This document shows, one piece after another, positions 1 through 44,582 of a stretch of 44,582 nt of DNA (positions are counted from its first letter, which is position 1; every line of letters begins with the position of its first letter). Under the pieces are notes generated by a model. The model was not told where the DNA came from and ran no database searches. It saw nothing but the letters and a program-made list of their open reading frames with translations. Origin of the DNA: Rhodopirellula sp. Lineage in GTDB: Bacteria > Planctomycetota > Planctomycetia > Planctomycetales > Planctomycetaceae. The stretch is taken from the NCBI GenBank assembly GCA_013203845.1, contig JABMPE010000403.1:1-44582 (forward strand), in the 5' to 3' direction. A program made the position numbers and the translations under genes.

Positions 1-166
1 GGTCGAAGATCACGATCGGCACATCCTGCTCACCGATTGGCCCCATCACGATTTCGGCGGCCTGTTCGATCAGATCCCATTTGAGGTTCTCGATATCGCT
101 GGCAGGAGTGATCACGACCGTGCTGCCGTGCCATTTGAGTTCGAAGCTGTCGGTGAAGTCTGACAT
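1..166 (-). CDS. STAS-domain / anti-sigma-factor-antagonist-like protein (partial, runs off window start)
   Basis: Reverse complement from ATG at 166 reads [55 protein letters not shown]…, STAS-like pattern; open to window edge. Confidence 0.55.
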
Positions 167-408
167 GTGTAATTTCTCAGCCAATGCGGAGGTGAAGGTC
201 GGAAGAGTCTGAAGAATCTGGCCGAATGACCTCGGAGGACAGCGACAAATTACCAGCTTGCCGCAAAGGCGAGAAGGCGAGCTGCGTCAGGCAGCAACGA
301 GGCTTCTCAAATGCAGAGTGTGGGAAACTGCCTTGATTCATTTGGCGAGGGCGGTAAACAACGCCTCAGCAGTTGCCGCCCCGCGTTTCAAAGGACGATC
401 CGCCGAAA

Positions 409-1200
409 ATGCCCATCCTCAGATTTGCTGCCGCTACCCGCCATTTTGCTCAGCCTGTCCGGCAATCAATCGACACCGCCGCGTCGATTGGAGCAACTGG
501 CGTGCAGTTTGATGTTCGTAATGAGCTGAAACCGGCGGAACTTTCAGATACCGGTCGACGGCATCTGATCCGGCAGCTCGGCGAGCAGCGACTGGAACTG
601 GCGTCGTTCGAATATCCGACGCGGCGAGCGTTACATGACGCGGAGTCGCTGGATGCGAGGATTGCCGGTCTGAAAGGAGCGCTGGAGTTCGCGTACTCGA
701 TGGGCGTGAAAGTCGTCGTTGGTCGCGTTGGCCGAATTCCCGATGATCCGGAACTGCCGAAATACAAGTTGCTGTGCGAAGTGTTAAACGATCTCGCGCG
801 ACATTCGAATCGCGTCGGGGCGACGTTAGCGATTACGCCGTCGAGCGATTCTGTCGAAAGTTTGCAAGGACTGTTTGAACGGGTCACCGACGGGCCGCTC
901 GGGTTAAACCTCGACCCCGCTGGTCTGATCATGAGCGGCGGGAATCCGGTGGAAACGTACCGCGTGCTTTACGACCGCGTGCTGTCGGTTCAGATTCGCG
1001 ACGGACTGCGGGATGTCGATGGTCAGGGACTGGAAGTCCCTGTCGGTCGCGGAGAAGTCGTCTGGGACGAACTGCTGGCGATGCTGGAAGAAGGTTCGTT
1101 CCGAGGCTGGCTGGTCGCCACCCGGTCTTCAGGAGACGACAGGCAGGGAGATATGGCTCGAGCCATTCGATATATCCGGGCCGTGGCGGCGGGGGAATAA
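409..1200 (+). CDS. Sugar phosphate isomerase/epimerase-like (xylose isomerase-like TIM barrel) protein
   Basis: ORF 373..1200; internal ATG at 409 (MPILRFAAATRHF…) is the more natural start; AASIGATGVQFDVRNEL…, VGRGEVVWDELLAMLEEGSFRGWL are typical of the AP endonuclease 2/xylose isomerase-like family. Confidence 0.75.
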   Translation: MPILRFAAATRHFAQPVRQSIDTAASIGATGVQFDVRNELKPAELSDTGRRHLIRQLGEQRLELASFEYPTRRALHDAESLDARIAGLKGALEFAYSMGVKVVVGRVGRIPDDPELPKYKLLCEVLNDLARHSNRVGATLAITPSSDSVESLQGLFERVTDGPLGLNLDPAGLIMSGGNPVETYRVLYDRVLSVQIRDGLRDVDGQGLEVPVGRGEVVWDELLAMLEEGSFRGWLVATRSSGDDRQGDMARAIRYIRAVAAGE

Positions 1201-1206
1201 TTCAGC

Positions 1207-2547
1207 ATGTCTAACGGGAATCCGTACGCAGACTTTGATGATGAACCGACCGGCACTCCTGCGATGGGAGCCGCTTCCATCGGTGCGGTTCCCATCGGAA
1301 CCACTCAGAACGTGAAATCGGTTTCTGAACTCACGTATGAAGTGAAGGAACTGGTCGAAGGCAACCTGAGAACGCAGTGGGTTGGCGGCGAAGTTTCCAA
1401 CTGTCGACCAGCTCGATCGGGACACGTTTACTTCACACTGAAAGACGACGAAGCTCAGATTGCGGCAGTGATCTGGCGAACGACAGCCGCGCGAATGGGC
1501 TTCGAACTGCGTGATGGCATGGAGATCGTCGCTGTCGGACGCGTCGAAGTTTACGCTGCGCGCGGAAGCTATCAGCTGATCATTCAGAAAGCCTTTCCGC
1601 AGGGAATGGGTTCGCTGGAACTGGCACTGCGGCAGCTCAAAGAAAAACTGGAAGTCGAAGGTCTGTTTGATCCCGCGAGGAAACGGCGAATTCCGCCGAT
1701 CCCCAAACGCATCGCGCTGGTGACGAGTCCGACCAGCGCCGCTGTGAAGGACATGATTCAGGTCATCACTCGCCGCTGGCCGAACGCCGATATTGTCGTC
1801 GTGCCGGTGGCGGTTCAAGGACCAAACGCGGCTCCGGAAATCGCGGCGGCGCTCCGCGTCGTTCATCTGATTCCCGGTGTCGATGTGGTCATCACCGGTC
1901 GCGGCGGAGGAAGTCTCGAAGACCTTTGGGCGTTCAATGAAGAAATCGTTGCGCGAGCGATCGCGAACTGTCGGGTTCCTGTTATCAGCGCTGTCGGACA
2001 CGAGATCGACGTCACCATTGCGGACCTCGTGGCGGACCGGCGAGCGTTGACTCCCAGCGAAGCCGGCGAACTGGTCGTTCCACATCGAGCTGAACTGGTT
2101 GCCGGTCTGGCGGAGCTGCGCGAACGGCTGCAGAATTCGCTGACCCAGCGAGCCGTAAACGCTCGTTTGCAGCTGGACTCGCTGGCGTTGCGTCGAGTCT
2201 TCACGAATCCTCTGCAGCGAGTCCGGCAACTGGTCGAAGGCGTTGACGATATCAGCGACCGCTTGAATGCCGTTGTCCGCCGCCGAGTCGAACGATCACG
2301 GCAGGAAGTCGCTCAGCTTTCTGCGAGCTTGAGTTCGCTGAGTCCGCTGGGCGTGCTCTCGCGAGGCTATTCAGTAACCTACGGCTGCGACGTGGAAAAC
2401 GGTGACGCCAGCGAGACTTCGGCGGTACGAAGAGGCCATCTGATTCGCAACGCCAGCGATGTTGAGGTCGGTCACTCCGTGCTGACCTGTTTTGAACAGG
2501 GCCGAATTGTCAGTCGGGTAGAGCGGATTCTCACTGATGATGCATAA
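1207..2547 (+). CDS. xseA: Exodeoxyribonuclease VII large subunit
   Basis: 446 aa; N-terminal OB-fold (VSELTYEVKELVEGNLRTQWVGGEVSNCRPARSGHVYFTLKD) and core KRIALVTSPTSAAVKDMIQVITRRWP, GRGGGSLEDLWAFNEE, PVISAVGHEIDVTIADLVADRRALTPSEAGE. Confidence 0.97.
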   Translation: MSNGNPYADFDDEPTGTPAMGAASIGAVPIGTTQNVKSVSELTYEVKELVEGNLRTQWVGGEVSNCRPARSGHVYFTLKDDEAQIAAVIWRTTAARMGFELRDGMEIVAVGRVEVYAARGSYQLIIQKAFPQGMGSLELALRQLKEKLEVEGLFDPARKRRIPPIPKRIALVTSPTSAAVKDMIQVITRRWPNADIVVVPVAVQGPNAAPEIAAALRVVHLIPGVDVVITGRGGGSLEDLWAFNEEIVARAIANCRVPVISAVGHEIDVTIADLVADRRALTPSEAGELVVPHRAELVAGLAELRERLQNSLTQRAVNARLQLDSLALRRVFTNPLQRVRQLVEGVDDISDRLNAVVRRRVERSRQEVAQLSASLSSLSPLGVLSRGYSVTYGCDVENGDASETSAVRRGHLIRNASDVEVGHSVLTCFEQGRIVSRVERILTDDA

Positions 2548-2553
2548 CCAGAC

Positions 2554-2605
2554 GCAAGCGGCGCGCTTGCTCACCCTCAATTCCAGACACCGGGGGCGAG
2601 CAAGC
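2554..2605. repeat. Nested inverted repeat (two mutually exclusive hairpins) after xseA
   Basis: GCAAGCG-GCG-CGCTTGC (2554-2570) is a perfect 7-bp stem; GCTTGCTCACCC (2565-2576) also pairs with GGGCGAGCAAGC (2594-2605) with one mismatch. Confidence 0.6.
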
Positions 2606-2684
2606 TCGATCACCAGCCACCCGTTTCACACGAGTTGCGTTGACCATTACTAACAACACCGACAAACAACTGGAGGTTTTTGAG

Positions 2685-3029
2685 ATGCCGAAGATTGACT
2701 GGAGCTATCACCGCCCTGGCTGAACGTCCTGCAAAAAAACGCAGGAGTTTCTTGCGAACAACAGTGTCGACACGGTCGAGGAAATCAACGCTCGGAAAGT
2801 CAGTTATGAGCGTGACGACGCGCTTAAACTGCTGAACGGAATGAATGACCTTTACGTGGCGCGAGGCAGGAAGGTCGTTCACTTCGACCTGAAGAAAGGC
2901 TACGACGCGGACGAAATCGCCGAACTGATTCTGGGGCGTTCTGGAACACTGCGAGCACCGGTTTTACGAGTCGGCAAGAAGCTGATCGTCGGATTTAATG
3001 AAGAGGCCATCGGAGAGGTGCTGAAGTAA
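2685..3029 (+). CDS. ArsC/Spx-family thioredoxin-fold protein, candidate selenoprotein (in-frame TGA at 2721-2723 read as Sec)
   Basis: Translation MPKIDWSYHRPG-[TGA]-TSCKKTQEFLANNSVDTVEEINARKVSYERDDALKLLNGMNDLYVARGRKVVHFDLKKGYDADEIAELILGRSGTLRAPVLRVGKKLIVGFNEEAIGEVLK*; SD GGAGG at 2672-2676; TGA falls at the first position of the CxxC catalytic motif; 'RSGTLRAPVLRVGKKLIVGFN' is ArsC/Spx-like. Confidence 0.7.
2741..2755 (+). promoter_or_regulatory. Candidate bacterial SECIS hairpin downstream of the TGA
   Basis: GCAGGA-GUU-UCUUGC: 6-bp stem including one G-U pair, triloop starting with G; loop G lies 23 nt after the UGA. A competing stronger hairpin UCCUGC-AAAAAAAC-GCAGGA (2727-2746) shares the GCAGGA arm. 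Confidence 0.45.
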
Positions 3030-3083
3030 ATCAGTCACTCGCCGCGGTTTCCTCTGGGCTTCCTGCTTCCTGATCGAGTTCGC

Positions 3084-3296
3084 TCAGCGAGCACATCGCG
3101 GAGGAAGCTCACGTGGAGGAAACAGCGAACTGAGCAGTTCCTCGATTTCATTAAGCGGTCGTGCAAAGCGGCGGGACATCGCCCGAATTATCATGCCGGG
3201 CATCAGGCCAGCCGAGTACAGCCGATTGGCTCTGGCCAGAATCTCATTCCGTTGTTCCAGAGTCAGTTCGCATTGCGTCTGAGGTGTGTGCGACAT
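3084..3296 (-). CDS. Small hypothetical protein (70 aa)
   Basis: MSHTPQTQCELTLEQRNEILARANRLYSAGLMPGMIIRAMSRRFARPLNEIEELLSSLFPPRELPPRCAR; protein-like composition, no overlapping better ORF. Confidence 0.5.
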   Translation of the reverse strand: MSHTPQTQCELTLEQRNEILARANRLYSAGLMPGMIIRAMSRRFARPLNEIEELLSSLFPPRELPPRCAR

Positions 3297-3731
3297 GATT
3301 AGCCCTCCTGATGGATGCCGACGTCATGTTCCGACGACTGACCGGTGAATTGACTCCATTACCCTTCGGCTACCGGAGAAACCGCCACTCTGCCCCGACG
3401 ACGTTCACTACTTAAGATACGACGAAACGTGCTCCTTCACTGGAATGAACCAGCAACAGAATTCCTTTCACCACATTGTCGTCCTTCGCCACGCTGGCTG
3501 TAGCAGTCAAGTAACCTCAAATCCTGATCGCGTGGCACAAAACGCTGGCAGCAGTAGCTGGCTCGGACGGCAGGGATCATTTAGAACTGAAGTCGGATTT
3601 TGTCGGTCATCCACTCCCGGCGTGGCTGGTTTGCCGCAACCAAAGAGAACCGACAGACCACACCAGATGACGCAAGCATGGCGCGTATTTTCCTCAGTAA
3701 CACTCCTGAAAGTACAATTACTGGCAAGAGT

Positions 3732-6700
3732 ATGAAGAACGCTTTTTTAGCTCCGCTGTTTCTGATCGCGCTTTTCGGAAGCTGCGTCGACGCATCCGAG
3801 CAGGCGAGGTTTAAAGAGAGCGTCCAGCCGCTCGTCAAAAAATACTGCCAGCGATGTCACAACGTCGACAAAATGACGTCGGGCATTCGAGTCGACCAGC
3901 TGGACGGGTCTCTGGAGGACCGGCATCTTTTTCTCTGGAAGGGCATCCTGAAGCAGATCGACAACGAGGCGATGCCGCCTGAAGACGAACCGCAGCCGAC
4001 CATTGATGAAAGAAAGCTACTGGTCGAGTGGATTCAGCAGGCGTTGACCACTGCTCGATCCCGCAACACCGACAAGAACGGTTCCGTGCGTCGCCTGACC
4101 GTCGCTCAGTATCGGAACACGCTGCGCGATCTGCTGGGGCTTGAAGACAACCTTGCCGATGTGCTGCCCGCCGACGGTGTCTCGAAGGACGGGTTCCTCA
4201 ACAATGGTCAGACCATGGAGTTGTCGCCGCTGCTGATCGAAGCGTACTTCGATGTTGCTGCGAAAGCTCTGGACCGTTGCATCGTCGATGAACAGTCCAG
4301 GCCATCAATCCAGAACTTTCGCATGGACCTGGGAGCGGGCATCAATCCCGATCCATATCCCGAACCGCTGATTCTGGGCGCGTTGAATCATCTGCTGCCG
4401 AATCAGGATTTCATGGTGACTCAGCTGACAGCTCAGAAGCCTTTCGAGTTTGACCCGTTCTTCATGCGCACGAAATATCGGTTCAACGAGGGGTACGAAG
4501 GGAACTCGACGGTCCGCGGCTGGAGAGACTACGACAGCATCTACCACGCCGTTTTTGCGTGTATGCGGGGAAATCCGGGATATCCCAAAGGACTCGCTTA
4601 CCAAACCGTGGCGGATGGTTTGCTGCTGCGTCCGGCAATTCCAAGTGCGGAACTCTTTCAGGTCGAAAGTACGTACGGACCGCAGGCCAACTTCAAGATT
4701 TCGCTGCGTGAACTGCCGGACCGTGGACGATTTCGTGTGACCGTCAAAGCGGCGAAATATGACGATGGCCTGCTGCTCGACGCCGACGCTCCGACAATTG
4801 AAGACGCGACGGAAACGCTGACGCTCAAAAATCTTTCGACGTCGCAAACGCTCCCTGTGAAGCAGGCCGGAATTTATCAGGCGGATGTGTACCTCGAATC
4901 GCCGTCGACAGAATTGATTCCACCGGACAATTCGAAACTGACTGAGGAACTGGTCGGTGCCTGGTCGCTCAACGGCAGCACGGAAAGTCAGTCGAAGCGA
5001 CCAGAACTGACGGGCCGCCTGGAAGGTGATGCCCGGTTCGAAAAGTCTCCGTTCGGGAAGGCGATCGCACTCGACGGGGACGGCGACGCGGTCGTGATTC
5101 CTCGCGATAAAACCATGAACGTGGGCGAGGGAGATTTCACCGTCGCGGCCTGGATCCGCCCGCGCGAACTTCGGCAGGCAGGTATCGTCTGTCTGGGCAA
5201 GTACAGTTGGACTCACGGCTGGTATCTCGACATGCCCAACAATCAGGGTGTGCTGCGAATCGAAACAGCCAGTCCGGCCAACCAGGCGAACGGTACGGTC
5301 GCGTCGCGGCCAGGCATTATCCGAAAGAATAAGTGGCAGCATGTGGCGGCGGTGGTTCGTCGCGGAGCGGCACCGACCGAACTGTTCGTCAACGGCTATA
5401 AGGTGGCCTCAGGAACGATCGCGCCGACGAACCTGGACAACCCCGCTGTGAGCCTGAATATTGGACGCATCCAGAATGCCCAGCAGTTCAAAGGCGAAAT
5501 TGACGAGGTGCACTTCTTCCGCCGCGCGTTAGGCGTCGCTGAGATTCAGGCGCTCGTGGAACCCGGACGTAAGTTTGCAGTGCCGCCTCCGGTTGATAAA
5601 GCAAAGGAATTGCGTCTGCAGATCGGTGACCGGAACTTCGCGGCGACGCTTCGGCAACCGGCTTTTCTGGCGGTGAGACTCCCGGCTGGTTCAGTCGAAG
5701 TCCGAACATCGTACGCCGGTGCTGAAACTCCGCACCGCATTGTCTTCTCTCAGATCGACGCCGCTTCGGAACTCGGCAAACGATTCACGACTTTCGAAAG
5801 ACGGTCGCCGAGAATCGGAGTACACGTTGGACTTCGCCGCGACTGCGGCAGCACGCTCAGTCAGGTCGGCGCTGCTCAGTCGGTGTTGAACAGCGATTTG
5901 GCCAGCTACGTTTTCGAAGGAGCGATCAGCAACTTCCCCAGTCCGGACGTGCAGGACGACAACGACAACTACCTGGCCGGTGTGCGTGAAATCGGAGTTC
6001 GCAGTGAGTTCACGGATGGTCGCGACATGCCGCGACTGTTGATCCGGTCGGTCGAGTTCGAAGGCCCGTATTACGAAACCTGGCCGCCGCAAACGCACCA
6101 GCAGATTTTCATCGATTCCAACCACAAAGATGACCAGCCTGCGTACGCCAGAGAGATTATTCGAAACTTTGCAACTCGCGCATTCCGTCGGTCGGTCACG
6201 AAAGCAGAAGAGGCGGCGCTCTTCGCTGTGTTCGAGAGCACTTTCTCCGAGACGAACGATTTCACTCGCAGCGTCAAAGACGCGTTGCTTGTCGCGCTGA
6301 CGTCGCCGCAGTTTCTGTTTCTCACGGAAAACAGCAGCGGTCCGGAAGGCGAACCGCTCGACGGTCACGAGCTGGCGTCGAAGTTATCTTACTTCCTGTG
6401 GAACACGGCTCCTGATCACCGACTGCGCGAACTGGCCGCGACAGACACTCTGTCAGAGTCGCTTGATGCCGAAGTCGAGCGAATGGTTCATGATCCAAAG
6501 TTCCGGCAGTTTACCAGCGAGTTCGTTTCGCAATGGCTGCAGCTCGAAAAGTTCGAGGTCGTCGAGATCGATCGAAACCGGTATCCCAGGCTGACCCGCG
6601 ACACCAAAACGCAGTTGCGAGCCGAGCCGGTTGAGCTGGTCCAATATCTGATGCAGCAGAACCTGCCGCTGAGGAATCTCGTTCAATCGGATTTCATCGT

Positions 6701-7346
6701 CGCCAACGAGGTCGTCGCCAGTTACTACGACCTGACGGAAGCGACGGAGCATGGTTTTGAATTCGTCGTGATTCCTCATCACCGTAAGAATCTGGGAGGC
6801 GTCTTGACGAGCGCTGGAATTCTCGCCGGACTTTCCAATGGTCGAGAATCGAATCCGGTCAAGCGCGGTGCCTGGCTCGCTCGTAAAATCATCGCCGAAC
6901 CGCCCGATGATCCACCGCCGAACGTTCCAGCGCTGCCTGAAGAGAACTCGAATCTGACATTGCGTCAGAAGCTGGAACAGCATCGCAATCAGGAAGGGTG
7001 CGCCAAGTGTCACCAGGGAATCGACCCGTGGGGCATCCCGTTCGAACAGTTTGATGCCGGAGGGCTGTTTAAGCAGGATGAAGTTGTTGATGCGCGATCG
7101 ACACTTCCTGACGAAACCGAGATTGCAGATTTGAACGCATTGAAGACATATCTTGCGGAAGATCGGATCGATCAGGTCGCTTTCAGTTTTCTGAAACATC
7201 TGACTTCCTACGCGATCGGTCGCAGCCTCACCTACAACGAGATTGAGTTTCTGAAGGAACAAGGGGTAGGATTGAGGGCGAACGGCTACCGAATGCAGGA
7301 CATGATTCGGTTTGTCGTGACGAGTGACATGTTTCTGGAGAAGTAA
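3732..7346 (+). CDS. Planctomycete-type cytochrome c / DUF1592-DUF1588-DUF1585 protein with an internal LamG-like domain
   Basis: ORF 3600..7346, signal-peptide start at ATG 3732 ([22 protein letters not shown]); heme motif [29 protein letters not shown]; LamG-like '[24 protein letters not shown]…[11 protein letters not shown]'; C-terminal [22 protein letters not shown]. Confidence 0.9.
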
Positions 7347-7427
7347 GACACAGCCCGCCGCCGATTAACGGTTCGTAAGCCGTACCTTCCTCGCGAGTTC
7401 CACTCCTCACCCACCACGGAATTCCTC

Positions 7428-8768
7428 ATGGCCCACTCTGTTCAACTTGACCGCCGCGCCGTTCTTAAAGGTCTTGCTGGAGCGACGCTGGCTCTGCCGG
7501 TTCTCGATGTCATGGGAACCGAAGTTGCCGAGCAGACGCCTCGCCGGTTCTGTGCTCTCTACACCGCTAACGGGATGTCGCTGCCGAATCAGAAGAACGA
7601 GATCCCCGAGTGGCACTGGTTTCCGACTGCGGAAAACGACGGTCAGTTCGTCTTCGGCAAATCGACAGAACCACTCGCCGGTTTTCGCAATCAGCTGAGC
7701 TTCATGGGCGGACTCTACCATCCCAGCGGTCCGAAAGCCGATCCGCACGTCTGTTCGGACATGTGGCTGACCGGTGCGCCGCTACACGATTCAAAACCTG
7801 GCAAGTACAACTCGGTGGGCCTCGACCAGATTATCGCACTGCATACGAAACAGTATTGCCGTCAGCCCTCGCTGGTTTTGTCAATCGACGCCGGTACGGG
7901 TTTTCTGTCGCGAACCGGAACGATCTCATACAGCCTCGATGGCAAACCGATCCCCGCCGAGAACAACCCGCGCCGAGTTTTCGATCGTCTGTTTCGAGGT
8001 GACCGGGCATCGCTGGAGACAAAACGCGACAGCCTGAAGCAGCGACTCAAACTGGTGGACGCTGTTCTCGAAAACGCGCGAACGTTCAACCAAAAGCTGG
8101 GCAAGTCTGATAAGCAGAAGATGGATCAGTACCTGACTTCGCTGAGCGAAGTTGAGTCACGATTGATCGCTTCCGAAAAATGGATCGACATTCCAGTGAA
8201 GCCGCAGGATTACTCGCACCTGAATCTGGACGTCACCCCGGAAGGCGAACCTGCCGAATACTACCGCAACATGTTCGACCTGATCGCTCTGGCATTTGAC
8301 GCAGACATCACACGTTCGGTGACCTTCATGCTGAACCGCGAAGACGGAATGGGGATCAGCGACACGTTCCCGTTGAAGCTCGGTTTAAGCCGGACGCACC
8401 ACAGCCTCTCGCATGCTGGCGACAAGGACGGACAGATGGACTTCGCAAAGTACGACCGCTTCCTCAGCGAGCAACTGGCTTACTTCTTCGCGCGTCTGCA
8501 GTCTTACAGGGACCGCGAAGGCAGCGTGCTGGATAACAGCATCGTTCTGTTCGGCAGCGGTGCCAGCACGACTCACAACCCCAGGAATCTGCCGACGCTG
8601 CTGGCGGGAGGAGCAAACATGGGGTTGAAACATGGAGCCTACTGGCGCGATGGCGAGACGCTGATGTCGAATGTGTATCTCAGCATTCTACGCTCCATGC
8701 AGATCGAGCGGGAATCGTTCTCCGACAGCACTGGCGTGCTCCGGAATTCGATCTTCTCCGCGGTCTAA
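7428..8768 (+). CDS. DUF1552 domain protein (Tat-type signal)
   Basis: [24 protein letters not shown] Tat-like N-terminus; [17 protein letters not shown]…, [37 protein letters not shown] typical of DUF1552; directly follows the DUF1592 gene. Confidence 0.9.
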
Positions 8769-8781
8769 CATCAACGAACCG

Positions 8782-8816
8782 CTGGGGGGCTGGCGGTCGA
8801 GCGCAGCGAGCCCCAG
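8782..8816. repeat. GC-rich imperfect inverted repeat in intergenic region
   Basis: CTGGGGGGCT…AGCCCCAG stem around GGCGGTCGAGCGCAGCG. Confidence 0.45.
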
Positions 8817-8947
8817 TTCCCTCCGGAACCGGTCTCATTCGTTGTTCCGCAGAGTGTGACATTTTACGACGGCATCACCGGTTTTGTTGACATCGCTCGA
8901 GTCGACTTCTTGGACTCCGTCTTTCTGAATAGATCCTGGTTAATCAC

Positions 8948-11900
8948 ATGATGATTCGAAGAACAATTCTGACTTTGCTCGTGGCGTTGTGTTTCGCGCG
9001 CGGCGCTTCGGCTGCTGACGGTGAAGTGAACTTCAGTCGCGACATTCTGCCGCTGCTGTCTGACAACTGCTTCAAATGCCACGGCCCCGACGAAGCCAAT
9101 CGTGAGGCAGACCTGCGACTCGACAAGCAGGCGAACGCCGTCGCCCGACTGGAATCCGGTCATGCCGCGATCGTGCGGGGAATGAGTGCCCAGAGTGAAC
9201 TCTTCAAACGGCTCGTTTCCCCCGACGCTGACGTCAGGATGCCACCGCCAGATTCCGGAAAACAACTGACTGAAACACAAATCGCATTGATTAGAAAGTG
9301 GATCGACGACGGTGCCGAATGGTCGGGGCACTGGGCCTTTCAACCACCGACGCCACCGGAAATCCCATCGCCCATACCGGACTGGCGAACCAACAATCCG
9401 ATCGATCAGTTTGTGAATGCGAGACTGGCGGCGGCCAGGCTGACACCAGAAAATCGAGCGTCGAAGGAAACGTTAATCCGCAGAGTGACGCTCGATCTGA
9501 CGGGACTGCCGGCGACGATCAAGGAGATCGATGCGTTTCTGGCGGATGATTCGGACCAGGCGTTCGAACGCGTCGTTGATCGGCTGCTGAGTTCCGCAAC
9601 GTACGGCGAACACATGGCTCGTTACTGGCTGGACGCCGCACGGTATGGAGACACTCACGGTCTGCATCTGGACAATGAACGGTCCATCTGGCCCTACCGT
9701 GACTGGGTCATTGATTCGTTTAATCGCAATCAGCCGTTCGACGAATTCACGATCGAACAGATCGCGGGCGACCTGCTTCCGGAACCGACGCTGCAACAAC
9801 GCGTCGCCACTGGTTTCAATCGATGTAACGTCACCACCAGCGAAGGTGGTTCGATCGATGACGAATATTACATGCGATACGCGGTCGACCGGGTGGAAAC
9901 AACGGCGACGGTCTGGCTGGGTCTGACCGCTGGCTGTGCCGCATGCCACGACCACAAGTTCGACCCGCTGACGCAGAAGGAGTTCTATCAGCTCTTTTCG
10001 TATTATTTCAGTCTCACCGAGCGGGCGATGGACGGGAACGCTCTGCTGCCGCCGCCGAGTGTCCAGGTTCCGACTAAAGAACAGGCCACACAGAAGAAGC
10101 AATACACCGCGGACCTCGCCGCAACGAATCAGCAGATCGAGAAACTGCTGGCAGACTTTCAATACACCGATCCAGAACCCACCGAGCCGCTCGGCGAGCT
10201 GAGTGAAGAAACATTCGTCTGGATCGACGATGAACTTCCCGCCGGAGCTGTCGCTCAGGGCAACGGCACGCCCCCCTGGCAGTTTGTCGAAGCTCCCAAC
10301 CATCCGGTTCACAGCGGAACAAAATCGACAGTTCGCACCGGCGAAGGTGAAGCAATCACGCAGCACTTCTTCACGGGAGCGACCAACAAACTGAAGCTCG
10401 ACGAGAATGCCAAACTCGTCGCCTGGGTGTTCCTTGACGAACAGAATCCGCCGCAGACGATTCAGTTGCAGTTTAACGATGGCTCGTGGGAGCATCGCGC
10501 GTCGTGGGGCGCCGACAAGGCTTTCGGAGCTGGACGGAACGATGCGTCGAACCGGCTCATGGGCAAACTTCCGGAACTCGGAAAATGGATCCGCCTCGAA
10601 GTCGACGCGACCCTGGTTGGTCTGAAGGCTGGCTCGGAGTTGAACGGCTGGGCGTTCACTCAGGTCGGCGGAACGGTGCATTGGGACGCAGCTGGCGTGA
10701 CATCGAAGTCGTTGTCAGAAGATCAGAAGCAATCACTCTTCGCCTGGGAACAGTTTCGGGCGAAGGTCAAACAGCCGGCGTTGCCCGCCGAAATCCAGAA
10801 GCTGCTCGACGTCGAAAAAGCGAAGCGGACTGACGACCAGACGAAGCAGTTGACGCGCTACTACATTCAGAACGTTCATCCGGATTCGCGCGCGATGCTG
10901 GCCGAACCACTGAAGGCGCAGGCAACACTCACTCTGCAACTGGCCGACCTTGAAAAAGCGATCCCCGCGACGCTGGTCATGGAAGATCGCAAGGATCCGC
11001 GGCAGGCTTACATCCTCGAACGAGGCCAGTACACCGAGAAGCGCGACATGGTCTCATCAGCCGTTCCCGAGTGGATTGCTCCACCAGTTAAAGACGCCCC
11101 TGCAAACCGACTGGGACTCGCCCAATGGCTCGTTCAGCCCAGTCACCCGCTCACCTCACGCGTCACCGTCAACCGGTTCTGGCAACAGTTTTTCGGCACC
11201 GGTCTGGTCAAGACGTCAGAAGATTTCGGTGTCCAGGGCGAACAGCCTTCGCATCCGGAACTGCTCGACTGGCTGGCGATCGACTTCGTTGAATCAGGAT
11301 GGGACGTCAAACGGTGTCTGAAGCAGATTGTCATGTCAGCCACATATCAGCAGTCATCGCGTGTGACGCCCCACAAGCTGGCGGCTGATCCCAGCAACCG
11401 ATTACTGGCCCGCGGACCGCGATTCCGGCTCGACGCTGAAACCATCCGCGATCAGGCCCTCGCCGTCAGTGGCTTGCTGATTGATACGATTGGTGGCAGA
11501 AGCGTGAAGCCCTACCAGCCCGCCGGCTTGTGGAAGCCGGTCGGATTTGGAGGCAGCAACACGTCGGTGTTCGTGCAGGACAAGGGCGACAAACTCTTTC
11601 GCCGCAGCATGTACACCTTCTGGAAGCGCACCGTGCCGCCTCCGTCGATGGCCACGTTTGACGCTCCTGACCGCGAGACCTGCGCCGTTCGTCGAGCCCG
11701 CACAAATACGCCGCTGCAGGCTCTGGTCCTGATGAACGACGTGCAGTATGTCGAGGCGGCACGCAAGTTCGCGGAACGAGTCATCAGCGAAGGCGGTAGC
11801 AGCGTCGAAGAGAGAGTCATCTTTGCGTTCCGGTCCGTCGTCGCTCGACCTCCAAACGCCACCGAGTTGCAGACTTTGACGACGCTGCTGACGGAATACT

Positions 11901-12055
11901 TGAGCGAATTCAAAAGTCATCCCGATTCTGCGGCAAAGCTGTTATCGGCTGGCGAGTCTCCTCGAAATGAACAACTCGATGCGAACGAACTGGCCGCCTG
12001 GACGATGGTGACTCACCTGCTGCTGAACCTCAGCGAGTCCGTCACCAAGGGTTGA
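8948..12055 (+). CDS. PSD1 / DUF1549-DUF1553 domain cytochrome c protein
   Basis: Signal peptide; [126 protein letters not shown]. Confidence 0.95.
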
Positions 12056-12106
12056 AGCAGAGCCCATTGCAACATTTACGACAACGACACATCAAGGTAA
12101 CCAGCG

Positions 12107-13573
12107 ATGAATCCACTTCGTGAATCAGCACTCGTTGAAACAAGACGCCACTTTTTTGGTCGTTCTGCGACGGGCATTGGTGCCGCGGCTCTGGCGTCAC
12201 TTGTAAACCCCGATCTATTCGCTGAAACGTCGCCCGGTGCGTCTGCGGAGTCCAATGGACTTTCAGGGCTGCCGCACTTTGCTCCCAAAGCCAAGCGAGT
12301 GATCTATCTCTTCATGTCCGGAGCGCCATCGCAGCTCGACATGTGGGATTACAAACCGAAGATGCTCGACTGGTTCGACAAGGACCTGCCGGATTCGGTC
12401 CGCAATGGCCAGCGAGTCACGACAATGACTTCCGGACAGAAACGCTTTCCCATTGCTCCGTCGATGTTCAGGTTCGGGCAGCACGGAGCGAACGGCACAC
12501 GAGTCAGCGAGATTCTGCCGTACACCGCGAAGATGGTCGACGATCTGGCCGTCATCAAAACGGTGCATACTGAAGCGATTAATCACGACCCGGCGATCAC
12601 GTACATCCAGACGGGCAGTCAGTTACCGGGCCGACCGAGTACCGGCGCATGGCTGTCGTACGGGCTGGGAAGCATGAATCAGAATCTGCCGGCGTTTGTC
12701 GTGCTGCATTCAACCGTCAATGGAGGCTTCGGTGGGCAGGCTCTTTACTCACGTCTCTGGGGAGCGGGTTTTCTGTCGACCAGACATCAAGGGGTGAGCC
12801 TGAGATCGACCGGCGACCCGGTCCTGTACCTGTCCAACCCGGACGGCATGTCGACCGCCATGCGCCGACGAATGCTGGACGAACTGAGCAAACTGAACCA
12901 CGAACGTTTCAACGAAGTCGGCGACCCGGAAATCCAGTCGAGAATCGCTCAGTACGAAATGGCGTACCGAATGCAGACATCAGTTCCCGAGCTGACCGAC
13001 ATTTCCGGCGAAACGAAAGAGACGCTCGACATGTACGGCCCGGACGTGACGAAGCCGGGGACTTTCGCGGCGAACTGTCTGCTCGCCCGTCGTCTGGCGG
13101 AGCGGGGAGTTCGCTTCTCTCAGGTCTTCATTCGCCAGTGGGATCAGCATGGCAACCTGCCGAACGACATTCGTCGGCAATGCGGGATCATTGATCAACC
13201 GTGCTACGCACTGGTTCAGGACTTGAAGCAACGGGGCCTGCTGGAAGACACGCTCGTCATCTGGGGAGGGGAATTCGGTCGCACGATCTACTGCCAGGGT
13301 GGCCTGACCAAATCAAATTACGGTCGCGACCACCACCCCCGCTGTTACACCAAATGGATGGCAGGAGCCGGCATCAAGGGCGGAACCGTTTACGGAAAAA
13401 CCGACGACTTCAGCTATAACATCGACGAGAACCCGGTCCACATTCACGATCTGAACGCCACGATTCTGCAACAGTTAGGCATCAATCACGAACGGATGAC
13501 CTTCCGCCATCAGGGACGCGATTTCCGTCTGACCGACGTGCATGGAAATGTCGTGCATGACATCCTGGCGTAA
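12107..13573 (+). CDS. DUF1501 domain (sulfatase-like) protein with Tat signal
   Basis: [21 protein letters not shown] Tat motif; [44 protein letters not shown]…[25 protein letters not shown]. Confidence 0.95.
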
Positions 13574-13596
13574 TTGCCACCGATTCGCGGACTGAC

Positions 13597-13624
13597 AAAG
13601 TGTGTTTCCGGCGTAACACACTTT
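13597..13624. terminator. Hairpin between convergent genes, possible bidirectional terminator
   Basis: Perfect 10-bp stem AAAGTGTGTT-TCCGGCGT-AACACACTTT. Confidence 0.55.
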
Positions 13625-13692
13625 CACGACTTCTGGCGGGGGGCACTCAGGCAAACTGGCACCCCGGATGCCTGCAGCTTTCGTGTTCTTCA

Positions 13693-14883
13693 TCACGAGA
13701 CCTCGGTAGACGGCAATTCCTGAACTTCCGGCTGCCGCTGCTTACGGGTCTTCCTGGGGACCATGCTCCGCATGGACTCCAACTTGCCGAAGCACAGCAA
13801 TCGATCACCCGGTTCCAGGATTCGGTCACTGCGAGGATTCGGAATAACGGTTGTGGCTCGATAAAGCGTCAGGGCGTTGATGTCTTTGTCACGAAGTCCC
13901 GATTCCGCGATCGTTCGACCAACATATTCTGAGCCCGCCGGCACGTGAATTTCAGTAACGCCATAGCCCTTACTGACGGTGAGCCGCTGCCGCAGGTCGA
14001 TCTCAGGAAAATCGACTTGAGCGGCCATGTAGTCCACAATGGCTCCTGCAATGTCGAGCTGCGTGCAGGTCTCGATGCCTTCAAGGCCGGGGGACGAATT
14101 GACTTCCATGATTTGTGGCCCGTCTTTACCTTCGAGCATGTCCACGCCAGCGACGCGAAGCCCCATGATCTGAGCTGATCGGACTGCGGCTTCACGGTAG
14201 CGGTCATCCAGCTCGACGACCTCCGTCTTGCCGCCGCGATGGACGTTGCTGCGAAATTCCTGTCCTTGAGCAACACGCCGCATCGCCGCTACCACCTGAT
14301 CACCGACGACGAAAGCCCTCACATCTCGTCCTTTGCTCTCGGAGACGAACTTCTGGATCAGCACATTCTGTTTCGTGCTTTGCAGCGTCTCGATAATCGC
14401 TTCCGCGATTTTCACCGAGTCCGCCAGAATCACGCCGACTCCCTGAGTCCCTTCCAGCAGCTTGATGATTACCGGGGCTCCGCCGACGCGTTCAATGGCT
14501 GGAAGTACGTCCTTCTTATCTCTGACAAACGTCGTTTTGGGAATGCCGATCTGGTGCCGACTGAGGATCTGCATGCTGCGGAGTTTGTCGCGTGAGTTCG
14601 AAATCCCGCCGGATGAATTGGCAGAAAACACGTCCATTTGCTCGAACTGGCGAACAACCGCAGTACCAAAGTAGGTGATCGAGGCACCAATTCGCGGTAA
14701 AACTGCGTCGTATGCGGAGAGCTGTTTCGAATGGTAGTAGAGGTCCGGTTCGCCCTGTTCAAGATCGATCGCAAACTTGAGTGTGTTAAGCACCTTGACT
14801 TTGTGGCCGCGTTGTTCGGCGGCTTCGCGAAGTCTCCGGGTGCTGTAACACTTGGTACTGCAGGACAGAATTCCCAGTTTCAT
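13693..14883 (-). CDS. RimK-family ATP-grasp ligase with C-terminal TrkA-C/RCK_C-like domain
   Basis: MKLGILSCSTKCYSTRRLREAAEQRGHKVKVLNTLKFAI…, PVIIKLLEGTQGVGVILADS, MEVNSSPGLEGIE; C-terminal EIHVPAGSEYVGRTIAESGLRDKDINALTLYRATTVIPNPRSDRILEPGDRLLCFGKLESMRSM resembles RCK_C. Confidence 0.9.
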   Translation of the reverse strand: MKLGILSCSTKCYSTRRLREAAEQRGHKVKVLNTLKFAIDLEQGEPDLYYHSKQLSAYDAVLPRIGASITYFGTAVVRQFEQMDVFSANSSGGISNSRDKLRSMQILSRHQIGIPKTTFVRDKKDVLPAIERVGGAPVIIKLLEGTQGVGVILADSVKIAEAIIETLQSTKQNVLIQKFVSESKGRDVRAFVVGDQVVAAMRRVAQGQEFRSNVHRGGKTEVVELDDRYREAAVRSAQIMGLRVAGVDMLEGKDGPQIMEVNSSPGLEGIETCTQLDIAGAIVDYMAAQVDFPEIDLRQRLTVSKGYGVTEIHVPAGSEYVGRTIAESGLRDKDINALTLYRATTVIPNPRSDRILEPGDRLLCFGKLESMRSMVPRKTRKQRQPEVQELPSTEVS

Positions 14884-14973
14884 CGCATAACCCTTACAAC
14901 TTCAAAGTTCGCATGACGCCTGTTCAGGAACGCGTCAGAAATTACTTTCCGGATGCGTTGAGAGCGGAGATTT

Positions 14974-15045
14974 TCGTCGTTCCCGCGCAGGCGGAAAACC
15001 AGTTTTCCCTTGGTCTACTGGATTCCCGCCTGCACGGGAATGACG
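14974..15045. repeat. REP-like inverted repeat
   Basis: Left arm CGTCGTTCCCGCGCAGGCGG (from 14975) is nearly complementary to right arm ATTCCCGCCTGCACGGGAATGACG (15022-15045); inner GGAAAAC-CA-GTTTTCC hairpin lies between the arms. Confidence 0.7.
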
Positions 15046-15146
15046 TTGTTGGAAAACCGGGAATTTATTTCTGAACACGATCCTTAGTGGACGAGGGGCG
15101 TCCGGCAGGTGTGTCAGGAGAAATCGCCTGCGTTTGGCAGGAAGAT

Positions 15147-15554
15147 TCAGCGTGGTTTTGTTGGTGTGTCAGGCGTAGTGGAAACATCCTGGAGGCGGCT
15201 AAGGATGTCGTTCACTGCCACGTCGTAGCGTCTGACGAGGACATCCACCAGACGAGTCCGGGCGGGCCCTGGTTCCTGAACCACCAGTTCCTTGGGATCG
15301 TAGAGGCTGAGAGTTGCATCCACATCGGATACGTCCTGCGCCATCTCAACAGAGCGGTGTTCCAATTCACCAGCGGCCGTTGTGCGATACGAAATTTCCA
15401 CGGCGAGTTCGCCGGATCCGGTCCGATAGACTGAAATGTCGTGCCAACGCCCGCCGGTTTGGCCATCAGCGTCCTGGCCATCCACCGACAACAGTAACTC
15501 TCCGTCAAACTCAATCGGAGGTTGTTGAGTGGGTGAAAGAACGATCGGTTGCAT
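15147..15554 (-). CDS. Hypothetical protein (135 aa)
   Basis: Good SD (AAGGAGTATCACATG) upstream of ATG at 15554; MQPIVLSPTQQPPIEFDGELLLSVDGQDADGQTGGRWHDISVYRTGSGELAVEISYRTTAAGELEHR…. Confidence 0.7.
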   Translation of the reverse strand: MQPIVLSPTQQPPIEFDGELLLSVDGQDADGQTGGRWHDISVYRTGSGELAVEISYRTTAAGELEHRSVEMAQDVSDVDATLSLYDPKELVVQEPGPARTRLVDVLVRRYDVAVNDILSRLQDVSTTPDTPTKPR

Positions 15555-15664
15555 GTGATACTCCTTGAAGATAGTTCGAGGTCGACACGGTTCGTCAAAC
15601 TACCGTCTTGTTTATGCCGCGACTTCAACGACCAGTTGGTCGAATTGATGCGATCCTTCGAGCG

Positions 15665-15868
15665 TCAGTCGTCGTGGTTGTATGACGAAAGCCGATTCAT
15701 AACCAGCTCACACGTTGTCGAGCCAATCAGCATTGCGACAAATACAACGCCTCACGGAACAGTCAGCGTCGAAAAACAACAGCGCCGACAGACCTGGGTG
15801 TTCTGCAGGATGATGATCATTTCCAGCGGTGTAACGAGGCCAACGGCAATCCACGTGATACGGCCCAT
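15665..15868 (-). pseudogene. Possible small membrane protein interrupted by an in-frame TGA
   Basis: MGRITWIAVGLVTPLEMIIILQNTQVCRRCCFSTLTVP-[TGA]-GVVFVAMLIGSTTCELVMNRLSSYNHDD*; hydrophobic segments on both sides of the stop at 15752-15754. Confidence 0.25.
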
Positions 15869-16221
15869 CAGATCAAGACTGCTTTCGCCGCTGGGGCACA
15901 ACCCGTTTCCAACAGAGCCAAATCAGACAGAGTCATATCGCAGGAAGTGTGCCATGTCATTAAATCACCATGATTTAAAGTCATAGCCCACAACGGTGAG
16001 CATTCTCTGCTCAAAGAGGCCATTGCCTGTTCATTTGCCGCCTGCGGTGGGTGCTCGACGGTTTTTTGACGACCGAAGGCCCGCACATGCAACCAGTGAC
16101 GTCGGCCGGAATTCTTCAGGGCAACGGCTGAATTCTCTCTCTCGACAGGCAGCTTTGGATCGAATTCAGTAACCTGCGGCATGACTTGAAGCGGCATCAG
16201 TTGATCAGGAAAAATTCGGAC

Positions 16222-17748
16222 ATGAGAAAGCGACGTCTGCTGGTCGTGGATGATGAACCTTCCGTGCTACAGCTTTTTCGTAGCGTTTTCGAGAAGCAGG
16301 GTATCGAAGTGCTCACTGCCGACACGGCTCGCGGAGGCCTGAAAGTTGCAAGTGAGCAGATGCCCGACGTGGGTATCTTCGACCTCATGCTTCCCGACTG
16401 GTCGGGCCTCGACCTGCTGAAAGAGGTAAAACAGGTCGACTCGAGATTGCCGGTTATTTTCATCACGTCCGGCGGAACCAGTGCGACGGCCATTGATGCA
16501 ATGAAGCTCGGCGCATTCGACTATCTCACCAAACCGCTCAATATTCGACAAGTCCGGGAACTTGTTGATCGCGCGCTGGAAGTTCGACGGTTGATGAACG
16601 CACCGGTTGCTCTGGGCGAAGCCGGAGAGCTGTATCCGGAATCGGGCGACATCATGATCGGTCGTGGTCCAGCCATGCAGGAAGTCTACAAGGCCATCGG
16701 CCGAGTCGCTCCCAAAAATGTCACGGTCCTGATTCGTGGTGAAAGCGGCAGTGGCAAAGAACTTGTTGCGCGAGCCATCTATCAGCACAGCGAACGCTGC
16801 GACGGACCATTTCTGGCGGTGAATTGTGCGGCCATTCCTGAAGCGCTTCTGGAAAGTGAACTCTTTGGTCATGAGAAAGGTTCGTTTACCGGCGCCGAAC
16901 ACCGCCGCATTGGTAAGTTCGAACAGTGCGATGGTGGCACGCTGTTTCTCGACGAAATCGGCGACATGCCACTCAGTCTGCAAAGCAAGATGCTGCGAGT
17001 CCTGCAGGACCAGTCGTTTCAGCGCGTGGGTGGAAACGAAACAATCCGAACCAACGTCCGTATCATCACCGCGACGCATCACGATCTGAAAGCAGCAGCC
17101 GAAGCGGGGCAGTTTCGGTCAGACCTCTACTACCGCCTGAATGTCTTTGAAATTGATCTGCCGCCGCTGCGGGCACGGCTCGACGATCTGCCGCTACTCG
17201 TTAAATATTTTCTGCGGCACGCACGCCTGGAACTCGACAAGGCCGTCAGCTCTGTCAGTCAGGAAGCACTCGACCTGCTACTTGCCTATCAGTGGCCGGG
17301 CAACATTCGCGAACTGCAAAGCGTCATCAAACAGGCAGTGCTGAAGTCAGTAGGTCCCGTTCTGGTTCCCGACTTTCTGCCAGACCTTGCCAGCGAATCA
17401 ATATCAGTTGCGACGTCGACGACGACGTTGGAGTCTGACGAGTTTTCTGATTCGAATGCCGTATTGACGCCTGGAAACAGCGATCCAGACTCCGAGAGGT
17501 TACGTCCAACGTCGCCAGTCGCTGCGTGGGTGGACTGGGATAACTTTATCGCGACAGAGCTGGAAGCCGGCAGCCGGTCGATGTACGACGACGCGATCAG
17601 CCTGACTGAGAAGCACGTTATCTCCCGAGTCCTCAACCACACTGGGGGGAATCAGGTTCAGGCTGCGGAAATGCTTGGCATTACTCGCACGACACTCCGC
17701 AACAAGATCAAGCAGCACGGCATCATTATTGGTCGAACGGTGGAGTAG
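16222..17748 (+). CDS. Sigma-54-dependent response regulator (NtrC/AtoC type)
   Basis: REC domain [20 protein letters not shown]…; AAA+ [32 protein letters not shown]-terminal Fis-type [33 protein letters not shown]. Confidence 0.95.
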
Positions 17749-17749
17749 C

Positions 17750-18454
17750 TCAGGCGGCCTCAGCAGCCGCCACGAAACTTTCCAGCAGTGACGTCTGCAA
17801 CGCTGGCCATTCCTTGAGCCGGCTAAGCGGCCAGAGCTGGTTCACCTCGACTTCAACGCCGACGTAGTCCTCTGCCGAGAACCGGCGGCGCAGCGCCGTA
17901 GTCAGTCCGTCCGATGTCCCCAGATAGGGGTAATTCATGCGGATGCGAAGATCCGGGCGTGCAGACTTCAGGGACCGTTTCCACTCGTGGCTGACTGACT
18001 GCTCGCCGGATCGTGACGGGTCGTAAAGGAACCCGATGTCAGCATTTCTTACTTCGCCGTAAAGCTCAGGCGTGAAGCTGTGCATGCCGATGTGGACGAC
18101 CCGGTTTCCGGCTTCGATCAGTGATCTCACGGTCGTTTCCACTTGCGATCGGTGCGGCGAGTAGTAGTCATCCAGAACCACCTGGCGAGCTTCCCCGGTG
18201 AGCGACCTGGTAAACTCGGAAAAGACCGATCGGCTCGACGGTTTGCGGTTCAGATCGACAAGCAGTCGCGTCACTGTTGCAGCAATCAGCGGAGCATTCA
18301 GCTGGCAAGCAAACAGTTTCGCCAGGTCGAGCGAACCTGGATCCCAGCCGCGATGAGTCGCAAGTACGTCGTCCGCACCTGCAAACAGCGGCTGATACTC
18401 TGGGGGCACTTCGTGACCGCCATGTTCGGCAGTGATGACGAATTGTGTTGCCAT
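17750..18454 (-). CDS. N-formylglutamate amidohydrolase family protein
   Basis: FVITAEHGGHEVPPEYQPLFAGADDVLATHRGWDPGSLDLAKLFA…, VVHIGMHSFTPELYGEVRNADIGFLYDPSR. Confidence 0.88.
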   Translation of the reverse strand: MATQFVITAEHGGHEVPPEYQPLFAGADDVLATHRGWDPGSLDLAKLFACQLNAPLIAATVTRLLVDLNRKPSSRSVFSEFTRSLTGEARQVVLDDYYSPHRSQVETTVRSLIEAGNRVVHIGMHSFTPELYGEVRNADIGFLYDPSRSGEQSVSHEWKRSLKSARPDLRIRMNYPYLGTSDGLTTALRRRFSAEDYVGVEVEVNQLWPLSRLKEWPALQTSLLESFVAAAEAA

Positions 18455-19711
18455 TTACGACCTCACAAACACTCGCCCGGTGGCGAGGCAGTCCGCCAGC
18501 TCTCGATAAACCATCAACAATTCCTCGTGAGACGGTTCGTCCGGCAGTGCGTCCGTTAAACGGCGAGCGAGTGGGCCTGAGTCCAGAATGATCTGCAACG
18601 GATCGATGCCGGTCGAGTCATTCGTGACAGAAACTTCGCTTCGACAAATCAAATCCTGCCAGAGATCGATTGCCCGAACCGCAGACGATCCTTTCCAGCC
18701 AAGCAGTTTCAGATAATCCGGGTTACTGATCACCGCTTCGTCAGCATCCCGCAGCGTTGCCAGAAAAACTTCATGCAGCGGCTCGACCGGCAGGCTTTGT
18801 TGTTCCGCCAGTGCTGACCAGCGTTCACTCACCAGCGACTTCAGAACTGCAACGGTCGCCTGAGCCACAGCCAGATCGACGGCAGGACATTCCTGAATAT
18901 CGATCACGCGAATTTCGATGGAACCACGACTGAACCTCGCAATGGCTCCGCGAGCGTTGAGAAACTCGTCACGCAGAACTCCCGCCGGATCGTAAGGAGC
19001 AATCTCGGCAAACATTGGCTCAAAGATCTGCTGCTGATACTCGCCACGTGTAAAAACAGGTTCCGGAATCACACAACCAACGACCGACTTCAGCCGCCGA
19101 GCGTTCGTGCGGTAAACTTCCAGGCGATTATCCAGCAGCCCGGTCCGCTTTGCATCCATGATGGGTGAACTCGCAGCGATCGCCGGCAGCAGTGGTAAGA
19201 CCAGTCGGATGGCCGCATGCAGTCGTCCGAATTCATCATCGGGTTTACGATCACCACAGAACGGCAGGTTGAGGTGCATGCTTTGCAGGTTCGCCCAGCC
19301 GTGACCACGACAATCAAAGATGCGGTTAAACGCCGCATAGATTTCGTGGGAATCGTGCGGCCAGAGATGCATTTCGTTGAACGGGTCCATCCAGGGATGC
19401 ATCGCTGTTGGTAAGAGTCTCCCTCCGAATGATTTCAGTTCTCCGTTGATTGTTTGAACGTGTTTCTGAAAACGCTCGACAAGTCCGTCGAGTGACTTTG
19501 CTGGTCTCGCAGTTTTCAGTTCGACTACGTGCGAAACCAGTTCGTTCGACCAGTCGATGTCGTCGTGTTCAATGTCGGAAACGATTTCGCCAGCGACCTG
19601 CTGGAAAAGTCGATCCGTCATCGGACTGACGTTCAGTCGCTGGTCGTCGACGATCATGTATTCAAGTTCGACACCGACCGCATCGAACAAGTGAAGTGGT
19701 GAAGCAGTCAT
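18455..19711 (-). CDS. Carboxylate-amine / glutamate-cysteine ligase family 2 (GCS2) protein
   Basis: ORF 18455..19747; DAVGVELEYMIVDDQRLNVSPMTDRLFQ, LLPTAMHPWMDP, SMHLNLPFCGD, SRGSIEIRVIDIQECPAVD; adjacent to the amidohydrolase with no gap. Confidence 0.88.
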   Translation of the reverse strand: MTASPLHLFDAVGVELEYMIVDDQRLNVSPMTDRLFQQVAGEIVSDIEHDDIDWSNELVSHVVELKTARPAKSLDGLVERFQKHVQTINGELKSFGGRLLPTAMHPWMDPFNEMHLWPHDSHEIYAAFNRIFDCRGHGWANLQSMHLNLPFCGDRKPDDEFGRLHAAIRLVLPLLPAIAASSPIMDAKRTGLLDNRLEVYRTNARRLKSVVGCVIPEPVFTRGEYQQQIFEPMFAEIAPYDPAGVLRDEFLNARGAIARFSRGSIEIRVIDIQECPAVDLAVAQATVAVLKSLVSERWSALAEQQSLPVEPLHEVFLATLRDADEAVISNPDYLKLLGWKGSSAVRAIDLWQDLICRSEVSVTNDSTGIDPLQIILDSGPLARRLTDALPDEPSHEELLMVYRELADCLATGRVFVRS

Positions 19712-19830
19712 GAGGGAGACTTCTGCATGTCCAACAAAAAGCGGCAACGTGTAATCACCAGGCGCGAAGACGTGAAGACAACGTCAGCACAACTCCGCCC
19801 GAAAAACGTCATTCGTCCCGGCGGCGGACA

Positions 19831-21308
19831 TTATCTGGAAAGTCCGCCAGCCTGTCGGCGTTCTTCCATACGTTTAAGAAAGACTTCCATCACGCGGCGA
19901 TAAAGTTCGTCTCGCAGTACCATATCTTCGACGCCCGCGTCGATGTTGGGATTGTCATTGATTTCGATGACGTAGAACTTGCCGTCCGATTCTTTGATAT
20001 CGACTCCGTACAACCCGTTACCGATCAGGTTGGAGGCTTTGACAGCCAGCTTGACGGCCTGTCGCGGAGCGGTTTCTACGGGCATCGTTTCGTGCTTGCC
20101 ATAACGACCTCGACCGTGCCGGTCCTGCTTGATGATCTGCCAGTGTCCGGGAGCCATGTAGTACCGACAGGCGAACAATGCGCGTCCGTCGAGGACTCCA
20201 ATGCGCCAGTCGAACGACGTGGGCAGAAACTTCTGAGCGATCAACAGGTCGGACTTCCCGAAGAATTCGTCAAGTCGCTCATCCAGTTCTTCTTCGGACT
20301 TTACTTTGACAACGCCGTTGGAGAACGAGCTGTCCGGCTTCTTCAGGACGCACGGCAGCCGAGTTGCTCAATCAACTGCTGATGGTTGTTGCGGTGAACG
20401 ACGATTGTTTCCGGGACGGGAATTTTGTGCCGGGTCAGCAATTCTGCCAGGAACACCTTATTTGTACATCGCGAAATAGAATCCGGATCATCAATCACCA
20501 CCAGGCCTTCCGTCGCCGCCTTTCTGGCAAAACGGTAAGTGTGCTCGTTGACAGAAGTCGTTTCCCGGATAAACAACCCGTCAAATTCCAGCAGCCGGCC
20601 GTAGTCGTCTTTGGTAATCAGTTCGGCTCGAATTTCAAGGTCACGCGCTGCCTTGATGAACTTCTTGAGTGCGGCTTCGTCCGACGGAGAGTTCTCTTTT
20701 TCCTCGGGATTGTGCAGGATCGCCAGGTCGAAACGCATCCGCGTTTTTTTCTTCGGACTGGTGGCCCGTCCTGCGAAATATCGTTGGGCGGCCTCGGCAA
20801 AGAACTGGCGATGCGACTCCGGCACGCCGGAAACCGCAATTGTCTTCATACTGCGAATCTGCCAGCCATTCTCTGTTTTTGCGAAACGGAATCGCAGCAG
20901 CGGCGCCTGGAACAGGTTGAACAGCTGCAGAGACAGTCGGTCGTACCGCTTCGCCGAGTTGCGACCGAAATAGACGCTGAGTGTGAACTCGTCCGACTGC
21001 AACGGCGCAAGGCTGGACTGAATCAGCTCATCCAGTTCGTCAGTCAGCAACCGGAACAGTGACGGCGAGCGGATGTCCTGCATCGTCGTCACGCTGGGCA
21101 GAGGCTTGTGGCCTCGCGCTTAGGCCAGCAGCGACACGTAATAGCCCGTGCTCTGATAACTGTAGCGGCGGCAGAGGTTGAAAATCTTCACGCCGCGCTG
21201 CTGACTGATTTTCGGGTCGGTCAGGTAAGTCCAGGCGTCCATCACGTCCACTCCGGGAACGTCAAACGGCCAGTCTTCAGGGGAGCTGGTCACAATCAGA
21301 ATTGACAT
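19831..21308 (-). pseudogene. RLAN-type N-terminal domain + RimK-like ATP-grasp ligase, disrupted (in-frame TAA at 21120-21122; 1-nt frameshift near 20358)
   Basis: Three ORFs (21120..21308, 20343..21092, 19831..20244) join into one protein: MSILIVTSSPEDWPFDVPGVDVMDAWTYLTDPKISQQRGVKIFNLCRRYSYQSTGYYVSLLA-*-ARGHKPLPSVTTMQDIRSPSLFRLLTDELD…LIEQLG-/frameshift/-LPCVLKKPDSSFSNGVVKVKSEEELDERLDEFFGKSDLLIAQKFLPTSFDWRIGVLDG…VIEINDNPNIDAGVED. Confidence 0.85.
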
Positions 21309-21385
21309 GGTTTTCCTTCAGGGGCCTTCAACGTGGTCATCGTCATGCACTCCTCGACGTGGTAACAGACAGCAGCAAGCACAAC

Positions 21386-22099
21386 TCATGCCGAACGATC
21401 GGGCCGTTCAATGATCAGCATATTGGCATCATAGGTAACCACTCCCAGCAGGATCGCGCACATCACACGCTCCAGCGGAACCTCGTAATGGTGACCTTCG
21501 GCATGAGGATTGGCTTCGTACGGATCCGCGACCAGCACCAGGCGAGTGACCGGGTCGTAGCCGCAGAGCACGACGAAGTGGCCAACCGGCAGGCCGCGAA
21601 TGTTATCCGGTTGAGACTCGGGATAAGTCTCGCGCGGGTCACGATACAACCAGGTCAGGCTCAGCCCAGTCAGCACTGGAATTCCGCGACGCAGATAACG
21701 ACGCAGCAAAGCGGGCGACATGTCTTCCAGCCGGATTCTGCCGCCTTTCTGCAGGAAATTGATGTAAGCCTGCGAAGCTGTCTGCAGTTTCGCATCCTTT
21801 TTGAACTCCATCTGAGCCCGCAGCAACTCGACGAGCGGCTGGTCAATCGGATCAAACCAGGTCGGGTCGAACACGTACAGGTTGCAGGTGTAAAGAGTCG
21901 CCTTGTAGCCGCGTTTCAGCGCGTGCTGACCGAGCAAAGCCGCCAGTGTTCCACCAGTTTCAACGGTCTCGACTTCGTCGATGACCTGCTCAAGCGGCAG
22001 GTCATCTCCGTAATAGCCGTAGACGGCGTGGAGCGAAGTCGGGCCGCAGGTCGAATCGGTTGGTTGCGGCAGAATGGGAAATGTCAGTCGGTTTGCCAC
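21386..22099 (-). CDS. C39-like (papain-fold) peptidase family protein
   Basis: GTG start at 22099: VANRLTFPILPQPTDSTCGPTSLHAVYGYYGDDLPLEQVIDEVE…GLPVGHFVVLCGYDPVTRLVLVADPYEANPH; Cys and His catalytic contexts intact. Confidence 0.82.
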   Translation of the reverse strand: MANRLTFPILPQPTDSTCGPTSLHAVYGYYGDDLPLEQVIDEVETVETGGTLAALLGQHALKRGYKATLYTCNLYVFDPTWFDPIDQPLVELLRAQMEFKKDAKLQTASQAYINFLQKGGRIRLEDMSPALLRRYLRRGIPVLTGLSLTWLYRDPRETYPESQPDNIRGLPVGHFVVLCGYDPVTRLVLVADPYEANPHAEGHHYEVPLERVMCAILLGVVTYDANMLIIERPDRSA

Positions 22100-22230
22100 G
22101 GTGGTCCTGCTGGACGAATTCAGCCGCGAGCGTCTTCGTTGGTGGCTGGAGCAACTCCAGCACGCGAGGCAACCGCAGCCGGGCGTAGTTCTATCACGGT
22201 CCCGTTCGTCACGTAAGAGTTCCCGGTTAA

Positions 22231-22584
22231 CTATGAATTCCAGTGCTGACGAAAAACGAAAAAGACAGCTCCCAGCAGGCACAGGCCTGCCCACAGATAG
22301 TCCCACGTCAGCTTCTCTTTCAGATACCAGACGGCGAACGGAACAAAGACCGTCAGCGCGATCACTTCCTGCAGAATCTTGAGCTGCCCGACGCTCATCA
22401 CCTGATGTCCGATGCGGTTTGCTGGAACCTGCAGCAGGTATTCGAACAGAGCAATCCCCCAGCTCACCAGCGCCGCGATGATCCACGGCCTGTCCTTCAA
22501 ATCCTTCAGATGCGCGTACCAGGCGAAGGTCATGAAGACATTGCTGCAGGACAGCAACAGGATTGTTTTTACGTGTGGAGGCAT
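22231..22584 (-). CDS. DMT-superfamily small membrane protein (DUF486 family)
   Basis: 117 aa, MPPHVKTILLLSCSNVFMTFAWYAHLKDLKDRPWIIAALVSWGIALFEYLLQVPANRIGH…VGQLKILQEVI. Confidence 0.92.
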   Translation of the reverse strand: MPPHVKTILLLSCSNVFMTFAWYAHLKDLKDRPWIIAALVSWGIALFEYLLQVPANRIGHQVMSVGQLKILQEVIALTVFVPFAVWYLKEKLTWDYLWAGLCLLGAVFFVFRQHWNS

Positions 22585-22630
22585 GGATGAGTTTTACGTA
22601 TGCGGAATGAAAATGGGGTGCGTTGCAAGA

Positions 22631-24928
22631 TCAGGAATTCAGTTCCATGCCGCCGGCGCTGTCGACCAGAATGACTCGCGGGAGATTACCGGCGATACTT
22701 TCGATCGACTCGAAGAACTCACGCTCACAACCTTCGTCCGGCGCTTCGAAACCAATGATCACGATGGCTGAGAATCGCGACCGGGTCTGAATGGTGGTGG
22801 CCACATCGGTGCCTTCCGCGACGACAATCGTGCTGGCTTCCACCGCGATACGTGACTCTTCGGAAAGTTTGACGAGGTGCTTTTCGACTTCTTCCGCCGC
22901 CGTTTCATTGTCGACGGCGCGCAGCAGCCGGATGGTGCGGTGTCGCCATTCCGGATTCAACGTCAGCAGATAAGCCAGGAGCAGCATCAATTGGCCGTTC
23001 TTATGCCCTCGCCACCAGACATCGATCGTTCCCGACGGGCTTTTCCACGGATCATCGTGAACGGGTTCAGAGTCATCAAAGTCGTCAGTTCCGACGAGAT
23101 TCTTCAGACGCAGGGCGACGATGCTGCGGTCGAGCTGGGAAATCAAACGCAGGTTTGCGCCGAAGATTTCTGACTTGGTCGAGTCATTCGGCCAGCCCAG
23201 CAGCACGGTGTTCGGGCGCAGACCTCCAATGCCGTGGCATTGAACGAGCGACTCGATGCCGTCCGACACGAACGGCGCGACAACCACCGCCGGAAAGGCT
23301 TCGAGTTTCTGTTTCTCGATGAACGATCGCAGCATTCGTTCCGCACTGGTTCGCTGAGCCAGTCGATCTTCAACTTCTCCGCTGATGATCTGTGAAAGTG
23401 TCAGGATCCCGTGCCCGGCCGAGAGCCAGTGCCCGTAAACGGCCAGGTGCGGTCGCGTCCAAGCGCCACCACTCAGGGCCAGAATGATTGGTCGCCAGTT
23501 TTTCGGGTGGTACATCTCGGCTTCGAGCTTCAACAGGTTGCGTCGCGTTCGTTCGAACTTGAGACCACTCTGCATGTTGCCCCAGCGGACTTCGATTTCG
23601 TGGAGACTCACGTACCAGCACAGTCCCGCCATCAGTACCAGCGAGACGATCGCCCAGACCCAGTCGATCAGAAACATGACGGACAGACACGCGATCGCTC
23701 CCAGCAGCGACGTCGACCAGTGGCTGAAACGGAAACGCGGGCGATAACTGGGGTTCTTTGTGATCGCCTCGTAAAACGTCGCCAGATTCAGCGTTCCATA
23801 AGTGATCATGAAGAACATCGTGATGACCGGCGCGATGGCGTTCAGATCGCCAAGCAGAATGCACGTCTGAGCGATCACAAACGTCACGACGGTGGCTCGC
23901 CGTGGTTCGACCGATTTCCCGGAACCGCTGCCGAAAAACTTCAAAAACGGAAAAACGTCGTCCCGAGCGAGCGCCTGTAGAATCCTTGGAGATCCCATCA
24001 TGCTGCCCAGCGCTGAAGACAGCGTCGCGGCGAAGACTCCCGCCGTAATCAGGCTGCCGGACCAGGCAATTTCCTTAATGATCAGGTTATTGCCGATCAG
24101 TTCGTCGCTGCTGCGTGAACCGCCCAGCAGAACCGCTTGAAGCAGGTAAACGCCCGCCGTCACTGCAACTGCCGCCAGCGTGCCTTTGGGAATGGAACGA
24201 CCGGGATCTCTGAGGTCTCCAGACATGTTCGCTCCGGCCATGATGCCGGTCACAGCTGGGAAGAACAGAGCAAACATTGTGAAGAAGTTCTGCCCGGCGA
24301 GATAGCTCGGCTGCAGGTTGGTACGCAGTAACGCCGGATCAAAGTCGCCTGCCGCTCCAATGAAAAACGACACCAGTGACGCGCCCAGAATCGCCAGAAT
24401 GAAATACTGAACTTTGATGGTCCATCCGGCGCCAATAAACACGCAGACGAACACGACCACGTTCGTGACCGTTGCGATCAGCACCGGTGAACCGAATGCC
24501 GACCCGTAAGTATCAACAAGCGCTTCGGAAAAACCGATCACGTACATCGCAACCGAAATGGCCTGCGCCAGGAAAAAGACGACGCCGATCGCTCCGCCAA
24601 ATTCGACACCCAGACTGCGGCTGATCAGAAAATACGCTCCGCCGCCTTTGACTTCGGTATTCGTCGCGATGGCTGACAGAGACAACGCCGTCAGCGTCGT
24701 GATGACCTTGGATACAGCCACGATCACCAGCGCGTAGATGACGCCGGCCTGTCCGACGACCTGCCCGTACCTCAGAAACATGATCACGCCGAGAATCGTC
24801 AGTGTGCAGGGGGTAAAGACTCCCCCGAACGTCCCGAATCCCTGCGGCTTTCTGTTTTCCGTTTTCGCTGTGCTCAATCGCTTCTCGGCACTCAATCTGA
24901 CCCGTTCCCTGAATCCGAACTGCTCCAC
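22631..24928 (-). CDS. APC-superfamily amino acid permease / SLC12-like cation-chloride cotransporter homologue
   Basis: 765 aa; FGTFGGVFTPCTLTILGVIMFLRYGQVVGQAGVIYALVIV, KGGGAYFLISRSLGVEFGGAIGVVFFLAQAISVAMYVIGFSEA; large soluble C-terminal region. Confidence 0.9.
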   Translation of the reverse strand: MEQFGFRERVRLSAEKRLSTAKTENRKPQGFGTFGGVFTPCTLTILGVIMFLRYGQVVGQAGVIYALVIVAVSKVITTLTALSLSAIATNTEVKGGGAYFLISRSLGVEFGGAIGVVFFLAQAISVAMYVIGFSEALVDTYGSAFGSPVLIATVTNVVVFVCVFIGAGWTIKVQYFILAILGASLVSFFIGAAGDFDPALLRTNLQPSYLAGQNFFTMFALFFPAVTGIMAGANMSGDLRDPGRSIPKGTLAAVAVTAGVYLLQAVLLGGSRSSDELIGNNLIIKEIAWSGSLITAGVFAATLSSALGSMMGSPRILQALARDDVFPFLKFFGSGSGKSVEPRRATVVTFVIAQTCILLGDLNAIAPVITMFFMITYGTLNLATFYEAITKNPSYRPRFRFSHWSTSLLGAIACLSVMFLIDWVWAIVSLVLMAGLCWYVSLHEIEVRWGNMQSGLKFERTRRNLLKLEAEMYHPKNWRPIILALSGGAWTRPHLAVYGHWLSAGHGILTLSQIISGEVEDRLAQRTSAERMLRSFIEKQKLEAFPAVVVAPFVSDGIESLVQCHGIGGLRPNTVLLGWPNDSTKSEIFGANLRLISQLDRSIVALRLKNLVGTDDFDDSEPVHDDPWKSPSGTIDVWWRGHKNGQLMLLLAYLLTLNPEWRHRTIRLLRAVDNETAAEEVEKHLVKLSEESRIAVEASTIVVAEGTDVATTIQTRSRFSAIVIIGFEAPDEGCEREFFESIESIAGNLPRVILVDSAGGMELNS

Positions 24929-25119
24929 GCAGTGCAGAACACGCAGCGCCGGAAGTTAGGTGATCATGCCTGACCAGGATAGTGGTGAGCCCATCCGATA
25001 CTGTTTTTCAGATCGCAGCCGTGCCTGGTGGAATATCGAGGTCGACGACATAAATCGAGCAGGCATCGAATTCCAGTCGATTCGCCCTGGTCCCAGACAA
25101 CTCCTCTAACGCAGTCCGG

Positions 25120-25362
25120 TTACCTGTTCGAAACAATCAGCGAAATGCTGGTTGCCACTGGTTCGTTCTCATTAAGAGGCGTGGCGGAAGCCAGCGTCAG
25201 AATTACCGCCAACGCCAGAATCAGCCAGATCAGTACGTGAGCCAGTAGTTCCTTGCGTGATGCGTGACGAGCAGGCTGGCGACACATACGCCCTGCCCTG
25301 CATCCCAAAGAAGCGGGTGATAATCGAGGACGCGGAATTGTGTGAGCCATGGATTGAGCCAC
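25120..25362 (-). CDS. Small single-TM hypothetical protein
   Basis: AGGTGG upstream; one hydrophobic segment HVLIWLILALAVILTLAS; no recognised family. Confidence 0.3.
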   Translation of the reverse strand: MAQSMAHTIPRPRLSPASLGCRAGRMCRQPARHASRKELLAHVLIWLILALAVILTLASATPLNENEPVATSISLIVSNR

Positions 25363-25679
25363 CTGTTACTTGATCGGACGACCAGCCGAAACATCACTCC
25401 CTGACATGCCAGGCAATTTGAATGCTGCCTGTCGGGATGCTCGTTCGCCCTGTAAAGAATGCATCAAAGCATGTTGTGTGCCGAATCAATTTTCGGTTGC
25501 CACCGATTTTCTGGCTAATTCTGTCACGGACAACGTTCGCCGGTTTCGTCTCGGAAGCCAGCGGCGTCAAAAAACGGTCTCCCGTTACGGCCCGCATCCA
25601 GCATGAGCAGCCACCAGCCATACTGAGCAATTCGTGATCAGCTGGCGATGTTCAATCGGTCGGGAAGTCGGCGCCAGGA

Positions 25680-26900
25680 TCAGTCCCTGGCCCGCACGTT
25701 GAAAAATGGAAGAATACCGATCGACAGCAGCGAAACGACACACAGAACCAGCAACGCCACTGGATAGCCGTAGTCAGGAATGATCCGACCAGACAACCAG
25801 GTCGACCACGATTCACAACCATTTGTCAGGCCCATGAATGCGCTGAACTGAGTTGCCGCAACCGCCGGATGAGTGATGTCCATGAACAGAGCGTACGACG
25901 ACGACGTGAACAGGCCGATGCCGAAGGCGGCAAACGCCAGGCAGACCAGCAACGCTCGACCACGCTCCACCTCGAAAGTCATGTCGCAGATGGCCAGTGC
26001 TGCGACGGACAAACAGGTCAGAACCAGCGACATCGCGACGAATCGTCGCCGGCCAAAGCGATCAGACAGAAAGCCTCCGGCCAGTGCTCCAGCCACCATC
26101 AGGCCGATCATCGGCAGCGCAGCGAATGCACCAACTTCCGACTCCGTGAAGCCTCGATCAATCAGAAACGGACCGTAAATGGCTTCCAGGGCTTTGAATG
26201 CCGCTCCGCCGATCAAGGCAAAAGATAGGCCGACCCACGTATTCCGCTCGCGAATCGCCTGGCAGACTGATCGACCAACAGCCTTCAGCCGACTGTCTGA
26301 TCGCTCTGCTTCGCTGTCGGCCAAGTGGCATTTCAGGTCGGTCGCCATGAACAGGACCAGCAGCATCGAAGACATCGTGACACCAACCAGCAATCCGACG
26401 ACGCCGACGTTGCCGACATAGGGCGCAACCACCAGGGCTCCGCCACCGAGCATTGCACGTCCCAGCAGCATGCCCGTTTGCATCCAGCCGTTGATTTCGC
26501 CACGTTCCATTGGAGCCGTGACCGAAATGCAAAGCGCATCAATTGCGACGTCCTGCGTCGCTGCCGCGAACGCATGCACGATCAGAAACGTCGCCAGCAG
26601 CCTGAAGTCCGACACCGGGTCAAAGACCAGAAGCGACAGCAGCGTCAGGCCCATCAGCGTCTGCGCGGAGGCGATCCAGCTCCTTAACGACCAGCGAGGA
26701 CTCTGCAGCAGATCGATCAGCGGAGCCCAGGCAAACTTGAAGGTCCAGGGCAGAACCAGCACCGCCGTCAGCCAGGTAATCTGTTCGATTGGCACACCCG
26801 CTGCTCTGAGGCGAGTCGGCAGCGCCAGCCACAGGAAACCGATCGGAGCGCCTTCGCTCAAATACAAACTGGCGAAAAGAAGTTTGCGGCTGGTATTCAC
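25680..26900 (-). CDS. MFS transporter (AmpG-like)
   Basis: 406 aa, multi-TM; LYLSEGAPIGFLWLALPTRLRAAGVPIEQITWL…WAPLIDLLQ. Confidence 0.88.
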   Translation of the reverse strand: MNTSRKLLFASLYLSEGAPIGFLWLALPTRLRAAGVPIEQITWLTAVLVLPWTFKFAWAPLIDLLQSPRWSLRSWIASAQTLMGLTLLSLLVFDPVSDFRLLATFLIVHAFAAATQDVAIDALCISVTAPMERGEINGWMQTGMLLGRAMLGGGALVVAPYVGNVGVVGLLVGVTMSSMLLVLFMATDLKCHLADSEAERSDSRLKAVGRSVCQAIRERNTWVGLSFALIGGAAFKALEAIYGPFLIDRGFTESEVGAFAALPMIGLMVAGALAGGFLSDRFGRRRFVAMSLVLTCLSVAALAICDMTFEVERGRALLVCLAFAAFGIGLFTSSSYALFMDITHPAVAATQFSAFMGLTNGCESWSTWLSGRIIPDYGYPVALLVLCVVSLLSIGILPFFNVRARD

Positions 26901-27045
26901 GCTGAAAGATTCCGAATTGTGAGCACTTCCTGATGCCGATCTACTTTTCTGCGAGTGTCTGACTGCTTATACCACGGCGACGTTGATGTTTTTGTCTCCG
27001 TACGGCAACCGTCTCTTTACAGAATTTTACGATTGAGTCCCCAAC

Positions 27046-28605
27046 ATGGCAGAACTGGACCTTCAGGAATACGAGTGGAACTTACAGGTCAGGTCGTTGC
27101 GTATTGACGACATTGATGATCTGCTTGTCATGCAGGCGAAGTGTTTTCCAGGGCTGTTGCCCTGGGGGCACGATCAGATCGAAAGTCAGCTCGCGCTCTT
27201 TCCGGAAGGGCAGATCGTCATTGAGATTGATGGCAAACTGGCAGCGTCATCCAGCAGCGTGATGCTGCAGTACGAGCAGGGCATCGCCTGGCACGACTGG
27301 AAAAAAATCGCCGACAGCGGTTACATCCGAAACCATAATCCGAAAGGCGACACACTCTACGGCATCGAGATCATGGTTGATCCACAGTACCGCGGCATGA
27401 AGCTGGCACGCCGTCTTTACGATGCCCGCAAAAAACTTTGTCGGGAACGGAATATTGATCGCATTATTATCGGTGGACGCATCCCAGGTTACGGCGAATA
27501 TGCTGACAAAATGTCTGCCAGTGAGTACGTCGAGCAGGTGGTCCTTAAGGCGATCCACGATCCCGTTCTTACCGCACAGATCTCCAACGGTTTCGCGCTG
27601 CAGGGGCTGATTCCAAACTACTTTCCCAGCGACGAAGCCTCGCGAGGGTACGCGACTTTTCTGGAGTGGCGGAATCTTGATTACCGCCCGGCTGCCAAAC
27701 GCCGACATTATCGACCGGTGGAATCGACTCGAATTGCCGTGGTGCAGTACCAGATGCGGCGAGTTTCCAGCTTCGACGAATTCGCTCAGAACTGCGAGTT
27801 CTTCGTCGACGTTGCGTCAGACTACGCGTGTGACTTCGTGATGTTTCCCGAGCTTTTCACGACCCAGTTGCTGTCCTGTGTCGAACCTTCCCGGCCAGGA
27901 CTGGCCGCAAGGCGACTTGCCGAGTTCACTCCGCAATACCTCGAATTCTTCGCCGAGTGCGCAATCAAGTACAACGTGAACCTGATTGCCGGCTCGCACT
28001 TCGTGGTCGAAGACGACGTTCTCTACAACATTGCCTACTGCTTTGGTCGCGACGGGACGATTCACAAGCAGTACAAGCTGCACATCACTCCCAGCGAGCG
28101 GAAGTGGTGGGGCGTCAGTCCAGGCGACAAGGTCAATGTATTCGACACGGACTCCGGTCGCGTGGCGATGCTGATCTGTTACGACGTCGAGTTTCCGGAA
28201 CTGGTCCGCATCGCTGCAGCCAAGGGAGCACAGATCATCTTTGTGCCGTTCAACACAAACACGGTCGAAGGCTATCTCCGTATCCGGCACTGCGCTCAGG
28301 CACGCTGTATCGAGAACCATGTTTACGTCGCCATCGCGGGCTGTACGGGCAACCTGCCGTCCGTTGAAAACGCCGATATTCACTACGCTCAGTCGGCCAT
28401 CCTGACGCCATCCGACGTTGGTTTCGCACCAGGTGCTGTCGGAGCGGAATGCAATCCGAACATCGAAACAGTTGTGATGGACGATGTCGATCTGGAAGTC
28501 ATCCGCCAGCACAAGCTGTCTGGCAGCGTGCAGAACTGGAATGACCGTCGCACTGATCTGTATCAGGTCAACTGGACGGAAGACGGAGAGATGCATCAGG
28601 TTTGA
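27046..28605 (+). CDS. Bifunctional GNAT acetyltransferase / carbon-nitrogen hydrolase (nitrilase superfamily)
   Basis: N-terminal GNAT motif [29 protein letters not shown]-terminal nitrilase Glu (MFPELF), Lys ([12 protein letters not shown]), Cys ([11 protein letters not shown]). Confidence 0.93.
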
Positions 28606-28898
28606 ACGGTGTCTCAGACTCCGCTGTCGCATGGACTCACAAGAAGCCGTTTTCTGATGCCATGTCGTTATGACCAAATGACCAAAAAGGAAACCAGAAC
28701 GAGTCGGCTCAATCGGTACGGACACGACCTGCCCGGATGCAAAGTCGATAAAGTCATAAATCGTCCGGAAAGATCTTCAGCACTTTCAGTCACACGGCAC
28801 AAGGTGCTCCGATATCAGGCCAGCCTGGAAAAACCAGAATAGTTTCGGCGGCCTCAACTCGAACGCTCCTGACACAACAGATACGCCAGGCTCCACGC

Positions 28899-31800
28899 AT
28901 GAGCGAATTGCAGCTCGCCAGCTTTCTGGTAACCAAATCGGCAGACGTAACCGTCGCTGCGAGAAAAGCTCGAATGCTGGCAGCGTTCGCGGACATCGAG
29001 AATGGACGACGGATTCGCCTTGGTAAGGCGCTGACCGAAACCTGTCGCAGTATTCTTTCGTTTGGCGGAACAGCGTCCATTGAATTCGGACTGATCACTC
29101 CTAACGGTCAGACGACGGTTGAAATATCGATTCAGTGGCTGAAGCCCGATGGCCGCGAGCAGGGCTCCAAAGATGCCAGAGCAACCGCAGCCAGAAAGGC
29201 CGATTCACTGCTTGTCGCTGTGGCCGACGCCAGATCAGCGGCAAAGCATTCGCGTGAATCAACGGCTCCTGAAATGGCAATCCGGCGGGTCGGTGAACTT
29301 CTTGACGGGTTTACACTCCAGGACTGGCCGGGACCAGGAACAGCCGCTTCACTCAGAATGTTGGCGTCTCCGGGATTCAAATTCGTCGATGCCGACACAG
29401 CGGACTGGTCCGCGTTACTCGGCGAGACACAGATCGAAGAAGCATTGCGTCGCCTCGAACGCCGACGAAAAATACTCGCATCAGAGCTGCGAATGTCTCG
29501 GCTTCAGGAAGAACTCCTGGAAGAAGCCAGCTGCGATTCCGGAGATATCGGCCTTGTCAGTATGTTATCGCTGGTTGCCAGCCAGACAGACAACGGCGTG
29601 GCGATTCTGGACAAAAACGCGTGCGTGGCCTGGGTTAACAACGCGTTCGCTGCACAGTGGGGTTACGAATTAAGTGCGTGTGCCGGGCAGTCGTTTGAGA
29701 CACTCATCCGACATGATGATTCTGACGAATCGGCGATTGGCAGAATTCATTCGGCGCTGCAGACTGGCAGCAGTGACTACGTCGAACTGCTCGCCATGCA
29801 GGCGGACAATAGCGGTCGCTGGACCGGTGTGTCGCTGACGCCATCTCTTGATGAAGCAGACACCGTGCATCGCTGGATTGTTCTTCTTCGAGATATCACT
29901 CAGCAGAAATCAGCCCATGACATGCTTGCGGCCGCCCGCGATGCGGCTGAGCAGTCCAGCCGTTCGAAGAGCGAGTTTCTCGCCAACATGAGCCATGAAA
30001 TCCGCACGCCAATGAACGCGGTCATCGGCATGACTGAACTGGCACTTAGCACGGAACTGACACCAGAGCAGCACGAATACCTCACCACCGTCAGGATGTC
30101 GGCTGAAGCGCTGCTTGAACTGCTCAACGACATCCTCGATCTGTCAAAGATCGAAGCCGGTAAGGTCGAGCTGGACGAAGTTAACTTCGACCTGTCTGAA
30201 GTCGTTCGAGACTCCTTGAAAGCTCTTGCCGTCAAGGCTCACAGCAAAGGACTGGAACTGGCCACTCGAATGCCGCCTGACCTGCCACAGTTTCTTCACG
30301 GTGACCCGCTGCGGCTGCGTCAGATCCTGATCAATCTCGTCGGAAACGCGATCAAGTTCACGGAGCATGGTGAAGTGGTCGTCGAGTTCGATCAGATTCT
30401 GCCTGGCGAACGCGACGAGCCCATCCATCTGAAATTCGACGTTCGAGATACGGGCATCGGAATACCTCCCGACCGGCTTGGAAGCATTTTCGAATCGTTC
30501 ACTCAAGTCGACACATCCACGACGCGCCAGTTTGGAGGAACAGGGCTTGGTCTGACAATCACCGCTGAGCTCCTGCGCCTGATGGGAGGTTACGTTCATG
30601 TCCAAAGCGAGTTCGGCGTCGGCAGCTCATTTCACGTAACCGTACCGTTTGGACTGGCGGATGAGCCATTGATGCCCTTTACAGAACGCGTGTCGTTTTC
30701 GCGGAAACATCTTGAAGGACGCACGGTTCTGGTCGTTGACGACAATGCCACCAATCGCCGTATTCTGGAAGAGCTGTTGACCAGCTGGGGGCTGCGGCCA
30801 CGGCTGGCCGAAAATGCCGACGCGGCGATGAAGGAATTGGAATCGGCGGCCTTCTTCGACCGACCGTTCGATCTGCTGCTGGTCGACGCCGTCATGCCAG
30901 GACGCGACGGGTTTACGATGATCAAAGAAATCCAGCACCGTGATGACTTCCGTTTTGGTACGGTCATGATGCTGTCTTCCTCGGATCGTGCAGATTCGTC
31001 GCGTCGCTGCCGCGAACTCGGAATTCGGACCTACCTGGTCAAGCCAGTGTCACAATCGAGTCTACTGGAATCGATACTCGGAGCACTTGCCGGCGAAACG
31101 TTTCCTGGTAGCGTGGATTCCTTGCCACAAGACCCTACTTCTGCGGAAAGTTTCGGTAAGACGGCCAGAAAGACTGCCGGTCCGAACGAGGAACTGGCTT
31201 CGATTTCTCTGCGGGTTCTGATCGCGGATGACCACGAAGCAAACCGCCAGCTTGCCGGGAAAATCCTTGAAAAGCGAGGACATCAATGGTGCCAGGCAGT
31301 CAACGGCAGCGAAGTGCTTCAACGACTGCAGAAAGAATCGTTTGATCTGATCCTGATGGATGTTCAAATGCCCGAGCTGGACGGGTTTCAGACCACCGCA
31401 GCAATTCGTCAGCTCGAAGTCGAGACCGGTACTCACATTCCAGTTGTGGCTTTGACGGCTCACGCGATGAAGGGGGATCGAGAGAAGTGCCTCGAAGCCG
31501 GAATGGACGCGTACCTTTCAAAACCGCTCCGCGCCCGAGACCTGATTTTGCTGGTCGAAAAACTGTGCGAGCCCGTCACAGCGGCAAGATTCGAGACGAT
31601 TTCAAACACCGCAGTTCAGACCGGTGACTCTGATCAAACGATATCGGATCACTATGTTGCCAGCGTTCCCGACAATGGTGAGACGTCCACCGCTGTTGAC
31701 TTCAAGGGAGCCCTGGACCGCATGGATGGCGATGTCGAACTGCTTGTTGATCAAATGCAGTTCTTTCTCGACGACGCCCCCTTGCTCGTTAACAGGCTGG

Positions 31801-32069
31801 TCGAAGCAATCTCGATGAACAACGGGCCTCAGCTCCAGTCGGCTGCTCACCGCCTCAAAGGTCTGGTCAGCAGCTACGATCAGGCGACAGCTGCCGACCT
31901 GTGTCTGAAACTGGAATTGGCCGGTCTTAGCCTGAACCTGAAAGGAACCGGCAGACTGCTGACGCCCCTGCAGGCACACGTTGAAAGACTCGTCGCGGCA
32001 ATTCGGGGATTTGTAGCCGACCATCAATCGTCTTTGGACCAGTCCCGAAACCAGTTCCCGATGCGTTGA
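28899..32069 (+). CDS. Hybrid sensor histidine kinase (PAS-HisKA-HATPase-REC-REC-HPt)
   Basis: FLANMSHEIRTPMNAVIGM; HATPase DTGIGIPPDRLGSIFESFTQVDTSTTRQFGGTGLGL; two REC domains (VLVVDDNATNRRIL, VLIADDHEANRQLA); HPt AAHRLKGLVSSY. Confidence 0.95.
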   Translation: MSELQLASFLVTKSADVTVAARKARMLAAFADIENGRRIRLGKALTETCRSILSFGGTASIEFGLITPNGQTTVEISIQWLKPDGREQGSKDARATAARKADSLLVAVADARSAAKHSRESTAPEMAIRRVGELLDGFTLQDWPGPGTAASLRMLASPGFKFVDADTADWSALLGETQIEEALRRLERRRKILASELRMSRLQEELLEEASCDSGDIGLVSMLSLVASQTDNGVAILDKNACVAWVNNAFAAQWGYELSACAGQSFETLIRHDDSDESAIGRIHSALQTGSSDYVELLAMQADNSGRWTGVSLTPSLDEADTVHRWIVLLRDITQQKSAHDMLAAARDAAEQSSRSKSEFLANMSHEIRTPMNAVIGMTELALSTELTPEQHEYLTTVRMSAEALLELLNDILDLSKIEAGKVELDEVNFDLSEVVRDSLKALAVKAHSKGLELATRMPPDLPQFLHGDPLRLRQILINLVGNAIKFTEHGEVVVEFDQILPGERDEPIHLKFDVRDTGIGIPPDRLGSIFESFTQVDTSTTRQFGGTGLGLTITAELLRLMGGYVHVQSEFGVGSSFHVTVPFGLADEPLMPFTERVSFSRKHLEGRTVLVVDDNATNRRILEELLTSWGLRPRLAENADAAMKELESAAFFDRPFDLLLVDAVMPGRDGFTMIKEIQHRDDFRFGTVMMLSSSDRADSSRRCRELGIRTYLVKPVSQSSLLESILGALAGETFPGSVDSLPQDPTSAESFGKTARKTAGPNEELASISLRVLIADDHEANRQLAGKILEKRGHQWCQAVNGSEVLQRLQKESFDLILMDVQMPELDGFQTTAAIRQLEVETGTHIPVVALTAHAMKGDREKCLEAGMDAYLSKPLRARDLILLVEKLCEPVTAARFETISNTAVQTGDSDQTISDHYVASVPDNGETSTAVDFKGALDRMDGDVELLVDQMQFFLDDAPLLVNRLVEAISMNNGPQLQSAAHRLKGLVSSYDQATAADLCLKLELAGLSLNLKGTGRLLTPLQAHVERLVAAIRGFVADHQSSLDQSRNQFPMR

Positions 32070-32107
32070 CCAAGCCGATCAACCGCAACGCGTTAACCCG
32101 GATTATG

Positions 32108-32122
32108 GCAACTCAAAGTTGC
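32108..32122. terminator. Short hairpin between convergent genes
   Basis: GCAACT-CAA-AGTTGC. Confidence 0.3.
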
Positions 32123-32202
32123 ATCCGTGGCTGACAGGCCGTTGTCCGTAGGTGTGCCACTGCGGAATCCCGCCGTCTTCTTTTCCCCCAAAATCCATTC
32201 GG

Positions 32203-33825
32203 TCAGAACACGACAAAGGTAGAAACAAAGACGCCTTCGCGTTCGAGTAAGCGGTTGCCTGACCGGGAAATAAGTCCGGATGCGTCGAGGTAAATCCGCG
32301 GGCCAAGCTTTCGTTGCCAGCGAATTCCTGCACCCCAGACGGTATCGCCCTGGGGTTGCTCCCAGGCGATTTCAGGAGTGATCGACTCGTCCTCGTGGTT
32401 GCGGAAAAGCTGGACGCCCAGAGACGCCCCAATGGTGTCGGAAGGGTTGATTCCCTGGCCAATGCGGATCAGCGGGTTGACCGCGAACGAACTTCGCAGG
32501 CGATTGAAATTCGCGCCGCTGATCGGACTCCAGCCGCTCGTTGATTTGAAGAAGTTTCCGTAGACGACCGCGTGCTCGATTCCGGTGTGACAGGTAATTT
32601 CGTGAGGCATGATTCGAGTCAGATTACTCTCGGCCACGAACAAGGCGCCATCACCGGTTCCACTTTCGTTTCCACCTTTGAACAGGGCTCGCCCGGCCAG
32701 CGTGATCGGCCCGAAGAACTGTGTCGCACTGACGGCGGCGTAACGGGAGTCATAACCAGAATCTGCCGGGTGGTTGACATAAGCGATGGTCGCTTCGATG
32801 TATGCATTGCGCCAGTCGGCTGAAGCGTGCATCCCAACAAGCTCAGTCGAGTGCGGCGTTGCGGTGTCGACATCGTCAAAGAAATAGAAACCCTGAACGT
32901 TCAGATTACTGAGCGGTGGAATCAGCAACGTATTCTTGTTGACGATCACTCCGATAACTTCATCATTGATCAGCAGCGAATTGTGAACGGCGTACGGAAC
33001 TTTTCCGACGGTAATGTGATAATCCAGTGGCGTGAACTGGTCATCGATCAGGCCGCCAAACAGACTGTAGATCTCGCCCTCGACCCACCAGCGATCGGGG
33101 ATACCGGTGGAATTGTCGTTGTAACCTGTCGGATCATCGAGTCGAAAAAACGAGCCGCCTGTATTGCGACGCCCAAACGGTCGAAACTGGACGTGAGCAC
33201 GTTCGGTTCCGGTCAACTGCAGATCGACGTCAACAATCAATTGATGACCAATGCTGTCCTGACGAGTGCCACCCTGCTCAAGAAACAGTCCGAACGTCTG
33301 GTACGAACCATAAGTCACCAGGCGAGGTTCCCATTGGAATCCAGCGTCTCCAAACCACTTCAGTCCATCCCAGGAACCAATCGGATCAGCTCCGAGGAAC
33401 TCCTGAAACGCAGTGACCGGTGGCAGTGGCTTTTCCCAGGATTCCGGCAGCCGAAGGACCTTCACACCGTCGTTGCCGTATTGCTCTGAAGTCGCGTTGC
33501 CGTATCCACCTTCAGCCTCGTACAGCGACGAACCACCGACCCGCATCAGTTCTTCTTCGAGCGACGGCAATGGCTCGTTGTTTTCTGAGTCGAACAGGAC
33601 GGCAACCGCCGAGCCGGCACTTGCAGACGGAAGCAGACTGTCTGCCCCGATCATTGGAGACGGGACCGGTAAGAGACCATCGGCCAGACGCACGATTCCG
33701 ACGTCGTCGGCAGCGGATGCTTCCTCAATCAACGAAAGCAGTACCAGCACGATGAGCGCAATGCGACCGCAACGACTGAGCGACGTCGCCACAGAAAGCA
33801 GCCAGAACGGATCCGGATCGGTCAT
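32203..33825 (-). CDS. Putative outer-membrane beta-barrel protein
   Basis: Signal peptide (IALIVLVLLSLIEEASAAD), alternating beta-strand pattern, C-terminal aromatic residue (…VFVSTFVVF*); start overlaps the upstream cytochrome stop by 4 nt. Confidence 0.65.
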   Translation of the reverse strand: MTDPDPFWLLSVATSLSRCGRIALIVLVLLSLIEEASAADDVGIVRLADGLLPVPSPMIGADSLLPSASAGSAVAVLFDSENNEPLPSLEEELMRVGGSSLYEAEGGYGNATSEQYGNDGVKVLRLPESWEKPLPPVTAFQEFLGADPIGSWDGLKWFGDAGFQWEPRLVTYGSYQTFGLFLEQGGTRQDSIGHQLIVDVDLQLTGTERAHVQFRPFGRRNTGGSFFRLDDPTGYNDNSTGIPDRWWVEGEIYSLFGGLIDDQFTPLDYHITVGKVPYAVHNSLLINDEVIGVIVNKNTLLIPPLSNLNVQGFYFFDDVDTATPHSTELVGMHASADWRNAYIEATIAYVNHPADSGYDSRYAAVSATQFFGPITLAGRALFKGGNESGTGDGALFVAESNLTRIMPHEITCHTGIEHAVVYGNFFKSTSGWSPISGANFNRLRSSFAVNPLIRIGQGINPSDTIGASLGVQLFRNHEDESITPEIAWEQPQGDTVWGAGIRWQRKLGPRIYLDASGLISRSGNRLLEREGVFVSTFVVF

Positions 33826-35882
33826 CGAAACAGGCGACCTCCCGCTCGTTGCCCCACTCGAATCACGGAATCATGCTGGTCGATATTCACCGTTTCCAGC
33901 AGCGGCTTCAGATGCGGTACGCCAATCTCATCCATCAGGTGCGGTGGCAGGTGTCGGTAATTCAGCCGGACTCGCAGGCAGTAATCGCCCGGCTGGTCAG
34001 GAATAGTGATCGCATACTTCCGCGACACGGTACTGAGCGGAGCGATGCTGCCCTTCGAGATTCGAAACGATGCCGGGCGGCCAAACGCCGCTGTTGGTAC
34101 GGGTGCTGGCCGGAAAATGTTCAGCGGTGTGAGTTGCCGGTTTACAGACAGAATCAGAGGCCGTTCGGTACCGCGAGTTGCCTGGCCAACGAACTTGCTC
34201 TGAAAGTTCAGCAGGTGGCGATCCCAATGCGCGTGCCCGCTCAATACCGCATGACTGTGCTCATCCCGCAGGTCACCGTTGTGATCGAAATTGCCAGTCG
34301 TGAAGACGGACCTGCCGAATTCGTCAAACAAATCCACAGAATCCCACAGCTGGCGTTCTTCGGTGAAACCGGTCGGAAAATTGTGCCCGGTAACGAGACT
34401 GTGGACGTCAACACGAACGGCGACATGATCACCACACGCGGCGGTTTCCGGTGCCGCCACAAGAATTTCAGCGGCGTTCTGCAGAAGTTCGTAACGCTTG
34501 TTGCGCGCGATGTTCAGTTGCTTTCGATTCAAACGTCGCAACTGGTCGAGCGTCGTTTTCTGATGCAGCGTCAGCCGTTCCGTACGGCGATAGTCGGTTT
34601 CATACATCCAGTCCAGTTTGTGCGGGAACTCGGTATCCGGAAGTAGAGAATAATCCGGCCCGGCAAAAGTGTGGTCAGACAGCGGTCGTATCGGGATCTT
34701 TTCCGGATCAATGCCGGGCACCGTTGCCGCGCGGCCAAGTGGCCGCTCGCACTCTCGAAATGGCTGGCCCTGAACCGGTCCCATGTGACAGTGCTGGCAG
34801 GTGTGCTCGTTCTTTGCTGCGGGACTGTTCTGCCACTCGCTGAAAGCTTCTTCCAGGCGAATGCCTTGCGGACTGTAAACATCGTGGCAGGATCCGCAGA
34901 AAGCGCTGGACCGAATTGACACCGACTTCGCGGCGCCATGCGAATTCTCGTCGACAGAAACCGCATCATGAAACGGGCCGTACATGCAGCCTTCCGAAAG
35001 CTTGCCCGGAACGAGGTAGCGACGCGTGCTCGTTTTGTAGTACGACCGGTCGACCCGGTGACAGGTCACGCAGGTGACGCCTTCCATCGACAACCGCGAA
35101 CGGTTGACGTTGCGACGTTGTCCGTTTTCACCCAGAGCCGTTCCCAGCGGAGTGTGGCAGCGGGTACAGAACGTCCCGAGCGTGCCGCTGGTTCGTTCCT
35201 GCAGAGTCAGGTTGAACGCCTCGAACGCCGGGCTGTGTTGCGCGTATGCGTGCATGGAACGTGACCACTCAGCGAACTGCTTCGGGTGGCACGTGCTGCA
35301 TTCTTTCGCCGATGGGAAATCCAGCTCGGTAAGCGGCCACGTTTCGCAGGTGTCCGGCAGTCGGTACTTGAGTCCCCCGTTTCGAATCCACCGATCGAGT
35401 GTCTCCAGCTGACCCGCCGTCAGCCACTCGGATTTCTCAGGCGGCATGAGCGGTTCTGCGGCTTCACGGGAGTCGGCCTGTTCGGACACATTCCAGACCA
35501 CGTACTGCCAGAGCAACGACGACTCCGGCCTGCCGGGAACAACCAGTTGGTTTCCGTGAGTGTGTTGTGCGTCGATGATCGCTTCCCAGCTCGTCAGGTC
35601 GGTCTGATCGGTACCGGGGCGATGACACGCGTTGCATTTCTGAGCGAGCATCAACCGGACGTCAGGCCAGTCGGCGTCGTACGGATGCTGGATGTCGCTG
35701 ATGGTGTGAGGCGCGGCCTGAGCCGCTGCCGTCAGGCCATCGAGGCACGAAGATCGGCACCACGGCATCGCAACCGCGCCGAGGCCGATAATGGCCACCA
35801 ATCTGATGCAGCGGCTGCGGGACATCCTTGTCACCATCCGCGAGGTATGTGATTTCTCCCCCGCCGCGCGGCAGGATGTCAC
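33822..35882 (-). CDS. Multiheme cytochrome c (six CxxCH), cytochrome c554-like core
   Basis: CNACH, CSTCH, CTRCH, CVTCH, CGSCH, CQHCH; an internal start near 35837 (MVTRMSRSRCIRLVAII) is equally likely. Confidence 0.9.
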   Translation of the reverse strand: MTSCRAAGEKSHTSRMVTRMSRSRCIRLVAIIGLGAVAMPWCRSSCLDGLTAAAQAAPHTISDIQHPYDADWPDVRLMLAQKCNACHRPGTDQTDLTSWEAIIDAQHTHGNQLVVPGRPESSLLWQYVVWNVSEQADSREAAEPLMPPEKSEWLTAGQLETLDRWIRNGGLKYRLPDTCETWPLTELDFPSAKECSTCHPKQFAEWSRSMHAYAQHSPAFEAFNLTLQERTSGTLGTFCTRCHTPLGTALGENGQRRNVNRSRLSMEGVTCVTCHRVDRSYYKTSTRRYLVPGKLSEGCMYGPFHDAVSVDENSHGAAKSVSIRSSAFCGSCHDVYSPQGIRLEEAFSEWQNSPAAKNEHTCQHCHMGPVQGQPFRECERPLGRAATVPGIDPEKIPIRPLSDHTFAGPDYSLLPDTEFPHKLDWMYETDYRRTERLTLHQKTTLDQLRRLNRKQLNIARNKRYELLQNAAEILVAAPETAACGDHVAVRVDVHSLVTGHNFPTGFTEERQLWDSVDLFDEFGRSVFTTGNFDHNGDLRDEHSHAVLSGHAHWDRHLLNFQSKFVGQATRGTERPLILSVNRQLTPLNIFRPAPVPTAAFGRPASFRISKGSIAPLSTVSRKYAITIPDQPGDYCLRVRLNYRHLPPHLMDEIGVPHLKPLLETVNIDQHDSVIRVGQRAGGRLFR

Positions 35883-36272
35883 TGCACGTCAAAACGTCCA
35901 GGCTTCAGAAGAATCGGAATGATTGGACTATCCCATTTGACCAATCCCGGTCAGGCGTGTTCTCGTTCAGACTCCGGAACACCAGACGCCGACGAATCCG
36001 CATAACCCGAAATCTCTAACACGCCGCGTATCGCTTGCAACATGCTCCAAAACCAGCGGCGACGGTAAGACTCGGTGAAGTCGGGATTCTGCAACGGGCT
36101 CCCCACAACGATCCTCCACATTATCACGCGCAGCGGAGATTTCGGCTCATGACAGTGACCTGTCCGTTCCCGCTTTCAGTCCGCACAGAACAGAATCGAC
36201 GGACATTGCCGATCCGACTGGTACAGGAACGCAATGCGGATGCGGGCGTCAGACAAATTACAGTGACGTCGC

Positions 36273-37802
36273 TCAAAGTTGGCTGAGGATTTCAGACGCC
36301 TTGTCCTCGTAGATTTTCTGCCAGTCCGGACCGAGCACACAATCGCTGTCTTCCTGAGCGCCGCCGACGTTCAGCAGTTGTTCGGTCGTCGGGGCGTAGT
36401 AGATGTACCCATTGGTGTAGCCGGCCACGAACGTTGGCTTGTGGGGCGATTTTTTCTTCAGGTTCAGGCCGATCTGCACGGTGAGTTCGCCGGGAAAGGT
36501 GGTCAGCACAAAGTTGCCGACACGCAGCCCGGTCAGCTCGACATCGATCGTGCGTTTTCCAGCGGCGACTCCTGCGGCGTGATGTTTCTGCAGCAGCTTC
36601 AGGTTCGTATTGAGACGCGTCAGCTTTTCCATCGTGTGAATATTGCGAATGTACTGCTCCATGTTCGCTCGGTTTTCCGCGTCGAGTGTGTCGAGATCTT
36701 TGCGGCCCATCGCTCGGTCGTGCAGATAGCGATAGGGGTAATTGGCGGGAAACTCTTCCGACGCTTTGTACTTCACAAACAGCGGGATGAAGGTTTTGAG
36801 ATTGAGCGACGTTCCGCCGAGCGATCGCAGCAGTTGAGCCTGCTCGGACTCCATTTCGGCCATGCGAGTGGCAGTGTCGGCTCGCGGAAGCGTGATCACT
36901 TCGGTCAGCACCTTCAGTCGGTTGTCTTCTGCGGTGGTGATTTTTCTGACAGCTTTCAGCGTACTCAAACCGAGCATGTTGCCCAGCGGTTCGGCGTCTC
37001 GCGGATAGTCGACGTCTTTGTACCGGATCGGGTTGATGTCGCCGCCGCAGCCCTGCAAGAACAGAGCAACGGTGCCTTCGCTGAGGTTGTCCTCAATCAC
37101 CTGCGATGCGAAGCCGGTGATGTCCGCACTGTTGCCGCGACTGGGAACATTCTGAATCGGGTGGCAGGCGAAGTTGTAAACAACGGCCAGCGTGGTTCCG
37201 TCAAGTCGGTCGAGTTTGAGCACGCCGATTTCCGTGTCGACCGGACCGACAGAAGCGATCTCGTCATCAGGCGGGATCGAATAAGCATGTCGAACGTCGA
37301 TCGTACGTCCGTCTTTCATCTTCAGACGACGATTCTCCATGATGCGATCTTCGTAGCCGGTTCCGACTCCAACTTTAACCGGTACCAGATGGCTGGCCGC
37401 TTGTCTGATCGCTCGCACCGTTCGGTCATCGGCATCTTTACAGACAATTCCGTGGCAGTGGCTGGCGTTGGCGATCACGTTTGTGGGCGGGATGCCGAGT
37501 TCCTTTTCAACGATTCCTCGGACCTTGCCCAAGTAGTCGTCTTTGATTCCGCCGATTCCCCCGATAGCGACCGCATCGACAGTGACGATGGCCGTCATCG
37601 TCTCGCCCGATTTCAGAACGAGCGCCTTCACATAAAGCGGATCGTTGACCGGTCCGGCATCGAGGTTGGTGATGTCGACTTTGGCGACTCCGGCCATGAG
37701 GGTTGCAGCCAGAGCGTTCTGTGCTGGCTGAACCACGAAAAAGCTGGCTGCGGCCAGCAGCAGCGTCAGCAGGAGTTTTCGGTCAGGCGTCGACATGCTC
37801 AA
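36273..37802 (-). CDS. Neutral/alkaline non-lysosomal ceramidase-like secreted protein
   Basis: Signal peptide; TLMAGVAKVDITN…, VIANASHCHG, NFACHPIQ, FLQGCGGDINP, TFPGELTVQIGL. Confidence 0.88.
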   Translation of the reverse strand: MSMSTPDRKLLLTLLLAAASFFVVQPAQNALAATLMAGVAKVDITNLDAGPVNDPLYVKALVLKSGETMTAIVTVDAVAIGGIGGIKDDYLGKVRGIVEKELGIPPTNVIANASHCHGIVCKDADDRTVRAIRQAASHLVPVKVGVGTGYEDRIMENRRLKMKDGRTIDVRHAYSIPPDDEIASVGPVDTEIGVLKLDRLDGTTLAVVYNFACHPIQNVPSRGNSADITGFASQVIEDNLSEGTVALFLQGCGGDINPIRYKDVDYPRDAEPLGNMLGLSTLKAVRKITTAEDNRLKVLTEVITLPRADTATRMAEMESEQAQLLRSLGGTSLNLKTFIPLFVKYKASEEFPANYPYRYLHDRAMGRKDLDTLDAENRANMEQYIRNIHTMEKLTRLNTNLKLLQKHHAAGVAAGKRTIDVELTGLRVGNFVLTTFPGELTVQIGLNLKKKSPHKPTFVAGYTNGYIYYAPTTEQLLNVGGAQEDSDCVLGPDWQKIYEDKASEILSQL

Positions 37803-38143
37803 TTCCCTTATGCAAATCTGATGGGTGACGGCGAAGGCGTTATGAAGGTTCGTTAATTGCTAATGGCTGGTGCCGGGTCGCTGATGATCGAGTCCTGACG
37901 AGCTTCCGGATTTAACGAGGAAGAACCTCACCTGGCCTTAACCACCAGTGACGCAATCATTCCGCCACGACACTCGGATACCGGGACTGTATCAATACGA
38001 ATTGTTGACAGCGGCGACTCGGACTATATTCAGGCCGCGCGCGATCAGTCGACTCTTCGCCGAGGAATCGGCGATTCATCTCGTGGCTGCGTCCCTCGCT
38101 GCCGGAACCGGCAGTTCTTCCCGCCCTTTTGAAACACAGGTTT

Positions 38144-39424
38144 ATGCTCATGCTTTTCGCAAGAATGCGTCCGGCCCTTCTTCTCGGTATGGCGGCGCTG
38201 CTGACATCGCAGCAGTTTCAATCGGCTTCGGCCAACGACTGGCCATCCTGGCGTGGTCCACATCGTGATGGAATTGCGGTGGACGAAAACGGACTGCTGT
38301 CCGACTGGCCCGAGGCTGGTCCTGAACTGAAATGGAAAATCGACGGCCTGGGACGAGGTTACTCGTCGATCGCCATTGCGGACGGGCGAATCTTCACGAT
38401 GGGCAAACGCAAGGACGGTTGCGAACTGATCGCGCTCAACCTGAAAGATGGACGCGAACTATGGTCGGCGCCAGTTGGAGGCGGCGATCCGAACTGTACT
38501 CCCACGGTGGATGGCGGACTGGTCTACGCACTTGGTCGAGACGGTCAGCTTGTGTGTGCCGACGTTGCGACCGGAAAAATTGTCTGGCAGAAGAGTTTCC
38601 CGAAGGACTTCGGCGGCAGCATGATGTCTGGCTGGGGCTACAGCGAATCTCCGCTGATCGATGGCGACCGGCTGATCTGTACGCCTGGCGCGAAAGACGC
38701 CGTTGTCGTGGCGCTGGATAAGAAGACCGGAGCCACGATCTGGAAGTCAGCCATGCCGGACGACATTGGAACGCGTGGTAAAGACGGAGCCGGTTACTCG
38801 TCGATCGTGATCAGCCATGCGGCGGGTGTGAAGCAGTACGTTCAGTTAACCGGACGCGGTGTCATTTCAATCGACGCCGAAGACGGCACTCAGCTCTGGT
38901 CCTACAACCGCATCGCCAACGGAGTCGCCAATATTTCGACGCCGCTGGTTAAAGGCGATGACGTTTTCTGTTCGACCGGGTACGGCACCGGAGCGGCTTT
39001 GCTGCACGTCAGCCGGAAAGGCGATCACCTGGTGGCCGAGGAAAAATACTTTCTTGACGCAAAGAAGATGCAGAATCACCACGGCGGAATGATCGTGTTT
39101 GGCGACCACATTTACTGTGGACACGGCCACAACAACGGATTTCCATTGTGCATCAACTTTGCCACCGGAAAAGAAGTCTGGTCGGGCGGACGAGGCCCAG
39201 GTGGCGGATCAGCAGCGATTCTGCTCGCTGATGGCCACCTCTACTTCCGCTACGAAGACGGCACGATGGCTCTGATCGAAGCGACTCCCGAAGCCTACCA
39301 GCTGAAGGGTAAGTTCAAGCTGGCGACCAACAACGGCAAGAGCTGGCCACATCCGGTCATCGTCGACGGCCTGCTTTACGCCCGCGATCAGAACTCGCTG
39401 CTCTGCTACGACATCCGCAAGTAA
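38144..39424 (+). CDS. PQQ-like beta-propeller repeat protein (secreted)
   Basis: Signal peptide; DWPSWRGPHRDGIAVDENGLLSDWPEAGPELKWKIDGLGRGYSSIAIADGRIFTMGKRKDGCELIALNLKDGRELW. Confidence 0.93.
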   Translation: MLMLFARMRPALLLGMAALLTSQQFQSASANDWPSWRGPHRDGIAVDENGLLSDWPEAGPELKWKIDGLGRGYSSIAIADGRIFTMGKRKDGCELIALNLKDGRELWSAPVGGGDPNCTPTVDGGLVYALGRDGQLVCADVATGKIVWQKSFPKDFGGSMMSGWGYSESPLIDGDRLICTPGAKDAVVVALDKKTGATIWKSAMPDDIGTRGKDGAGYSSIVISHAAGVKQYVQLTGRGVISIDAEDGTQLWSYNRIANGVANISTPLVKGDDVFCSTGYGTGAALLHVSRKGDHLVAEEKYFLDAKKMQNHHGGMIVFGDHIYCGHGHNNGFPLCINFATGKEVWSGGRGPGGGSAAILLADGHLYFRYEDGTMALIEATPEAYQLKGKFKLATNNGKSWPHPVIVDGLLYARDQNSLLCYDIRK

Positions 39425-39440
39425 CGCACTTTTGAAATCT

Positions 39441-39476
39441 GCAGGGCCGGTTCCAGCCGAAGTGAACCGGCCCTGC
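39441..39476 (+). terminator. Rho-independent-type terminator
   Basis: Perfect 13-bp stem GCAGGGCCGGTTC-CAGCCGAAGT-GAACCGGCCCTGC followed by CAGGACTTTT, directly after the PQQ-like gene. Confidence 0.8.
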
Positions 39477-39599
39477 CAGGACTTTTGGAATTCGGGAAGT
39501 AATTTCCGAAACGTCCTTCCGTTTTTGCGGTTCGAGCCGAAGCCGTTCTGATTTGAGAAAAAGCGGGTGAATACATCGAGTGTTCGGCTGAGGCACCCG

Positions 39600-42395
39600 T
39601 TACTTCTTGAACTCGCCCGCGTCGTAACGACGCCAGAACTCGGCGGGAGTAATCATTGGATGACCTGCTGTTACCAGCTTCTTGAGGTTCTGCATGCCTC
39701 TCAAAACATCGAGACCACGGTTGATCTTCTTCGCTTCGAACCGAAGCTCAATCAGCGGCATATCCGCCAAAGGGCTGAGATCCGTCACGGCAGTTGCTTG
39801 GATATTCAAAAACGTCAGCGGCATGCCCCGGAGCGGCTCGAGATTGGCGACCTTGCCACACCGATAGAGGCTGAGCGAGGTGCAAGGCATGCCGTGGAGC
39901 GGCTCAAGATTCTCGATCTGGGGAGACGTAGAAAATGCCAACGTCTCGCAAGGCATCCCTAGCAGCGGTTCCAGGCTGGAGCCTGCAAAACTCACCAAAT
40001 CGAGCCGGGTACAGGGAGCGCCGCGTAGTGGCTCCAGATCGCGAATCGATGGGCTGGTAGCTCTAAACGATTCAAGGGGCAATCCGCGAAGCGGTCCCAG
40101 ATCAGCCAGAGGACACCCGTAAGCATCGAGTATTCTCAGTGGCATCCCCTCCAGCGGTCCGAGATCGCCGACGGGCGTGGAGGTGATGTTGAGTTCTTCG
40201 AGCGGCATGCCTCGCAGCGGCTCCAGATCACTGAGCTGCGGACATTCGTAGCAAATGAAGTTCTTGAGCGGCATACCCTTGAGCGGCTCCAGGTTTTTAA
40301 GAACAGCATTTCGCTCAGCATACAGTGTTGTTAAGGGCATACCCCGCAGCGGTTCGAGATCGGTGAGCATCTCGCTGCCGCCAATCTTCAGGATGTCGAG
40401 TTTCATACTGGTGATCGGTTTAAGGTCGATCAGATTCTTCATTCCTAAATTCAGCTCAAGTTGACCGTCGTTCGTAAGAGTAACGCTGTGACGGGGCCAG
40501 ACTGTTTTGACCTGCTTGTCGTACAGTGCTCGCAGCGGTTCACGAGCCTCGCGTAACTTCGGTGCGTCGTTCAGCAGACGTGTCGTCAGATTAAACAGCC
40601 GGTGACGAGTGAGTATCTCTGCGATGGCGAACATCACGACCAGGTCGTCGGTCCTGTTTCTGGAGGCCAGCTTGTGCAGTGCAGCGGCGTCGCGATCCTC
40701 GGGATGATGGAATATGTAGATGGCCAGCTCCTCTGCGGCCTCGCGCCAGCGTCGTTCCGCCAGATAAATATGTGCCAGCAGCAGGCGGGCTTCGACATTT
40801 TTGGGATCGTAACTTCGCACGAGCGCGATCTGTGTCAGGGCTTCGGAAACGGCTCCATCGTTCGCCAGTTGTCGTGCCGCCAGCAGCGTGCCGGGAATCG
40901 ACTTGAGCATCGCGTCGGTCTTCGCCTGCTGCTCTTTCAGATAGTTGTTGTGGCTTGACTCCGCCTTCTGCTGCGCCTTTTCAGCCCGCACTCGGGCGGC
41001 GTTGTTGACATTAAACGCCACCGCCAGCACGACACTGAGGACAAGCAGTCCCGCTCCGGCTGCCGCGCTGAAACCTTTGTTGCGTTTTGCAAACTTGACG
41101 ACCGCTTCCCAGGGCTTGTCGTCTTTGGCGCTGACCGAACGCCCGTCCTGAAAACGCTCGATGTCACGTCGCAACGCTTCACAGGTTAAATAACGTTGCT
41201 CGGGCTGCGTCGCGAGCGCCTTCATCGCCACGGCAGCCAATTCTCGGGGAATCCAGCCTTGCCGGAATCGTTGAGGTGTCCTTTTCTCGGGCGGCATGAT
41301 TTCACCGCTGGTCACTCGCCGCAGCACCGCCACATGCCCGCCGCCTTTCTCAATGGGTGGCTGCAGGGTCAACAGTTCGTAAAGAATCGCCCCCAGCGAA
41401 TAGAGATCGCTTCGCTGGTCAAGCATCAGCACGTCACCGCGAGCCTGTTCGGGCGACATGTAGGCCGGCGTTCCCATGATTGAACCGTCCTGCGTCAGCT
41501 CATCCGACTCGCGTATCGTCTCAACCTTCACAGCACCACCGCCAGAGGTGGTGCTGTCTGCTTCCCCAGCCAGACTCGCGAAAAAGGCTTCAGGAGTCGC
41601 AGTGGCCTCACCCGGAGCGCGGGCCGGTTGAACTTGACTCATCACTTTCGCCAGGCCCCAGTCCATCACGTAAACTTCGCCGAAGTCGCCGACCATGATA
41701 TTGGCCGGTTTGAGATCCCGATGGATCACTCCGCGCGAGTGAGCGTAGGCCATTGCATGGCAGACATTCACAAAGATGTTGAGCAGCCGGCTCAATGGCC
41801 AGACCCTCTCGGCCATCGCGGGCTGATCGCGGAGTTCCTTAATGATCTGACCCAGGCTGCGACCATGTACCATCTTCATGGCGAAGAAAAGCCGCTTCTC
41901 GTCATCCAGCCCGAGTTCGTGAATGGGCACGATGTTGGGATGTTCAAGCTGTCCAGTGATCTGAGCCTCTTCGACGAAGCGAGCCTTTCTGTCGTGGTCA
42001 CTTTCGTCGAGCATGTACTTGACGGCGACTTCGCGGCGAATGTCGCAATCAACAGCTCGCACAACGGCACCCATGCCTCCGCGGGCAATTTCATTTTCAA
42101 TCACATAACGGCTGCCCTGACGCGACTGTCCGGCCAGAAGGTTGGCCGACGACGAGTGCTCTGCTGCTGAGCCGCTCTTCGGCGTAACGATCGTCTCGCC
42201 CAGGTCCACCCCGCCCTGTTGCTGACCGCTCAACGATTCATCGGAAGGGCCAGTCGTCGGAGGCAGCTCGGTCGGTCGATCGATTTGCGGCACCGTGACG
42301 GGTTGCTTGCAGGTCTGGCATTCGCCGCTACGACCTGCGAGTTCATCATTGACTTCATACTTCATACCGCAGTGGCTACAGACAAATGCAATCAT
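39600..42395 (-). CDS. Zn-ribbon + Ser/Thr protein kinase with C-terminal LRR-like 'LEPLRGMPL' repeats
   Basis: ORF 39600..42434, likely start MIAFVCSHCGMKYEVND at 42395; kinase HRDLKPANIMVGDFGEVYVMDWGLAK, GTPAYMSPEQARGD; about ten ~21-23 aa repeats; C-terminal TPAEFWRRYDAGEFKK. Confidence 0.93.
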   Translation of the reverse strand: MIAFVCSHCGMKYEVNDELAGRSGECQTCKQPVTVPQIDRPTELPPTTGPSDESLSGQQQGGVDLGETIVTPKSGSAAEHSSSANLLAGQSRQGSRYVIENEIARGGMGAVVRAVDCDIRREVAVKYMLDESDHDRKARFVEEAQITGQLEHPNIVPIHELGLDDEKRLFFAMKMVHGRSLGQIIKELRDQPAMAERVWPLSRLLNIFVNVCHAMAYAHSRGVIHRDLKPANIMVGDFGEVYVMDWGLAKVMSQVQPARAPGEATATPEAFFASLAGEADSTTSGGGAVKVETIRESDELTQDGSIMGTPAYMSPEQARGDVLMLDQRSDLYSLGAILYELLTLQPPIEKGGGHVAVLRRVTSGEIMPPEKRTPQRFRQGWIPRELAAVAMKALATQPEQRYLTCEALRRDIERFQDGRSVSAKDDKPWEAVVKFAKRNKGFSAAAGAGLLVLSVVLAVAFNVNNAARVRAEKAQQKAESSHNNYLKEQQAKTDAMLKSIPGTLLAARQLANDGAVSEALTQIALVRSYDPKNVEARLLLAHIYLAERRWREAAEELAIYIFHHPEDRDAAALHKLASRNRTDDLVVMFAIAEILTRHRLFNLTTRLLNDAPKLREAREPLRALYDKQVKTVWPRHSVTLTNDGQLELNLGMKNLIDLKPITSMKLDILKIGGSEMLTDLEPLRGMPLTTLYAERNAVLKNLEPLKGMPLKNFICYECPQLSDLEPLRGMPLEELNITSTPVGDLGPLEGMPLRILDAYGCPLADLGPLRGLPLESFRATSPSIRDLEPLRGAPCTRLDLVSFAGSSLEPLLGMPCETLAFSTSPQIENLEPLHGMPCTSLSLYRCGKVANLEPLRGMPLTFLNIQATAVTDLSPLADMPLIELRFEAKKINRGLDVLRGMQNLKKLVTAGHPMITPAEFWRRYDAGEFKK

Positions 42396-43059
42396 CACGC
42401 CCTCACAGAAATTGATTCCACCTGCTGGTGACACCCTCAGCCTGCACGAAGCTGAATCGATAATATTGTTGCAGCCTGAATTTCATCCACTGGCCCGTCT
42501 TACCGGTCACTCGCTCCGGGCGCAGTGGAAGTCTTGATTTCTCAAAATACTGTTCGCCAGTCGGTGCGGAAGAGTATTCGCAATCCTGCCATCGGAAAAC
42601 CGACGTTTCCACTCATTACTGCAAACGACGATGTCTTGCGAAATTTCGGGAATCTGATTGACAAGTTCCTGCATCACTTCCGGATGTTGAGCAAGTAGAA
42701 ACAGCGGTCAGCGTCATGACTGCACAGCAGGTCCGTTTCCGCATAGCCAGAGCGTATCTTTCGTTCGCCGGTTCTGTGGAATGTTCCAGTGGTTGCTGAC
42801 GAGCAGGTGGTGACCCGGTTCTGCGATGACGATTCAGGACACTGGCCAGGATGCCGCAGCAGCAGTTTCGGCCTGATGAATCAGAGACGTGGCGTCGTTA
42901 TCAGTGGTCGCTGGCCATGATTGTCGTTGGCAGGCAGGGGTCGCTAGCATATCGGGTTCCCTGCTTTCAGGGTTCGACCTGCATGTCCCTCCACTGATAA
43001 ATCCGGCGAAACTCCGCTGCCGCGATTTCATACTCGATACACACAGGAAGGTTGTTGCG

Positions 43060-44582
43060 ATGAAGAGGCTGCTGGCTCGATCGGTGATACTGAGTGTCGC
43101 TCTGACGGCGATGGTGGTTCATGAGGTGGCTTCTTCAGTCGACGCGGCTGAAGTAATCCAGCTGAAGAAAGGCGACAACGTCGTCTTCATCGGGGGATCG
43201 CTGGCTGAACGCGAGCAATACTTCGGTCACATCGAAGCGCAGATTCAGGCGTTGCATCCGCAGCTGAATATCTCGGTCCGTAATCAGGGTTTCACCGCCG
43301 ACGAAGTTCGGTTCCGACCGCGGTCGCTGGACTTCGGCGAGCCGGACAAGCACCTGACTCTGGCACGAGCGGATGTGATCTTTGCATTCTTTGGATTTGC
43401 GGAATCGTTCAACGGTGAGGCTGGCCTGGCGGCATTCGAACAGGAATTGCGGGACTTTCTTGCGCACACCGCAACGCAGAATTACTCGGGCAACGGTGCG
43501 CCGCGCGTCGTTCTCTTTTCACCCATCGCTCACGAAGATCTGAAGAACACCAACCTGCCGGACGGCTCGGCATCGAACCCGAACATCGAGCTTTACACAA
43601 AGACGATGAACAAGGTCGCCGCGGAAACGAAGACGCCGTTTGTCGATCTGTTTGCTCTGAGCCTGGAACTCTACGCCGCCAACAGGAAGCCGCTGACGTT
43701 TAACGGAATTCATCTCAGCGGAGACGGCTACAAAGTCCTGGCCCCGGCATTCGCCACAGCCGTATTTGGAAGGTCGGCGTCAGTGTCGGCAATCACTCCC
43801 GAAATGACAGCAGAAATCGCCGAGAAAGACTTTCAATACTTTCATCGCTACCGGGCCGTGAATGGTTTCTACATTTACGGGGGCCGTTCAGAGCGAGACA
43901 ACGGCAATCCGCCGTTCACCGATAAGTACGTGCTCGAAAACGAGCGAGGCAAGCTCGACGAAATGTGCGAGGTTGTCGACCAGCGAATCTGGGCCGCCGC
44001 ACAGGGCAAACCAATGTCCGGGCCGGTTGACTACAGCGGAACGCGTCAGCTTTATGACGTTCCGACCAACTTCAAAGAGCCAGTCAATATTCTGCCGCCT
44101 GAAGAGGCCATCAAAAAATTCTCCGTCGCGGACGGCTACGAAATCAACCTGTTTGCTTCCGAAGTGGAGTTTCCGGATCTCGAAAATCCAGTCAACTTTA
44201 CGTTCGACGCGAAGGGCCGGCTGTGGGTCGCGACGATGCCGAGCTACCCTCAGTATCAGCCGCCACACAAGCCAAACGACAAACTGCTGATTTTTGAAGA
44301 CACCGACGGCGACGGCAAAGCGGACACTCAGAAAGTTTTTGCAGATGGCCTGCATCTTCCAACCGGATTCGAAGTCGGTGATCACGGAGCGTACGTTGCG
44401 CAGGAACCAAACCTCGTCCACCTGATCGACAACGATGGTGACGACAAAGCGGACGAACGGAATATCGTGATGGGCGGTTTCGATTCCGGCGATAGCCACC
44501 ACGCCATCGGAGCGTTCGTCTGGGGTCCGGGCGGCGGCGTCTATATGCACGAAGGAACGTTCCACATTACTCAGGTGGAAAC
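43060..44582 (+). CDS. SGNH-hydrolase-like N-terminus + PVC-type membrane-bound dehydrogenase/heme-binding propeller (partial, runs off window end)
   Basis: ATG at 43060 with AGGAAGG upstream; MKRLLARSVILSVALTAMVVHEVASSVDAAEVIQLKKGDNVVFIGGSLAEREQYFGHIEAQI…FNGIHLSGDGYKVLA…FSVADGYEINLFASEVEFPDLENPVNFTFDAKGRLWVATMPSYPQYQP; open to window edge. Confidence 0.88.
   Translation, partial: MKRLLARSVILSVALTAMVVHEVASSVDAAEVIQLKKGDNVVFIGGSLAEREQYFGHIEAQIQALHPQLNISVRNQGFTADEVRFRPRSLDFGEPDKHLTLARADVIFAFFGFAESFNGEAGLAAFEQELRDFLAHTATQNYSGNGAPRVVLFSPIAHEDLKNTNLPDGSASNPNIELYTKTMNKVAAETKTPFVDLFALSLELYAANRKPLTFNGIHLSGDGYKVLAPAFATAVFGRSASVSAITPEMTAEIAEKDFQYFHRYRAVNGFYIYGGRSERDNGNPPFTDKYVLENERGKLDEMCEVVDQRIWAAAQGKPMSGPVDYSGTRQLYDVPTNFKEPVNILPPEEAIKKFSVADGYEINLFASEVEFPDLENPVNFTFDAKGRLWVATMPSYPQYQPPHKPNDKLLIFEDTDGDGKADTQKVFADGLHLPTGFEVGDHGAYVAQEPNLVHLIDNDGDDKADERNIVMGGFDSGDSHHAIGAFVWGPGGGVYMHEGTFHITQVE

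Follow-up and report, generated by a model that had tools for sequence, protein, structure and literature searches.

The locus examined here raises the question of whether a TGA codon lying inside a short planctomycete gene is a lesion or a site at which selenocysteine (Sec) is inserted. The gene occupies positions 2685 to 3029 on the plus strand of the window, by which we mean the whole stretch of 44,582 nucleotides from Rhodopirellula sp. Overall, our analysis suggests that the TGA, which is located at a redox active site, is very probably read as selenocysteine. Taken as a whole, the selenoprotein explanation for this gene has, in our estimate, a probability of about 0.95.

Frame and family of the gene

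The frame opens with ATG at 2685, eight nucleotides after a Shine-Dalgarno sequence GGAGG (2672 to 2676, plus strand) that can be read directly, and closes with TAA at 3027 to 3029. The sole in-frame TGA, at 2721 to 2723, is codon 13, and no further lesion is present. The predicted read-through product has 114 amino acids, with the N-terminus MPKIDWSYHRPG-U-TSCKKTQ and the active site HRPG-U-TSC. Comparison with homologues places the TGA at the first residue of a UxxC active site, and the resolving cysteine of U-T-S-C, residue 16, is encoded by TGC at 2730 to 2732 and is invariant in 47 aligned members. An earlier note on this DNA had described the single-TGA frame exactly, as its coordinates, Shine-Dalgarno sequence and TAA all match ours, and its remark that standard ORF calling keeps only a C-terminal fragment was reproduced: under table 11 just 2841 to 3029 (62 amino acids) is retained in this frame. 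On comparative grounds a chance origin of the frame is excluded, since the same frame, with TGA at the same codon, occurs in four other genomes of the genus and in many other genera.

The ArsC/Spx-like identity put forward in the same note is borne out by two profiles. The read-through protein scores 131.2 bits (cut-off 85) against NCBIfam NF041106, ArsC_rel_Se_1, 'ArsC family (seleno)protein', over model positions 1 to 106 of 107, and 36.4 bits against Pfam ArsC PF03960 (curated cut-off 24). Against the Spx and Spx/MgsR models it falls well short of the required scores (38.8 versus 123, 29.9 versus 152 and 28.9 versus 159 bits), as it does against TIGR01617 (44.2 versus 75.05 bits). A (U/C)xxC motif is present near the N-terminus as U13-T-S-C16. 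With its near full-length match, the window protein is a plain member of NF041106 and shows no difference of substance from that family, whose name implies both Sec and non-Sec members.

This is a selenoprotein family already named in databases through a curated NCBI model and common across the phylum, and the locus is a new member of it. The 2008 survey of the marine Global Ocean Sampling metagenome listed 'Arsenate reductase 2, cd03032, UxxC' with 42 Sec members predicted in silico (PMC2398784), and a 2022 review has the entry 'Arsenate reductase-like protein, COG1393, UxxC' (PMC9312934), its reference 64 being that survey. 'Arsenate reductase 2' shares the domain family and the UxxC motif with the window protein, and on domain and motif, from which the exact subfamily identity is deduced, the family of the window gene is very probably among the selenoprotein families predicted from that metagenome (PMC2398784). 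Selenoproteins and a complete Sec machinery have been described in planctomycetes before (PMC4807772). No biochemical characterisation of a family member was found in the literature searched.

Sec and Cys codons among relatives

A set of 79 related genomes, the source genome included, was used for the comparison. Matches to NF041106 above the cut-off were found in 32 of the 79, with codon 13 being TGA in 21 and TGC in 11. All five genomes of the same genus that carry the gene have TGA, and the lone genome of the genus with no match is 59% complete. In a phylum-wide sample of 297 genomes, most matches above the cut-off contained one TGA, and a record titled Candidatus Kuenenia stuttgartiensis (L076) is also of the TGA form. 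Among 60 homologues sampled, 16 had TGC or TGT at the Sec codon. No plasmid-borne relatives were found. The earlier note had left room for a TGA confined to this strain; comparison of orthologues shows that TGA is common to the genus and to most homologues in the phylum and is not strain-specific.

Pairwise dN/dS within the genus, calculated over the whole read-through frame, ranged from 0.03 to 0.11; by this measure purifying selection acts on the frame in its full length. In a protein tree of 60 members the Sec and Cys states were interleaved, with at least 11 changes, of which at least six are forced by well-supported branches.

The codon state follows the Sec machinery. A selA match above the cut-off was present in all 21 TGA genomes versus four of the 11 Cys genomes (Fisher p = 9.8e-5, a value that is indicative, as related genomes are not independent). 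The four selA-bearing genomes with a Cys codon are G047 (L038), G074 (L022), G035 (L023) and G065 (L036), and they point to replacement of Sec by Cys without loss of the machinery. G047 contains the nearest relative outside the genus (61% identity) and has TGC despite selA in its genome.

Sec machinery and the hairpin after the TGA

The source genome is an 8.54 Mb draft MAG of 758 contigs with 6.4% contamination. The earlier note had named selA, selB, selC and selD as the genes to look for, and all were found. The tRNA-Sec is on C501 (69.4 bits; identified by ARAGORN as tRNA-SeC with anticodon tca, UCA), selB on C470 (282 bits) and selD on C283 (263 bits). selA is in two pieces, C289:3160-4305 and C20:12-362 (L001, L002), which match overlapping model positions 1 to 370 and 334 to 453 and probably belong to a single gene interrupted at a contig end. 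A SelW-like gene on C284 (match 21986 to 22195; TIGR02174, 53.6 bits) has a TGA in a CVQU motif, a CxxU site (L117 1525-1527), followed by a hairpin CCGCC-GGUCU-GGCGG, and is a probable second selenoprotein of the genome; the window gene is thus not the genome's sole apparent Sec gene. No Uxx-star glutaredoxins were found in the genome, and none of its formate dehydrogenase matches had an in-frame TGA.

Downstream of the TGA in the window gene lies the hairpin CGCAGGA-GUU-UCUUGCG (2740 to 2756, plus strand), which has a 7-bp stem and a GUU loop at 2747 to 2749. The stem begins after a 16-nucleotide spacer 3' of the TGA, and the loop is 26 nucleotides from the U of UGA. A scan of all registers across 19 TGA homologues selected one register, with a mean of 6.5 of 7 pairs versus 3.1 in Cys homologues, and so fixed the loop position; a register with the loop one base off was rejected for poor pairing. 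Counted pair by pair, 93.2% of positions were paired in the 19 TGA sequences versus 44.2% in 11 Cys sequences, the latter being about the level of their own shuffles. Three pairs were changed on both sides among the TGA sequences (11 cells versus a shuffled mean of 3.4), a value reached by none of 500 shuffles. A covariance model of the region scored the window site at 73.4 bits, partly by construction as the window sequence is in its training set, and the genome's next best place at 18. Codons 18 to 24, which bear the hairpin, are identical in the five genus genomes, though pairwise dS over the gene is about 0.5 to 1.1.

Folding of the window RNA was less uniform. The isolated segment 2736 to 2760 folds to exactly the SECIS hairpin (-8.2 kcal/mol, z -3.9). 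When the folded segment also takes in the bases that immediately follow the TGA, another hairpin is favoured, in which 2727 to 2732 pair with 2741 to 2746, and plain folding of 54 nucleotides does not favour the SECIS hairpin from the window sequence alone; the case for a SECIS element therefore rests on comparison. This alternative hairpin (UCCUGC/GCAGGA, window 2727 to 2746) overlaps the SECIS, is predicted in all five genus genomes and is seen mainly there. It may be a competitor or a regulator of the SECIS, and we infer that a ribosome pausing on the UGA would cover its TGA-adjacent bases. The SECIS register fails to hold in several other planctomycete classes of the phylum. A search against Rfam gave no match at gathering score in the window, and the low-score matches around the gene are not meaningful. 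Judged by the comparison of TGA and Cys homologues, the hairpin at 2740 to 2756 is a bacterial SECIS, tied to the TGA forms and absent from the Cys forms. The reading of the TGA as Sec in a UTSC centre, as the earlier note had inferred, is accordingly supported by the machinery, by retention of the TGA and by this covarying SECIS-like hairpin.

The caveat in the earlier note was that a cysteine codon, TGC or TGT, had become TGA by mutation or miscall. A lone in-frame stop has such a look, the MAG is fragmented, and homologues with Cys at this codon do exist (the 16 of 60 above). However, independent assemblies across the genus and the phylum share the TGA, the whole frame is kept by purifying selection, and the TGA co-occurs with selA and with the covarying hairpin. 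The dN/dS values together with the shared TGA exclude recent mutation or base error as a general explanation, and the shared TGA together with the SECIS covariation refutes a pseudogene in the same general sense; the caveat is rejected, and for this locus we consider a lesion extremely improbable. Insertion of a different amino acid at the TGA, such as Trp or Cys, through a suppressor or a reassigned code would agree with a frame open on both sides and with Cys at the same place in homologues. Against this, the only TGA of the gene sits at the redox residue, the window's other main genes run as long open frames when read with table 11, tRNA-Sec and selA, selB and selD are present, and the hairpin is tied to the TGA; the chance of such read-through is close to nil.

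Fold and probable function

An AlphaFold2 model built from 47 homologues (mean pLDDT 92.1, pTM 0.83) has a thioredoxin/glutaredoxin core, with a TM-score of 0.73 to 0.74 when normalised to a dithiol glutaredoxin (PDB 7c10). The window protein shares this core with dithiol glutaredoxins but exceeds them by about 40 residues and contains an ArsC/Spx-like insert. In the model, residue 13 stands directly ahead of the first long helix (residues 14 to 25), which is the usual place of the nucleophile in this fold. Ten positions are invariant in the 47 members (Y8, R10, U/C13, C16, G84, G87, R90, P92, G97 and G103). Among them are the redox pair (U13/C16) and the proline at the cis-Pro place (P92) that a dithiol oxidoreductase of thioredoxin-type fold needs.

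The nearest solved structures by sequence are Spx proteins, which also came top by E-value in the structure search with a whole-chain TM-score of about 0.55. Spx proteins of Bacillus and Streptococcus (PDB 1z3e, 3gfk, 6ghb, 3l78) have a redox pair of equal spacing at the same place. In contrast, the window protein has about 24% identity to them and falls below the Spx model cut-offs, its middle segment is modelled with a beta hairpin, and Ala replaces the Arg that precedes the cis-Pro in the Spx alignment.

These likenesses would allow the protein to be an Spx-type transcription regulator that carries a Sec-containing redox switch and binds the alpha subunit of RNA polymerase. Spx proteins are its closest solved relatives in sequence and fold, the UxxC takes the place of the Spx CxxC switch, and Gly52 of the window protein aligns with Gly52 of Spx, the contact residue for the RNA polymerase alpha-CTD. 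That glycine is kept in just 24 of the 47 members, however, the protein scores far below what the Spx models require, and the whole-chain TM-score is only moderate, so that a regulator of this type is unlikely; that a Sec-based, Spx-like redox sensor with a Sec-Cys switch controls planctomycete transcription through RNA polymerase is more doubtful still. A true arsenate reductase, of the ArsC type that works with glutaredoxin, would agree with the PF03960 match and with the historical family name. In ArsC the residue before the cis-Pro is the catalytic Arg94; where Spx and ArsC have Arg, Ala is found in 46 of the 47 members, including the window protein (Ala91 before Pro92). The predicted centre is a UxxC pair and no ars genes were found among the neighbours examined, and arsenate reduction as the function therefore appears highly unlikely. 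With Ala before the cis-Pro and Gly52 in only 24 of the 47 members, 'ArsC' and 'Spx' name a fold and neither function is supported.

Gene order gave little further guidance. The neighbours of the gene are a TIM-barrel isomerase-like gene and xseA (exonuclease VII large subunit, 1207 to 2547, plus strand, just upstream), and among the loci examined they are kept within the genus only. The xseA gene order was dropped as a lead to function for this reason, and outside the genus the neighbourhoods of the loci examined gave no clue to a partner. Elsewhere in the window, genes of planctomycete type (DUF1592/1588/1587/1595/1585, DUF1552, DUF1549/1553 and DUF1501) occupy 3600 to 13573 and fit a planctomycete origin. 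The stretch 13693 to 19747 contains a minus-strand cluster of genes for a RimK-like ATP-grasp protein, a member of the N-formylglutamate amidohydrolase family and GCS2 (glutamate-cysteine ligase family 2); a plus-strand gene for a sigma-54 response regulator sits among them.

Our best guess is that the protein is most likely a Sec-dependent thiol-disulfide oxidoreductase. As the comparison of homologues suggests, SelB, docked on the 2740 to 2756 hairpin, would bring the Sec-tRNA-Sec that decodes UGA codon 13. The product would be a 114-amino-acid protein of Spx/ArsC-like thioredoxin fold, as modelled, whose U-T-S-C redox centre lies in the loop leading into helix 1. Judging from its fold and UxxC motif, the Sec13 selenolate would most likely attack disulfides or oxidised thiols of a partner, and possibly peroxides; Cys16 would then resolve the mixed selenenyl-sulfide, and a thioredoxin- or glutaredoxin-type reductant would recycle the enzyme.

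The locus confirms that a first-pass reader is able to spot a true selenoprotein truncated by standard ORF calling. For the family itself, the repeated exchange of Sec and Cys inside one phylum makes NF041106 a convenient system for asking why selenocysteine is kept or lost.
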